NCBI GenBank assembly: GCA_903927965.1
Contig: CAIYPA010000091.1
Span: 1-53,928 of the forward strand
Direction of reading: 5' to 3'
DNA: 53,928 bases
Source: an uncultured Bacteroidia bacterium
Lineage (GTDB): Bacteria; Bacteroidota; Bacteroidia; Bacteroidales; Prolixibacteraceae
Positions 1 through 53,928 of the stretch are shown one piece after another; the first letter of the stretch is position 1; every line of letters starts with the position of its first letter. Position numbers and translations under genes: made by a program. The notes beneath the pieces are model-generated. The model saw only the letters and a list, made by a program, of their open reading frames with translations, searched no databases and had not been told where the DNA came from.

Positions 1-216
1 ATTGTTGACAAAGTTGCCGATCCAACCGACCAGTCAATAACGCATAAGAAACGGGAAATGCAGATTACTTTCGACGATGGTACTGTGAAAACGATGACCG
101 AACTTTTGGGTGCAAATATTGACAATGTTGATACTCTTTTCACTGCAATGCGTTCGGTATGGTTTGCAACCTCGATTATCGACTGGATTGCCTGGGATAT
201 CTATACCAAGAAGTAG
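1..216 (+). CDS. 3' end of a hypothetical protein (truncated by window edge)
   Basis: An open frame runs from base 1 to a TAG at 214-216 and gives the last 71 residues of a protein that begins outside the window. The fragment is mixed charged and hydrophobic, with a Trp-rich end (…IIDWIAWDIYTKK). I do not recognise a family. That it is a real coding end is supported by Bacteroidota-like codon use without internal stops and by a strong terminator 42 bases downstream. Confidence 0.6.
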   Translation: MVDKVADPTDQSITHKKREMQITFDDGTVKTMTELLGANIDNVDTLFTAMRSVWFATSIIDWIAWDIYTKK

Positions 217-257
217 CTTCAAAGCGTTTATTAACCATTTATAATTTATTAAGTTTG

Positions 258-289
258 GCCATGCCCTTTGTCGGGGCATGGCTTTTTTT
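258..289 (+). terminator. Rho-independent terminator after the partial gene
   Basis: A perfect 9-bp stem (gccatgccc at 258-266, gggcatggc at 274-282) with a 7-base loop is followed directly by seven T residues (283-289). It closes the transcript of the partial gene and separates it from the two-component genes. Confidence 0.85.
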
Positions 290-471
290 ATTACTTGTAT
301 TTTGTACCAAAGGTAATTTCCACGATATCATCCCTGAACAAATTGATGGTTTCGTTGATACTTTATCACCTTTTACTGATCTTTGTTAATAATCTATCAA
401 TGTACATGTATCTTTAAGGCATAATATTAAACGGGCACTTTTAAGCCTCCCATAATCATCAAAAATTGAAA

Positions 472-1596
472 ATGAACAAGAACACCAACATCCATTTATT
501 TGAGTCTCTCCTGATTGGGGTACTGTGGTTGGGCATTTTCTCAATCCCTTTTTTCACCCAGCGTGCCAACAACTATTTTGATTGGAGCACAATGTTGATG
601 GATTGGATGCGGATCTTCTTTTTCTTTACAGTATTTGTGGTAAATACCACCTTGCTCGTCCCAAAATTTTTGCTGACGAAAAAGTATTCGATGTACATCG
701 TTTCCTCTGTCGTTATGATTTTCGTATTTGCGGCACTCGGCATTTTTTTAAAGGTGATCTTATTTCCACCTCCGGAAGCGATGCCACCAATGAATCTTGG
801 ACCTGGTACACCCCCGATGGAATTAAGCCCGGGAATGCCCGCGCCATTGGGATATCGTCCCGAAAGCCAGCCTGTAAAAGAGTCTTTGTTTATGGCCCTC
901 TCTGCCAATGTAGTGATATCATTTCTGATCGTTGGCAGTAGTACGGCGTTAAAAGTAATTTCTCAATGGTTATTCGAAGAGAACAGGCGGAAAGATGTCG
1001 AAAAAGAACAACTCAAAACCGAATTGGCCCTTTTAAGGCACCAGGTAAGCCCACATTTCTTTATGAATACGTTAAATAACATCCATGCGCTGATCGATAT
1101 CAATAAGGAAGATGCAAAAGACACAGTCATCCGTTTATCGACAATGATGCGTTATTTGCTCTACGATACCGCCCATGGACGCACAAGCCTTAGGAAAGAG
1201 ATCAATTTTATAGAAAGCTATGTCTCCCTGATGCGGTTGAGGTTTTCCTCCAAAGTGTCAGTTACGGTCGATGTGCCAAAGCAGATCCAGGATATCCAGA
1301 TTCCGCCAATGCTCTTCATCTCTTTTCTTGAAAATGCATTCAAACATGGCGTAAGCTATCAGCATGAGTCTTTTGTCCTGTTCAAACTGGATATTGTCGA
1401 ACAGCGGTTAAATTGTACCATAAAAAACAGCAAACATGCCAACAAGGAGATAAGCGATTCAATTTATTCCGGTATTGGCCTCACAAATGTGAAGAAGAGC
1501 CTGGAACTTCTTTACGAAAAGGATTATACCCTGGAAATTGTTGACAATGAAAATGACTTTACTGTAAATTTAAGTGTACCATATCATGAAAATTAA
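472..1596 (+). CDS. LytS/YehU-type sensor histidine kinase
   Basis: Inner-membrane sensor kinase of the His_kinase (PF06580) plus HATPase_c type, predicted to phosphorylate the LytTR regulator encoded next. Several hydrophobic helices lie in the first ~170 residues, with a Pro/Met-rich loop between them around residues 100-135. The phospho-acceptor region reads HQVSPHFFMNTLN, followed by an N box (LENAFKHG) and a G box (GIGLTNVKKSLELLY). I prefer the ATG at 472 over an in-frame TTG at 466. The gene overlaps the regulator by 11 bp, so the pair is translationally coupled. The signal is unknown; the position directly upstream of the PqqD/ATP-grasp operon makes that operon a possible target, which is inference. 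Confidence 0.9.
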   Translation: MNKNTNIHLFESLLIGVLWLGIFSIPFFTQRANNYFDWSTMLMDWMRIFFFFTVFVVNTTLLVPKFLLTKKYSMYIVSSVVMIFVFAALGIFLKVILFPPPEAMPPMNLGPGTPPMELSPGMPAPLGYRPESQPVKESLFMALSANVVISFLIVGSSTALKVISQWLFEENRRKDVEKEQLKTELALLRHQVSPHFFMNTLNNIHALIDINKEDAKDTVIRLSTMMRYLLYDTAHGRTSLRKEINFIESYVSLMRLRFSSKVSVTVDVPKQIQDIQIPPMLFISFLENAFKHGVSYQHESFVLFKLDIVEQRLNCTIKNSKHANKEISDSIYSGIGLTNVKKSLELLYEKDYTLEIVDNENDFTVNLSVPYHEN

Positions 1597-2305
1597 CTGT
1601 TTAGCAATTGATGACGAACCTTTGGCTTTGAAGCAGATAGGTTCATACATCGAACGGACACCTTTTCTTGAACTTGTGTCCCTGTGTTCAAGTGCCGTTG
1701 AGGCAATGAAGTACCTGGTCGATGATAAAATTGACCTTATGTTTGTGGATATCAACATGCCCGATCTGAGCGGGATGGAGTTTGTGCAATCGCTGGGAAA
1801 AAAACCACAGGTTGTTTTTACCACTGCCTATAGCGAATATGCCATTCAGGGTTTTCAGGTGGACGCACTTGATTATTTACTGAAGCCGATCAGTTATGCT
1901 GTTTTTCTAAAGTCTGCCAATAAGGTAAAAGCCTGGTTTGAATTGAAAAACAGGCCATTGGATAATCAACAAGCTTCTCAGGACTACCTGTTTGTGAAAT
2001 CGGATTACAAGTTGATCAGGATCATGCTTTCTGACATCAGTTATATTGAAAGTTCAAATGAGTACATTACGATCCATCAGACCCTTGAAAAACCGGTGAC
2101 TACCCTTATGCGGCTGAAATCGATGGAAGAACAGCTTCCCGAAAAATTGTTTATGCGGGTTCACCGCTCGTTTATTGTCAATCTCGAAAAAGTAAAGGTG
2201 ATCGAGCGCAACAGGATCGTCTTCGATGCCAAGACCTATATTCCGATTGGGGATCAATACAAAGAAAAATTTCAGCAGTTTGTCGATAAATCCTTTCCGG
2301 TTTGA
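1586..2305 (+). CDS. LytTR-family response regulator
   Basis: Two-domain DNA-binding regulator of 239 residues. The receiver domain (about 1-120) has the acidic pair IDDEP at 8-12, the phospho-acceptor Asp at ~55 in FVDINMPDLSG, the Thr of VVFTTAY and the Lys of LLKP. The C-terminal part (about 135-235) is a LytTR DNA-binding domain, with the typical YIESSNEYITIH and RVHRSFIVNLEKV stretches. The start is the ATG at 1586, inside the kinase 3' end; an upstream GTG at 1574 would add only four residues. LytTR regulators usually bind direct repeats upstream of their targets; I did not find a convincing pair before 2380. Confidence 0.92.
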   Translation: MKINCLAIDDEPLALKQIGSYIERTPFLELVSLCSSAVEAMKYLVDDKIDLMFVDINMPDLSGMEFVQSLGKKPQVVFTTAYSEYAIQGFQVDALDYLLKPISYAVFLKSANKVKAWFELKNRPLDNQQASQDYLFVKSDYKLIRIMLSDISYIESSNEYITIHQTLEKPVTTLMRLKSMEEQLPEKLFMRVHRSFIVNLEKVKVIERNRIVFDAKTYIPIGDQYKEKFQQFVDKSFPV

Positions 2306-2379
2306 ACCATAGTGCTTTCCTTAATGTAGTATAGGCACAAAAACATTGTCATATTAACAATCATTTTAAACCCAAAGGC

Positions 2380-2622
2380 ATGAGATTAAAAAAAAATATA
2401 GCAACAAGCGAAGCCGGATTTATTTTCAATCCGGGGACAGGCGATTCTTACTCCTCCAATCCCATTGGATCTGAGATCTTGTCCCACCTTAAAGAGGATA
2501 TTGACCGCAAGGAATTGATCGATTTGATTTGTTCAAAATATGATGTTGACAGGATCCAATTTGAAAAGGATATCGATGATTTTATTTCACAACTGACTGA
2601 CAATAACTTACTTGATGATTAA
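2380..2622 (+). CDS. PqqD-like peptide-binding protein
   Basis: 80-residue protein of the PqqD/RRE fold (PF05402). It shows the usual pattern: GFIFNPGTGDSYSSNPIGSEI (about 13-33), then acidic helices and the closing LTDNNLL. PqqD domains bind leader peptides and present them to modifying enzymes, or sit in pathways whose substrate is unknown. No radical-SAM gene is present and no small precursor gene was found between 2306 and 2379. It is 11 bp upstream of an ATP-grasp gene and starts a tight six-gene run, so it probably acts with the ligase and the decarboxylase. The lasso locus further along has its own PqqD homologue (38396). Confidence 0.8.
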   Translation: MRLKKNIATSEAGFIFNPGTGDSYSSNPIGSEILSHLKEDIDRKELIDLICSKYDVDRIQFEKDIDDFISQLTDNNLLDD

Positions 2623-2633
2623 CAACTCTAACC

Positions 2634-3689
2634 ATGAAATTTAATGGAAAACAGAAATTAGTAATTGCTGTGACCGGACTCAATGCGATCGACAGTCCGG
2701 GTCCCGGTGTGGCCGTGATCCGTGCGATCAGGGAATGTCCCGATTTCGATGTTCGGATCATCGGGCTTAGTTACGAAGCCCTCGAACCAGGGATCTATAT
2801 GCACGATATCGTTGACAAAACCTATCAGATTCCCTATCCATCGGCAGGTATAGAGCCTTTACTTGACAGGATCCGGGATATTCATGAAAGGGAGAATATT
2901 GATTTGGTAATCCCAAATTTCGATGCCGAGTTGTTCAATTTTATTAAAATCGGACCGCAACTCCGAAATTTGGGCATCCATTCCTTCCTTCCCGATCTTG
3001 AACAGTTCGAGGCCAGGCACAAAATGGAACTTTACGAATTTGGAAAGAAACACGGTATGTTGGTCCCTGCCGACCGCCTCATTTATCACTCATCAGATTT
3101 GGCAAAAGCTGCCGAGGAGTTGCAATATCCCCTGGTCGTAAAAGGGAAATATTACGATGCAACAATTGCCTATACAAGCGAACAGGCACAAAAGGCTTTT
3201 AACCAGTTAAAATCCAAATGGGGTTTACCGATTATAGTTCAGGAGTTTATAAATGGAATAGAGATTAACATTGCTGCCCTGGGGGATGGGGAAGGGAATA
3301 CAATCAGCGTAGTTCCTATGCGAAAACTATACATTACCGACAAGGGGAAGGCTTGGGCCGGTATCACGATCGATGATTCAAGTTATACAAATCTTGCCCG
3401 CAAATTCATCAAGGCGACCAAATGGCGCGGTGGTTGCGAGTTGGAAGTAATGCAAACCAAAGATGGGAAACCTTATATCATGGAAGTGAACCCACGTTTC
3501 CCGGCATGGATTTACCTTACTGCGGCAGCAGGCCAAAATCAACCTGCTTCACTTGTAAAAATGGCTATGGGTGAAAAAGTTGAACCGTTTACTACTTACA
3601 GTGTAGGGAAAATATTTATACGTTATTCGTGGGACCTGATTACTGATGTTAGTGAATTCCAAATTATTTCAGGAACAGGAGAATTGTAG
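2634..3689 (+). CDS. ATP-grasp ligase (CarB/PylC-like)
   Basis: 351-residue soluble ATP-grasp protein. The N-terminal part is Rossmann-like (LVIAVTGLNAIDSPGPGVAVIRAI). The ATP-grasp core has LVVKGKYYDAT (~170-180), IIVQEFINGIEINI and the metal-binding YIMEVNPRFP near 283-292. Such enzymes activate a carboxylate as an acyl phosphate and join it to an amine. The arrangement resembles carbamoyl-phosphate-synthase-type and PylC-type ligases, but the substrate cannot be read from the sequence. It lies between a PqqD-like gene (11 bp) and a PLP decarboxylase gene (33 bp), which suggests that an amino acid or peptide is ligated and then decarboxylated, or the reverse. Confidence 0.85.
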   Translation: MKFNGKQKLVIAVTGLNAIDSPGPGVAVIRAIRECPDFDVRIIGLSYEALEPGIYMHDIVDKTYQIPYPSAGIEPLLDRIRDIHERENIDLVIPNFDAELFNFIKIGPQLRNLGIHSFLPDLEQFEARHKMELYEFGKKHGMLVPADRLIYHSSDLAKAAEELQYPLVVKGKYYDATIAYTSEQAQKAFNQLKSKWGLPIIVQEFINGIEINIAALGDGEGNTISVVPMRKLYITDKGKAWAGITIDDSSYTNLARKFIKATKWRGGCELEVMQTKDGKPYIMEVNPRFPAWIYLTAAAGQNQPASLVKMAMGEKVEPFTTYSVGKIFIRYSWDLITDVSEFQIISGTGEL

Positions 3690-3722
3690 ATAATCCATTA
3701 ATACTAAATTAAACTTACAAAT

Positions 3723-5075
3723 ATGGAAAAATTGAAATATGAAAGACCAGTGATCAAAAAACTGATTACAGGTTTCACCAATAAATTTGGAAGCCAGTCG
3801 AAGAATGAGGCGGTCACACATATTGAGAGTGTCAATGTGAACGAACTCATCGGTAAATATGGTTCACCGCTTTTTGTCCTTTCAGAACGGCAAATTCGCC
3901 GCAACTATCAGAATGCGACAAGGATTTTCAGGACACGTTATCCCAAAGTACAATTTGCCTGGTCGTACAAAACGAATTATCTGAATGCCGTATGCCGCGT
4001 GTTTCATCAGGAAGGCTCATGGGCCGAAGTTGTTTCAGGATTCGAGTACGATAAAGCCATTGCGAACGGAGTTCCGGGCAACAAAATCATCTTTAATGGA
4101 CCGGATAAGAAAGATGAAGAACTGATCAGGGCTGCCCGTAACAATTCTCTGATCCACATTGACCATTTCGATGAATTGTACACCCTGATCAAGCTGAGTG
4201 ATGAGTACCAGTTGAAACCATTGGTTGCGATCCGCGTCAACATGGATACCGGCATCTATCCCAAGTGGGACCGTTTCGGTTTTAATTTCGAAAATGGGCA
4301 AGCATGGAATGCGATTACCCGTATCCTGAACAGTGAAAACCTTAACTTGGTTGGACTGCATTGCCACATCGGCACCTTTATGCTCACGACCAGTGCCTAT
4401 GCAATCGCTGCCAATAAGTTGTGCGAATTGGCATGGAGCCTCAAAGTAAAGCACAACAAAACAATCCAATACCTTGATTTGGGTGGTGGCTTCCCGTCCA
4501 CAAATACCTTGAAAGGTTCTTATCTGCCTGGTACGGATACGGTTCCATCGATCGATCAGTTTGCCGACGCGATAACTGATGTGATCCTTAATTATGGTTT
4601 TAAGCAGGAAGACCTTCCTTTATTGATCCTCGAAACGGGCCGGGCGTTGATTGACGATGCCGGTTACCTACTTGGAACTGTGTTGGCCAACAAGCGCCTT
4701 TCGGATGGCCGGCGGGCAACCATTCTTGATTTTGGGGTCAATTCACTTTTTACATCATTCTGGTATGAACACAAAGTTAGCCCTGCCCAGGAAAGCGGTC
4801 AACATACGGAAGAAACTATATTGTATGGTCCTTTGTGCATGAATATTGATGTGATCCGCGAGAATATTACTTTGCCTCTTCTCCAGAAGGGTGACCGTCT
4901 GGTTGTCCACAAAGTTGGCGCATACAACATGACCCAATGGATGCAGTTTATCACGCTTCGTCCAAATGTTGTGATGATCGATAAGGACAACAACACCCAT
5001 GTGATCCGGAACGCTGAAACACGTGAATACATTGAATCGGCTGAACTAATTCCGCCACATTTAACCAATGCCTAA
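3723..5075 (+). CDS. PLP-dependent decarboxylase, DAP/Orn/Arg group IV fold
   Basis: 450-residue fold-type III enzyme related to diaminopimelate decarboxylase. The PLP Lys is K83 in AWSYKTNYL. Further family marks are HCHIGTF, DLGGGFPS, LETGRALI, the catalytic Cys in GPLCMNIDV and GAYNMTQ near the C-terminus. Compared with ordinary LysA it has about 40 extra N-terminal residues, and GAYNM replaces the usual GAYG. It sits between an ATP-grasp gene and a urea-transporter/peptidase gene rather than among lysine genes, so a specialised substrate is more likely than housekeeping lysine synthesis. That is inference from context. Confidence 0.85.
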   Translation: MEKLKYERPVIKKLITGFTNKFGSQSKNEAVTHIESVNVNELIGKYGSPLFVLSERQIRRNYQNATRIFRTRYPKVQFAWSYKTNYLNAVCRVFHQEGSWAEVVSGFEYDKAIANGVPGNKIIFNGPDKKDEELIRAARNNSLIHIDHFDELYTLIKLSDEYQLKPLVAIRVNMDTGIYPKWDRFGFNFENGQAWNAITRILNSENLNLVGLHCHIGTFMLTTSAYAIAANKLCELAWSLKVKHNKTIQYLDLGGGFPSTNTLKGSYLPGTDTVPSIDQFADAITDVILNYGFKQEDLPLLILETGRALIDDAGYLLGTVLANKRLSDGRRATILDFGVNSLFTSFWYEHKVSPAQESGQHTEETILYGPLCMNIDVIRENITLPLLQKGDRLVVHKVGAYNMTQWMQFITLRPNVVMIDKDNNTHVIRNAETREYIESAELIPPHLTNA

Positions 5076-5081
5076 ACAAAA

Positions 5082-7292
5082 ATGTCGATTAAAAAATCCT
5101 ATACGATATTTCGTGAAATCATTTGGCCTGCAACGCTGAACAGTTATTCAGTCATCTTCTTTCTGAACAACAAGGTTTTTGCCGGAGGTTTGATACTGAT
5201 CACGTTTTTTAATTTTTTCGCGGGGTTGAGCGGTTTAATCGCTACATTGACCAGTGTATTGATTGCCAACATAATGGGGTTTGACAAACTTCAATTGAAA
5301 AAAGGTTTGTTTAGCTTTAATGCCTTGCTTACCGGAATCGGAATGGGAACTTTTTTTGACCCCGGGACAGTTTACTTCAGCCTATTGCTGCTTGCATCAC
5401 TACTGACGTTGATCCTTTCTGTAACTTTAAGCGGCTGGTTTGAGAAATATGGATTGCCACATCTGAGTATTCCATTTGTGATCAGCTTCTGGTTTATCGT
5501 GTTGCCGTCTTCATTGTTCGAAAACCTTGGCCTTACACAACGTAATGTTTACTGGATCAACGAGATGTACACAATTGGAGGCAACAACTTGCTCAATTTT
5601 TTCCAAACTGTTGATAATCTTTCTATTAACAATTCGCTGGATATCTATCTTAGGTCGATGAGTTCAATAATTTTCCAAAACAACATCATTGCAGGTATTT
5701 TGATAGCTGGATTGTTGCTTTACAGCTCAAGGATTGCCTTTTCATTAACCGTGATCGCTTACATTTCTGCCTCAATGTTTGCTTCCTTCACAGGCTCCGA
5801 AGCTGCAAGTATTTCTTACTATAACATTGGGGCCAATTACATGATGGTGGCCCTGGCAATTGGGGGTTTCTTTGCGATTCCTTCCAGGTATTCCTATCTC
5901 TGGACCGTCCTGTTGGTGCCGCTCACTTCGCTTGTGTTGTTGTTTATGACAAAATTCTTTGCTGGAATTCATTTGCCCATATTTTCATTGCCATTTTCAT
6001 TCGTGGCTATTCTGTTCATATACTTCCTGAAGTTGAGGAAAAACCCTACAAATCTGATACTTACCCCCATTCAGCACTATTCTCCCGAAGTCAATTTGTA
6101 TTCCTATTCCAACAATAAAAGCCGGCTTTCAAACTTGCTCTATTTCCCGCTCCATGTTCCTTTTTGGGGAGAATGGATGGTGAGTCAGGGTCACGATGGA
6201 AAATATACCCATAAAGCGGAATGGGGCAAAGCATTTGACTTTGTTTTGCTTGACGAAGAGAAAAAAAGTTTTCGTTCGCGCGGCCTTTTGTGTGAAAATT
6301 ACTACTGTTTTAACAAACCCGTGCTGGCACCGGCAGATGGGGTCGTTGAAGCCATAGTTGATCAGTTTGATGACAACGACATCGGGAAAGTAAATGTTGT
6401 AAATAATTGGGGCAATACAATTATAATCAGGCATTTGCCTGAACTGTTCACACAAATCTCGCATCTCCGTAAGGGGACTTTTAAAGTGGCAAAAGGCGAC
6501 CAGGTCAAACGGGGCGATTTGCTGGCCCTCTGTGGAAATTCAGGCCGGTCACCGGAACCTCACATTCATTTTCAGGTGCAATCTTCGCCCAATCTGGGTG
6601 CAAAAACCCTTGACTATCCATTTGCATATTACTTTTGCCGCGATGAATCGAAAAGTGGGCTACAGTCCTATGCAAAGCCTAAGGAGGGAGAGCTGATCAC
6701 TGACATCCATACAAGCAATTTGCTTAAATCATCCTTCGGAATGGCCCCGAACACCATGTTCAACTTCAGTTACACGATGAATACAGGAATCGAACTGACC
6801 GAACAATGGGAATCTTTTACCGACGCATGGAACTATAAGTACCTGTATTGCAAAGCTACCGAATCGGTGGCGTACTATATCAACGATGGGGGAATGTTTT
6901 ATTTTACGTCATTCTATGGTGATAAAAAGTCGCTGCTCTATTATTTTTATCTCACAGCCTATAAAGTAATATTGGGATATTATGAAGACCTTGTTGTTCT
7001 GGATGAATTTCCATTGAATACCCTGCAAAATAAAAAATTAGGTGTTTGGCTTCACGATTTTATAGCTCCGTTCCTCAACCGGATTCATGCCCATTATGGC
7101 ATGAAATTTGAAAATGCGGATAATGTTTTTGATCCAACTTCAATTACTTTGAATACAGAGATCAATGTATCGATTTTTGGAAAGACCCGTCTGGAAAGCT
7201 CGGGCCGCATTACTTTAGAAGACAACCAGATAAAAGGCTTTTCTTATACCAATAAAAACATTAAAATTGAAGCAATATGTATAAATGTCTGA
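5082..7292 (+). CDS. Urea-transporter-like membrane protein fused to an M23 peptidase domain
   Basis: 736 residues in three parts. Residues ~15-320 are a polytopic urea-transporter-like domain with the repeat signature GLFSFNALLTGIGMG and PHLSIPFVISFWF. Residues ~350-500 are an M23/LytM metallopeptidase domain: THKAEWGKAFDF supplies the first His and Asp, PVLAPADGVVE is the usual entry strand, and SPEPHIHFQV carries the HxH. The last ~200 residues are an unrecognised domain. M23 enzymes cut peptidoglycan cross-bridges or other peptides; the zinc ligands appear intact. It starts 6 bp after the decarboxylase gene and overlaps the next gene by 16 bp. The domain pairing suggests that a small product or peptide is handled at the envelope. 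Confidence 0.85.
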   Translation: MSIKKSYTIFREIIWPATLNSYSVIFFLNNKVFAGGLILITFFNFFAGLSGLIATLTSVLIANIMGFDKLQLKKGLFSFNALLTGIGMGTFFDPGTVYFSLLLLASLLTLILSVTLSGWFEKYGLPHLSIPFVISFWFIVLPSSLFENLGLTQRNVYWINEMYTIGGNNLLNFFQTVDNLSINNSLDIYLRSMSSIIFQNNIIAGILIAGLLLYSSRIAFSLTVIAYISASMFASFTGSEAASISYYNIGANYMMVALAIGGFFAIPSRYSYLWTVLLVPLTSLVLLFMTKFFAGIHLPIFSLPFSFVAILFIYFLKLRKNPTNLILTPIQHYSPEVNLYSYSNNKSRLSNLLYFPLHVPFWGEWMVSQGHDGKYTHKAEWGKAFDFVLLDEEKKSFRSRGLLCENYYCFNKPVLAPADGVVEAIVDQFDDNDIGKVNVVNNWGNTIIIRHLPELFTQISHLRKGTFKVAKGDQVKRGDLLALCGNSGRSPEPHIHFQVQSSPNLGAKTLDYPFAYYFCRDESKSGLQSYAKPKEGELITDIHTSNLLKSSFGMAPNTMFNFSYTMNTGIELTEQWESFTDAWNYKYLYCKATESVAYYINDGGMFYFTSFYGDKKSLLYYFYLTAYKVILGYYEDLVVLDEFPLNTLQNKKLGVWLHDFIAPFLNRIHAHYGMKFENADNVFDPTSITLNTEINVSIFGKTRLESSGRITLEDNQIKGFSYTNKNIKIEAICINV

Positions 7293-8428
7293 TCCTTGCG
7301 TTTTTATTTTTTCCACTCTTGGTAAAATCGCAGGAGAATATCACTTTTCAGCAGGTCGATAGCCTGACTTACCAATACTTCATCAAGGGAAATTGGAAGG
7401 AACTGATCAATCTGTCCAAAAGATACGAACCAATGGGAATTCAGTCCAAAGTCCTTTTTCAGCGTGCCGGGTACGCCTATTTTGTGACAGCCGATTATAC
7501 CATGGCAAGAGAACAATATGAAAAGGCGCTTAAGTTTGATTTGGGTGATCAGGTTACGCTCGAATATCTCTATTACTGTGGGTTGAATCTTGGTTCTCAG
7601 GAATCGGCACGTTATTATGCACAAAATCTCTTTCCTGAAACGCAGAAACGGTTGGAAATTGCAAGCTTTAAGGCTGTTGACGAGTTGGATGCGGAACTGA
7701 ACTACAAATCCAATGATGCAACCACACGGTCCGATCCTTCCTATTATAGGGTTGGTATCAAAACACAGTTGGGTTATCGGCTATCCTTATATCAATCAGT
7801 TTCCTACTATGGACAAACAATAGATGGCAGCCGCACCAAACAACCCGAATATTTTGCCTTGTTAAAATGGAAAGTGACACCAAAAATCCAGTTAAAGGGT
7901 GCCTTTCATGGAATTAATACAAAAATATTGAGCTATAGTTATCCGGCTTATCTGGGTTTTCTGGGAGTATCAACTCAAATCAAACGGTTTAACCTTGAAG
8001 GAAATGTGTCGGTTTTATCACTTGATACCGCCACGGTCCAACAATTCGGGATTCAGGCAACAGTAAATCTGCCTGGTAAGTCAGGAGTGTATCTTACAAG
8101 CGGATTAACCGGTATTGCAGAAAACGGTACTTCAAGAGCGGTATTTTCTCAATCTGTCGGATTAAAATGTCTGAAGAATCTTTGGGCTGAAGGAAATGTA
8201 ACTTTGGGCAATCTCAACAATTACAACAACCTCAACGCCCTATATGTCTATAATGCTTACGACCCAACCGTTTTCCGGACCGGGATGACCCTGTTTTATT
8301 TGCTTAACAAACACATTGCCTTAATTGGTAATTTTACATATGATCAGAAGGAATTTGGAAATAATTTGAATAATAATCAATACTACAATCAATTATCATT
8401 ATCAGGAGGAATAAAATGGAAACTATGA
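7277..8428 (+). CDS. Outer-membrane beta-barrel protein with N-terminal TPR-like region (YaiO-like)
   Basis: 383 residues. A signal peptide (MYKCLILAFLFFPLLVKSQ) is followed by a helical, TPR-like segment to ~residue 130 (YAYFVTADYTMAREQYEKAL). The rest consists of alternating amphipathic strands ending in SLSGGIKWKL, with the final hydrophobic residue typical of outer-membrane barrels. It resembles YaiO-type barrels; the match is by general pattern only. It overlaps the transporter gene by 16 bp and the next TPR gene by 13 bp, so it belongs to the same operon and probably provides its outer-membrane component. Confidence 0.7.
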   Translation: MYKCLILAFLFFPLLVKSQENITFQQVDSLTYQYFIKGNWKELINLSKRYEPMGIQSKVLFQRAGYAYFVTADYTMAREQYEKALKFDLGDQVTLEYLYYCGLNLGSQESARYYAQNLFPETQKRLEIASFKAVDELDAELNYKSNDATTRSDPSYYRVGIKTQLGYRLSLYQSVSYYGQTIDGSRTKQPEYFALLKWKVTPKIQLKGAFHGINTKILSYSYPAYLGFLGVSTQIKRFNLEGNVSVLSLDTATVQQFGIQATVNLPGKSGVYLTSGLTGIAENGTSRAVFSQSVGLKCLKNLWAEGNVTLGNLNNYNNLNALYVYNAYDPTVFRTGMTLFYLLNKHIALIGNFTYDQKEFGNNLNNNQYYNQLSLSGGIKWKL

Positions 8429-9036
8429 GAAAATTTACATTAATAGCGGGACTTTTTCTGATTTCAGCAATTGCATTTGCTCAGACGAATTCAGAGTTGC
8501 AAACAGCTTTCAGCAAAAGCTATGTAGCTGAAAATGCTGGTAATTATTCTGCGGCGATCAACGAGTTAAAACCGGTATATCAAGCCGATAGTTACATTGC
8601 CAATATCAGGTTGGGATGGCTGAATTATCTTTCAAAGCAATATACCGAATCCATTTCGTACTTTGAAAAGGCAATTGCCCTGAAGCCCTATGCAATTGAG
8701 GCCCGTTTGGGATGTGTGCGCCCTTTGAGTGCCATCGAAAATTGGGAAAAGGTAAAAAGCCAGTATCTTGAGATCTTAAAGATTGATCCCCAGAATACAA
8801 CCACGAATTATTGGTTGGGTGTAATCTATTATAATAGAAAGGATTATAAATCGGCCACAAAGCTTTTTGAGAAGGTTGTCAATCTTTATCCGTTGGATTA
8901 CGATTCGGTAATCATGCTAGCCTGGGCAAAGCTCAATAGTGGAAGTCCTGCAGATGCTAAAATATTGTTCCACCAGGCATTGATCATACGCCCAAATGAT
9001 GCCTCGGCCCTTAGTGGGTTAAAACAGATCAATTAA
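8416..9036 (+). CDS. Secreted tetratricopeptide-repeat protein
   Basis: 206 residues with a signal peptide (MRKFTLIAGLFLISAIAFAQ) and at least four TPR units, e.g. NIRLGWLNYLSKQYTESISY and TNYWLGVIYYNRKDYKSATK. It is probably a periplasmic scaffold for the envelope part of the operon. The start at 8416 is supported by a clear ribosome site AGGAGG at 8404-8409, six bases before the ATG, which is rare in this window. The gene overlaps the barrel gene by 13 bp and is the last gene of the run that begins at 2380. Confidence 0.8.
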   Translation: METMRKFTLIAGLFLISAIAFAQTNSELQTAFSKSYVAENAGNYSAAINELKPVYQADSYIANIRLGWLNYLSKQYTESISYFEKAIALKPYAIEARLGCVRPLSAIENWEKVKSQYLEILKIDPQNTTTNYWLGVIYYNRKDYKSATKLFEKVVNLYPLDYDSVIMLAWAKLNSGSPADAKILFHQALIIRPNDASALSGLKQIN

Positions 9037-9052
9037 GTTGTATTTTCCATAT

Positions 9053-9167
9053 GGACGGAATGAATTCCATCCGTACAATATGGGTCGAACCTACGGTTCT
9101 CCAAAATGGTAACACTTTGCAGAACCGTAGGTTCGGCACATATTGTAATCCGGGATTTTAATCCCGG
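9053..9167. repeat. Composite palindromic element (REP-like)
   Basis: Three palindromes lie in a row. The first is a near-palindrome, ggacggaatgaattccatcc, starting at 9053. The second has two 27-base arms (9074-9100 and 9121-9147) that match as inverted repeats with two mismatches around a 20-base spacer. The third is ccgggat/atcccgg at 9150-9156 and 9161-9167. The last one reaches into the stop codon of the EamA gene (stop at 9158-9160). The element sits between converging genes and could serve as a two-way terminator or be a dispersed extragenic palindrome. Confidence 0.75.
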
Positions 9168-10051
9168 GATTTATGTGATCGTTTTACATGGGTAAGATAA
9201 ACACCGATCAGGATAAGTGCCATGCAAATCAGTTGAAGAAAGGTAATTTTTTCATGGTCCAACAAACCCCAAAGTATGGCAAAGATCGGGATCACATAGG
9301 TGACCGATGAAGCCGTTACAGCAGATGAATGACGAATCAGGCTGTTCATCAGCAACAAAGCCAGGGCTGTTCCCATGATTCCAAGCGTGGCCAGTGCCAG
9401 CAGGTGAAATGGCCACCCGGTATGTGATGTCACAACTGCCAGGTCGGTGGTCAGAAGGTAAACCAGTGCCACTGGCCCGATAAAGAAAAACGACAAGGAG
9501 GTGACCTGGATCCCGTTGAGGTGGGAGAGGTGCGTTTTGATCGTGTTCATGCTGATGGCATAAAAAACGGTTGCCAAAACGATTAAAAATGAGTAGTTGT
9601 TGATCACCCCGAACTTGAAACCATCGCCGATCAAGATTAATCCGGCAGCACCCAACAATCCCAAAATCAATCCGGTAGCCTGTGCCTTGTTGAAAATTGT
9701 TTTGTGAAAAAGCATCCCGACGATCAGGGTGAACCCGGGAGTCAGGGAATTGAGCATACCCGCCATTGAACTGGTGATGTGCATTTCAGCCACCATAAAT
9801 AGAAATGCCGGAAAAAAACTTCCGATAAAACCTACAATCAGGAGGCTTCTAAGGTCTTTGATCCTCAGGTTTTTCAGATTCCTTAGGGAAATTGGGAGCA
9901 GCACCAGCGAAGCAAACACGATGCGCAGGGCGCCCGACTGTTCCGGGGTGAAACTCTTCAGCCCAATTTTCATCAGGATAAAGGAACTGCCCCAAACAAA
10001 GGCAAGCAACATCATGATACCGAACTGAAACCACCGTTTTTCCCAGATCAT
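9158..10051 (-). CDS. EamA/DMT-family transporter
   Basis: 297-residue inner-membrane protein with about ten hydrophobic helices arranged as two EamA repeats, each with the N-terminal WGSSF/YAISMNT-type start and the second repeat ending at MALILIGVYLTHV. Members export metabolites or amino acids; the substrate here is unknown. It is transcribed alone, converging on the TPR gene, and its last codons lie in a palindromic repeat. Confidence 0.9.
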   Translation of the reverse strand: MIWEKRWFQFGIMMLLAFVWGSSFILMKIGLKSFTPEQSGALRIVFASLVLLPISLRNLKNLRIKDLRSLLIVGFIGSFFPAFLFMVAEMHITSSMAGMLNSLTPGFTLIVGMLFHKTIFNKAQATGLILGLLGAAGLILIGDGFKFGVINNYSFLIVLATVFYAISMNTIKTHLSHLNGIQVTSLSFFFIGPVALVYLLTTDLAVVTSHTGWPFHLLALATLGIMGTALALLLMNSLIRHSSAVTASSVTYVIPIFAILWGLLDHEKITFLQLICMALILIGVYLTHVKRSHKSRD

Positions 10052-10084
10052 CGTTATAATGAATTTTAAAGGGGTGAAAGTAAT

Positions 10085-10207
10085 ATAAAAGTTTTAGCAG
10101 GTGTAGTTACCGAGGATATAATTGATTTCCATAATTCAGACATCGCAGAATCTTTATATGAAAGACTGTACAACATTGCGATAATTCTTTCGGGTATGGA
10201 TGAATAA
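10085..10207 (+). pseudogene. Possible gene remnant without start
   Basis: In one frame the bases upstream of the DUF4062 gene read without stop to a TAA at 10205-10207 and encode about 40 residues ending ESLYERLYNIAIILSGMDE. No start codon or ribosome site fits and I do not recognise the family. The peptide has a normal helical composition, so it may be the tail of a gene lost by deletion. Chance is a real alternative. Confidence 0.25.
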
Positions 10208-10282
10208 TGACTACTTTTGGGATTGAAAAATAATATTTCAACTACATTATGTATTCAATAAAGGCTATTTAATATATTTGCT

Positions 10283-11875
10283 ATGCCAAAACTAAAAGTC
10301 TTTATCAGCAGTGTTCAATCAGAGTTTGCCACAGAAAGGCAAAGATTGTTTGATTATTTGCACAGCGACCCGTTGCTAGGGTTATTTTTTGAACCTTTTA
10401 TTTTTGAGAATTTATCTGCTTGCGATCAACGAGCTGATAAATTATACATTAGTGAAGTTGCAAAATGTGATGTTTATATTGGCCTGTTTGGAACGAGTTA
10501 CGGTTACGAAGATGAGGAAGGTATTTCATCAACCGAACGGGAATTCGACGAAGCAACCCGACAATACAAAACCCGGCTAATTTTCGTTTTAGGCAATCCT
10601 GATTTACCGCGTCATGCTAAAATGTCCCAGCTCATACGAAAGATTGGCATCGACCTTGTCCGCAAACGTTTTAATTCTGCAGATGACCTCAATTCAGGAG
10701 TCTATGCTTCGTTAGTCAATTACCTGATGGAAAAAGAGATAATCAGGATAGGACCATTTGATGCAACTTATAATACATCAGCAAATCTGGAAGATTTGGA
10801 CCGCGAAAGAATTAAGGAGTTTGTGCATATTGCCAGGGCAAGGAGAGGTTTTCCTCTTGCAATAGAATCTACACCTGAAAATATCCTCACACATCTTGGT
10901 TTAATCTCTGGCAATCGGGTCAGCAATGCTGCAGTATTGTTATTTGGTAAACGGCCTCAACGCTTTTTTATTACCTCAGAAGTGAAATGTGCCCATTTTC
11001 ATGGTTATGATGTGGTAAAACCAATTCCAGCTTATCAGGTTTATAAAGGAGATGTCTTCCAGTTGGTGAATCAGGCCGTTGATTTTGTATTGTCCAAAAT
11101 AAACCTTTCTGTGGGAACACGCGATGAAAGCACGCAAGTGCCTATTGATTATGAACTTCCACAAGGCGCGGTTTCTGAAGCCATCGTTAACGCCATAGCC
11201 CATCGTGACTATACAAGCAATGGTAGTGTTCAGGTCATGCTCTTTAAAGACCGTCTCGAAGTTTGGAATCCGGGAAATTTGCCTTTGGGGTTAAGTCCGG
11301 CCAAACTTCGCCAGCCACACAATTCAATACCGGCCAACCCTTTACTTGCAGAACCAATGTACCTGGCTGGGTATATCGAGAGGTTGGGTACCGGAACGGG
11401 CGACGTCATCCGTTTATGCCAGGAAAAAGGTTTGAAGGAGCCTGAATTTATCCAGGAAGAAAATTTCAGGACAGTCATCTGGCGCACGTTAAAAGTTAAT
11501 AAAGATGCTGAACTTGATGTGAAGGATCAAGGTAAATATTCAGTTAATGAGGATGATAACAATCCTTCTACCCTACAAGCTGCCCTACAAGCTACCCTAC
11601 AAGCTACCCTACAAGCTGACGATGAAATTTTGGAGACTATAAAGAGGGTTGTCTTAGTTATGGATGGCGAATTTAAACGGATCGAAATACAGGAATTATT
11701 GGGTTTAAGGGATCGGGTGAATTTTGTATTAAACTATCTTGACCCTTCATTGGAGTTTGCAGTTATTGAAATGACCATTCCAGAAACACCAAAACATCAG
11801 GAACAACGTTACCGGCTAACACCAAAAGGGATCGCATTGAAAAAGAGATTGCTAAAATCAAAAAGAAAAAAATGA
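10283..11875 (+). CDS. DUF4062 protein with RecG-like/HATPase_c_4 ATPase domain
   Basis: 530-residue cytoplasmic protein. Residues ~1-110 are a DUF4062 domain (KVFISSVQSEFATERQRLFDYL, then CDVYIGLFGTSYGY), a TIR-like fold. Residues ~200-400 match the 'ATP-binding, RecG-like' proteins that often accompany AlbA_2 domains: AVLLFGKRPQRFF, AVSEAIVNAIAHRDY, LEVWNPGNLPLGL and YIERLGTGTGDVIRLC. Then follow a short LQA repeat at ~430-445 and a winged-helix-like end (YRLTPKGIALKKRLL). Related architectures occur in defence and regulatory loci, but the function is unproven. The gene overlaps the next by 4 bp. Confidence 0.8.
   Translation: MPKLKVFISSVQSEFATERQRLFDYLHSDPLLGLFFEPFIFENLSACDQRADKLYISEVAKCDVYIGLFGTSYGYEDEEGISSTEREFDEATRQYKTRLIFVLGNPDLPRHAKMSQLIRKIGIDLVRKRFNSADDLNSGVYASLVNYLMEKEIIRIGPFDATYNTSANLEDLDRERIKEFVHIARARRGFPLAIESTPENILTHLGLISGNRVSNAAVLLFGKRPQRFFITSEVKCAHFHGYDVVKPIPAYQVYKGDVFQLVNQAVDFVLSKINLSVGTRDESTQVPIDYELPQGAVSEAIVNAIAHRDYTSNGSVQVMLFKDRLEVWNPGNLPLGLSPAKLRQPHNSIPANPLLAEPMYLAGYIERLGTGTGDVIRLCQEKGLKEPEFIQEENFRTVIWRTLKVNKDAELDVKDQGKYSVNEDDNNPSTLQAALQATLQATLQADDEILETIKRVVLVMDGEFKRIEIQELLGLRDRVNFVLNYLDPSLEFAVIEMTIPETPKHQEQRYRLTPKGIALKKRLLKSKRKK
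11569..11616 (+). repeat. 12-bp tandem repeat, four copies, in frame
   Basis: Four tandem units of taccctacaagc (the second unit has tg for ta) encode repeated T/A-LQA in the linker between the ATPase domain and the C-terminal winged helix of the DUF4062 protein. Because 12 is a multiple of 3, copy-number changes would alter linker length without breaking the frame. Confidence 0.9.
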
Positions 11876-13425
11876 CATTTCCAATCGTAGGTATAAAGAA
11901 ATCCAATTATCTGATTCAATGCAAATTAAACCTTCTATACTTGGTTCTTGGATTTCAATTGTTCACCATCGCTTCCTGCCGTTCACAAGGTCATGATTCA
12001 CCGCAATGGGGAGAAAAATATTCCCGGAATATGGTGTCGGATGAAACCGGGTTGCCGGAAAATTTTAATCTTGAAACGGGAAAGAATATAAAATGGTCGG
12101 TTTCCATCGGAACTGATGGGTATGCGACACCTGTGGTAGCCAATGGCAAAGTATTAATTGGCGCAAACAATGCCGACCAACGCGACATGCGCCATGAAGG
12201 CGACCGCGGTGTACTCCTCTGTCTGAACGAATCGGATGGGAGCCTATGCTGGCAATTGGTCGTTCCGCGCATCGAAGGAGACCGTCACAACGACTGGCCA
12301 ATGATCGGGATTTGTTCCGCTCCAACGGTTGAGGGCAATCGGGTTTATGTGCTGACCAACCGTTCGGAAGTTCTTTGCCTCGACCTGAATGGGCAAACCG
12401 ATGGGAACGATGGGACTTTTCAGGGCGAAGGTTGGTACATGGCACCATCGGGCCATTTTCCTTATGAAGTGACTTCGAAAGATGCCGATATCCTGTGGTC
12501 GTACGATCTCAAACAGGAATTGGGAATCTGTCCCCACGACTCGCCCCATGCCTCAATTTTGATCGATGGTGACTTTCTATATCTAAATACTTGTAATGGT
12601 GTCGATTACAGGCATCTTGAAACGACAGGCATCAATGCTCCAGGTTTGATCGCACTTGATAAAAGGACAGGTCGGTTGGTTGCCAAAGACAATGAACATT
12701 TTGGCCCAAGGATTTTTCATTCCACATGGTCGTCTCCGGCAATGGGGGTTGTCAACGGACAGAAGCAGGTTTTCTTTGCCGGTCCCGATGGGATTGTTTA
12801 TGGATTCGAGGCACTTAACGAAACGGCCTCGAGGGACCAGGTTCAACCGTTCAGGAAAATCTGGCAATTTGACTGTGATCCAAAGGCACCAAAGACCGAC
12901 ATCCATAAATATCTGAACAACAAAAGCATCAGTCCAAGCAATATTATGGGGATGCCTGTGTTTTACAAAAATCGCATCTATGTTGCCGGAGGCGGTGATA
13001 TTTGGTGGGGAAAAAAGGAAGCATGGCTCAAATGCATTGACGCCACAAAAAAAGGGGACATTACGAATACCGGTGAAATATGGTCTTTCCCGCTTTCACA
13101 ACATTCAGTTACGACTCCGGCAATTTCAAAGGGATTGGTTTACGCTACCGACTGTGGGAAAAACCTTCATTGTGTCGATGCTGAAACTGGAAAGCCGTAT
13201 TGGGCGCAACAGCTAAGAATGGATTCCTGGAGTTCTGCCCTCGTTGCCGACAATAAAGTTTATGTCGGCTCACGCGGAGGCGATTTTTGGATCCTACGGG
13301 AAGGGAAAACCTTAACGGTGCTGGATTCGATAAAACTGGACAATCCCATCCATTCAACCCCTGTTGCTGCACATGGTGTATTGTATATTTCGACAATGAA
13401 TAAGTTGTATGCGATAAAGAAGTGA
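11872..13425 (+). CDS. PQQ-like beta-propeller lipoprotein
   Basis: 517 residues. A basic N-terminus and hydrophobic stretch lead to a lipobox-like IASC near residue 36, so the protein is probably an envelope lipoprotein. The rest repeats beta-propeller blades of the PQQ-binding-like type (ATPVVANGKVLIGA, SAPTVEGNRVYVLTN, TPAISKGLVYATDCG, SALVADNKVYVGS, STPVAAHGVLYIS). A catalytic Asp/Glu set for PQQ cannot be confirmed, so it may be structural. The ATG at 11872 overlaps the upstream gene as ATGA; no other ATG lies before the signal sequence. The pairing with a DUF4062 ATPase is unusual. Confidence 0.8.
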   Translation: MTFPIVGIKKSNYLIQCKLNLLYLVLGFQLFTIASCRSQGHDSPQWGEKYSRNMVSDETGLPENFNLETGKNIKWSVSIGTDGYATPVVANGKVLIGANNADQRDMRHEGDRGVLLCLNESDGSLCWQLVVPRIEGDRHNDWPMIGICSAPTVEGNRVYVLTNRSEVLCLDLNGQTDGNDGTFQGEGWYMAPSGHFPYEVTSKDADILWSYDLKQELGICPHDSPHASILIDGDFLYLNTCNGVDYRHLETTGINAPGLIALDKRTGRLVAKDNEHFGPRIFHSTWSSPAMGVVNGQKQVFFAGPDGIVYGFEALNETASRDQVQPFRKIWQFDCDPKAPKTDIHKYLNNKSISPSNIMGMPVFYKNRIYVAGGGDIWWGKKEAWLKCIDATKKGDITNTGEIWSFPLSQHSVTTPAISKGLVYATDCGKNLHCVDAETGKPYWAQQLRMDSWSSALVADNKVYVGSRGGDFWILREGKTLTVLDSIKLDNPIHSTPVAAHGVLYISTMNKLYAIKK

Positions 13426-13429
13426 AATA

Positions 13430-13484
13430 ATAGGAAATAGATTGAAGTACATTGAAATATTTGGAAATACATTGAAATATTCAC
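13430..13484. repeat. Low-complexity ggaaata/attgaaata repeat
   Basis: A degenerate simple repeat (…ggaaatagattgaa…acattgaaatatttggaaatacattgaaatatt) lies right after the beta-propeller gene. The unit acattgaaatatt occurs twice, 20 bases apart. The same sequence style recurs at 30737-30811, inside the signal-peptide codons of the GH140 gene. Confidence 0.7.
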
Positions 13485-13563
13485 AGATCGGCTTTATGAA
13501 AAGTGGAGTATTTCAAAACAATATTGAGGCTTTATTGTTATATGTTTATCTCTATAAATGTCT

Positions 13564-13633
13564 AATATCGAAAATTTTATTTTGCCTTACTCCCCCTCAT
13601 TTTAGGGGGGTGCAAGAGCAAATTTCCGATATT
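13564..13633. repeat. Nested inverted-repeat element
   Basis: Outer arms of 14 bases (13564-13577 and 13620-13633) pair with one mismatch, and a central hairpin ccccct-cattttag-ggggg sits at 13592-13610. Such nested palindromes are common as dispersed non-coding elements in Bacteroidota. It could also act as a terminator for the gene ending at 13425. Confidence 0.65.
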
Positions 13634-13707
13634 TTTGCTTGTTTTGCCATAAAAAACATCCTTTTCATTTAATTTATGATTATTTTACAATTTATTAACT
13701 TAAAATA

Positions 13708-13739
13708 TTTGGTGGGTGTTGCGTTAGGGGTTACATTTG
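13708..13739 (+). promoter_or_regulatory. Bacteroidota-type promoter (TTTG / TAnnTTTG)
   Basis: TTTG at 13708-13711 and TACATTTG at 13732-13739 are 20 bases apart, matching the -33/-7 consensus of the primary sigma factor of this phylum. Transcription would start near 13745. It is one of the two best promoters seen here and precedes the structured non-coding stretch and the MFS gene. Confidence 0.65.
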
Positions 13740-13745
13740 CATTAC

Positions 13746-13900
13746 ATTTTTTTTCATAAGTTTAGGTTTAGTTAGGTTAGTTAGTTTGGTTAGTTTTAGT
13801 AAAAGGATGGAGCCGCCCGGTTTCATCCTTTTCAATTTTAAACCATTCAATTCCCCACCTTGAGGGTTTCGTCAACACTCAAGGTGGGGAAGTTTGTTTT
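13746..13900 (+). ncRNA. Candidate small RNA or structured leader
   Basis: The stretch begins just after a good promoter and ends at a terminator-like hairpin. It holds an unstructured run of gttag/tttag repeats (13761-13800). Next is a 14-bp stem with two G-U pairs and a GCCC loop (13801-13832), then a perfect 12-bp stem (13853-13889). No convincing ORF lies inside. It is either a ~155-nt independent RNA or the 5' leader of the MFS gene that starts at 13963. I do not recognise it as a known RNA family. Confidence 0.45.
13853..13900 (+). terminator. Strong hairpin with T-rich tail
   Basis: The arms ccccaccttgag (13853-13864) and ctcaaggtgggg (13878-13889) pair perfectly over 12 bp around a 13-base loop, followed by aagtttgtttt. 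It would end the candidate small RNA. If the RNA instead reads through into the MFS gene, this hairpin could act as an attenuator. Confidence 0.6.
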
Positions 13901-13962
13901 AATTTGAATCAATTGGTTACTTTCGCAGGAAATCGAAATCAACTGGGTTTATACCTTTGAAA

Positions 13963-15147
13963 ATGAAGAGCAGAAAAATATTCGGACTGGAGAAAAACGT
14001 ATTTTTTATGGGGTTGACAAGCTTCTTTACCGACACCTCCACCAAAATGGTTTATAGCATCATGCCCCTGTTCCTTCTTTCAATTGGGGCTTCAAAAACA
14101 AACATATCCTTAATCGAAGGGATTGCGGAAAGTACTGCCTCTTTATTAAAAGCATTATCAGGTGTCTGGAGTGACCGGATTGGGAAAAACAAGCCATTCA
14201 TGATCATTGGATATGGCTTGACTGCCATCATCACACCTTTTTATGCGGCTGTTGTCAGTCCGATACAGGTATTGGTCCTTCGGTTTGTAGAGAGGGTAGG
14301 GAAGGGGCTAAGGACAGCACCCCGCGATAGCCTGATCAGTGGATCGGTCACAAATGGCGACGCCGGCAGAAATTTTGGTTTTCACAAAGCAATGGACAAC
14401 AGCGGTGCAATATTGGGTCCGTTAGCTGCCTTCGTTTTGTTGTATTTCTTCCCCCTCAACTATGGTAACATTTTCATATTCGCAACAATTCCTGCCATAA
14501 TTGGTGTGATTACGATCATTGCTTTCATCAAAGAAGTTCATGCGGGCAAACCTCATTCAAATATAAAATTCGCCTTCAACAGGTTACCCAGGAAATTCTG
14601 GGTTTTCCTTTGTGTGATTTTCATCTTCTCCCTAGGCAATTCTTCCGATGCGCTGCTCCTCGTAAAAACTTCCGAAACAGGAATAAAATCTTCAACTATT
14701 CCTTTTGTATATATGATCTTTAACATGGTTTCGGTATTGTTTGCAATTCCGATCGGTAAATTGTCGGATAAAGTAGGAAGGGAAAAACTGATCATTGCCG
14801 GTTTTCTGGTTTATGCCCTTGTTTACTTCTTGTTTGGCAGGTACAACAACATCAACGTTTTTATCTTTTTATTTGTAATGTATGGATTTTACAGTGCATT
14901 GACAGACAGCAGCCAGAAAGCCATGATATCCGATATCGTGAGTAAAGACTTAAAGGGTACTGGTTATGGAATTTACCACGCTGTGATCGGGATCACCTTG
15001 TTGCCTGCCAGTCTCATTGCCGGACTTTTATATGACAAAGTTGATTCATCTGTGCCATTCTATTTTGGAGCTGTGATGGCTTTGATTGCGGCTATCCTAA
15101 TGATAGTCTTCGCGATAGGCTTTAAAGTTAAGGAAAGATCGTTATAA
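13963..15147 (+). CDS. MFS transporter
   Basis: 394-residue inner-membrane protein with about twelve helices. It has the MFS loop motif (SGVWSDRIGKNKPFMIIGY) after helix 2, the RFVERVGKGLRTAPRDSLI segment typical of one subgroup of sugar/drug-type MFS proteins, and GKLSDKVGREKLI after helix 8. The substrate is unknown. I prefer the ATG at 13963 over the in-frame TTG at 13957. Two strong hairpins precede the gene, so its expression may depend on the structured region upstream. Confidence 0.88.
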   Translation: MKSRKIFGLEKNVFFMGLTSFFTDTSTKMVYSIMPLFLLSIGASKTNISLIEGIAESTASLLKALSGVWSDRIGKNKPFMIIGYGLTAIITPFYAAVVSPIQVLVLRFVERVGKGLRTAPRDSLISGSVTNGDAGRNFGFHKAMDNSGAILGPLAAFVLLYFFPLNYGNIFIFATIPAIIGVITIIAFIKEVHAGKPHSNIKFAFNRLPRKFWVFLCVIFIFSLGNSSDALLLVKTSETGIKSSTIPFVYMIFNMVSVLFAIPIGKLSDKVGREKLIIAGFLVYALVYFLFGRYNNINVFIFLFVMYGFYSALTDSSQKAMISDIVSKDLKGTGYGIYHAVIGITLLPASLIAGLLYDKVDSSVPFYFGAVMALIAAILMIVFAIGFKVKERSL

Positions 15148-15210
15148 AGAATTTTGTTACCTTCGTAAATGATAAATCAATTCGAAAAACCTTTATAACC
15201 ATTTTGTATT

Positions 15211-15405
15211 ATGACTAATCAAGAGATTCGTTTATCTGTAGATGATATTTATCATAAAATTTGTCAATTACAAGAAAACTTGAAAGCAATTCGGGCGGAG
15301 TGTAAACACGAAAAGAAGGTTGAGGGAGTTAACTTTGAAATGGTGACATATATTTGCCTGATTTGTGAAACTTGCGGTGAAAGTTTTCCATCTTCTAATT
15401 GGTAA
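15211..15405 (+). CDS. Small Cys-rich hypothetical protein
   Basis: 64 residues: an N-terminal coiled-coil-like helix (DDIYHKICQLQENLKAIRAE) followed by a CKH…CLICETC pattern that could bind one zinc ion. No family is recognised. It lies alone, 63 bp after the MFS gene, in an A/T-rich stretch. Confidence 0.5.
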   Translation: MTNQEIRLSVDDIYHKICQLQENLKAIRAECKHEKKVEGVNFEMVTYICLICETCGESFPSSNW

Positions 15406-15483
15406 TTAAAAAATAGCAATCACAAACGGGGAAATTAGGAAAAACTTGAAAACTCACAAACAGCTGATTAATAACATACTAAA

Positions 15484-16227
15484 ATGCTCAAAATCGAAAA
15501 AACCAAAATCCTCCATTTCCCTTATGAAAGCAGCAAGAGCTACCGGAACCTGACAAAGGTCAAAGGTGGGATTTTCAGGAAAATGAACGATCCTGTTGAA
15601 ATTGCCGATGATGTTACCTTTGGTGATTTCTTCAAGTTACTGATCAAAGAGAAAGAGTTGGTTAACACCATTTTCACTGCAACGCTTTATGGTGTTCCTT
15701 TTGATTTGCTCATAAAGGATTTCAAAAGGAAAGACAAAAAAGATGACCCGGAAATTCATTATCTCGAAATCTATTGGAATGTGGATTTAGACGAGGAAGG
15801 TATTATGATAGAACCTGAATTTCAATGTTATGGGCGATGGAATAGCAACGAAGACCCTGATCATTCTGGTTTAATAGGGCTTGATTTTACACCAATCAGT
15901 GAATTGAAATATTCGCCATTGAAATTAAACGAAAACCTTGAGATCTATGGCTCACAAATTAAACATGACAAAGCGAATTTAATCCTCGCGACAACCAAAA
16001 AATTTACGCTTTATGAAATCATAGATGCTGTTTTATTTGAGCTTTCATGGTACGGAACACCCGAAACAAGGGACAAGGAGGGCAAAGCCATATTGGAGGA
16101 AGTCCGAAATATCAAAACACTCGACGATGTGTTTGAATCAGAGGTTAATATGAGGGCATTAAGAAACAAGGCCGTAGATAAAATGGACAAATTTTTGCCA
16201 ACCCCAACTACTAAAATGCCAATTTGA
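15484..16227 (+). CDS. Hypothetical protein, possibly DUF6557-like
   Basis: 247-residue soluble, acidic protein with no signal peptide or membrane segment. The segment ADDVTFGDFFKLLIKEKELVN and the repeated short beta pattern recall a family of uncharacterised Bacteroidota proteins (perhaps DUF6557), but this is a weak memory-based match. No catalytic motif is visible. It is followed 61 bp later by a MutS-like ATPase gene on the same strand. Confidence 0.6.
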   Translation: MLKIEKTKILHFPYESSKSYRNLTKVKGGIFRKMNDPVEIADDVTFGDFFKLLIKEKELVNTIFTATLYGVPFDLLIKDFKRKDKKDDPEIHYLEIYWNVDLDEEGIMIEPEFQCYGRWNSNEDPDHSGLIGLDFTPISELKYSPLKLNENLEIYGSQIKHDKANLILATTKKFTLYEIIDAVLFELSWYGTPETRDKEGKAILEEVRNIKTLDDVFESEVNMRALRNKAVDKMDKFLPTPTTKMPI

Positions 16228-16288
16228 ATTGATGAAGAAATTAAATCTTTAGGAAGTCAAAAATCAATTTAATTACACCCAGTACATT

Positions 16289-17896
16289 ATGTTTGATCAA
16301 AAAAGAAAAATAAAGGAACGGCTTCAAAATTCTTTCGGCAAGGTAAAGGATGAATCTTTTACTTTTGAATTGATCGAAAGCTATTTTAAGAAGAAAGACA
16401 AAAAAGAAGCATTTCAGGTTCTTTCGGATAAAACATGTAACGATTTAGATTTCAATGAATTATTCATGTTTGTTGATAGAACAACCTCAAAAATTGGTCA
16501 ACAGTGTTTATATGACACCTTGAAAACGATATCTTCCAACGACGACAAATTGATCAATCAGGAAAAAATTATCGATAAAATTAGCAGTGATCCTAACTTG
16601 AGATTAAATCTTCAGCTTCAATTGGACAAACTGGTGAAGGACGATACTTATTACATTACTTCATTATTTCAGCATCAACATGTAAAAGAGCCAAAGTGGT
16701 TTTTTGTAACCCGACTCTTGTCCTTTACAAGTTTACTGTCTCTATTCATGTTACCCTTTAGTCCTCCATTTGTCTTTTTATTGTTCGCGATATTTATCGT
16801 TAACTTTGGAATCCATATTTGGAATAAGCGCTTCCTTTATCAATACTTAGGCTCAATTCCGCAGTTATTGATACTAAACAACGTTGCCCGGGAATTTTCA
16901 AAATATGACTTTTTCAATGAAATAGACCATGATATTTCTGCTTCGATTTCAGTGATCGATAAGGTCAGGAACCGTATGTCGTTTTTTAAGCTGGAGAATA
17001 AGGTAGAAGGGGATTTTGAAATTATTTTTTGGGCCATGCTGGAGTTTGTAAAAATCCTGTTTCTGTTGGAACCCTTATTGCTTTTTGGGGTCCTGAAACA
17101 AATCGACACCAAAAGAAAGGAGATTGAGAAGGTATTTTTATTTGTTGGTTATATTGATACCTTGATTTCGATCGCTTCCTTAAGGGAGGGACTTGGTCAA
17201 TTTTGTTTACCTGAAATTACCAGTAACAATAAAACACTGGAAGCGAATGCTGTTTACCACCCATTGATTGGAAATTGTGTACCCAATTCAATTCTGGTAA
17301 AGGACAAATCCATTCTTTTAACAGGGTCGAATATGTCCGGAAAAACCTCGTTTATCCGAACGATAGGAATTAATGCCATTACCGGATTGACAATCAATAC
17401 CTGTTTTGCCGCACAATTCTCTTTACCAAGAACCCAGATCCATTCAGCGATAAGAATCAGTGACGATTTGATGAACGATAGGAGTTACTATTTTGAGGAA
17501 GTACTGACTGTCAAAGAGATGATCGATAGTTGCGGAAATGGGAAACCCAACCTGTTCCTGCTTGATGAGATTTTTAAGGGGACAAATACAATCGAACGGA
17601 TTTCAGCCGGGAAAGCTGTACTGTCATTTCTTGCCAAGGATGAAAATATCGTCTTTGTATCCACCCACGACATAGAATTGGCCGATCTATTGAAAGATGA
17701 GTTTGAATTGTACCATTTTAGTGAAAAAGTCGATGATAAAACTGTGGATTTTGATTACAAACTGAAGGAAGGGAAACTTAAAAATCGAAATGCCATCAAG
17801 ATACTTCAAATTAACGATTATCCTGATGTCATTATAAATGAGGCCATTGAATTATCTAAAGAATTGGATCAATCGAAGTGGCAAAGCAATAAATAG
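16289..17896 (+). CDS. Membrane-associated MutS-like ATPase
   Basis: 535-residue protein with the C-terminal ATPase domain of the MutS family: Walker A in LLTGSNMSGKTSFIRTIG (~345-362), Walker B in LFLLDEIFKGTN and the following FVSTHDIELADLL. It lacks the N-terminal mismatch-recognition domain. Two adjacent hydrophobic helices lie at ~135-175 (FVTRLLSFTSLLSLFML and FVFLLFAIFIVNFG), so it is probably anchored in the membrane. It is not the mismatch-repair protein itself. Members of this short MutS-like group are common in Bacteroidota and have no known role. Confidence 0.85.
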   Translation: MFDQKRKIKERLQNSFGKVKDESFTFELIESYFKKKDKKEAFQVLSDKTCNDLDFNELFMFVDRTTSKIGQQCLYDTLKTISSNDDKLINQEKIIDKISSDPNLRLNLQLQLDKLVKDDTYYITSLFQHQHVKEPKWFFVTRLLSFTSLLSLFMLPFSPPFVFLLFAIFIVNFGIHIWNKRFLYQYLGSIPQLLILNNVAREFSKYDFFNEIDHDISASISVIDKVRNRMSFFKLENKVEGDFEIIFWAMLEFVKILFLLEPLLLFGVLKQIDTKRKEIEKVFLFVGYIDTLISIASLREGLGQFCLPEITSNNKTLEANAVYHPLIGNCVPNSILVKDKSILLTGSNMSGKTSFIRTIGINAITGLTINTCFAAQFSLPRTQIHSAIRISDDLMNDRSYYFEEVLTVKEMIDSCGNGKPNLFLLDEIFKGTNTIERISAGKAVLSFLAKDENIVFVSTHDIELADLLKDEFELYHFSEKVDDKTVDFDYKLKEGKLKNRNAIKILQINDYPDVIINEAIELSKELDQSKWQSNK

Positions 17897-17984
17897 AAGG
17901 ATAGGATGTCTTGAATGGCGTGAATTTGGAGAAAAACAAAAGTAATTCTCCATCTTCAAATTTTCAAATCCCCGAATTTTCAAA

Positions 17985-18857
17985 TTACTTCCCAATCATT
18001 GGAAACAGTTTCCTGACCTGATCTTCATCAGGTTGCTTGCCATATTCGCAAATCTCGAAGGTTTCCACAGTTTTGACTGCATCCCCCTTTTCTTTGCCGT
18101 ACCATTTGACCAACGATTCCCGTTCCTGGGCCGTGACGAGTTGGGTGTAGCGTTTCTCCACCCATTCTATCCGCTCTTTCTCCCCTTTCGGGACTTTGTC
18201 AAGGCTACCTGAAGTCCAGGGAAGCCATTCAAAGACCTGCGATTTGTGGGCTGTAATGGCATAGAATTTTTTGTCGTTTACGGTGGTGATGTCAACGGCG
18301 ATATCGGGAGAGAAGGGGAGGGGTTTCTTAAAACCATCCTTTGAATAGAGGAAAACCGGGTTTACCTTGAGCGGAGGTACATCGGGTGCAACATTGGGCA
18401 CGATGACAAGATAGGCTGCGTCCTGAACGATGATGGCTGTATTCCGGTGGTCGGGATGATAATCGTAGGGACGTGGACCGATCACCACATCGGCATTCCA
18501 CTGCCGGATCAGCCGGATCACCTGTAACCTAACGTTCAGGTTGGGCATCAGTTCCCCATCGTGATTGTCGAGCACCACATATTTTACACCGAAACGTTTG
18601 CCTGCCTCTTCCGCTTCGGCCATGCGGATTTTTGCAAGGGCACCACCCCCTGTATTAAAGTGTCCCGCATCGCCGTTGGTCAGCGAGACAAACATCACGT
18701 TGTGCCCCATTTGTGCATAGAGTATGGCCGTGCCCCCGGCATCAAGGTCGCAATCATCGGGATGCGCCCCAATCACCACAATATTGAGTTTTTTTTCTTG
18801 AGACTTGCCACTAAAACAAACGAAGATGGCCACTAAAATTAACAAGGCTGTTTTCAT
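17985..18857 (-). CDS. PIG-L/LmbE-family deacetylase, secreted
   Basis: 290 residues with a signal peptide (MKTALLILVAIFVCFSGKSQ). The zinc site is visible: AHPDDCD at 31-37 and HPDHRNTA later; DNHDGEL is also typical. Such enzymes remove acetyl groups from N-acetylglucosamine-type sugars. Export suggests that a periplasmic glycan is the substrate. It is a single gene converging on the MutS-like gene, upstream of which lie A/T-rich repeats. Confidence 0.9.
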   Translation of the reverse strand: MKTALLILVAIFVCFSGKSQEKKLNIVVIGAHPDDCDLDAGGTAILYAQMGHNVMFVSLTNGDAGHFNTGGGALAKIRMAEAEEAGKRFGVKYVVLDNHDGELMPNLNVRLQVIRLIRQWNADVVIGPRPYDYHPDHRNTAIIVQDAAYLVIVPNVAPDVPPLKVNPVFLYSKDGFKKPLPFSPDIAVDITTVNDKKFYAITAHKSQVFEWLPWTSGSLDKVPKGEKERIEWVEKRYTQLVTAQERESLVKWYGKEKGDAVKTVETFEICEYGKQPDEDQVRKLFPMIGK

Positions 18858-18910
18858 TTTGGAAATTTATGTATATTGTTTATATTTAATTAATTAGCGG
18901 GTTTACAAAA

Positions 18911-18957
18911 ATGCTGCTGGCTGCTAGCTACTAGCTGCTGGCAACTTGCTTCTGGCA
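18911..18957. repeat. Degenerate gctgctggc/ctagc repeat
   Basis: A cluster of short overlapping units (ctgctggctgctagctac, tagctgctggcaacttgc) lies between the PIG-L and GntP genes. A partly complementary stretch (cgccagccgccagttgct) lies at about 19039-19060. No gene is visible in 18858-19074 apart from these sequences. It may be a decayed palindromic element. Confidence 0.5.
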
Positions 18958-19074
18958 AATCGTAGTCCAGACGAAAATCCTACTTCAAAGTCTAATTTCA
19001 ACTGCATTTATCATCAGGAAACCGATCAAGTTTTGAAACTCCGCCAGCCGCCAGTTGCTAACCGCAAGCCGCCA

Positions 19075-20400
19075 TTAAAGCACCATCCTCGAAACACCCA
19101 AAGCACAAACAAATACGGTAACTCCCATGACAATCGTTGCCGATGAATAGATTTTCAGCGTCGTATCGGTCTGGATATTTGAAAAACGTGTGATCACCCA
19201 GAAATAGGAATCGTTGGCATGTGAGATCATCATCGAACCGGCACCCATAACGACCATCGTCATAATTTTTCCGGTCTCGGAATCCAATCCAAGCGCTGGA
19301 AGCATGGGGGCGATAAACGAGGAGGCTGTAATGATGGCAACTGTCGAGGAACCCTGTGCGGTTTTGAGCAGGAAGGCAAATAGAAAGGGGACGGCCAACC
19401 CCAAACCTGTTTTTACAAGGACTTCCCCAGCATAAGCTCCAACACCGGTTTCCTTGATCACCATTCCGAACATTCCCCCGGCGGCAGTGACAATCAGGAT
19501 TGGGCCGGCTTTGAGAACGGCACTCTCGAAAATCTCATTGATCGTTTCCATCTTCTTAAACCCAATTAAAAACAACGACAACAACATACCTGTAAAGAGT
19601 GCGATAACTGGTTGTCCGACAAATATTAAGGCGACAATAAAACCGTTTTGGTTTTTGAATCCGAAGGCAGTAAGCAAAGAGTTTAATGAGATTAACAACA
19701 ACGGGATTACAATTGGAAGAAGGGATAAAAATACCGATGGGAGTATCTGGTTTTCAATGGATTCCACATCTGGTAAATCTTCCTTATGGGTAATCTGTCC
19801 TGCGTTGGTACGCCATTTTATCCAGTAAAAAGCAGCTATTGCTGCCGGAATGGCGAAAAGTGTTCCGACTAGGATCAACATTCCGATGTCCACTTTAAGC
19901 AGTCCGGCTGCTGCAAGTGTCCCTGGATGGGTTGGGACAAGGCAATGTACAGAATACAAGGATGTTGCCAGGACAATGGCTATAAACGGCATCGCTATTT
20001 TGGTTTTCGCACTGAACGATTTGGCCAATCCGCTAAGGATGATAAATCCTGAATCACAAAAGATCGGCATTCCCGTAATAAAACCGGTTATCCCCATCGC
20101 GGCGGCAGCATTTTTAGTCCCAGTCTTTCGGAGGATTGCAGTGGCAATGCTGATGGCACCACCCGATTTATCAAGCACAACAGCAATGATCGCCCCAAAG
20201 ATGATCAGAAACCCGATGGATGCCATTGTAGAGCCAAAACCGTCTTTAAGCACGGCGACCACATTGGCAAATGGGACAGTAGTTAGTGCAAGTAACAGTG
20301 AGACAATGAATAACGAAACAAACGCATTGAGTTTGACCACTGAGGTCAGCAGGATGATCAGTAAAATGCTGATCAGAACAAGGATTGCGGTAATGACCAT
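19075..20400 (-). CDS. GntP-family permease
   Basis: 441-residue polytopic inner-membrane protein of the gluconate:H+ symporter family. Family marks include GFGSTMASIGFLIIFGAIIAVVLDKSGGA near the N-terminus, GMPIFCDSGFIIL and LVPTHPGTLAAAG in the middle and SHANDSYFWVITRF near the end. Likely substrates are gluconate or similar sugar acids; the exact one is unknown. No sugar-acid catabolic gene is next to it. Confidence 0.92.
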   Translation of the reverse strand: MVITAILVLISILLIILLTSVVKLNAFVSLFIVSLLLALTTVPFANVVAVLKDGFGSTMASIGFLIIFGAIIAVVLDKSGGAISIATAILRKTGTKNAAAAMGITGFITGMPIFCDSGFIILSGLAKSFSAKTKIAMPFIAIVLATSLYSVHCLVPTHPGTLAAAGLLKVDIGMLILVGTLFAIPAAIAAFYWIKWRTNAGQITHKEDLPDVESIENQILPSVFLSLLPIVIPLLLISLNSLLTAFGFKNQNGFIVALIFVGQPVIALFTGMLLSLFLIGFKKMETINEIFESAVLKAGPILIVTAAGGMFGMVIKETGVGAYAGEVLVKTGLGLAVPFLFAFLLKTAQGSSTVAIITASSFIAPMLPALGLDSETGKIMTMVVMGAGSMMISHANDSYFWVITRFSNIQTDTTLKIYSSATIVMGVTVFVCALGVSRMVL

Positions 20401-20447
20401 ATATGAAAAAATGTATTGTTGCTGTTTTGATAATCTTTAGCACTTCA

Positions 20448-20455
20448 CAAATTTA
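20448..20455 (-). promoter_or_regulatory. -7 box (TAAATTTG) for the GntP permease gene
   Basis: On the minus strand the box reads TAAATTTG, matching TAnnTTTG, 48 bases upstream of the start codon. No good TTTG lies at the expected -33 distance, so support is partial. Confidence 0.35.
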
Positions 20456-20609
20456 ATAAAAGTGTTGAGAAACGGTGTTTTGGTTCAATAACAATAAGAC
20501 CAATTAAAAATTGCAATCCATTGTTCTTTTTTATACTTTTATAGGTGACAAAGCTTTTCTCCCCGTGTTCTCATTGTAAAACCTTAACAGTTAAAAATGA
20601 ATTTTTGCC

Positions 20610-21926
20610 ATGAAAAAAGGGGTCAACTATTATTTGACTGGTTTGGTCTTCCTGATAGTTATCTGTTCTGACTGTAAGAAACTTAAGACCATCGAATTGC
20701 CGGTTGTTACTACTTTGGCCATCTCAACCATTGGTACGACAACAGCTGATTGTGGTGGCAATGTTGTTCAGGATGGAGGAGAAACAATCGTTGGTAAAGG
20801 AGTAGTTTGGGGAAAGGAACACAATCCAACCATGACATCCCATGAGGGATTTTCCAATGACGGAAAAGAATCAGGATCTTATGAAAGCCATATTACCGGT
20901 CTTCTTAGAAATACGGTTTATTATGTGAGAGCCTATGCAACAAACAGTGCAGGAACCAATTATGGAAATGAGGTTAATTTTACCACGTTGGCCGAAAGCT
21001 CAACTGTTGTTACATCAATTCCTGCTAATATAACTTCAAATTCGGTTTCATGTGGAGGGAATGTAACCGATGACGGAGGTGCAATCGTTGTGGAAAGGGG
21101 GATTTGCTGGAGCCTTGATGAAAATCCAATTACTTACAATAGCCATACTTCTGATGGGACCGGTAGTGATGTATTTAGTAGCATGATCACACGTTTGACG
21201 CCGTATAGCACCTATTATATCAGGTCATATTCAAGAAGTTATATGGGTACTTCATACGGAAATCAAATTAGCTTTACAACTCTGCCTGGTCCGGGACAAG
21301 GTGAAATAACCTTTAATCCTGCATTATCATACAATAATGTATCAGACGTTGATGGGAATTCTTATAAAACGATCGTCATCGGTACACAAACATGGATGGC
21401 CGAAAATCTGAAAACAACAAAATTCCGCAATGGCGACCCGATTCCCAAGGTTACTGAAAACGTGGCATGGAAAAATCTTACCTCCGGTGCCTACTGCAAT
21501 TACAACAATGAGGCAGTTTTTTCAGATCGTTATGGACGATTGTACAATTGGTATGCAGTGAATGATCATCGCAACCTCGCACCGGAGGGTTGGCACATCC
21601 CTACTGATACTGAATGGATAACATTAATTAACTTTCTTGGCGGTAATGAGATAGCTGGAGGTAAGCTCAAAGAAACAGGGACAGCACATTGGATTCCACT
21701 TAACTCCGATGCTAAAAATGAAGGTGGTTTTACTGCACTTCCTGGAGGGATGTTGTCAACTGGAAATGGGTATACCGGAATGGGCACCAATGTTTTTTGG
21801 TGGAGCGCAACAGAAGTGGATTCTTTTTATAGCGCATACTGGGAAGTTAGTTCCAGCTATAACCTGATCAACAAAGGTGGGTACAACAAGACCGATGGAT
21901 ATTCTGTTCGTTGCATAAAAAATTGA
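20610..21926 (+). CDS. FISUMP-domain surface protein with fibronectin-like repeats
   Basis: 438 residues. The N-terminal hydrophobic stretch with nearby Cys residues (IVICSDCKK) suggests a lipoprotein, though the lipobox is weak. Two Ig/Fn3-like repeats follow (about 30-115 and 125-220), each ending in a YYVRAYATNSAGTNYG- or YYIRSYSRSYMGTSYG-like motif. Residues ~235-438 are a FISUMP domain (DVDGNSYKTIVIGTQTWMAENLKT, YGRLYNWYAV, GWHIPTDTEW, WWSATE, SVRCIKN). FISUMP proteins are cell-surface proteins of Bacteroidota and Fibrobacter with unknown binding roles. Confidence 0.93.
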   Translation: MKKGVNYYLTGLVFLIVICSDCKKLKTIELPVVTTLAISTIGTTTADCGGNVVQDGGETIVGKGVVWGKEHNPTMTSHEGFSNDGKESGSYESHITGLLRNTVYYVRAYATNSAGTNYGNEVNFTTLAESSTVVTSIPANITSNSVSCGGNVTDDGGAIVVERGICWSLDENPITYNSHTSDGTGSDVFSSMITRLTPYSTYYIRSYSRSYMGTSYGNQISFTTLPGPGQGEITFNPALSYNNVSDVDGNSYKTIVIGTQTWMAENLKTTKFRNGDPIPKVTENVAWKNLTSGAYCNYNNEAVFSDRYGRLYNWYAVNDHRNLAPEGWHIPTDTEWITLINFLGGNEIAGGKLKETGTAHWIPLNSDAKNEGGFTALPGGMLSTGNGYTGMGTNVFWWSATEVDSFYSAYWEVSSSYNLINKGGYNKTDGYSVRCIKN

Positions 21927-21972
21927 TCGACTAATTGTTGATCATTGAGTATTATTGTTCCTAAGCAATTGA

Positions 21973-23010
21973 TCATATCCTTGCCTTAATCTGTGCCAAT
22001 TCCGAATCGTGGACGTGTTGTTCAAAAGTTTTCAGGTTGTATTCCTTCAGGATATCCTTGATCACCACATCTGGTGACAAGCTTTCAATAACCGACCATT
22101 CTTCTTCATGGTGATTGGTGATCCTGATTTTACGGCCATACTTCACCCTGATCTCTTCAAACCGTTGACAAAATGGCCAGGCGTGCAGAAAAGCTTTCTC
22201 AAGGTTGACCTTCGCACAAATCAGGTTGGGATCCCAAATCCCAGTTTGGGCGATAACCTCGCCGGTGAACTCACAAATCTTCGCCGTATTCTTCCTTGTA
22301 CTGGAAACAACAATATATTTGTTCATCCATGCTTTCCCATTTACAACTTCACCTCCCGCGTAAGCCGAAGGCCAGAAAACAATTTCAGCCCCCTGTTTTT
22401 TCAACGATTTCCAACCGTCATCCCACAAGATATCAAAGCAAATCTGAATCCCTATGATCCCAAAATCGGTCTTAAAAACAGGTGGATCAAGCGATCCGGG
22501 AGTCATCCCATCTTCTATCTCATCTTCGGTAAGGTGGATTTTATGGTATTCGCCCATTGGCTCACCCTTTCGGTCAAACAAAACAGCCGAGTTGAAAATC
22601 TTCCCATTTTGGGAAGTATATACAGGACAAATCACGTAGCACCTGTTTTCCTTTGCAAAAGCAGAAATCCGCTTCAGGGCGATAGCCGACAAATCCACTT
22701 TCTTGGTCAGGGTTTTGATCTGATTTACATTGGATGTAGCAAATACCTCCGGTAGGCAAACGATATCGGGTTGGTAAGCAAGAGACCGCTTTAGGATACC
22801 AAGCATCTTGTCGGTCATTTGTGCTGGGTTATCGGCACTTAATCCATTTTGTGAAACTGTGGCGATCCAGACTTCGCGCGGCAAAATATTGGTTTCCAAG
22901 TTTTTAGCCTGAACTTCGTTTGACATTCCGGCAACTCCTATTGCTGTAAATCCTGCTGTTGCCGCAGTCTTGCCAATAAAGCTACGGCGTGATTCCAAAT
23001 TTGTTTTCAT
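21973..23010 (-). CDS. Tat-exported carbon-nitrogen hydrolase (nitrilase superfamily)
   Basis: 345 residues. The N-terminus has a twin-arginine signal (ESRRSFIGKTAATAGFTAIG). The catalytic Glu-Lys-Cys triad is visible in CLPEVFA, EYHKIHL and IGIQICFDI. Such enzymes hydrolyse amides or nitriles; Tat export implies a folded periplasmic enzyme. The gene ends 46 bp from the converging FISUMP gene and begins 12 bp after the DNA methyltransferase gene on the same strand, so the two may be cotranscribed although their functions look unrelated. Confidence 0.88.
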   Translation of the reverse strand: MKTNLESRRSFIGKTAATAGFTAIGVAGMSNEVQAKNLETNILPREVWIATVSQNGLSADNPAQMTDKMLGILKRSLAYQPDIVCLPEVFATSNVNQIKTLTKKVDLSAIALKRISAFAKENRCYVICPVYTSQNGKIFNSAVLFDRKGEPMGEYHKIHLTEDEIEDGMTPGSLDPPVFKTDFGIIGIQICFDILWDDGWKSLKKQGAEIVFWPSAYAGGEVVNGKAWMNKYIVVSSTRKNTAKICEFTGEVIAQTGIWDPNLICAKVNLEKAFLHAWPFCQRFEEIRVKYGRKIRITNHHEEEWSVIESLSPDVVIKDILKEYNLKTFEQHVHDSELAQIKARI

Positions 23011-23022
23011 ATATCTCTTTTG

Positions 23023-24795
23023 TTAGTTTCGAAAAAGTGTCATTTTTTTTTCTTTAACCGGGGTCATTTCATCAAGAAAACGCTCCCATAATTCCAATGA
23101 TAATGAGAACCCATTCTTTTCATTTAATTTATTCAATTCATTGGTCAGGTCTTGTTTGTTGATCTTTTTCCCCAATTTCAAAAGGTCGATTCTCATTAAA
23201 ACGTCCTTCGTAAAAGTTCTTTTGGCATCGGCAAAGGTGACTGACTTCAAAAACTGTATGGTTTTATCTAAATTTAAAAGGATCAAAGCGTAAACGGCAA
23301 ATTCTATTTTGTCAAAACCGATCAGGTAGCAGGTGTCGTCAAGCATCACAGGTTTGTTGTCCTGTGGCAGGATGAGCGTAAAATGAAATGTCTTGTAGAG
23401 GCCCGAAATCGCTACTTTAAAAGGTTTGAACGAATAGTCGCCTATTCCAAAGATTGAAAACAGGGGCTTATTAACGTAAATGCTTGATTTTCTGGCCGTA
23501 AAATTTGCCTGATGTTGTGTAAGGTAGTGATATGTCCTGGGATAATCCGTTTGGATAGTTTCTGTTTCCTGCCCAATTTTTTTTTGAGTAACGATTGTAA
23601 ATTTTCTTGTCCGTTTGATCACCGTGTTTTTAAGGTCGGAACTTTTAAGCAACCCATAAACCAATCCTTCCTCCAATATTGCTTCTTCCCCCAACCCATT
23701 TACATAATGTCCATTCACTTTGTCCAATTCCATGACTGACGTACAGTCGTGTTTTAAGCCTTGTCGCCAAACAAAAGGAGATTCCCCGTCAATTTCTTTG
23801 GTGTGGATATAGGTGTCAATGTTTGAAACAAACTTATCGGCCAACCAACCAAATTGTAAATTTGGGGACTGGTTGTCGTAGAAATTGAATTCCTGGCACT
23901 TATAGGTTGGTCCGGAGTTGAATCGACAAGAAAACAAAGCCGCTTCCACCGAAACATTAAATTCTTTTTTACTGTCAATGCATTGTTTTTCAAGGGATGA
24001 GATTTTGTAACAGTTTTTGTATTGGTCAAAAACAAGGTTTTTGATCACCGAGTTTTTGACCAGCAACAACAAATGGCCATTCACATTTTGAAAGGTTTCA
24101 ATCATATTCAAAGTGATTGATTCTGCAATGTCAAAATTGCCTTTTCCTGTCATCGCATCCAAACCGTTGTGGTTTTTAAAATTTGTTTTCTTCGGAAGGT
24201 TCGTTGAATGAAGGCTTCCCAATTTTGAATTGGTCACCCATGGCGGATTTCCGATAACCAGGATCTCTTTTTGAGAAAATTTTTCAGCTATTTGTTTGAA
24301 GTCAAAATCAAATACGTCACAATGAAGGATTGAAATTTCCGGCTTGTTTGAGTTGGGATGGTCCAGAAAATAATCCATGATGCTAAATTTGGTTTCCCAA
24401 ACATAGGGCTTGTAAATTTCAACGCCGAAAATGGTTTGAATGTTATTAAAATTACGCAAGGATGCTACAATAAAACTCCCTTTTCCGCAGGTTGGCTCAA
24501 TTACAACCTCTGGAAAAATGTTCTTCGATGACAAATTCAAGGTAACTTGATTGGCCAAATAAGGATTGGTCTGAAAGTCCCCATATTCTGCCCTGTCAAG
24601 CATTTCATAAATAGGATCGCTAACCGAAAGGACTTCTTTAAGCGTTTCCAATTCCTCGTTATTGTCAAAGAATTGGTTGATACCGAATTTATCAACCATT
24701 TCTTGATTTGCCCATTCATAGGATATAACAGTCTTCAGATTATCATTTAAGTAACCTGAAACCTGCTGCGTGATATTTGCTTCAAATACTTTCAT
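23023..24795 (-). CDS. Class I N6-adenine-type DNA methyltransferase, orphan
   Basis: 590 residues. The SAM-binding motif I is EPTCGKGSFIV at ~100-110 and the catalytic motif IV is GNPPW at 182-186, typical of gamma-class N6-adenine methyltransferases of the Type I/IIG style. The C-terminal ~250 residues probably give target specificity. No restriction nuclease or specificity gene lies next to it, and no nuclease motif is obvious within it, so it is either a solitary methyltransferase or one half of a split system. A nitrilase gene follows 12 bp downstream. Confidence 0.82.
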   Translation of the reverse strand: MKVFEANITQQVSGYLNDNLKTVISYEWANQEMVDKFGINQFFDNNEELETLKEVLSVSDPIYEMLDRAEYGDFQTNPYLANQVTLNLSSKNIFPEVVIEPTCGKGSFIVASLRNFNNIQTIFGVEIYKPYVWETKFSIMDYFLDHPNSNKPEISILHCDVFDFDFKQIAEKFSQKEILVIGNPPWVTNSKLGSLHSTNLPKKTNFKNHNGLDAMTGKGNFDIAESITLNMIETFQNVNGHLLLLVKNSVIKNLVFDQYKNCYKISSLEKQCIDSKKEFNVSVEAALFSCRFNSGPTYKCQEFNFYDNQSPNLQFGWLADKFVSNIDTYIHTKEIDGESPFVWRQGLKHDCTSVMELDKVNGHYVNGLGEEAILEEGLVYGLLKSSDLKNTVIKRTRKFTIVTQKKIGQETETIQTDYPRTYHYLTQHQANFTARKSSIYVNKPLFSIFGIGDYSFKPFKVAISGLYKTFHFTLILPQDNKPVMLDDTCYLIGFDKIEFAVYALILLNLDKTIQFLKSVTFADAKRTFTKDVLMRIDLLKLGKKINKQDLTNELNKLNEKNGFSLSLELWERFLDEMTPVKEKKMTLFRN

Positions 24796-24973
24796 CCTGG
24801 AGGACTATTACAGCTTACGATTTTGCTTTATTTCTGACTTGAATAGTTGATGTAAATATACTATTTACAGAATAAGATCTGGCCAGTCTGAATCCAAAAC
24901 AAAAGTTCAATAGGGGACCCTAATTTTATCCGGCTTTATTCATTTTGTAATATATTGAATATTAGACTAATAA

Positions 24974-25117
24974 CTATTTAAGCAATTTCATGGTTTGAAT
25001 GGTAACCGGCTCCAATAATCCCGATTCGATCAAAGGGACTTTAGCCCATGGAATCCGTGTTTGATCAGAAGCCTAGATATTGGTTCCTGGAATTATTGTG
25101 GTCAATACATTGGTATG
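24974..25117 (-). pseudogene. Decayed 3' end of a gene (enzyme tail)
   Basis: On the minus strand a frame reads …TTIIPGTNI, a TAG (rc of cta at 25073-25075), then ASDQTRIPWAKVPLIESGLL and further to a TAG at 24974-24976. The second part has the look of a real protein C-terminus, but no start exists and the frame is interrupted. It lies 3' of the 845-residue protein gene, in the same orientation. The rest of the gap 24796-25131 shows nothing recognisable. Confidence 0.35.
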
Positions 25118-25131
25118 CTGAATTTAGCTCC

Positions 25132-27669
25132 TTACCAGGATACCACCAAATTACCGGTCACATTTTCGATTAAGAAGTACTTGCCCAATTTTTCATCACC
25201 AAGTGCAAATGGAAACTGCCCTGTTTTCCAGGGATAGTCCGAATTCACATAGGCATGAAAAGTTTGGACTGTTACATCATCCTGTGGATAAACCCGGATG
25301 ATGCCATTTTTTAAGCCAGTCACCTGGAACCGTTTTTTGATTCCCATTTGTCCGGAGTGAAGTTCTTTACAGGAAACGATCCCATCATTCTGCGTAATAA
25401 ACAGTCGACATTCCCGGTTCCAGGCAGTGGGCATCACATAAGTAGAATTCCCTTTTTCAAGTTTGGTCTCCAGTCCCAACAACAGAGGTGCCCCCTGAGC
25501 CATTTTGAACCGGAGTTTTACTATATTACTCGGATTGTAACCAGAAAAGATAAAGGCATTGTCGGACCGTGAGATCGTAAGAACTGGATTTTTTATTTCG
25601 GGGCTTTGCTTGTCAACAGCGCATTCGATTCCAAATTCTTTCAGGACATAACGCAGGTAAAGTGGAGCCATCAACCATTTTGAGGGATCATCTGGCGTCA
25701 ATAAACGGCCACCTGTAAAACTACAGGAATTTGTGCCACGCAGATAGGCAACTTTACCGCCGTGCCACTCCGTTTTGCTGCGGGTCCATACAATGTCGCG
25801 TTTTGCACCCGACTGTTCCACTTCAACCAATTTCCGGGTATCCACATCTTTTGGATTTTTGAGGATTGTTTTAATTCCACCAGAAGAGAACAATGCCTTG
25901 TGCCTTAAAATACCAGGATATTTAATATCTAATATATCAGGCATATAACCAGAATTTATCCTAAATTCGCCTTCCAATGGCTGGATGTTTTTAAGGTTCA
26001 GAAAATCCATAAATGCTTCGCCCGAATGATCGACGGGACCAAAAACAATCAGTTTACCTCCATTTTCGACGAAACGGATCAGTGAAGATTCCAAAGTTGA
26101 ACCAGCTTCAGGAGCAATGGTTACAAGGATCGATTCATTGAAAAGATCCGGTTTTTTGTTGATTACTGATTGAACGGATGTTGTGGAAATCACTGTATTT
26201 AAGGGTGTTCCATTGTTGATTGCCTGACGGATGAACCAATCGCCATAATAAATTTCGGGAAGCCGGTCTTTGAATTTATGCGCCCATTCATGGTATTCGT
26301 CAAATGGATAAACCCAGACCAACGGACCCGGAGCTGTCGGAGCGTCCATTCTGGCTTTTAAAATATTGGGTGTCACTTCGTTTGGCACCTGAACCGGCAT
26401 ATTGCCATAAGTATCATCAATGGTCAGAAAACTCAGGTGGGTAGGGATTCCTATATTTCCATTGGCATCAATTCTGCTTACCGACAATGGAAGGTAAATG
26501 TCGTGCGGTTCGCGGCCATAGCGGTCGAGCCACGGACTGTTGACCCACCAGGGGTCGTGGGTATAATACCTGAACAGGAACCGGTTGTCAGGCAATTCGG
26601 ACATTCGTGACATATATCCAACCATCTCCAATCCAAAGTCGCCATCGAGGGCGGCCCATGGGGAGTTGGGTGGAGGTAACATATTGAAATTCCCTTTGTA
26701 GATGTTCTTTAAATCAACCGCATCCCTTGCAAGGTCGGCGCCGACCGAAAGGTTTGTGCCGCGTGTCTGTATAGGGAATTTTGGACATTCCTTTCTGAAG
26801 AGCTTCCAAAAATCAATGATTTTCATGGTTGCCCCTTCGAGTTTTTCCTGGTTAAACCCTTTTCCTGAAAAGATGGCCCCTGTTGCAGACCAACCTTCAG
26901 CCCCAAATCCAAACCCATTGCTAAACCAGATAAAATCGAACCCTAGATCGGAAAGGAAATGCTGGCTTTGCGCTCCAAAGAATGTCCCGAAAGGTGTCCT
27001 GGCAGGAATCCCCTGTGGAAACCCGGCATAAGGTTCGGTATCGGCTTTTAACTCCGAGTAACAACTGACAAAGGTTTTTTGCCCCATTGCGTTGCCACCC
27101 AAAATCTCAGGGTGTTTTTTGTATTTGAATTCAGATTTCGCAAATTCGGGGCCCGGATCGAAAGTGGCACCTACACAAACAGGTTTTCCGGTAATGCTGC
27201 GACCCGCCTCTTTCAAGGACTCAATGATAAATTTGAGGTCGCCATACGAATAGTTGGGTGGATTTTCGATGTAGAGATAAGCCCGTTCATGAAGAGATAG
27301 CTCTGCGGGACCCGAACCCACTTCATGGTCTGTATTTGGGTTGCCCATGTATTTTGCCCATTCCAGCGGTTGACGCAGATTCCCTTTGTAATCCAGGATT
27401 TCGGAACCATCACCTGTCCATAGCATGACCGAAACGGTATCGGTTTGGCGCAGCAGGGCAGACCATTGCGTAAACACCTCCCTTGCAACCTCCTGGATAT
27501 AAGCCTTGTCGTTTTTCTTGAACGGCTTGAGCGACATTTCCAATGTGATGTTGTGGAATCGGTTTTTCTGAAGGGCCGGGTCTTCAATATTTGTTTTTTG
27601 TTGTCCGAAACTTTGGGTTAGTAATGCCAGAATTAGGATTATGGCGATGAAATATCCAGATCGTCTCAT
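25132..27669 (-). CDS. Large secreted protein, glycosidase-like, family not recognised
   Basis: 845 residues starting MRRSGYFIAIILILALL with a clear signal peptide; I prefer this ATG to an upstream in-frame start at 27708. The first ~450 residues have the feel of a TIM-barrel carbohydrate enzyme (ITLEMSLKPF, GATFDPGPEF, DFIWFSNGFGFG, RYYTHDPWWVNSPWLDR). Around 500-590 there is a Rossmann/GATase-like segment (ILVTIAPEAG, LIRFVENGGKLIVFGPVD), as in the middle domains of some GH42-type enzymes. The last part is beta-rich. I cannot name the family. It is a single gene near other carbohydrate genes (GH140 at 29385). Confidence 0.75.
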   Translation of the reverse strand: MRRSGYFIAIILILALLTQSFGQQKTNIEDPALQKNRFHNITLEMSLKPFKKNDKAYIQEVAREVFTQWSALLRQTDTVSVMLWTGDGSEILDYKGNLRQPLEWAKYMGNPNTDHEVGSGPAELSLHERAYLYIENPPNYSYGDLKFIIESLKEAGRSITGKPVCVGATFDPGPEFAKSEFKYKKHPEILGGNAMGQKTFVSCYSELKADTEPYAGFPQGIPARTPFGTFFGAQSQHFLSDLGFDFIWFSNGFGFGAEGWSATGAIFSGKGFNQEKLEGATMKIIDFWKLFRKECPKFPIQTRGTNLSVGADLARDAVDLKNIYKGNFNMLPPPNSPWAALDGDFGLEMVGYMSRMSELPDNRFLFRYYTHDPWWVNSPWLDRYGREPHDIYLPLSVSRIDANGNIGIPTHLSFLTIDDTYGNMPVQVPNEVTPNILKARMDAPTAPGPLVWVYPFDEYHEWAHKFKDRLPEIYYGDWFIRQAINNGTPLNTVISTTSVQSVINKKPDLFNESILVTIAPEAGSTLESSLIRFVENGGKLIVFGPVDHSGEAFMDFLNLKNIQPLEGEFRINSGYMPDILDIKYPGILRHKALFSSGGIKTILKNPKDVDTRKLVEVEQSGAKRDIVWTRSKTEWHGGKVAYLRGTNSCSFTGGRLLTPDDPSKWLMAPLYLRYVLKEFGIECAVDKQSPEIKNPVLTISRSDNAFIFSGYNPSNIVKLRFKMAQGAPLLLGLETKLEKGNSTYVMPTAWNRECRLFITQNDGIVSCKELHSGQMGIKKRFQVTGLKNGIIRVYPQDDVTVQTFHAYVNSDYPWKTGQFPFALGDEKLGKYFLIENVTGNLVVSW

Positions 27670-27771
27670 GGTAAAATATGATTTATCTCCTACGGATAAA
27701 ATTAGCAAACTTTGGGATAGAAAATTTTCATACGAAGAATAGTGATACGAATTGTAAATAGTATCAAATCA

Positions 27772-28746
27772 CTAATTTACCCTTGAAGTGATGTAATTGA
27801 CATACTCGATCAGTGCAGATTTGACCTCCGATTCCGGATAGGCCGATAACTGTGCGATAGCCTGATCATTAAAAGCATACATGATCTTCTCGGCATAATC
27901 AAAACCACCATGCGATGCGACAAATTCGTTCACTTCTCGTATATCGGTTGTTGATTTCGAATGTTTCCTGACGATTTTAAGTATCCGTGACTTTTCTTTG
28001 CTCTCAGTGCTGTTCAAGGCATGAATAAGGGGAAGGGTAATTTTTCTCTCCCGAAGGTCATTTCCTGTTGGCTTCCCAATTAGATTCGATTTTTGGAAAT
28101 CAAAGAGGTCATCCTTGATCTGAAATGCCATACCAGCATATTCCCCAAATAGCCTCATCCGCTCTATAATTTCCTTATCATCTGTAACAGAACATGTTCC
28201 AACTGCTGCACTTGTCGCTAGCAAGGAGGCTGTTTTTTTCCTGATGATTTCAAAATAGACCTCTTCGGTAATGTCCTGCTTACGGGCCTTTTCGATCTGA
28301 AGGATCTCTCCTTCGCTCATATCGCGAACAGCTGTACAGATATGGTCGAGTATATCATAATCGCGGTGCTCGATCGACCAAAGCAACCCTTTTGCCAGTA
28401 TGAAATCCCCAACCAAAACGGCAATTTTATTTTTCCAAACGGCATTGACAGAGAAAAAACCGCGTCGCTGGTAGGAGTCGTCAACCACATCATCATGAAC
28501 AAGTGTGGCAGTATGCAGCAATTCTATGGTCAAGGCAGCATGATAAGTCCTTTCATTGAATGTCCCATTCAATTTCGCTGAAAGAAATACCATCATTGGA
28601 CGCATCTGCTTTCCTTTACGGCGCAGGATGTAATTAATAATCGTACTTAACAGTGGTAAGTCACTTTTGGTTGCTTTTTGAAAATAGGGCTCAAACTTAA
28701 CGAGCTCCTCTTTTATGGGTGATATAATCAGTTCTTTTGATGACAT
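27772..28746 (-). CDS. ispB: Long-chain trans-polyprenyl diphosphate synthase
   Basis: 324-residue cytoplasmic enzyme that extends farnesyl diphosphate with isopentenyl diphosphate to make the menaquinone side chain. The first Asp-rich motif is LVHDDVVDD (~83-90), the second is FQIKDDLFDF, and GKQMRP lies near the N-terminus. Length and motif spacing fit the octaprenyl/heptaprenyl synthase group. The gene symbol follows the E. coli name for this function and is tentative for chain length. Its start is the ATG at 28744-28746. Confidence 0.9.
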   Translation of the reverse strand: MSSKELIISPIKEELVKFEPYFQKATKSDLPLLSTIINYILRRKGKQMRPMMVFLSAKLNGTFNERTYHAALTIELLHTATLVHDDVVDDSYQRRGFFSVNAVWKNKIAVLVGDFILAKGLLWSIEHRDYDILDHICTAVRDMSEGEILQIEKARKQDITEEVYFEIIRKKTASLLATSAAVGTCSVTDDKEIIERMRLFGEYAGMAFQIKDDLFDFQKSNLIGKPTGNDLRERKITLPLIHALNSTESKEKSRILKIVRKHSKSTTDIREVNEFVASHGGFDYAEKIMYAFNDQAIAQLSAYPESEVKSALIEYVNYITSRVN

Positions 28747-28788
28747 TCTTTAAAAATTGTATTCCTTCCTAGTTGTACTCCCTCACGT

Positions 28789-28796
28789 CAAAGGTA
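28789..28796 (-). promoter_or_regulatory. -7 box (TACCTTTG) for the polyprenyl synthase gene
   Basis: Minus-strand TACCTTTG matches TAnnTTTG and would give a 5' leader of roughly 36 bases. The -33 position holds only a weak match. Confidence 0.4.
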
Positions 28797-28985
28797 AGAA
28801 TTAATTTCGATCCCGAAATAATAGTTTGTAGCCATTCTAAATTGTATTCCCATATTTTGAATTTCTTTTAAATATTCGTTTGTAAGTATTTATATATGTG
28901 AATATTAAATAATGCGTTTTCATCATTCATCGTTTGATCCGGTTTTGCAGCTCAATGATTCACCGAGGTCTAAAATAATTTTTCA

Positions 28986-28993
28986 TATATTTG
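28986..28993 (+). promoter_or_regulatory. -7 box (TATATTTG) for the ArsR-type regulator gene
   Basis: TATATTTG lies 59 bases upstream of the chosen ATG at 29053. No TTTG is found at the proper -33 distance. Its position argues against starting the regulator at the upstream ATG at 28912, since that codon would not be transcribed. The gap 28747-29052 holds only promoters. Confidence 0.4.
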
Positions 28994-29052
28994 CATCAAT
29001 AATTAAAATGTTCGAATTCTCTTTCAAAATAATCTACAAACAAGCTTTGATA

Positions 29053-29355
29053 ATGAACTATGCTGAACTAAATATCGATAAGTTAACTGTAGCTACCGAA
29101 ATGTTAAAAGCTATAGCACACCCTATGCGAATTGCAATCGTTGGTTATCTGGACGGTGGGGTGCATCTTTCAGTAACCGAAATTCACGAGCGGTTGGGTA
29201 TAGAGCAATCAACCACTTCGCACCATCTTGGGATCCTTAAAGACAAGGGTGTTTTAAACTCCAAGCGTGATGGAAAAAATACCTACTATTTTTTAAAGCA
29301 CTCAGCCTTAACAGGCATTCTCGACTGCATCGAAAAATGTAAATATGGAGACTAA
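29053..29355 (+). CDS. ArsR-family winged-helix repressor
   Basis: 100-residue DNA-binding protein: MLKAIAHPMRIAIVGYL, the recognition helix region QSTTSHHLGILKDKGVLNSKRDGKNTYYFL, and a short C-terminal helix. ArsR proteins are dimeric repressors that release DNA on sensing a metal or other ligand. No metal-site pair (CxC near helix 3) is evident; two Cys lie in the C-terminal DCIEKCKYGD. An upstream in-frame ATG would add 47 residues of non-homologous character, so 29053 is preferred. The target is unknown. Confidence 0.85.
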   Translation: MNYAELNIDKLTVATEMLKAIAHPMRIAIVGYLDGGVHLSVTEIHERLGIEQSTTSHHLGILKDKGVLNSKRDGKNTYYFLKHSALTGILDCIEKCKYGD

Positions 29356-29384
29356 GTATTTAATTGTTAAACATTTACATGTTC

Positions 29385-30821
29385 TTATAAGCCTGGACTT
29401 TTAAAATTCAAGGTTGCATCATCAAGAACCAATATCCAGTCGTTACCACGTCCCATTGTTGGTGTCTTAAAGATTTTTAAACCATTCCCCGGAAAATTCC
29501 CAATTGATTTGGCTTCTCCATTACGTGGATCGAACCACCATGCTTTGATTGTTTTTGCCCCGATTCGATCCAATTGAACCGTGACATCCCAACCTGTTGG
29601 AATATAAACCATGGCATATCCCTGCCCACGGGTTGCAACAACATAATCCGTTTCGGGATAGTAGGCAGTTGTGATCAATGACTGATCGGGCACACGTGAC
29701 AGAAATGGACGGGATTCAATTAACCGGCGTGCATGAACAAGGTCACCTGCCCCGGGAAGATCCAATACATCGTACCAGTTGTGTCGTGCCAGGCCAACAG
29801 GTTCGTGATCGGGTGACAACATTTGCCAGATGGGGTGGCAGCCGTAAGTATGGCCAAAACCACCTGAAAAAAGGTCCCAATACATGGCCTGGCGTACATC
29901 GGCATCATCAAACCAACCCAAGATTTCAGGCTTCCAACCCACGGGATGATCCTCGTAACGTGGTTCACCATCAAAACAAGGTTTGACAGGCTTTAAATCA
30001 TAATCACGGGCAATAATTCTCTTGTAGATGGCATAACTTCGTTGTCCGTGCCCTGTCTGGCACATGTTGAAATCGAGCCACTTGCTTTGCTGAAACCATT
30101 CGGAAGAACTGCGTTCGCCCCAAGGATGAAAGGTCATCAGGTGGCGTTGATCGACAAATTTTATCCCATTGCCGATGGCTTCCCAGATCTCTTTATTCTT
30201 TCCGCCACCATCCCGGTCACCACCATTGATCCAGATGATATTTGGGAAGGTTTTATATCGGTTGCCAATCCATTTCCCATAGAGAAAGGCATTGTCCCTG
30301 GTGAAAATTTCCGGACCTTTTCCCCACTGTTTATCGACCTTATCTCCCCATGTTGGAAGAAGTCCGATAAAGATCCCCTTTTCTTCAGCTTTTTTGATCA
30401 CCCAATCGACATGGGCAAAATAAGCTTCGTTTGGTTTTAATGGATTGTTGTCGATCAAAGGTTCGTTGCCTTCCATATTTGGTGTGTTCAGACCATCAAG
30501 TTCAGCAAGTGCAACTGCCTGAATCACAGTAAATCCCTTTGAACGTCGGTTTTCGAGGTATTTTTCGGTATCTGCCTTATTTAAACGATGGAACAACTCC
30601 CACCCGGTATCACCCAAATAAAAAAACGGTTTCCCATCGGCAAAAACAAGAAACCGCATATTTTCTGAAACTTTCAGGTCTCCATGTTTAAAATCCACGG
30701 AAGGGCCTTTCCAATTGGTTTCCTGGGCAGAAGAATTGAAAAGGGAAATAGATAGAAATAGGGAAATAAATAGTAATATAGAAATAGATGGAAATATTGA
30801 AATAAGTTGAAATTGTTTCAT
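29385..30821 (-). CDS. GH140-like glycosidase (DUF4038, apiosidase family)
   Basis: 478 residues. The N-terminal signal peptide is a repetitive Ile/Leu/Phe/Ser string ending SSAQ. The DUF4038 TIM barrel follows: FFYLGDTGWELFHRLNKADTEKYL, RSKGFTVIQAVALAELDGLN, KGIFIGLLPTWGDKV, IIWINGGDRDG and PCFDGEPRYEDHP (likely catalytic acids in the last two). The final ~90 residues match the C-terminal domain usually paired with DUF4038 (AWWFDPRNGEAKSIGNF). Known GH140 members cleave apiose from pectic rhamnogalacturonan II. No SusC/SusD pair or other pectin gene is adjacent. Confidence 0.9.
   Translation of the reverse strand: MKQFQLISIFPSISILLFISLFLSISLFNSSAQETNWKGPSVDFKHGDLKVSENMRFLVFADGKPFFYLGDTGWELFHRLNKADTEKYLENRRSKGFTVIQAVALAELDGLNTPNMEGNEPLIDNNPLKPNEAYFAHVDWVIKKAEEKGIFIGLLPTWGDKVDKQWGKGPEIFTRDNAFLYGKWIGNRYKTFPNIIWINGGDRDGGGKNKEIWEAIGNGIKFVDQRHLMTFHPWGERSSSEWFQQSKWLDFNMCQTGHGQRSYAIYKRIIARDYDLKPVKPCFDGEPRYEDHPVGWKPEILGWFDDADVRQAMYWDLFSGGFGHTYGCHPIWQMLSPDHEPVGLARHNWYDVLDLPGAGDLVHARRLIESRPFLSRVPDQSLITTAYYPETDYVVATRGQGYAMVYIPTGWDVTVQLDRIGAKTIKAWWFDPRNGEAKSIGNFPGNGLKIFKTPTMGRGNDWILVLDDATLNFKSPGL
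30737..30811. repeat. Low-complexity ggaaata/gaaatag repeat inside the GH140 signal peptide
   Basis: The plus strand reads gggaaatagatagaaatagggaaataaatag…gaaatagatggaaatattgaaata. It is the same style as the repeat at 13430-13484 and has the same plus-strand orientation. Read on the minus strand it encodes the hydrophobic core of the GH140 signal peptide (ISIFPSISILLFISLFLS). Confidence 0.7.
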
Positions 30822-30840
30822 TCAGTTGTATGTTAATCAA

Positions 30841-31527
30841 TTAGAGAATTTCAAGTTCTTTAAGATCGTCAATTACAATATCGGCACCCGAATCCCAAAG
30901 GACACAGTCATCAAGAATACCTGTATTAACCGCTACTGTATAAATCCCTGCAGCTTTTGCCGACTGTATGCCCAAAGGTGCGTTCTCGATCACGACGACT
31001 TCGTCAGCCTTTAATCCTGATTTTTCCAGAGCTGTGAGGTAGGGTTCAGGATGGGGTTTGCCATGCGTAACATCCCGCCCTGAAACGATCCGATCGCGGG
31101 TAATCAATCCCTCAAAATCAAGGAGTAAAGCATCCAGGAATTTATCCTGTGAAGATCCTGTGACCACCCAAATTGCAAATCCTTGTAATTTAAGGTTTTC
31201 CATCAATAATTTCGCACTTTTGAAAGGCAATGCATCGGGATAATCGGCAATAATTTCTGTTTTTTTTGAATAGATCCGATCAATCTCCAGTTCAGTGGCA
31301 TTCCTGTTTTCGTTTTCCTGAAATACGAGGTTAATTGTTGACGCCGCCGTACGTCCTTCGTTGTGATATACCATTTCCTGAGGAAAATCGATACCGAAGT
31401 GGCTGAAAGCACCGCTCCAGGCTTCGGCATGGTAACCCATTGAATCATAGAGAACTCCATCCATATCAAAGAAAATACCCTTCTTGTTGTGGAAAGTCTT
31501 GTATAGGGAACTGTTGCGATCAACCAT
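30841..31527 (-). CDS. HAD-family phosphatase/phosphomutase (beta-PGM-like)
   Basis: 228-residue cytoplasmic HAD enzyme. Motif I FFDMDGVLYDSM has the nucleophile D21 and acid D23; motif II is VVTGSSQ, motif III KPHPEPYL, motif IV VVIENAPLGIQSAKAAG. The helical cap lies between motifs I and II. The best relatives are beta-phosphoglucomutase-like phosphatases that act on sugar phosphates; the exact substrate is unknown. It is 19 bp downstream of the start of the GH140 gene and in the same direction, so the two may form a small unit with GH140 read second. Confidence 0.88.
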   Translation of the reverse strand: MVDRNSSLYKTFHNKKGIFFDMDGVLYDSMGYHAEAWSGAFSHFGIDFPQEMVYHNEGRTAASTINLVFQENENRNATELEIDRIYSKKTEIIADYPDALPFKSAKLLMENLKLQGFAIWVVTGSSQDKFLDALLLDFEGLITRDRIVSGRDVTHGKPHPEPYLTALEKSGLKADEVVVIENAPLGIQSAKAAGIYTVAVNTGILDDCVLWDSGADIVIDDLKELEIL

Positions 31528-31615
31528 ATTTTGAAGATAAATTCATATTTGAACCGCAAAGTTCTAAAAATATTGATGAATCTGTAGTCCCGGCTCGACC
31601 AAAAAATCTGAAACC

Positions 31616-31648
31616 TTTGTTATGAATCATTGGATTTGGATAATTTTG
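31616..31648 (+). promoter_or_regulatory. Bacteroidota-type promoter for cysC
   Basis: TTTG at 31616-31619 and TAATTTTG at 31641-31648 are separated by 21 bases and match the TTTG / TAnnTTTG consensus. Transcription would start near 31654, about 40 bases before the cysC ATG. Confidence 0.6.
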
Positions 31649-31692
31649 TGAATATTAATTTTAACTAATTTTTAAAGCATATTTTGCCATAA

Positions 31693-32343
31693 ATGTTAAA
31701 ACAGCACCTTCCCATTGTTACGAAATTAGACGAGGAACCTATAACAAAAGGTAAACAGTTGTTGGCCAGAGAATCTTTCCTGGTAAGTCGTCAGGATAAG
31801 GAAAAACTGAACGGACACCAAGCTTTTGTGCTCTGGTTCACAGGCCTTTCCGGATCTGGAAAATCGACCATTGCCCGAATGCTCGAAAAACGGTTGTTTG
31901 ATACCGGAATAAGAACTGCCATTCTTGATGGAGACAACACCCGCATGACGATCAACCATGACCTCGATTTTTCAAGCGCCGGACGTCATGAAAACATCAG
32001 AAGGGTAGCAGAAATGGCAAAACTGCTTAACGATGCAGGTGTGGTTGTGATCACGTCGTTTATTTCCCCCTTCGAAAACGACAGGGAAATGGCGCGAAAG
32101 ATCATTGGAAGTGATTGTTTTAAGGAGATATTTATTGACGCGACTCTCGAAATTTGTATTGAGCGCGATACCAAAGGGTTATATAAAAAGGCGTTAAACG
32201 GGGAGATCCCTGATTTTACCGGGATTAGCAGTCCATATGAACGGCCACAAAAACCAAATCTTATTCTATCCACCTCAAATGATCTGCCGGAAGAATCTGT
32301 CACTCAGATATTCGAATGGCTATCAAAATCAAGTTTGTTTTAG
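31693..32343 (+). CDS. cysC: Adenylyl-sulfate (APS) kinase
   Basis: 216-residue enzyme that phosphorylates APS with ATP to give PAPS, the sulfate donor of sulfotransferases. The P-loop is GLSGSGKST at 51-59; DGDNTR, the GRHENIRR region, TSFISPFENDRE and the KGLYKKALNGEIPDFTGI segment are all typical. It has about 35 residues before the core, more than E. coli CysC. No ATP sulfurylase genes (cysD/cysN) or reductive sulfur genes are adjacent. The only visible consumer of PAPS in the window is the sulfotransferase of the lasso locus 5 kb downstream. Confidence 0.93.
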   Translation: MLKQHLPIVTKLDEEPITKGKQLLARESFLVSRQDKEKLNGHQAFVLWFTGLSGSGKSTIARMLEKRLFDTGIRTAILDGDNTRMTINHDLDFSSAGRHENIRRVAEMAKLLNDAGVVVITSFISPFENDREMARKIIGSDCFKEIFIDATLEICIERDTKGLYKKALNGEIPDFTGISSPYERPQKPNLILSTSNDLPEESVTQIFEWLSKSSLF

Positions 32344-32361
32344 TGCTCCCTATCATTCAAT

Positions 32362-33123
32362 TTATAACCCGACCTTTTCAAAGACACGATAATTTGTCTG
32401 TTCATTGGCTATCTTTTGATTGTATATATTGTAAAGTGGCCGTTTTCTCAACACCTGGTTTTGCTCAAAACCTACTGGCTGATAATAAATCGAACAGGAA
32501 GTATCAGTAAAGCTGAAATCGGCATGGTCGATAACAAACAGCCCACCAACCTTAAGTTTTTGATCCAAAACCTTGATTTCAGATTCAAATTGTTCAAATG
32601 TATGGCCCTTGACTATCCGGTTGTCACTGCTTGTCCTGTTCTCGGTCCGCTGAAAAACTGCCATACAAAAAATGGCGTCAAAATCCGTCATAATCTCAAA
32701 AGTCCTTGATTTACGGTTTAAAAATGTAAAGTTTGGATTTCGGCTCAACTTTTTGCATTGCCTGACACACCAGGAATTGATGTCCACACCAATAATCCTG
32801 GTATGTGGAAAATATTCCCCCAAAGTAAAAACTTCTTCACCTGTTGAACATCCAAATGAGAGTATCTTGGGGTCTTTGCGATTGCGAGCCGCAAAAAATT
32901 CGGTGCATTTTTGGAAAACCAATGGATAACGGTTTTTTAAAGTAAAAGTAGCCCGCTGATGCAGGTTGTCGCGGGAAAACAAACCTGCAAGTGTTTCGGA
33001 CCTCATTCTCCCATTGGTGCCAAGCTGAAAAACAAACCAAACAAACTTTAATATCTTGAATAATAACAAGATAAAGATATTTTTGGAATTTCCGATTCGT
33101 TTAATTCTATCTTTCAGGTTCAT
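32362..33123 (-). CDS. Class I SAM-dependent methyltransferase
   Basis: 253 residues from the ATG at 33123. The SAM-binding motif is ILSFGCSTGEEVFTLGEYFP, followed by IIGVDIN and FDAIFCMAVFQRTENR; GCSTGEE recalls CheR-like enzymes, but the CheR N-terminal domain is absent. An N-terminal hydrophobic segment (NIFILLLFKILKFVWFVFQL) may anchor it to the membrane. It is divergent from the lasso precursor gene, with 135 bp between starts, and converges on cysC. Whether it modifies the lasso peptide is unknown. A -7-like box (TATTTTTG, 33130-33137) lies right before the ATG. Confidence 0.78.
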   Translation of the reverse strand: MNLKDRIKRIGNSKNIFILLLFKILKFVWFVFQLGTNGRMRSETLAGLFSRDNLHQRATFTLKNRYPLVFQKCTEFFAARNRKDPKILSFGCSTGEEVFTLGEYFPHTRIIGVDINSWCVRQCKKLSRNPNFTFLNRKSRTFEIMTDFDAIFCMAVFQRTENRTSSDNRIVKGHTFEQFESEIKVLDQKLKVGGLFVIDHADFSFTDTSCSIYYQPVGFEQNQVLRKRPLYNIYNQKIANEQTNYRVFEKVGL

Positions 33124-33213
33124 ATGGTGCAAAAATAAAATAAAAGTAATATCCTGCATTCCAATAAAAATAAAAAAATATTTTTGTGAGAATGGATCTA
33201 AAAAATATATTTA

Positions 33214-33221
33214 TACATTTG
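33214..33221 (+). promoter_or_regulatory. -7 box (TACATTTG) of the lasso precursor
   Basis: TACATTTG matches TAnnTTTG and is 38 bases before the precursor ATG, giving a short leader. The nearest TTTG (33183-33186) is 27 bases away, too far for the consensus, so the site may need an activator. Confidence 0.45.
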
Positions 33222-33258
33222 TGGTAGTTAAACTCATTTGAAACTAAAAAACAGTGCC

Positions 33259-33384
33259 ATGGAAAACAAAACCCCCAAAGCTATCTGGCAAAAACCGGAA
33301 ATTATTGATTTGGATATGAATGCAACAAATGGAGTTGGTGGAGCTGCGCCAGAAACACCCGAAAGCGGTCCCCCGGTATCATAA
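33259..33384 (+). CDS. Lasso peptide precursor 1 (intact)
   Basis: 41-residue precursor peptide. The leader (1-24) contains IWQKPEIIDLD, which fits the YxxPxL motif bound by lasso B1 proteins with Trp replacing Tyr. Thr is at -2 (…NATN). The predicted core is GVGGAAPETPESGPPVS: Gly1 would form an isopeptide bond with Glu8 (8-residue ring), leaving a 9-residue tail. The last residue is Ser, the site phosphorylated by HPr-kinase-like enzymes in paeninodin-type clusters. The tail has no bulky plug residue. A hairpin follows at 33394 and the biosynthetic genes lie downstream on the same strand. It was recognised by its leader motif, its Thr(-2), its core pattern and the neighbouring cyclases. Confidence 0.85.
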   Translation: MENKTPKAIWQKPEIIDLDMNATNGVGGAAPETPESGPPVS

Positions 33385-33393
33385 GATCAGTAA

Positions 33394-33433
33394 TTCCCCT
33401 TTTTAGGGATTTTAGTACCTTAAAAAAGGGAAA
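33394..33433 (+). terminator. Imperfect hairpin after precursor 1
   Basis: The arms ttccc-c-ttttt (33394-33404) and aaaaagggaa (33423-33432) pair with one bulge, ten bases after the precursor stop. In lasso operons a weak hairpin here commonly makes precursor mRNA more abundant than enzyme mRNA. Confidence 0.5.
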
Positions 33434-34261
33434 ATTTCTGCAACATTGATGCGGTGACATTAGATTATTCAGGTTTTCAAGTCAACCAAAACGATTTTTT
33501 AATGGTGAGGCATCGTGTTGTATGCGTATGTGGCAATAGATGGTGTAGAATTTATTATGGTTTCAAATCTCCAATGTGATCTTTTGTAAGGTTAATTGGA
33601 GATTTGATTTCTTTTTGAATTAACACCTCGTTTTTCGGTCATAACTGTTACTTCAATTGTGATGGGAAAGAATTTATAATAGGTCGAATATGCCGATCGG
33701 GAGCTTTTTCTATGGTTGTTCGAAACTGTCCACTACAAAGTTTGTTTAATTAGCGACCTTAATCGAACCAATAAGGAGTTTCAATAACCGAATTTTTAAT
33801 AACCCGATTAAACACGAGTTAAACTTAGGACGGAGCCCTTTAAAAATTAAACTGTCCAACCTTGATCTGAAACGGCACAGATTATGGATAGATTAATTTT
33901 GTCTTCTGATTTAAAATTTGGTTACTGGAAAACTGAAATTTTACCATCTCATTATCTTCACAACACACAACAATGATCTATTTTGTTTAATAGATTGAAA
34001 GGTATTGAACAATATCACACAAACAAAAACCAAATTTATTATGACCTTAATAAAAGTAATACCTTACTCCCCCAATCAATTTAGGCGAATTTTAAAACAG
34101 ATCTCTCAATTACCTGGTTTAGGATATTCTTATCCCCAGGATCAATTATTGACACTAACGAGCTACATGGAAGGAGATGCAATCGGCACCGATAGTTAGA
34201 AATGCCTTGATCTTGCGAGTGTTACAAGGATTTTATCCAGCGAATTGGCCACCGGCAGATC
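33434..34261 (+). other. Gene-poor stretch between precursor 1 and cyclase 1
   Basis: About 830 bases with no convincing gene. The longest open frames are ATG-started peptides of 25 residues (33502-33579 region) and 52 residues (34041-34199, MTLIKVIPYSPNQF…), neither recognisable. A strong terminator lies at 33563-33616. At the right edge begins a fragment of a lasso B2 gene. By comparison with the second, complete unit, the kinase, sulfotransferase, B1 and most of B2 would have stood here, so this is probably a deletion scar with eroded remains; no other remnant could be identified by eye. Confidence 0.5.
33563..33616 (+). terminator. Rho-independent terminator in the lasso gap
   Basis: A perfect 13-bp stem (tcaaatctccaat 33563-33575, attggagatttga 33595-33607) is followed by tttcttttt. 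It is stronger than the hairpin after precursor 1 and would stop most transcripts before cyclase 1. Confidence 0.75.
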
Positions 34262-34339
34262 AGATCTTGGGTAAAATAAGGCGAATATATTATCACGCCA
34301 AAAGGAAACAATTTATTTAGGGAAATCTTTAGTATCTGA
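34262..34339 (+). pseudogene. C-terminal remnant of a lasso B2 protease gene
   Basis: Read in frame to the TGA at 34337-34339, this stretch gives WVK-stop-GEYIITPKGNNLFREIFSI. The intact B2 gene at 38661 ends WVKSGEVFVTPRGDSNFKEIFSI. Twelve of the 19 residues from GE to the shared end are identical, and the DNA is similar through the start of the following cyclase (tgaac…ATGAG in both places). A TAA replaces the Ser codon and the frame breaks just upstream. It shows that a second B2 gene once preceded cyclase 1. Confidence 0.8.
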
Positions 34340-34344
34340 ACTTT

Positions 34345-36162
34345 ATGAGCTATTTGTTTGGGATCATCGATTTTAGTGGAACCAAAATTATGGAGGATGA
34401 GCTTAATAAACTTGATCTGGCAGTAAAAGGAGCGGATTTTGTATCGCATATGGAATTGTCTGAAAAATATGCCATTGGATATAGTCATAACCCTGGAAGG
34501 ATTCCAAATTGTGCCATTTACAAACACAAACACTTGGTTTTACTGGCAGACCTGCGAATCTATAATACAGACTTACTAAAAACCTACTTCGAATTCGGCA
34601 ATCAGTGCGAAGCATTTGCCAAAGCTTTTCTGAAATGGGGGGTGCAATGCCCCAAATATATCAATGGGGATTTTGCGGTTGTTGTGATTGACCTGCAAAC
34701 CAATGAAGCTCACCTGATCCGTGACCATATCGGAGCAAGGCCATTGGTATATTACCAAAAGGATGGCCGTTTGATTTTTTCATCACATGAATACGGCATT
34801 GCTAAAATGGGATTGTTCAGGCCTAAATTATCTGAAGACAAACTACTAAGAAGGCTTTTTAGGTTTAAATCAAAGTATTCACAAACAGCATTTGAACATA
34901 TTTTAAAACACACCCCTGGTCATGTGTTAACTTTTACGCAATCAGGCATCTTAGATTCTGTTTTTTGGAAGCCGGAAAAAATTGCAACCAATTATAGGAT
35001 TTCGTTTGAAGAGGCTGCCTCTCAATTACGCCAACTGATTATCCGTGCAACAGTTGCCCGAATTGAGACAGGAAAGACTGGCGTGCATGTAAGTGGTGGG
35101 CTGGATTCTACAGGAATTGCCTGTATTTTAGCTGATTGTATCGCTGATAGAAATAGGTTGATCGGATATTCATGGACACCTGAAGAATTGAACGATGCAG
35201 GTGATGACCAAAATGAGAAAGAGTTTATCGATAATTTTTCAACGGACAAAGGAGTTAAAGTGCGTTACCTGACCGTATCCAGTAGTGAATTTATAAAGGA
35301 TATGGTCGATCCCGAATTTGAGATCATGCAAATCGAATGCCCTACGATGCGAATGGCAGGTGAAGATCAGGTTACCACATTGTTCAGCGGCTGGGGAGGT
35401 GACGAGTTTTTATCCCTCAGCCTCAGAGGCGTTTTTAACCATTTCTTTTTCAATTTAAAATTCCGTTGGCTTTATAAATTCGTTCGAAAATATGGGATAA
35501 GATCAACGATTTACTTTGCAAAGAATGAGGTTTTACCATTATTCGTTCCATTTGGATTGCTTCCAACATACCGGCCAACTGACTGGATTATTCTTAAATT
35601 GCTGAAAACGTCCTTCATCTTAAAACATTGGAAGTTGATTTTTTTTCACCACAATGAACATGTTTTCGGATATGGAAGTCGCAAAAAACTAATAATTAAG
35701 CAACTAAAGTTGTATCATCTTCCTGCAAGAATGGATTCCTGGGCCTATCATTCCGAAAAATTTGGATTTGAATACAAATACCCATTGCTTGATAAAGATG
35801 TTCTCGAATATTGGTTTAGCCTACCTGTTAATTTTACATTTGAAAAACTGATCACAAGAGGGCTTTACCGTGAAATAATGAGAGGTATCCTTCCTGAACC
35901 GATCAGAACTAGAGAAGATAAAAGCGAAACATTGAGGGTAAAATATTTGGTGCAAAACATGACGAATGGGAAAGAATATCTCGAAAAACTTTTTGAAGCC
36001 ATTCCTGACCAAGACCATCTCCCTTTTTTCAAGACAAAGGCCTATCGGAAATTGTTTGAAAGTTCATTTCCAAAAAAACGCCGTAAAAAGTGGTTTTTTA
36101 TGGAAAGACTCTACATTTACATACGAAATGTGGAATTGGCTAAAAAATACATTGGCAAATGA
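34345..36162 (+). CDS. Lasso peptide cyclase 1 (asparagine synthetase-like)
   Basis: 605-residue asparagine-synthetase homologue of the lasso C type. It adenylates the side-chain carboxylate of the ring acceptor (here Glu8) and joins it to the N-terminal amine of the core. The N-terminal half resembles the glutaminase domain (DFAVVVIDLQTNEAHLIRDHIGARPL) but lacks the Cys nucleophile at position 2, as expected for cyclases that do not use glutamine. The PP-loop SGGLDS is at 250-255, and FSGWGGDEFLSLS lies further on. It has the same length as, and is strongly similar to, the second cyclase at 39074. A B2 fragment precedes it and an exporter fragment overlaps its stop, so it is the surviving enzyme of a degraded unit. 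Confidence 0.9.
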   Translation: MSYLFGIIDFSGTKIMEDELNKLDLAVKGADFVSHMELSEKYAIGYSHNPGRIPNCAIYKHKHLVLLADLRIYNTDLLKTYFEFGNQCEAFAKAFLKWGVQCPKYINGDFAVVVIDLQTNEAHLIRDHIGARPLVYYQKDGRLIFSSHEYGIAKMGLFRPKLSEDKLLRRLFRFKSKYSQTAFEHILKHTPGHVLTFTQSGILDSVFWKPEKIATNYRISFEEAASQLRQLIIRATVARIETGKTGVHVSGGLDSTGIACILADCIADRNRLIGYSWTPEELNDAGDDQNEKEFIDNFSTDKGVKVRYLTVSSSEFIKDMVDPEFEIMQIECPTMRMAGEDQVTTLFSGWGGDEFLSLSLRGVFNHFFFNLKFRWLYKFVRKYGIRSTIYFAKNEVLPLFVPFGLLPTYRPTDWIILKLLKTSFILKHWKLIFFHHNEHVFGYGSRKKLIIKQLKLYHLPARMDSWAYHSEKFGFEYKYPLLDKDVLEYWFSLPVNFTFEKLITRGLYREIMRGILPEPIRTREDKSETLRVKYLVQNMTNGKEYLEKLFEAIPDQDHLPFFKTKAYRKLFESSFPKKRRKKWFFMERLYIYIRNVELAKKYIGK

Positions 36163-36299
36163 AAAAAAGAGAGTACAGTTCATGTAAAAGAAAATTGCAG
36201 CAACTGAAATGTGCCAATTACGAAAATGGCCGCATAGTAATAAATAATATCTTAATTTTCACTTTAAATAGTATCCTATTAATGAAACCAGCTCGATAA
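36159..36299 (+). pseudogene. N-terminal remnant of a lasso ABC exporter gene
   Basis: The ATG at 36159 overlaps the cyclase 1 stop as ATGA, just as the intact exporter gene at 40888 overlaps cyclase 2. The 46-residue peptide begins MKKREY and contains NGRIVINNILIFTLNSILLM. This aligns with the intact exporter's MKKERI start and SGRAIAITNLILKVLQSAMP. A TAA at 36297-36299 ends it; the same frame continues open to about 36459 with hydrophobic codons (KPMILIIIISFVLITVNII), possibly further decayed exporter sequence. No ATPase part remains. Confidence 0.65.
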
Positions 36300-36477
36300 A
36301 CTAAATTGCAATTCAACCTGATGAGTTTCGGGAAAAGTATGAGCAGCTTATCTACGACATTGACACATTGGACTATAATAAAAATAAATATTTTATTCAA
36401 ACCAATGATTTTGATAATAATTATTAGTTTTGTTCTGATAACAGTCAATATAATTTGAATATTTTATAGCAAAAATT

Positions 36478-36621
36478 ATGGAAAACACGACAACAAAAGC
36501 AACCTAGCAAAAGCCCGAAATGATCGATCTGGACATTGAACTTACTGATAAACTAAAGTTTACATTGCCTGATGAAAGCCTTACTATGTTAGGTCCATCT
36601 GCATCTTTGTATGAACTTTAA
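36478..36621 (+). pseudogene. Lasso precursor 2, interrupted by TAG
   Basis: The frame reads MENTTTKAT-stop-QKPEMIDLDIELTD and on to YEL before a TAA at 36619-36621. It aligns with precursor 1 (MENKTPKAIWQKPEIIDLDMNATN). The TAG at 36505-36507 stands where precursor 1 has TGG, i.e. at the leader Trp expected to bind B1. The Thr at -2 is kept. The core would start KLKFTLPDESL, with Lys at position 1 and Asp at 8, in register with Pro7-Glu8 of core 1. Restart at the ATG at 36520 would make a peptide without the B1 motif. A terminator follows, as in unit 1. Confidence 0.75.
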
Positions 36622-36642
36622 GTTTGGTAAAGTTATCTCCGG

Positions 36643-36668
36643 TCCCTCATAATTGGAGGGATTTTTTT
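36643..36668 (+). terminator. Terminator after precursor 2
   Basis: A 6-bp stem (tccctc 36643-36648, gaggga 36656-36661) is followed by seven T residues. It is a partial terminator between precursor and enzyme genes, the same layout as in unit 1. Confidence 0.7.
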
Positions 36669-36710
36669 AAAATTTGAATATTCATATTCTTATAAATCTA
36701 AAAGTGCCAA

Positions 36711-37541
36711 ATGGTTATTGATTTTCCGGTCTCAAATGTAGCAATCAAATACAGTCAACCTTTTTCAAAGCTTGATAACCCAGTTTTGGATTATCCGCGT
36801 TTTCAGGTAAAGGAAAACGAATTTTTCATGGAGGTTGACCGGATTGCACGGTATCTGGTTCGGAATGGAAATGAAATATTCATTGACCAGCACGACGAGG
36901 CTGACCGTGCCTCTGTTTACCTGTTTCTTGCAGGTTCGGCTTTTGGAGTCTTGCTTCACCAGCGATGTATGCTGCCCCTTCACGGCAGTTCCTTTGTTTT
37001 CAATGGGAAGGGAGTCGTCATATGTGGGGCAAGTGGGGCAGGAAAATCATCGGTGGTCGCTTCTTTCTGCCTGAATGGGGGTATTTTTATCAATGACGAC
37101 ATTACCCCCCTAAATATCACGGATAGCCAAACGACAATTGTTCCCATAAGTACAAGGATAAAATTATGGGACGACACCCTCGAAAAGTTAAACATAACGA
37201 ACACCGATCTGGAAAAAATCAGGCCTACAATAGAAAAGTTTTACCTGCCGGTAAGCGATTCTTGTATTGAGGAAAAACGGTTCGATCAACTTTATATTCT
37301 TGCTACACACAATAAAGAGGAGTTTATCGTAAAAGAACTGGGTGGTGTTGAAAAATACAATGCGATCCGGTATCAAATCTACCGGAAGATGTACCTCAAA
37401 GGAATGCCTGAAACTGAGAAAACCTATTTCAGGCAACTTTTAAAATTGTCAACTCAAATCACTGTCAAACAAATAGTTAGGCCGAATATATGTGATGTTC
37501 GTGATACAATGGCATTTATCAGAAAAGAGATTGGTGAATGA
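36711..37541 (+). CDS. HPr-kinase-like lasso peptide kinase
   Basis: 276-residue homologue of the C-terminal domain of HPr kinase. The P-loop is CGASGAGKSSV (~103-113), preceded by LPLHGSSFVFNGKGVV, and the acidic motif INDDITPL follows. In paeninodin-type lasso clusters such kinases phosphorylate the C-terminal Ser of the precursor peptide. Precursor 1 ends in Ser, so that role fits here; activity is inferred. The gene starts 89 bp after precursor 2 and overlaps the sulfotransferase gene by 4 bp (ATGA). Confidence 0.85.
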   Translation: MVIDFPVSNVAIKYSQPFSKLDNPVLDYPRFQVKENEFFMEVDRIARYLVRNGNEIFIDQHDEADRASVYLFLAGSAFGVLLHQRCMLPLHGSSFVFNGKGVVICGASGAGKSSVVASFCLNGGIFINDDITPLNITDSQTTIVPISTRIKLWDDTLEKLNITNTDLEKIRPTIEKFYLPVSDSCIEEKRFDQLYILATHNKEEFIVKELGGVEKYNAIRYQIYRKMYLKGMPETEKTYFRQLLKLSTQITVKQIVRPNICDVRDTMAFIRKEIGE

Positions 37542-38389
37542 AAAATTTTGTCTGGTTGGTTTCCTATCCAAAATCGGGAAATACCTGGTTTCGTATATTT
37601 TTATCCAATTATTTGAATAACAGTGAATTACCTGCCACTCTTGAAGGGATTGAATCAACTCCGATTGCTGGCAATGCGATACTGTTTGAGGAGCTGACCG
37701 GTTTAAACCCATTTGAATTAACCCCGGAGGAGGTTGACGTTTATCGTCCGGAAATCTATACATTTGCTTCAAGGGAGATTGAAGGTGTAAGTTACCGCAA
37801 AACCCATGATGCCTATACCATGAACACCAATGGTGAACCACTATTTCCGGCTGAAGTTTCCAAAGGTGCTGTCTATTTTATCCGTAATCCATTGGATGTC
37901 TGTGTCTCCTACGCAAATCATGGAGCGAGCCAGATAGAAAAAACAATCAAATTATTGCTGAACGAAAAAGGGTTAATTGCCGGAAAGAGGAACGGGCAGT
38001 TGCGGCAAATGTTGTTGTCGTGGAAAGGCCATGTGGAGAGTTGGCAAAACCAAACTTCAATTCCAATCCATTTCGTGAGGTATGAAGATATGAAACTTAA
38101 ACCAATTGAGGCGTTTGGATCAGCCATCCGGTTTTTAGGATTGGAATATGATGAAGAACGGTTGGTCAGGGCAATAGGGCACAGCGATTTCAAATTGCTT
38201 CAAAAAATGGAAGAAGAGACTGGTTTTCAGGAGCGGTTGCAAAAATGCAAATCTTTTTTTTGGAAAGGTGAAATAGGTAATTATCGGAATTATTTATCAG
38301 ATAATGATATAGAACGAATTGTAGATTATAGTTCGGATATTATGAAAAAATTTGGATATCTTAGTGCCGACAACAAACTTGAAATTTAA
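37538..38389 (+). CDS. PAPS-dependent sulfotransferase in the lasso locus
   Basis: 283-residue Sulfotransfer_1-type enzyme. The 5'-phosphosulfate loop is SYPKSGNTWFR (~9-19), the 3'-phosphate motif is FIRNPLDVCVSYANH (~113-127) and the C-terminal FFWKGEIGNYRNYL matches the usual GxxGxW-like PAPS loop. It would transfer sulfate to a hydroxyl. Core 1 offers Thr9, Ser12 and Ser17. It is translationally coupled to the kinase and 6 bp before B1, so a lasso peptide is the most likely acceptor, although polysaccharide or lipid cannot be excluded. Confidence 0.88.
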   Translation: MKNFVWLVSYPKSGNTWFRIFLSNYLNNSELPATLEGIESTPIAGNAILFEELTGLNPFELTPEEVDVYRPEIYTFASREIEGVSYRKTHDAYTMNTNGEPLFPAEVSKGAVYFIRNPLDVCVSYANHGASQIEKTIKLLLNEKGLIAGKRNGQLRQMLLSWKGHVESWQNQTSIPIHFVRYEDMKLKPIEAFGSAIRFLGLEYDEERLVRAIGHSDFKLLQKMEEETGFQERLQKCKSFFWKGEIGNYRNYLSDNDIERIVDYSSDIMKKFGYLSADNKLEI

Positions 38390-38395
38390 TAAAGA

Positions 38396-38659
38396 ATGGA
38401 AAAATATTACAAGAACAATGAAATACTCGATGGCAACCTTGAGGGAAGCCTGGTGATGATGGACATCCAGAAGGGGAAATATTTTAGTTTGAACCCCGTT
38501 GGGAAAAGGATCTGGGAGATGATTGAACAGCCTAAAAGTTTTGATGAAATTATCAATCTGCTTCAGGCTGAATTCGAAGTGACCCCTGAACAATGCAGTT
38601 CAGAAGTTATTGAGTTTTTGGCAAAGATGGAGAAGTCGGGAATCGTAAAAAAAGGATAA
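38396..38659 (+). CDS. Lasso B1 leader-binding protein (PqqD/RRE)
   Basis: 87-residue PqqD-fold protein: LEGSLVMMDIQKGKYFSLNP (about 14-33), VGKRIWEMIEQPKSFDEII and EFLAKMEKSGIVKKG. It recognises the precursor leader (the YxxPxL motif, here WQKPEI) and delivers it to the B2 protease. The adjacent split B2 gene, 1 bp away, confirms the role. Confidence 0.9.
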   Translation: MEKYYKNNEILDGNLEGSLVMMDIQKGKYFSLNPVGKRIWEMIEQPKSFDEIINLLQAEFEVTPEQCSSEVIEFLAKMEKSGIVKKG

Positions 38660-38660
38660 A

Positions 38661-39068
38661 TTGATCACCAAGTTTTTATCGCTTCCGATCAATGAAAAGC
38701 TGTTGCTCATTGAAGCAATTGTCCTTCTTTTTATCTCAAAAATAATTGTCTGCTTTCCATTCAGGCACTACGTTAAATTACTCCGTCCGGTTGGGAATCC
38801 GCACACAGAACCGGATTTAGTCCTTCTTTTCAATATCGGTAGATCCCTTCAAAGGGCCAATAAGCTTGCTTTTTGGAAGAACATCTGTCTTGTAAAATCG
38901 GTTGCTGCCCGTTTTATGCTTTCAAGAAGGAGAATACCCTCGGTTTTTACGCTTGGCCTGTTTTTCCACGATGAAATGAAATTTGGGGCACACGCCTGGG
39001 TAAAATCGGGTGAAGTCTTTGTCACACCAAGAGGGGACAGCAACTTTAAAGAAATTTTTTCAATCTGA
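38661..39068 (+). CDS. Lasso B2 leader peptidase (transglutaminase-like)
   Basis: 135-residue cysteine protease that removes the leader from the lasso precursor. The catalytic Cys is in FWKNICLVKSVAARFML, the His in GAHAWVKSGE and the Asp in TPRGDSNF. No ATG fits; translation probably starts at the TTG at 38661, coupled to the B1 stop. A decayed copy of its 3' end lies before cyclase 1 (34262-34339). Confidence 0.9.
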   Translation: MITKFLSLPINEKLLLIEAIVLLFISKIIVCFPFRHYVKLLRPVGNPHTEPDLVLLFNIGRSLQRANKLAFWKNICLVKSVAARFMLSRRRIPSVFTLGLFFHDEMKFGAHAWVKSGEVFVTPRGDSNFKEIFSI

Positions 39069-39073
39069 ACCCG

Positions 39074-40891
39074 ATGAGTACCATTTTTGTCATTTTTTAT
39101 TTTGCCGGGGAAAAAATAAAAGAAGAAGATTTTCAACTACTTGCCGGGGCGGTTAAGGGGGAATATTTTGTTTCACAGGCTGAAACAGGGGATCACTACG
39201 CTTTGGGATTCAACTACTTACCAGATAAGAGTTCCAGAGGCTCTATTTTACACCATCAGGACCTTGTTTTATTGGCCGACCTTCGTGTCTATAATCTTGA
39301 TAAGCTTAAGACTCATTTTGATTTCGCAAACGAATATGAGGCATTTGCCAAAGCCTTTTTAAAATGGGGAATCAGTTGTGCAGATTATATTAGCGGTGAA
39401 TTTGCAGTCGTGATCGTTGACCAGAAAAACAATGAAGCGCATCTGATTCGTGACCATATTGGTGCCAGGCCATTGACCTATTGTTATTTGGCAAAACACC
39501 TTATTTTTTCGTCGCATGAATATAGGATTGCAAAATCGGGTCTTTTTCCTACCCGATTATCTGAGTCCCAACTAATAAAGCGTTTTTTTAGGATCAAATC
39601 AACTTATTCGCAAACCGAATATGAACAGATTTTCAAAGTTACACCAGGTCATGTGGTAACGATCTCCCGGAATGGAGTAAGAGATACGGCTTATTGGCAT
39701 CCTGAAAAAATAAAAACAAATAAAAGTATCATTTTCAGCGAAGCTGCAGATCATTTGCGCCAACTTTTGATCAGTGCAACTTTGGCACGACTTGAACCCG
39801 GAAAGACGGGCGTTCATGTAAGCGGAGGACTTGATTCAACAGGAATTGCCTGTATTTTAGCTGATTATATTGATGATAAAAATAGGCTCATTGGATATTC
39901 GTGGACTCCTGAGGAATTGAACGATGCTGGGGATGACAAAAATGAAAAAGATTTTATAGACGAATTTTCGGATGAAAAGGGGGTAATGGTCCGGTATCTA
40001 ACCCTTGATAAAAGTGATTTTGCCAGGGATGCTGTGGAACCTGAATTTGAGATCATGCACATGGAGTATCCCACAATACGGATGGCTGGAAAGGATGGGG
40101 TAACCACTCTTTTCAGTGGTTGGGGTGGTGATGAATTCCTGTCATTGAGCACACTGGGTTCATTCAACCATTTCGTTTTCAGTTTTAAACCGGTTTGGCT
40201 CTTAAACTATGTACGAAAATGTGGCATCAGATCGACCATTTATGCAATACGGTCAGAAATACTCCCGTTACTTGTTCCATTTGGGCTGCTCCCTTCCTTC
40301 AGGGGAATGGAATGGTCCAATCTCAGGTTTTTCAAAACTTCATTTATTAAAAAGCATTGGAAAATAATCTTTTTCCATAACCGCAAAAATATTTATGGTT
40401 TTGGAGGCCGGAAGGGGTTTATTTTCAATTTATTAAATAATTACCATATCCCTACCCGGATGGATACCTGGAGCCATTATGCCGAAAAATACGGTTTTGA
40501 ATATAAATATCCACTTCTTGACAAAGAGGTACTCGAGTATTGGTTTAGTTTGCCAGTCAGGTTTACTCACGAAAATCTCGATTCACGGTTACTTTACCGC
40601 GAAGTAATGAAAGGGATCCTGACCGAATCGATCCGGACCCGTAGGGATAAAAGCGAAACACTCAGGATAAAGTATTCTCAACAAAAAATGGTTGAAGGAA
40701 AGGAATACCTCGAATCACTTTTTTATGCTATTCCAGAGAAGGAACATCTTCCCTATTTTGATCTGAAAGCTTATCAGAAATTGTTTGATAATGAGCTTCC
40801 CAAGGAGGGTTTAACTACCTGGTTTCAATTCGAATTGCGGTGTTCTTACCTGCGCAATGTTGAACTGGTTAAAAAATACATTGCCAGATGA
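39074..40891 (+). CDS. Lasso peptide cyclase 2 (asparagine synthetase-like)
   Basis: 605-residue paralogue of cyclase 1, similar along its whole length (e.g. GKTGVHVSGGLDSTGIACIL is shared). Again it has no Cys at position 2 and an intact PP-loop SGGLDS near 250. It lies 5 bp after B2 and overlaps the exporter by 4 bp. Its original partner was probably precursor 2, now interrupted. It may now serve precursor 1, either alongside cyclase 1 or instead of it. Identity is not uniform: the first ~60 residues and the region 160-220 differ most, which may reflect different substrate cores. Confidence 0.9.
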   Translation: MSTIFVIFYFAGEKIKEEDFQLLAGAVKGEYFVSQAETGDHYALGFNYLPDKSSRGSILHHQDLVLLADLRVYNLDKLKTHFDFANEYEAFAKAFLKWGISCADYISGEFAVVIVDQKNNEAHLIRDHIGARPLTYCYLAKHLIFSSHEYRIAKSGLFPTRLSESQLIKRFFRIKSTYSQTEYEQIFKVTPGHVVTISRNGVRDTAYWHPEKIKTNKSIIFSEAADHLRQLLISATLARLEPGKTGVHVSGGLDSTGIACILADYIDDKNRLIGYSWTPEELNDAGDDKNEKDFIDEFSDEKGVMVRYLTLDKSDFARDAVEPEFEIMHMEYPTIRMAGKDGVTTLFSGWGGDEFLSLSTLGSFNHFVFSFKPVWLLNYVRKCGIRSTIYAIRSEILPLLVPFGLLPSFRGMEWSNLRFFKTSFIKKHWKIIFFHNRKNIYGFGGRKGFIFNLLNNYHIPTRMDTWSHYAEKYGFEYKYPLLDKEVLEYWFSLPVRFTHENLDSRLLYREVMKGILTESIRTRRDKSETLRIKYSQQKMVEGKEYLESLFYAIPEKEHLPYFDLKAYQKLFDNELPKEGLTTWFQFELRCSYLRNVELVKKYIAR

Positions 40892-42666
40892 TGAAAAAAG
40901 AGCGGATATTTCAGGTCAATGATTTTGGGAAGATCGTTGCATGCATCTGGAAGTCGGGGCGTGCAATTGCAATTACGAACCTTATCCTGAAAGTCCTGCA
41001 ATCGGCTATGCCTATTTCCATCTTATTTATTACCAAGGAATTGGTCGATCTTATTTCAATAAAGGACTCCATTGGGCAACATACAGTTGTAGAACTGATC
41101 GTTTTTTTGCTGGTCATCCAATTGGTCAACAGCGTCGTTAATAATCTGTCCAATTTTCTTTCAGGAATTCAACAGCAGTTGGTCACTGACCATTTGTCGA
41201 AGGAAGTCATTAAAAAAGCGATCGAAGTCGAGTTGGAATATTACGAAAATCCGGAATATCACAATACTTTGCATTTAGCTCAGCATCAGGCAATTTACAA
41301 GGCACCAATTGTTGTAAATACGATTAGCCAATTGATCGAGTCAACGATTTCGATATTCCTGCTTTCAGCCCTTTTCTTTTCTTTGGATTGGGTATATGCT
41401 GTTTCATTGATTGTAATTGCAATTCCCATTCTTATCATTCGGTGGTACAATGGGAAATCGACCTACCAATTGGAAAAAAAGAGTGCAGAACTTGAAAGGC
41501 AATCGGGATATCTGAATTTGGTATTGACAACTGAAGTAAATGCCAAGGAGGTCCGTGCTTTTGGTTTTGGACCCTTCTTCCTAAAGCGGTTTATTGCTTT
41601 AAGGTCACTTCTGTTCCATGAAAAAAAGGAATTGAACAAGAAACAGACATGGGCTAGCTTAATTGCACAAGTGATCGAGATTGTTGTAATTTGCCTGATG
41701 TACTTTCGTTTGGCGATTCAAGCAATAGGAGGGATCATTTCGATCGGAGGATTTGTCCTGTATTTTTCGGCCTTCCAACGATTGCAAAGTGCATTAAAAA
41801 CCTGGTTACAAACCTTGGTGCAACTCTATCAATCCCAACTTTTTCTCAGCGATATATTCTCTTTTCTTGATCTGCCTTCAAAACAACGTTGGACTTCATT
41901 ATCAAAAGATGCCACAATTATGGAATGGAACCTTCTTGATGTTTCAAATGTTGTTTTTACCTATCCAAATTCGGAAAAGCCTGTACTTCAGGAGATTAAT
42001 TTCTCCTGTAAATCTGGCAACATCATTGCATTTGTGGGCGAAAATGGTTCTGGTAAATCGACACTGGCAAAGTTGCTTTGCCGGTTATATCCTACGGGTA
42101 CAGGGGAAATATTAATCGGAAAGAAAAGTATTCAGGATATTCCTGAAGAAGAATTTCGGAAAAATGTATCTGTTGTTTTTCAGGATTTTGGGAAGTATTA
42201 TACCAGTATAAACGAAAATATCAGGTTGGGCTTTGGCAATGAGGTGGATGAAACCAAAATTGTTCAAAGTGCGACAAGTGCGGGAGCCCACGAATTTATC
42301 GTTAGTAAGCCCTTGGGATACAATACAGTACTTGGCCGCTCATTTATAAATAGCGAAGAGTTGAGTGGTGGGCAATGGCAAAAACTGGCAATTGCTAGGG
42401 CATTTTACCGCCTACCCAAAGTATTGATACTTGATGAGCCTACAAGCCATATTGATCCGGTTGCTGAATATGAACTGTTTAAAGAGATAAAGGAGAAGTT
42501 CAACGAAAAAATAGTGATCCTCATTACACACAGACTGCATAACCTTAAAATTGCCGATCACATATATGTGATGCACGAAGGCCGTATTGTGGAAAATGGG
42601 ACATTTGCTGAACTTGTAGGAATGAACGGGACATTTAAAGAAATGTACGATAAACAACAACTTTAA
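40888..42666 (+). CDS. ABC exporter of the lasso peptide
   Basis: 592-residue fused permease-ATPase of the type used for lasso export and self-immunity (McjD-like). A six-helix membrane domain (~1-320) is followed by the ATPase: Walker A VGENGSGKSTL, Q-loop VVFQDFGKYY, signature LSGGQWQKLAIARAF, Walker B VLILDEPTSH and the H-loop VILITHRLHN. It has no N-terminal C39 peptidase domain, in line with leader removal by B2. The start overlaps cyclase 2 (ATGATG at 40888). A truncated copy follows cyclase 1. Confidence 0.92.
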   Translation: MMKKERIFQVNDFGKIVACIWKSGRAIAITNLILKVLQSAMPISILFITKELVDLISIKDSIGQHTVVELIVFLLVIQLVNSVVNNLSNFLSGIQQQLVTDHLSKEVIKKAIEVELEYYENPEYHNTLHLAQHQAIYKAPIVVNTISQLIESTISIFLLSALFFSLDWVYAVSLIVIAIPILIIRWYNGKSTYQLEKKSAELERQSGYLNLVLTTEVNAKEVRAFGFGPFFLKRFIALRSLLFHEKKELNKKQTWASLIAQVIEIVVICLMYFRLAIQAIGGIISIGGFVLYFSAFQRLQSALKTWLQTLVQLYQSQLFLSDIFSFLDLPSKQRWTSLSKDATIMEWNLLDVSNVVFTYPNSEKPVLQEINFSCKSGNIIAFVGENGSGKSTLAKLLCRLYPTGTGEILIGKKSIQDIPEEEFRKNVSVVFQDFGKYYTSINENIRLGFGNEVDETKIVQSATSAGAHEFIVSKPLGYNTVLGRSFINSEELSGGQWQKLAIARAFYRLPKVLILDEPTSHIDPVAEYELFKEIKEKFNEKIVILITHRLHNLKIADHIYVMHEGRIVENGTFAELVGMNGTFKEMYDKQQL

Positions 42667-42667
42667 C

Positions 42668-43705
42668 ATGAAAACGGAACTTACACCGGAACTACTGTAT
42701 AAAAGGCACGGACTTAGCTATCCTCAGATCGACAGTCTTTTAGGCTCCAATCATAAAGATTTATATCAGAGGGACATAATGGAAAATTTTAAGATCATCC
42801 GTGAATTTATCATGGTAACAGACGAATTTCGGAAAATGGACATCCGGTTTATCTCCTTAAAAGGGCCACTCTTGTCGCATCGGATCTACAACGATGTCAC
42901 CGTCAGAAGGTTCCATGACCTTGATATACTGGTCGATTTTAGCGATATTTCGTTAATCTACAATCTTCTGGTTCAGCGTGGATATTCGAAAGATACGGAG
43001 TTGTTAGCGGATGAAAATATGAATCAAAAGCTGCACGACTATTTAAAGCATATTTCCTTTTTTCATCCTCATACAAAAGTGTGCTTTGAAATCCACTGGA
43101 AAATTTCCATAGATAAATGTATTTTTAATTTGGATTTTGATTCGATCTATAAGCAGATTGCTACAGATCAGGTATTTATGAGCCGGAATTTCCGCGTTTT
43201 GAACAAGGAATATGATTTGCTATATCTGCTTGTTCATGGATCTGACCACAAATGGCAAAGACTAAAATGGTTACTCGATATTAAGGATTATAGCAGGAAT
43301 GTCCCTTTTGATCGGTTAAAAGTGGATAATTTGGCCAAAAAACACAAGGTTTCCAGGATAATCCCATTGTACAATTTGGTCGCCTCCAAATACTTCCACG
43401 ACCCCCAATTGTTTGATACAAAACAAAAAGTTCCAGCCTTACTTTTTCGAAGTTGTATTAAGCAAATCGAAGCCCGTGAGGTGATATTTTATACTGAAAG
43501 GACTATTTCCGATTCATTCAGTGATTTTGTATATGCATTTCTGCTCTTCCCCGATTTACGTAGCAGATTGGCCTACCTTAAAAATAAGCTGATATGCTAC
43601 TACGATGTAAAGAATATTAAAACCACAAATGCCATATTATTAATACTTTACCGTCCGTTTGGATTAATATTCAGAAATTTCCACGGTGTCCGTAAAGAAA
43701 AATAA
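42668..43705 (+). CDS. Nucleotidyltransferase-fold protein (NTP_transf_5-like)
   Basis: 345-residue protein with the pattern of the NTP_transf_5 family: FISLKGPLLSHRIYNDVTVRRFHDLDILVD (acidic pair DLDILVD as metal ligands), then HPHTKVCFEIHWKIS and DYDLL-like LLYLLVHGSDHKWQRLKWLLDI. It starts 1 bp after the exporter and closes the operon. Homologues occur in other lasso and RiPP clusters beside kinases and sulfotransferases, with no settled role; transfer of a nucleotide or a nucleotide-activated group to the peptide is possible. Confidence 0.85.
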   Translation: MKTELTPELLYKRHGLSYPQIDSLLGSNHKDLYQRDIMENFKIIREFIMVTDEFRKMDIRFISLKGPLLSHRIYNDVTVRRFHDLDILVDFSDISLIYNLLVQRGYSKDTELLADENMNQKLHDYLKHISFFHPHTKVCFEIHWKISIDKCIFNLDFDSIYKQIATDQVFMSRNFRVLNKEYDLLYLLVHGSDHKWQRLKWLLDIKDYSRNVPFDRLKVDNLAKKHKVSRIIPLYNLVASKYFHDPQLFDTKQKVPALLFRSCIKQIEAREVIFYTERTISDSFSDFVYAFLLFPDLRSRLAYLKNKLICYYDVKNIKTTNAILLILYRPFGLIFRNFHGVRKEK

Positions 43706-43725
43706 ATATGGGTATTAATAGAAGA

Positions 43726-43770
43726 TCCCTCAATTTGATCCGGAATAAAGAACTATATCAAATTGAAGGA
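43726..43770. terminator. Bidirectional hairpin ending the lasso operon
   Basis: The arms tccctcaatttgat (43726-43739) and atcaaattgaagga (43757-43770) pair with one mismatch over 14 bases around a 17-base loop. It lies between the converging nucleotidyltransferase and M28 peptidase genes and marks the end of the lasso locus. Confidence 0.55.
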
Positions 43771-43796
43771 CCGCCTATTCTAATCAAATTGCAAGC

Positions 43797-45365
43797 TTAC
43801 GGCATTCTGCGCTCTGTTTCCGGTCTTGGTTTCATAGCAGGTTTTCCCGGCAATTTTACACCACGCATGGCTGCATTGTAAACAAACGAAGCTGTGATCA
43901 CTGCATTCTGCTTAAGATCGGCCATTACAAGCCTTTCATAAGTATCCATAGGGGTATGGTAGCCACGGCCGTACTCAATTTCATCCTGGATAAACTGAAA
44001 TGCCGGCAATCCCTCCGAATTAAACGAAAGGTGGTCGGTACCGGAGGTATTCCTCATTGTAACTGTCGAAGCACCCATGTCGGCAAATGGTTTTAGCCAC
44101 TCTTCAAAGATTGGCCTTACAAACTCATTTTCCTGGAGATAGATCCCACGGTATTTTCCCGATCCGTTGTCCATGTTGAAATAACCTGCAAACTTGTCAA
44201 AATCGGGTTTGTGTTCCTTCGTTTTCGGATCAACCAAATATTTTTCAACATAACCACGTGAACCGAACAATCCTTGTTCTTCGCCACCCCAAAGGGCTAT
44301 CCGTATTGTCCTTTTGGGGGCTACATCGAGGCTTTTAAGTATCCTCAACGCTTCCATCATCACGATGCAACCTGAAGCATTGTCGGCAGCCCCGGTTCCA
44401 CCATGCCACGAATCGATATGGGCACCAAGCATAACGACTTCATTTTTCAACAGTTTATCTGTACCTGGTATTTCACCGATTACATTGAAAACTGATGGAC
44501 TTTCAAAAAACTTATTTTTTATTTCAACTTCCATCTCAACTGGCACACTATGGCGCAACAACCTTTCCATCCGGCCATGATCTTCATTCGGAATATTGAG
44601 TTCTGCGATTGGCTCTTTTGAGCCTGAAGTATAATTTGCACCCGTGGAACGAGGAATATTGTATGTTCCTGAATTGTTTAGTATTACAGACGCACCTTCC
44701 TTTACAAGGAATTCAGAAATTTTGACCCGCAATTCGCGCTGTGCCCTCATTGTGGCAAAGTCAAAATTTCCCCTGCGGCCACCCTGCTGTGAGGAGGGAG
44801 CCATCGAAAGATCCTTCAACTGCGCATCGGTCAATCGGCTGGCAAGAGGTTCAAAACTGATCTCATAAGGGGTGGTCGGTACATAAGGTATCAGCACAAT
44901 TTTGCCCGAAACTTTCCCTTTGTATTTTTCAAGATCGGCTTCCGTTTTTACATCCAAAAGCACAACCTCAGCCTTGACCAATCCGTTTGTACTTCCTGTC
45001 CAGGCAACGGGGTTACAGGCAAAATTGGTATAATAAGGTGAAGTAATTGCCGCATAAGTTTTCAGGTTGTCCCAGCCACCACGCGTGAATTCACGGGCCA
45101 CCTCTATCCTTACGTTTTGAAATCCAAGCTCTTCCATCTTTTTCTTGGCCCATTCATTTCCTTTGTTGTTGCCAGTTGAACCAGTCAGCCTTGGCCCGAT
45201 AAAATCGGTCAGCCAAAAGGCAAGGTCTTCTATACCCGAATTCTTCAGACCTTCCTGCTTGATTTTATAAATCATGCCAAGGTCAACATTTTCATTCTGC
45301 GACATTGAGAATAAAGGCAGAAAGAACAGGAACATTAAAAAGATTGAGATTTTCTTGATTTTCAT
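43797..45365 (-). CDS. M28-family metallopeptidase, secreted
   Basis: 522 residues with a signal peptide (KISIFLMFLFFLPLFSMSQ). The two-zinc site is complete: GAHIDSW (His, Asp), AADNASG (Asp), WGGEEQGL (Glu-Glu), FNMDNGSG (Asp) and SGTDHLSF (His). A PA-like insert (about 125-270) precedes the catalytic part. These enzymes are periplasmic or extracellular aminopeptidases. A single gene, converging on the lasso operon; no special link to it is evident. Confidence 0.92.
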   Translation of the reverse strand: MKIKKISIFLMFLFFLPLFSMSQNENVDLGMIYKIKQEGLKNSGIEDLAFWLTDFIGPRLTGSTGNNKGNEWAKKKMEELGFQNVRIEVAREFTRGGWDNLKTYAAITSPYYTNFACNPVAWTGSTNGLVKAEVVLLDVKTEADLEKYKGKVSGKIVLIPYVPTTPYEISFEPLASRLTDAQLKDLSMAPSSQQGGRRGNFDFATMRAQRELRVKISEFLVKEGASVILNNSGTYNIPRSTGANYTSGSKEPIAELNIPNEDHGRMERLLRHSVPVEMEVEIKNKFFESPSVFNVIGEIPGTDKLLKNEVVMLGAHIDSWHGGTGAADNASGCIVMMEALRILKSLDVAPKRTIRIALWGGEEQGLFGSRGYVEKYLVDPKTKEHKPDFDKFAGYFNMDNGSGKYRGIYLQENEFVRPIFEEWLKPFADMGASTVTMRNTSGTDHLSFNSEGLPAFQFIQDEIEYGRGYHTPMDTYERLVMADLKQNAVITASFVYNAAMRGVKLPGKPAMKPRPETERRMP

Positions 45366-45398
45366 TGAAGTAGTATTAAAAAGTTATTAGGGACGCTC

Positions 45399-45406
45399 CA
45401 AAAGTA
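45399..45406 (-). promoter_or_regulatory. -7 box (TACTTTTG) for the M28 peptidase gene
   Basis: Minus-strand TACTTTTG matches TAnnTTTG, 33 bases upstream of the ATG. No clear -33 TTTG. Confidence 0.35.
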
Positions 45407-45484
45407 AAAATATTTTTAATCCAATGTAACCCTGAAAAAATATTAATTATTGATAAATAACAATTATTTTTCTACTTATATCCC

Positions 45485-45492
45485 TAACTTTG
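45485..45492 (+). promoter_or_regulatory. -7 box (TAACTTTG) for the FAD dehydrogenase gene
   Basis: TAACTTTG matches TAnnTTTG and would give a leader of about 62 bases. A TTTTT run (45468-45472) lies near the -33 position but is not exact. Confidence 0.4.
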
Positions 45493-45559
45493 CCCGGTTT
45501 GACTGATCCTTTTTGCAGTGCTGACCGAAAAAGTATTTATTTTTTAAATTCCTGATTGA

Positions 45560-46951
45560 ATGATTTACGATGTTATTATAGTTGGGGCTGGTCCTGCCGG
45601 TATTTTCACCGCCTATGAATTGGTAAGGGAGCGCAATGATCTCAAAATCATCATCCTTGAGAAAGGGCGGGATATTCAGCACCGAAAATGTCCCAAACAT
45701 ACCAACGGCGGTACCTGCGTGAATTGCAATCCGTGTTCGATCACAACAGGCTGGGCAGGTGCGGGTGCATATTCGGATGGGAAATTGTCGCTTTCCCATG
45801 AAGTTGGGGGAATGCTCCCCGACTACATAGGCGTAGAACAAACAATGGAAATGATTGCCTACACCGACAATATTTACCTGAAGTTTGGGGCGGATTCCAA
45901 AATTCATGGTGCATCCGAAACACCGGCAATTCGCGAGATAAGGCGGAAATCAATAGAGGCCAACCTCAAATTGGTACCTTGTCCGGTCAGGCATCTTGGG
46001 ACCGAAAAAACCCAGCAACTTTACCGCTCCCTTTTCGATCATCTAATAAAACAAGGGGTGGACGTCCGGTTCAATTCTCCGGTGGAGGAGTTTATTATCA
46101 ATCAAAATCAGGTCGAAGGGGTGAAGTGTTCGAAGGAGTCCTTATATGGAAAGAAGGTGGTAGTGGTTGTGGGTCGCGAAGGTTCCAACTGGTTGATGCA
46201 GCAATGTAAAGCTCAACATATTCCGACCGAGACCGGCATTGTCGATATTGGGATACGGCTCGAATGCCGGAATGAAATTATGCAGGAGATCAACGAAAAT
46301 TTTTATGAGGCCAAGCTGGTCCATTATACACGGACGTTTGATGACAAGGTCAGGACTTTTTGTTCAAATCCTGGTGGATTCGTCTCATCGGAATATTACG
46401 ATGGAAACCTAGCTGTTGTGAATGGTCACAGTTACAAGGATTTGAAAAGTGACAATACCAATTTTGCATTGCTGGTTTCACAGAAATTTACGGAACCCTT
46501 CAATGCCCCGATCGAATATGGTCACCATATTGCCCGTCTTGCCAATATGCTTACACGCAATAAGATTCTGGTCCAGCGTTTTGGTGACCTTGTCCGTGGG
46601 CGCAGGACTACTCCTGAACGGCTTTACCGGAACAACATCATCCCAACTTTAAAAGATGCGGTCCCTGGCGATCTGAGTTTGGTTTTACCACACAGGATAC
46701 TGATGGATATCATCGAGATGATCAGGTCGTTGGACAAGGTAAGCCCTGGACTCGCTAGCGACGAAACTTTGCTTTACGGTGTTGAGGTGAAGTTCTATTC
46801 CAATATCATCAAAGTTGACAAAACATTTCAAAGTGCCAACGTTAAAAATCTCTATTTTGGAGGAGACGGGGCAGGGATCACACGAGGGTTGATGCAAGCT
46901 TCCGTAAATGGAATATTAATTGGAAGGGAGATACTAAACCGAATCACCTAA
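45560..46951 (+). CDS. FAD-dependent dehydrogenase with Cys-rich motif
   Basis: 463 residues. The FAD-binding GxGxxG is VIIVGAGPAGIFTAYEL at 6-22, and a second nucleotide strand is KIIILEKGRDIQHRKC. A conserved CPKHTNGGTCVNCNPCSITT motif at ~44-63 has four Cys; its role is unknown. GGDGAGITRGLMQA near the C-terminus is typical of this family of 'uncharacterised FAD-dependent dehydrogenases'. The reaction is unknown. The gene ends 3 bp from the converging deoC. Confidence 0.9.
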   Translation: MIYDVIIVGAGPAGIFTAYELVRERNDLKIIILEKGRDIQHRKCPKHTNGGTCVNCNPCSITTGWAGAGAYSDGKLSLSHEVGGMLPDYIGVEQTMEMIAYTDNIYLKFGADSKIHGASETPAIREIRRKSIEANLKLVPCPVRHLGTEKTQQLYRSLFDHLIKQGVDVRFNSPVEEFIINQNQVEGVKCSKESLYGKKVVVVVGREGSNWLMQQCKAQHIPTETGIVDIGIRLECRNEIMQEINENFYEAKLVHYTRTFDDKVRTFCSNPGGFVSSEYYDGNLAVVNGHSYKDLKSDNTNFALLVSQKFTEPFNAPIEYGHHIARLANMLTRNKILVQRFGDLVRGRRTTPERLYRNNIIPTLKDAVPGDLSLVLPHRILMDIIEMIRSLDKVSPGLASDETLLYGVEVKFYSNIIKVDKTFQSANVKNLYFGGDGAGITRGLMQASVNGILIGREILNRIT

Positions 46952-46954
46952 TTA

Positions 46955-47824
46955 TCAAAAATAATTTATGGTTTCACCCTTTAATGAAGTCAATAAATTG
47001 TTGGCCAGCCTGCTTGCTCCTATCCTGAAAAGGCTGTTGTTTAACCATTCATCGCCAAGTACTTCCTTAACAATGGCGATATAGTTTATTGCCTCCGCAG
47101 ACTGGACAATGCCACCTGCAGCCTTAAAGCCAATCCGTTTCTGTGTTTTTTCGTAGTATTCCTTTATTGCACTGCACATTACCCATGCAGCATCCAAAGT
47201 AGCCGCTGGTTCCATCTTTCCGGTTGAGGTTTTGATAAAATCTGCCCCAGCCTTCATGGCCAAATGTGATGCTTTCCAAATTTTTTCAGGCGTTTTTAAA
47301 GCACCTGTTTCCAGGATAACCTTTAAATGAGCCAGACCACAAGCTTTTTTCAGGATTGAAATTTCTTCAAGGACTGAAGCATAATCTTCGGCGAGAAAAT
47401 TGCCCAGATTCAAAACGATATCTATTTCGTTGGCACCATCGGCAACTGCCATCTGGATTTCGAGTTTTTTCACTGCCAGATAGGTCTGTGAAGATGGGAA
47501 TCCTGCTGCAACCGATGCCAGTTTTACATCTGTAGTGAGAAGGTTTTTCCGTACTGACCCAACAAGAGTTGGATAGACACAAATTGCGGCTACATTGGGC
47601 AATTCAGGAAATTCGTATTCAAAATCGGAAACCTTTTTTGCAAATTTCTCACCCTGAACCGCATTGTCAGTCGAATTCAAAGTGGTCAGATCGATGCACG
47701 ACAAGGCAAGTTCATACCATTGGCTGTTGTTCAACCCTTTCGAATTTTTTATAATCGCAGCAACTGCCTGTTCAACTTCCCCTACCTGAAATTTCCTGTC
47801 AAAACCTTCTAAACTTTGGGTCAT
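46955..47824 (-). CDS. deoC: Deoxyribose-phosphate aldolase
   Basis: 289-residue class I aldolase that splits 2-deoxyribose 5-phosphate into glyceraldehyde 3-phosphate and acetaldehyde. The Schiff-base Lys is in ADFIKTSTGK; the second Lys is in RIGFKAAGGI; LKVILETGAL and GANEIDIVLNLG are also typical. It is longer than E. coli DeoC, with an extra ~35 residues at the N-terminus. Last gene of a four-gene minus-strand operon. Confidence 0.95.
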   Translation of the reverse strand: MTQSLEGFDRKFQVGEVEQAVAAIIKNSKGLNNSQWYELALSCIDLTTLNSTDNAVQGEKFAKKVSDFEYEFPELPNVAAICVYPTLVGSVRKNLLTTDVKLASVAAGFPSSQTYLAVKKLEIQMAVADGANEIDIVLNLGNFLAEDYASVLEEISILKKACGLAHLKVILETGALKTPEKIWKASHLAMKAGADFIKTSTGKMEPAATLDAAWVMCSAIKEYYEKTQKRIGFKAAGGIVQSAEAINYIAIVKEVLGDEWLNNSLFRIGASRLANNLLTSLKGETINYF

Positions 47825-47842
47825 CTTGTATTTTATTAATTT

Positions 47843-48184
47843 TTAAGCAAATAGTTTGTCATTGTTCAAATGACGGAGCTTATCGCGCTCCGTCTTTTTC
47901 TCCATGTTTTTTTTAAAGGCTGCTGTAAGGTCAATTCCGGTCTGGTTGGCCAGGCAAATCACGACCCAAAGGACATCGGCCAGTTCGTCTCCAAGATCAA
48001 TATCATTTTCACCTTTTTTTGGGGATTGGTCACCATATTGTCTGGCGATTATACGTGCAACTTCACCCACCTCTTCGGTCAGGATGGCCATGTTGGTCAG
48101 TTCGCTGAAGTAACGCACCCCATATTTTGTAATCCATTCATGCACTGCCGATTGCGCATTCCTGATTGTAATATCCTCATCCAT
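47843..48184 (-). CDS. MazG-like nucleotide pyrophosphohydrolase
   Basis: 113-residue all-alpha NTP pyrophosphohydrolase. The metal-binding pattern is LTEEVGEVARII (EExxE) and LGDELADVLWVV (ExxD). It hydrolyses non-canonical or surplus NTPs or dNTPs to the monophosphate. It sits between dtd and deoC, with gaps of 11 and 18 bp, in a housecleaning operon. Confidence 0.9.
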   Translation of the reverse strand: MDEDITIRNAQSAVHEWITKYGVRYFSELTNMAILTEEVGEVARIIARQYGDQSPKKGENDIDLGDELADVLWVVICLANQTGIDLTAAFKKNMEKKTERDKLRHLNNDKLFA

Positions 48185-48195
48185 AATAGAATAGT

Positions 48196-48651
48196 TTAAA
48201 ACTCCTTGTTTTTGGAATCGATAATGATCGTTACCGGACCGTCATTCACAAGGCTAACCATCATATGCGCCCCAAACTCGCCGGTTTTCACTTCTTTTCC
48301 CAGATTTTCGGAAATAACATTTACAAATTTGTTGTAAAGCGGGATCGAAAGTTCGGGCGGAGCTGCCTGAATGTAGGATGGCCGGTTCCCTTTTTTCGTT
48401 TTGGCATGTAGTGTAAACTGGCTCACGGCAAGTATTTCGCCATCGACCTCTTTTACAGACAGGTTCATTACCCCGTTTGGATCATCGAAGATCCGAAGTT
48501 GGGTGATCTTTTTACTGGTCCAATCAAGATCTTCATCGTTGTCCAAACTTTCAAATCCGGCCAGAACGAGCAAACCATGCTGAATCGAAGATTTCACATT
48601 TCCTTCAATCGTAACCGACGCCATTGATACCCGTTGAATAACCACTCTCAT
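48196..48651 (-). CDS. dtd: D-aminoacyl-tRNA deacylase
   Basis: 151-residue enzyme that hydrolyses D-aminoacyl-tRNA and Gly-tRNA(Ala). The family signatures are SQFTLHAKTKKGNRPSY and VNDGPVTIIID, the latter with the Gly-Pro cis motif. Length and N-terminus (MRVVIQRVSMASVTIEG) are typical. Second gene of the operon. Confidence 0.95.
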   Translation of the reverse strand: MRVVIQRVSMASVTIEGNVKSSIQHGLLVLAGFESLDNDEDLDWTSKKITQLRIFDDPNGVMNLSVKEVDGEILAVSQFTLHAKTKKGNRPSYIQAAPPELSIPLYNKFVNVISENLGKEVKTGEFGAHMMVSLVNDGPVTIIIDSKNKEF

Positions 48652-48689
48652 AATCCCTTATTTGAGTTCAAACATAGCAAATTTCGCAA

Positions 48690-49133
48690 TCACATCACAG
48701 CTTTCATGAATCCGATCACTGCAAGATAACGGATTAATTTTCCGAGTATCATAAACAGAACGGTAAGGAATGGGGAGATACGGAAAAACCCCAACGCAAG
48801 AATAAAGACATCCCCGATGATTGGAACAAAAGTGAGTGTTGCAGCAACTGGGCCATACTTCTGCAATTTTGGAAGCATCGCATGGATTTTCTCAGGTTTG
48901 ACCTTGGCGTATTTTTCGATCCATTCCATTTTGCCGAGATATCCCATATAATAGATGGATAATCCACCCAATGTGTTCCCCGCCGTTGCCGAAATGAGCG
49001 AGCTTGTGACATTAAAACCACTGTAAATCAGTAAAGACAATACTGCTTCCGAATTAAACGGAACTACCGATCCCGAAAGGAAGGCAGCAAGAAAAAGTCC
49101 GATTAATCCATATTGATAAAAGAAATTGACCAT
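48690..49133 (-). CDS. YqaA-family (DedA/SNARE-associated) membrane protein
   Basis: 147-residue inner-membrane protein of the small YqaA branch of the DedA/VTT family. Hydrophobic helices flank FLSGSVVPFNSEAVL near the N-terminus, GNTLGGLSIYYMGYLGK in the middle and PIIGDVFILALGFFRISP. Larger DedA proteins take part in lipid scrambling and membrane energetics; the small form is uncharacterised. First gene of the yqaA-dtd-mazG-deoC unit, with a promoter-like box immediately before its ATG. Confidence 0.88.
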   Translation of the reverse strand: MVNFFYQYGLIGLFLAAFLSGSVVPFNSEAVLSLLIYSGFNVTSSLISATAGNTLGGLSIYYMGYLGKMEWIEKYAKVKPEKIHAMLPKLQKYGPVAATLTFVPIIGDVFILALGFFRISPFLTVLFMILGKLIRYLAVIGFMKAVM

Positions 49134-49140
49134 ATGGGGC

Positions 49141-49148
49141 CAAAGATA
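49141..49148 (-). promoter_or_regulatory. -7 box (TATCTTTG) abutting the YqaA start
   Basis: Minus-strand TATCTTTG ends only 7 bases before the ATG (49131-49133). If it is used, transcription would start at or almost at the start codon, making the mRNA nearly leaderless. Confidence 0.4.
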
Positions 49149-49322
49149 ATGGATTGATCGGAAGAATAGTTAAAAGCCGTCGCTTTTCGGTTGCAGGGAA
49201 TCTGAACGCTCTAAGTTGAAAGAGCAGGAAAAAAGTTAAAATGGTGACCAAAGAGTTATGTTTTGATTGGGTATTGTGATGAAGAATTCCACCTTTCCAC
49301 ATTCAGGGCAAACAAAGAGGTC

Positions 49323-49360
49323 AAAAAAAAGAAGGCAGCTTTTGGTGCTGCCTTCTTTTA
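49323..49360. terminator. Bidirectional terminator after hexokinase
   Basis: The arms gaaggcagc (49331-49339) and gctgccttc (49347-49355) form a perfect 9-bp stem, with eight A on the left (a T tract for the minus strand) and tttt on the right. It ends the hexokinase transcript. Confidence 0.85.
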
Positions 49361-49368
49361 ATGGATTT

Positions 49369-50577
49369 TTACGATAACGCGGCTATACCGGAACCGATCA
49401 TATTGGCACTTTCGATGTTGGCAATGTTGATCTTGACTTTTTTGTGGCCCAAATCGGCAAGCAATTCTTTTAGTGTTTTTTTCACCACTTTGTTATAGTT
49501 CTTACAACCAGCTACTTCACTCCAGAAGAGACTACCTTCGGCTGTGATCCTCACTTTCCTGACCGATTTGTCGTGGGCAATCAGCATGTCAATCAATCCT
49601 GCCAAAGAAGCAGCAACCAATTTTGCAGACCTTTTATAAATGGCGATTGCAACTTTCACATGCTTTTTCTTGTGCTGTTCAGGTGCGTTGATGATATCGG
49701 TAAGAGCTTTACCATCAGTCTGATCATCAAAACCATCATCAGGGAAAGCATACCTGAGCAGTTGCCCGATGTACATTCCGGAAACCGACTTTTCAAATCT
49801 CTGTGAACCTTTATTGTTTGAATTTTCGTCAACCAGTTCATCGTATTTGGTCAGATGAGGCGGTTTAAAATTGCCCGATTCAAGATTTACCGGGGTAAGA
49901 CCCTGCCAATTAAGGCTTGGATCAATCTTTGGAATTCGGCTTGCATTGACGAACCCGGCCATATTTGTTCCTGTACCAACGATCAGGCCAATATAAGCAT
50001 CAAAATTCGGATCTGTCAATCCAGCGAATAATGAAGCAACAGTATCGTTGATAACTTTGATCCCGGTAAACTCGGTTTTTCCTTTTTTGTTTAATTTATC
50101 AAGTAGTGGTTTGCCGATTGGCTTACCGATCATTTCGTTAATTTCGATACCCTTTGTCCATCTGATCAACTCGGCATCGCCATTTGGCAAACAGTCGGCA
50201 GGATAGGAAAAGCAGTAACCAATCGGGGCTTTTGCGGGAAGTTCGATTTCTTCTGTAAATTCAGATTGTTTTGCAAGAAGGTCATCAACCGAAAATCCTT
50301 TGACAGTGGAAGCAGAAATCTCTTTACCACCTGCTTTTTTCGGGGTAATATTGGCGACCCCACCTTCAAAATTAATTACTGCTGCACGGAAATTTGTTCC
50401 GCCCCAGTCAAGTACAACAGCTTGACCTTCAGCACCACAAGTAAGTGGATGGATGTACGTCGGGATACTTTTCACCTCCGTATTGTCGTTCTTTAGCCCA
50501 TTCTCAATTTTATCTTCCAGATTAAGGGCTACCTCTTTTAACTGCCCCATTTTGAGCCTAAATTCCTTCTTTTTCAT
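49369..50577 (-). CDS. Hexokinase (eukaryotic-type fold)
   Basis: 402-residue sugar kinase of the hexokinase family seen in Bacteroides. Phosphate loop 1 is LDWGGTNFRAAVI, the sugar-binding region is PIGYCFSYPADC and KVINDTVASLFAG, and the second phosphate motif is IGLIVGTGTNMAGF. It phosphorylates glucose or related hexoses with ATP. Single gene with its own terminator and promoter-like box. Confidence 0.92.
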   Translation of the reverse strand: MKKKEFRLKMGQLKEVALNLEDKIENGLKNDNTEVKSIPTYIHPLTCGAEGQAVVLDWGGTNFRAAVINFEGGVANITPKKAGGKEISASTVKGFSVDDLLAKQSEFTEEIELPAKAPIGYCFSYPADCLPNGDAELIRWTKGIEINEMIGKPIGKPLLDKLNKKGKTEFTGIKVINDTVASLFAGLTDPNFDAYIGLIVGTGTNMAGFVNASRIPKIDPSLNWQGLTPVNLESGNFKPPHLTKYDELVDENSNNKGSQRFEKSVSGMYIGQLLRYAFPDDGFDDQTDGKALTDIINAPEQHKKKHVKVAIAIYKRSAKLVAASLAGLIDMLIAHDKSVRKVRITAEGSLFWSEVAGCKNYNKVVKKTLKELLADLGHKKVKINIANIESANMIGSGIAALS

Positions 50578-50615
50578 TTTTTATATTCTGTTGAATTATC
50601 AATATTCTGTTCAGT

Positions 50616-50623
50616 CAAAGATA
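50616..50623 (-). promoter_or_regulatory. -7 box (TATCTTTG) for hexokinase
   Basis: Minus-strand TATCTTTG lies 38 bases upstream of the hexokinase ATG. The -33 element is not clear. Confidence 0.4.
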
Positions 50624-50649
50624 TTAAAAAGTAATAGAAAATACCTTTT

Positions 50650-51177
50650 TTAGGGAACTGTAAATTTTTTATCTGCACCTGGTTTAATGATGCTCCATAC
50701 ATCCAGTTTTTGTTCCCACTTTACCGCATGGGCAGGGCTTGTTGAGGGAAGAGTGAAAGTTGGTAGGTTGATTTCGGGGAAATATTTTTTGAAAAATTTC
50801 GCTGCACCCGTACCATTGAAGAATATCCTTGAAATACTGGGATGGGTCAACAGAAAATTTCGCAGGTCATTGGGGACTTCTTGCCTGATATCACTATCAA
50901 GGCTCGATTCCCTTTCACAATAATTGAGCACGTCCCAAAGTGCAATCCCGTTTTGGAGCAGTACCTCTGCTCGGATTTCGAAGTCGGATGAAAATGGTCT
51001 GTTGTAAAGGGCGAATATAATTTTCCAGAATGCATTCTGGCCATGGGCATAATAGGCCTGCGCCCGTAAAGATTCTTTTCCTGGCATCGTGCCCAGAATT
51101 AGCACAGTACTTTCGGGATTGGAGATGGGTGGAAATGAATAGATCGTCGAATTTATGGGCTCGTTCATGTTCATCAA
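50650..51177 (-). CDS. Uracil/hypoxanthine-DNA glycosylase (UDG superfamily, HDG-like)
   Basis: 175-residue base-excision repair enzyme. VLILGTMPGKESLRAQAYYAHGQNAFWKII holds motif A of the family that removes deoxyinosine or uracil, and LPSTSPAHA is the DNA-intercalating motif B. The residues GTMPG and YYAH…NAFW match the family often called DNA-deoxyinosine glycosylase. The start lies near ATG ATG at 51172-51177; MNMNEP could begin one codon later. Confidence 0.88.
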   Translation of the reverse strand: MMNMNEPINSTIYSFPPISNPESTVLILGTMPGKESLRAQAYYAHGQNAFWKIIFALYNRPFSSDFEIRAEVLLQNGIALWDVLNYCERESSLDSDIRQEVPNDLRNFLLTHPSISRIFFNGTGAAKFFKKYFPEINLPTFTLPSTSPAHAVKWEQKLDVWSIIKPGADKKFTVP

Positions 51178-51213
51178 TGGCTGAAACTATTGTTTTCTGA
51201 AGCTTCAAAGCGA

Positions 51214-51221
51214 CAAAGATA
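51214..51221 (-). promoter_or_regulatory. -7 box (TATCTTTG) for the DNA glycosylase gene
   Basis: Minus-strand TATCTTTG lies 36 bases before the ATG and is identical to the boxes in front of hexokinase and YqaA. Confidence 0.4.
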
Positions 51222-51274
51222 GGTGTATGCCGGAAAGATAATTGTCTAAATCTAAAGAACCTGCTGATTTTATC

Positions 51275-51282
51275 TATTTTTG
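51275..51282 (+). promoter_or_regulatory. -7 box (TATTTTTG) for rbfA
   Basis: TATTTTTG lies 19 bases before the chosen rbfA ATG at 51302 and is divergent from the glycosylase box. It supports that ATG over the in-frame start at 51242, which lies upstream of the box. Confidence 0.4.
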
Positions 51283-51301
51283 CATTAAAATAGGTTATAA
51301 C

Positions 51302-51643
51302 ATGGAAGAATATTCAACAAGACAAAATAAAATAGGGCGGTTGATCCAGAAAGAGCTGGGTGAGCTTTTGCGCCGCGATACACAAATATTGGCCAAGGGA
51401 CGGATTTTATCACTTACAACTGTGAGGGTAACAAGGGACATGTTTCTGGCAAGGTGTTACCTGAGCATATTCCCTTCTGAGGGTTCTGCAGAAGTATTGG
51501 CTGATATCAAATTGCACAAGAGCAAACTGAAGGGCGAACTTGGAAATATTGTCCGGTTTCAACTGCGCCATGTCCCCGAGCTCGAATTTTTCCTCGACGA
51601 TAGCCTTGATTATATCGAGAAGATCGACAAATTGTTAAAGTAA
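51302..51643 (+). CDS. rbfA: Ribosome-binding factor A
   Basis: 113-residue KH-like protein that binds the 30S subunit during 16S rRNA maturation. The N-terminal TRQNKIGRLIQKELGELLRR and the RFQLRHVPELEFFLDDSLDYIEKIDKLL end are typical. The start at 51302 is chosen because homologues begin with this helix and a promoter-like box lies just upstream. Confidence 0.93.
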   Translation: MEEYSTRQNKIGRLIQKELGELLRRDTQILAKGRILSLTTVRVTRDMFLARCYLSIFPSEGSAEVLADIKLHKSKLKGELGNIVRFQLRHVPELEFFLDDSLDYIEKIDKLLK

Positions 51644-51685
51644 AATTCAGGACTGCTAAAACCATTCATCCGTTATAAGTTCCTT

Positions 51686-52510
51686 ATGGAGTACGATCCG
51701 ATTAAAAGAAGACTTGGGAGTGTTTTCAACCGAACTCCTTTCCTGCGAAAAGTGTTCTATTCACTGCTCGATCTTTTGTTGCTCAGGGCGTGGCATGTCA
51801 AAAAGGAACTTCGGTTGTTAAGAAAAAAGTCTTTTTCGGGAAAGATCCGTATTTTGGATGCCGGTTCGGGATTTGGCCAGTATAGTTACCGGATGTGCCG
51901 GATTTTTAGCGGTTCTATTATTAAAGGTGTCGATGTTAAACAGGAACAGATCGATGATTGCAACGCTTTTTTTAATAGTGCAGGTTTGCACGAAAGGGTC
52001 AATTTTGAAACTGCCGATTTGGTAAAGTACAATAAACCATATTGTTACGATCTAATTCTTTCTGTCGATGTGATGGAACATATTGAAGAAGATGAAGTGG
52101 TTTTCAATAATTTTTTCAAATCGCTCAGGAAAAATGGTGTCCTTTTGATTTCGACCCCTTCTGATCAAGGTGGATCGGATACCCACGATCATGAACACGA
52201 CGAAGTGCATGGTTTCATCGAAGAACACGTCAGGGACGGGTATGCCATCGACGACATTTCCAGGAAGTTGCAACATGCCGGGTTTGGGGATGTTGAAGCA
52301 AAATATACTTATGGAGTTTTGGGATCACTTTCGTGGAAGTTTTCAATGAAATATCCGATTTTGATGCTGGGAATTTCCAGGGGCTTTTTCATTATACTTC
52401 CATTCTATTATCTGTTGTTCTTCCCGTTTTGTGCCATCCTTAACTGGTTGGATGTGAGTTTTCCACATAAGAAAGGTACCGGCCTTCTGGTGAAGGCCTA
52501 TAAAAAGTAA
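51686..52510 (+). CDS. Class I SAM-dependent methyltransferase
   Basis: 274 residues. The SAM site is ILDAGSGFGQYSYRMC (~56-71), followed by KGVDVKQEQIDDC and LILSVDVMEHIEEDE. Two hydrophobic stretches near the end (GISRGFFIILPFYYLLFFPFCAILNWL) suggest membrane attachment, so a lipid or envelope substrate is plausible. It lies 42 bp after rbfA and 19 bp before a LolC-type gene, in one operon. Confidence 0.85.
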   Translation: MEYDPIKRRLGSVFNRTPFLRKVFYSLLDLLLLRAWHVKKELRLLRKKSFSGKIRILDAGSGFGQYSYRMCRIFSGSIIKGVDVKQEQIDDCNAFFNSAGLHERVNFETADLVKYNKPYCYDLILSVDVMEHIEEDEVVFNNFFKSLRKNGVLLISTPSDQGGSDTHDHEHDEVHGFIEEHVRDGYAIDDISRKLQHAGFGDVEAKYTYGVLGSLSWKFSMKYPILMLGISRGFFIILPFYYLLFFPFCAILNWLDVSFPHKKGTGLLVKAYKK

Positions 52511-52529
52511 ATTCAAAACTAAGATCGAA

Positions 52530-53759
52530 TTGAACCTCGCGTACTACATAGCCAAAAGATACCTTTTCTCAAAAAAGAAGACCCATCTGATCAACATTAT
52601 ATCGGCCATTTCGGTTGCAGGGATGGCTATTGGGACAATGGGGTTGATTATCGGCCTTTCCGGTTTTAATGGGTTCGACAGCCTGATCAAATCGCTATTC
52701 TCTACTTTCGATCCCGATCTGAAAATCACCCTGGCCGAAGGGAAAAGTTTTGATCCCAATGGACAGGTATTTAAAGAAATCCGCCAAATGAAGGATATCC
52801 TTTATTTTTCGGAGGTTGTTGAATCGAATGGCTTGTTGAGGTATGAAAACAGGGAGGTTCTGGCTACTATAAAGGGTGTAAGTGCCGAATATCGGCAGAT
52901 GACCGGACTGGATTCGATGATGGTGGAAGGTGAATTTAAGCTTAATGATACCCAAAATAATTATACGGTTATCGGACAAGGAATTGCCTATTATCTTTCG
53001 ATGGGGATCAATCTTGTTCATCCCATCAGTGTCTATGTGCCAAAAAAGGGTAGGAGAGGGGGTTCGTCGTTGGAAGGAAGTTTTAACGCTGGCCAAATTT
53101 ATTCAATTGGTGTTTTTTCTGTTCAGCAGGAGATTGATTCAAAATACATTATTGTTCCGATCGACTTTGCCCGGCAATTGTTTGAACAACCTGAGAAAGT
53201 TAATTCTATTGAGTTGAAAATCAGGGAAGGTTCTTCCGGCAAGAAGGTACAGGGAATCCTATCCACCATGTTGGGAAGTAGCTTTGTAGTGAAAAACCGT
53301 TATCAGCAACACGATTACCTCTACAAGACCATGCAGGGAGAAAAATATGCTGTCTATCTGATCCTGATCCTGATCCTGATCATTGCTTCCTTTAATATCG
53401 TAGGTTCCCTTACCATGTTGATCATCGACAAAAAGGAGGATATTGCGATCCTGAAAAGCATGGGTGCTGATAAGGCTTTGATCCGAAATATCTTTCTTTT
53501 TGAAGGCTGGTCTGTCTCATTGCTGGGTGCCATTATCGGCACCGTACTGGGACTTGCTGTTTGTCAGGCCCAGATCAGTTTTGGACTTGTAAAACTACAA
53601 GGAGGAGGAGGTTCCTTTATTGTGGATGCCTATCCCATAACAATCATACCACTTGATATCCTGCTGATCTTTTTTTCTGTTTTGTTGATCGGCTTTGTAG
53701 CAGCATGGTTTCCGGTCAAGCATATCTCAGGTAAATATTTGGAAGAAGAAAAGAATTAG
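52530..53759 (+). CDS. LolC/LolE-type ABC transporter permease (FtsX family)
   Basis: 409 residues. The N-terminal YYIAKRYLFSKKKTHLINIISAISVAGMAIGTMGLII is the characteristic start of LolC/LolE permeases, which extract lipoproteins from the inner membrane. A periplasmic domain follows, then three helices (FNIVGSLTMLIIDKKEDIAILKSMGA marks the FtsX segment). The start is a TTG at 52530, 19 bp after the methyltransferase; it is the only one that preserves the conserved N-terminus. The ATPase partner is not in the window. Confidence 0.92.
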   Translation: MNLAYYIAKRYLFSKKKTHLINIISAISVAGMAIGTMGLIIGLSGFNGFDSLIKSLFSTFDPDLKITLAEGKSFDPNGQVFKEIRQMKDILYFSEVVESNGLLRYENREVLATIKGVSAEYRQMTGLDSMMVEGEFKLNDTQNNYTVIGQGIAYYLSMGINLVHPISVYVPKKGRRGGSSLEGSFNAGQIYSIGVFSVQQEIDSKYIIVPIDFARQLFEQPEKVNSIELKIREGSSGKKVQGILSTMLGSSFVVKNRYQQHDYLYKTMQGEKYAVYLILILILIIASFNIVGSLTMLIIDKKEDIAILKSMGADKALIRNIFLFEGWSVSLLGAIIGTVLGLAVCQAQISFGLVKLQGGGGSFIVDAYPITIIPLDILLIFFSVLLIGFVAAWFPVKHISGKYLEEEKN

Positions 53760-53928
53760 TCATTGAAAAATAACACAGTTATATAGTTAATGACTAATGT
53801 TTCGCACATAAAAAAAGTGCTTAAAACATTGTGTTTTAGATAAAAAAAGTAGCATGGAAATTTTGTTAAGACCTTAAAATGTAGTAATTTAAGGGCGAAT
53901 CCAAAACAATACTGCCATGCTACAGAAC
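53760..53928 (+). other. Inverted repeats at the window edge, possible start of a mobile element
   Basis: The last 170 bases hold three inverted pairs: gcac…gtgc (about 53805-53820), ttaaaaca/tgttttag (53821-53838), and gtagcatgg (53849-53857) against ccatgctac (53915-53923). An ATG at 53917 (ATGCTACAGAAC) opens a frame that runs off the window. The pattern would fit the end of an insertion sequence and the start of its transposase, but the evidence is thin. Confidence 0.3.

Follow-up and report, generated by a model that had tools for sequence, protein, structure and literature searches.

A Bacteroidales lasso-peptide cluster with a paired kinase and sulfotransferase

The window, a 53,928-nucleotide stretch of DNA from a Bacteroidales genome, carries a lasso-peptide cluster (31693-43705) that is probably of a kinase-plus-sulfotransferase (K-ST) type. 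The cluster contains one intact precursor, a leader-binding protein (B1), a leader peptidase (B2), two cyclases, an ABC exporter (D), an HPrK-like peptide kinase (K), a sulfotransferase (ST) and an NTP_transf_5 protein (N). An earlier note on this DNA had described a complete lasso set with HPr-kinase-like, sulfotransferase and NTP_transf_5 genes in a Bacteroidota host. All of these genes are present and open within 31616-43770, and a lasso cluster in this host is supported. All genes lie on the + strand except a class I methyltransferase (32362-33159, − strand; Methyltransf_31, E = 2.9e-8), whose membership in the cluster is uncertain and whose profile has matches (10 ORFs) at only a small number of the loci fetched.

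B1 (38396-38659), a PqqD-type protein, lies above the Pfam cut-off (PqqD, E = 4.4e-21) and reaches 76.9 bits with the NCBIfam model lasso_PqqD_Bac, just under its cut-off of 80. B2 (38661-39068, TTG start) scores 56.8 bits with lasso_biosyn_B2, above the curated cut-off of 33, and its C76 and H111 are invariant in 11/11 aligned sequences. The two cyclases, C1 (34345-36162; Asn_synthase, E = 7e-20) and C2 (39074-40891; E = 1.4e-18), are both intact at 605 aa. With the NCBIfam lasso cyclase model they reach 160.5 and 163.8 bits, more than the 138.1 and 132.2 bits of the Asn-synthase model but far under the lasso model's cut-off of 525. C1 carries Ser at residue 2, where glutamine-hydrolysing enzymes have Cys, and retains SGGLDST. 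In a cyclase tree the window cyclases group, with support, with those from other lasso loci (L040, L157, L030, L034); the same tree puts a Cys2 Asn synthetase of this genome in the midst of lasso cyclases, on a long branch whose position is unresolved, and the classes are not cleanly separated. The earlier note had named a position in the asparagine synthetase clade as evidence against a lasso cluster; the tree did not go against the lasso reading, but it separates the classes poorly. The gene for D (40888-42666; ABC_tran, E = 2.9e-31) shares its first 4 bases with the end of C2 and is followed by N (42668-43705; NTP_transf_5, E = 6.2e-35), whose domain, here inside a lasso operon, is the Pfam class of annotated nucleotidyltransferases from lasso clusters.

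K (36711-37541) matches Hpr_kinase_C with E = 4.7e-5, under the curated cut-off, and the HprK-related NCBIfam models likewise fall below theirs. It keeps H91, K112, D129 and D130, the His-Lys-Asp-Asp set that the available text of PMC9266682 gives for paeninodin-type lasso kinases. These residues and the C-terminal Ser of the precursor are features of PadeK-type systems and support K as a putative paeninodin-type kinase, in line with the earlier note. The first 4 bases of ST (37538-38389) lie within the end of K. ST scores 77.2 bits with Sulfotransfer_1 (E = 1.7e-21, cut-off 22) and has SYPKSGNTW, K88/H90 and R116/S124, which are invariant in 24 lasso STs and which we take to be the PAPS motifs and the catalytic His. 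Its AlphaFold2 model is confident (pLDDT 92.7), and the closest solved relatives are TEG12/Teg14 by sequence and SULT1B1 and Teg12 by fold. These features support ST as an intact PAPS sulfotransferase.

The intact precursor A1 (33259-33384) has the leader MENKTPKAIWQKPEIIDLDMNATN and the predicted core GVGGAAPETPESGPPVS, consistent with the lasso precursor pattern of a WxxP-type leader motif, Thr at −2 and an acid at core position 7-9 (here 8, giving a predicted ring G1-E8). Its leader resembles those of three other loci (L040, L045, L046) and of A3, the precursor of a third, intact precursor-cyclase pair (A3-C3) elsewhere in the same genome. As the earlier note stated, the core ends in Ser (PPVS) and holds three hydroxyl residues; it has no Tyr. 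A second precursor, A2 (36478-36621), is interrupted in frame at codon 10 by a stop that lies within the leader and was read directly from the sequence; because of this stop A2 is ruled out as a functional precursor. Between A1 and C1 (33430-34336), tblastn recovers decayed pieces in the order K (33430-33519, 33804-34112), ST (34112-34135, 34162-34260) and B2 (34262-34336), with best E values of 1.1e-4, 3.5e-4 and 4.8e-7, compared with 0.035, 0.011 and 0.004 in a shuffle control (50 per protein). This segment gave no significant tblastn piece of B1 (best E 0.079).

The cluster is a double module, partly decayed. In module 1 an intact precursor and cyclase flank the K, ST and B2 remnants, and in module 2 a broken precursor precedes an intact K-ST-B1-B2-cyclase set. 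The remnants, the APS kinase gene at the cluster edge and the third precursor-cyclase pair had been missed by the earlier note. The A2 stop and the remnants could also mark a non-functional relic of duplication whose genes are collapsing, a reading that we consider quite improbable: every function still has one intact copy, A1 included; both cyclases are open and under purifying constraint (62% identity, pN 0.23 vs pS 0.75); and A3-C3 is intact. The ST remnant in module 1 implies that ST belonged to each module. The precursor adjoining the intact K-ST pair is the broken A2, and A1 sits in the module with decayed K and ST. K, ST, B1 and B2 of module 2 may serve in trans the A1-C1 and A3-C3 pairs, which have only decayed copies of these genes or none.

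At 93/119 distinct ST genes, drawn from many phyla, K is the gene immediately upstream and in the same orientation; before removal of 6 duplicate places among 125 ST places, the count was 98/125. Among 128 loci reached through B2 alone, K is found at 76 and ST at 26, and 26/26 of the latter have K. With the window and a further three loci, retrieved through ST, the tally rises to 132 loci, of which 80 have K, 30 have ST and 30 have both. Sampling covered 40/60 Pseudomonadota B2 places, 20 lower-ranked places in the phylum of an Acidobacteria MAG and 34 Bacteroidota regions. Loci L227-L282 (n = 56, about 3 kb each) were excluded from every tally; four of them (L227, L252, L264, L271) have ST, with K in view in L227 alone. 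Records of lasso loci with the K-ST pair are titled Bacteroidales, Saprospiraceae, Chloroflexi, Acidobacteria, Legionellaceae, Desulforapulum and cyanobacterium, among others. At four dispersed ST-B1 sites (L028, L036, L067, L068) the fetched stretch contains neither K nor B2. Several ST matches are listed with in-frame stops; in the one that we checked (G254, L028) the stop lies at the end of the match, as the ORF runs 290 codons. In 295 genomes of the window's order, B2 is above cut-off in 25/29 with an ST match vs 10/266 without, so ST and lasso B2 co-occur in genomes more than by chance. Viral contigs yielded no ST relative.

This linkage bears on whether ST acts on the lasso peptide at all. 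An ordinary paeninodin- or pseudomycoidin-type product, phosphorylated by K and glycosylated by N, with ST working on a different compound or leaving the core untouched, would call on known K and N chemistry (in the accessible parts of PMC9266682 and PMC8498205), and it would fit both the broken precursor beside the intact K-ST pair and the window core without Tyr. Sulfation is also without precedent there: the literature searched, including the available portions of PMC9266682, PMC8498205 and PMC13352647, yielded no sulfated lasso peptide. In correction of the earlier note, ST genes in lasso clusters were already published (Letzel 2014, PMC4289311; Zhu 2016 via PMC8498205, as far as these texts were available). 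We regard the ordinary product as unlikely, though deserving of serious attention, as ST is tightly linked to K and lasso genes in many phyla, keeps every residue invariant in lasso STs and has left a remnant in module 1.

The nesting of ST occurrence within that of K, together with the N gene in the window cluster, would also suit an ST that sulfates a sugar attached by N to phosphoserine, yielding a sulfoglycosyl-phospho lasso peptide; such an order would account for the lack of ST where K is missing. We judge this improbable. Of the 59 ST loci flanked by at least 7 kb in each direction, 24 have no N match, although some of the 24, such as L122, L145 and L152, do not belong to lasso clusters. 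Across ST loci in general N is therefore dispensable and is not supported as a required partner of ST, though in the window itself it may have this role.

We favor sulfation of the core itself. Predicted cores were counted after dropping those with a score <9, more than 26 residues or a distance of more than 1.5 kb from a lasso gene; a core was obtained for 47/118 ST loci only. Among 53 distinct predicted cores from loci with both K and ST, 42 end in Ser. A tail Tyr occurs in 27/53 of these vs 0/20 cores from loci with K and no ST (Fisher, p = 1.8e-5), and in 9/16 vs 0/9 within Bacteroidota. The contrast is tied to descent: on the kinase tree ST changes just 6 times, giving 3 supported independent pairs, and Tyr goes in the same direction in 1.3/3 pairs on average and never in the opposite one, a number of pairs with which significance is unreachable. 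Tyr was rejected as the general acceptor, being absent from the tail of 26/53 cores, the window core included. The best reading is that Tyr is the acceptor in many relatives, of which the L033 and L071 precursors are Tyr-bearing examples. As A1 has no Tyr, T9 or S12 is its most likely acceptor.

Alternatively, K and ST could form a two-step unit on one site, with phosphate as a required handle or acceptor leading to a C-terminal phospho-sulfo group, or with sulfate acting as the leaving group in a later step. Either version would explain why ST is never without K at B2 loci and why Tyr is dispensable. To our knowledge neither such a group nor such a use of sulfate occurs on ribosomal peptides, and we consider the two versions together very improbable.

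Sulfation of the core would require PAPS. CysC (31693-32343; APS_kinase, E = 4.7e-62), at the cluster edge, is the sole APS kinase found in the genome (assembly 98% complete, 584 contigs) and would convert APS to PAPS for ST next door. CysD/CysN lie away from the cluster (L303), and the CysH found (L304) has paired-Cys motifs, presumably a sign of APS-reducing enzymes, in which case sulfate assimilation need not use PAPS. A second sulfotransferase match in the genome (C579) means that PAPS may serve other uses too. Elsewhere, ATP-sulfurylase-APS-kinase fusions (L102, L106, L107, L133), CysNC (L040, L121) and CysC (L119, L135, L138) occur in or near lasso genes. The fetched stretch contains CysC at 12/112 distinct ST loci vs 3/102 loci without ST (p = 0.03; 12/118 and p = 0.057 with duplicates kept). 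We rejected CysC as a marker for ST loci in general, the contrast being weak and the gene absent from most.

Taken together, K probably phosphorylates the C-terminal Ser (S17) of the lasso core and ST probably sulfates a second hydroxyl, with CysC supplying PAPS; the link of ST to the lasso peptide comes from genomic linkage. In the proposed order, B1 would bind the A1 leader and, in trans, the A3 leader; K would phosphorylate the C-terminal Ser; ST would move sulfate from PAPS onto the second core hydroxyl; B2 would cleave the leader after Thr-Asn; a cyclase would close ring G1-E8 around the tail; N may add a hexose onto the phosphate; and D would export the product. For the A1 product, the computed monoisotopic masses are 1489.7048 for the lasso, 1569.6712 with phosphate, 1569.6617 with sulfate (6 ppm from the phosphate form), 1649.6280 with both, 1731.7240 with phosphate and hexose, and 1811.6808 with all three groups. 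The doubly modified product suggested in the earlier note is plausible and, as an inference, better supported through the K-ST pairing and PAPS supply. Its third enzyme, a nucleotidyltransferase by domain match, more likely adds a sugar than a nucleotide on the precedent of pseudomycoidin PsmN, in available passages of PMC8498205 and PMC9266682 the only such protein known to transfer hexose to phosphoserine.

Related systems share parts of this set. Lasso clusters of Firmicutes and anaerobes have kinase and sulfotransferase genes, as in the window, reported as gene content only with the sulfotransferase role called unclear (PMC8498205 and PMC4289311, in the parts available). One account puts ST at the cluster start, whereas the window ST follows K, and the accessible accounts mention no PAPS enzyme, whereas the window has CysC. 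Paeninodin (PadeK) and ThcoK/SyanK, as far as the available descriptions go, share the HPrK-like kinase with its His-Lys-Asp-Asp residues, split B1/B2 and the precursor Ser end, but come from Firmicutes and Sphingobium and have no sulfotransferase in the described product. Pseudomycoidin (PsmK, PsmN) likewise combines a kinase with an annotated nucleotidyltransferase and a core ending in Ser, as partly available accounts describe it, but its described pathway has no ST; we liken N to PsmN by domain class. Teg12/Teg14/StaL and SULT1 have the PAPS sulfotransferase fold and motifs of the window ST at about 20% identity by fold search, and act on phenols, small molecules or finished glycopeptides. 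RaxST, in the available text of PMC9484694, gives the sulfated RaxX peptide with dedicated PAPS supply by RaxP and RaxQ; it is a bacterial peptide sulfation likened here by description, and not a lasso system.

The same K-ST pair in lasso clusters of many bacteria makes a lasso peptide with sulfate and phosphate a concrete, testable prediction. If several precursor-cyclase pairs do rely on a single processing set, leader-guided enzymes would be shared, with each cyclase remaining beside its own core. The K-ST pair is recurrent, not a local oddity, and gives predictions on masses, acceptor residues and step order; sulfation, if true, would add a new kind of tailoring to lasso peptides.

The lasso genes of the window are all encoded on the + strand, from the first precursor, A1, to the NTP_transf_5 gene, N, with the last base at 43705. 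The earlier note had described a lasso locus with precursor, leader-binding B1, leader peptidase B2, cyclase, exporter, HPrK-like kinase (K), PAPS-dependent sulfotransferase (ST) and N, and we located every one of these genes. The APS kinase gene cysC (31693–32343) lies upstream, and a methyltransferase gene on the opposite strand (32362–33159) sits between it and A1. The intact A1 (33259–33384, +) is followed by decayed remnants (+), the cyclase C1 (34345–36162, +) and a second precursor, A2 (36478–36621, +), broken by an in-frame stop at codon 10. The order 3′ of A2 is K, ST, B1, B2, the second cyclase C2, the ABC exporter D and N (all +), with four-base overlaps for K/ST and C2/D. A1 consists of the leader MENKTPKAIWQKPEIIDLDMNATN, similar to leaders of the nearest relatives (L040, L045, L046), and the core GVGGAAPETPESGPPVS, in which a bond between G1 and E8 would form the ring.

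Lasso-specific model searches, as proposed in the earlier note, placed B2 above the cut-off of the curated lasso model and both ST and N over those of their family models, whereas B1 fell three bits short of the Bacteroidota lasso PqqD cut-off, K scored under the HprK cut-offs, and C1 and C2, despite scoring higher with the lasso than with the Asn-synthase model, remained far under the lasso cut-off. In a cyclase tree, C1 and C2 cluster with cyclases from other lasso loci, but the tree does not cleanly split the lasso and Asn-synthetase classes. Both contain SGGLDST and have Ser at position 2; a glutamine-hydrolysing Asn synthetase encoded by the same genome has Cys there. B2 retains its active-site Cys and His, and K retains His, Lys, Asp and Asp, the same motif as described in the available text of PMC9266682. 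ST retains SYPKSGNTW, K88/H90 and R116/S124, invariant across 24 aligned lasso STs. Its closest PDB sequence relatives are TEG12 and Teg14, and its predicted structure (mean pLDDT 92.7) matched SULT and Teg12 structures in a fold search.

Hand counts over 295 genomes from the same order as the window gave an ST match in 29, a lasso B2 over cut-off in 35 and both in 25; outside the order, ST is rare in a wider Bacteroidota sample (1/34 B2 loci). Scanning 84,980 species genomes, we took the best 80 ST loci of a longer list, mostly from MAGs, in which single contigs may be misbinned; record titles include Bacteroidales, Saprospiraceae, Chloroflexi, Acidobacteria, Armatimonadetes, Legionellaceae, Desulforapulum and a cyanobacterium (Petrachloros), among others. 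Their fetched stretches contain K in 71/80 and a cyclase in 54/80, and ST alone in 7. K is the immediate upstream neighbour, in the same orientation, of 93 of 119 distinct ST genes; for the rest it is directly downstream (5), elsewhere (4) or out of view (17). Among 128 loci reached via B2 alone, 76 have K and 26 have ST, and K is present at all 26 ST-bearing loci. Two loci, L026 and L059 (= L150), have one ST flanked by two kinases, and the L026 precursor has many Tyr and a C-terminal Leu. At three others (L127, L148, L152), ST-like genes stand in runs of two to four, and lasso genes were not found there. In some same-order genomes (L027/L028, L035/L036, L063/L064, L066/L067/L068), ST-B1 pairs and a solitary B2 occupy separate sites, with no cyclase in view at these sites; they may represent scattered lasso genes or a different RiPP. 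Near four of the ST-B1 sites (L028, L036, L067, L068), the fetched stretch has no K or B2, which counts against the K-ST association.

A C-terminal Ser is present in 42/53 predicted cores from loci with K and ST versus 10/20 from loci with K and no ST (p = 0.02). Tyr occurs in the core tail in 27/53 versus 0/20 (p = 1.8e-5), in 23/42 versus 0/14 with a stricter core score and in 9/16 versus 0/9 in Bacteroidota only, a contrast for which the 6 changes of ST on a tree of 68 kinases are too few for a pair test. The kinase of the window forms a clade with those of L040, L045, L046 and L061; four of the five corresponding cores lack Tyr, and all five have a C-terminal Ser plus another Ser/Thr just past the ring acid, a pattern that favours phosphate on S17 and sulfate on T9 or S12 of A1.

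Pieces of K, ST and B2 lie between A1 and C1 in intact-operon order, with best E-values of 1.1e-4, 3.5e-4 and 4.8e-7, compared with 0.035, 0.011 and 0.004 for the best of 50 shuffles per protein and 0.23 or worse in a control stretch; the best B1 match there (E = 0.079) was not significant. These ordered remnants indicate that the locus formerly comprised two A-K-ST-(B1)-B2-C modules, the first retaining A and C and the second all except A. The two cyclases share 62% identity, and their pN of 0.23 versus pS of 0.75 indicates that both have been kept under constraint. In a relative (G058), two short contigs (L045, L046) hold two A-K-ST sets, perhaps the undecayed counterpart of this double module. 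The window's genome (G000) also encodes a third pair, A3-C3 (L315:5981-8058, contig C209), with the A3 core KDLGLVENGTSFS and a C3 41–42% identical to C1 and C2. The 13 kb fetched around this pair contain none of K, ST, B1 and B2; its neighbours, named by eye, are a formyltransferase-like ORF and three ORFs resembling tail-collar proteins. A B2 search of the whole genome yielded no second good candidate; the single additional hit scored 21.7 bits, under the cut-off, and lies in a longer ORF. From this gene content, we infer that a single K-ST-B1-B2 set serves several precursor-cyclase pairs.

CysC is the sole APS kinase found in the assembly (98% complete, 4.4% contamination). CysD and CysN are on another contig (L303), and CysH, on a third (L304), has the CC...CxxC motifs that mark APS reductases, although some such enzymes also accept PAPS; sulfate assimilation in this genome may thus not require PAPS. 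A further sulfotransferase match, on contig C579, means that PAPS could serve other users. ATP-sulfurylase–APS-kinase fusions occur in or near lasso genes at L102, L106, L107 and L133; the first three are gammaproteobacterial/Legionellaceae lasso operons with the fusion gene among the lasso genes. Other relatives have CysNC (L040, L121) or CysC (L119, L135, L138). The rate at which CysC is found in the fetched stretch is modest, at 12/112 distinct ST loci versus 3/102 loci without ST (p = 0.03; p = 0.057 with duplicates).

Sulfotransferase genes in lasso clusters are mentioned, with their role not known, in the available text of PMC8498205 and PMC4289311. In the portions available, PMC9266682, a review of lasso modifications, has no word starting with "sulf", PMC13352647 (June 2026) has "sulfat" once only, in a reference on sulfatase, and no "sulfo", and PMC10352776, a Bacteroidales RiPP survey, has no "sulfotransferase". 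No sulfated lasso peptide was found in the open-licence literature searched. The window's lasso locus with K and ST is a member of a widespread class, and a doubly modified lasso product is a well-founded prediction rather than a result.
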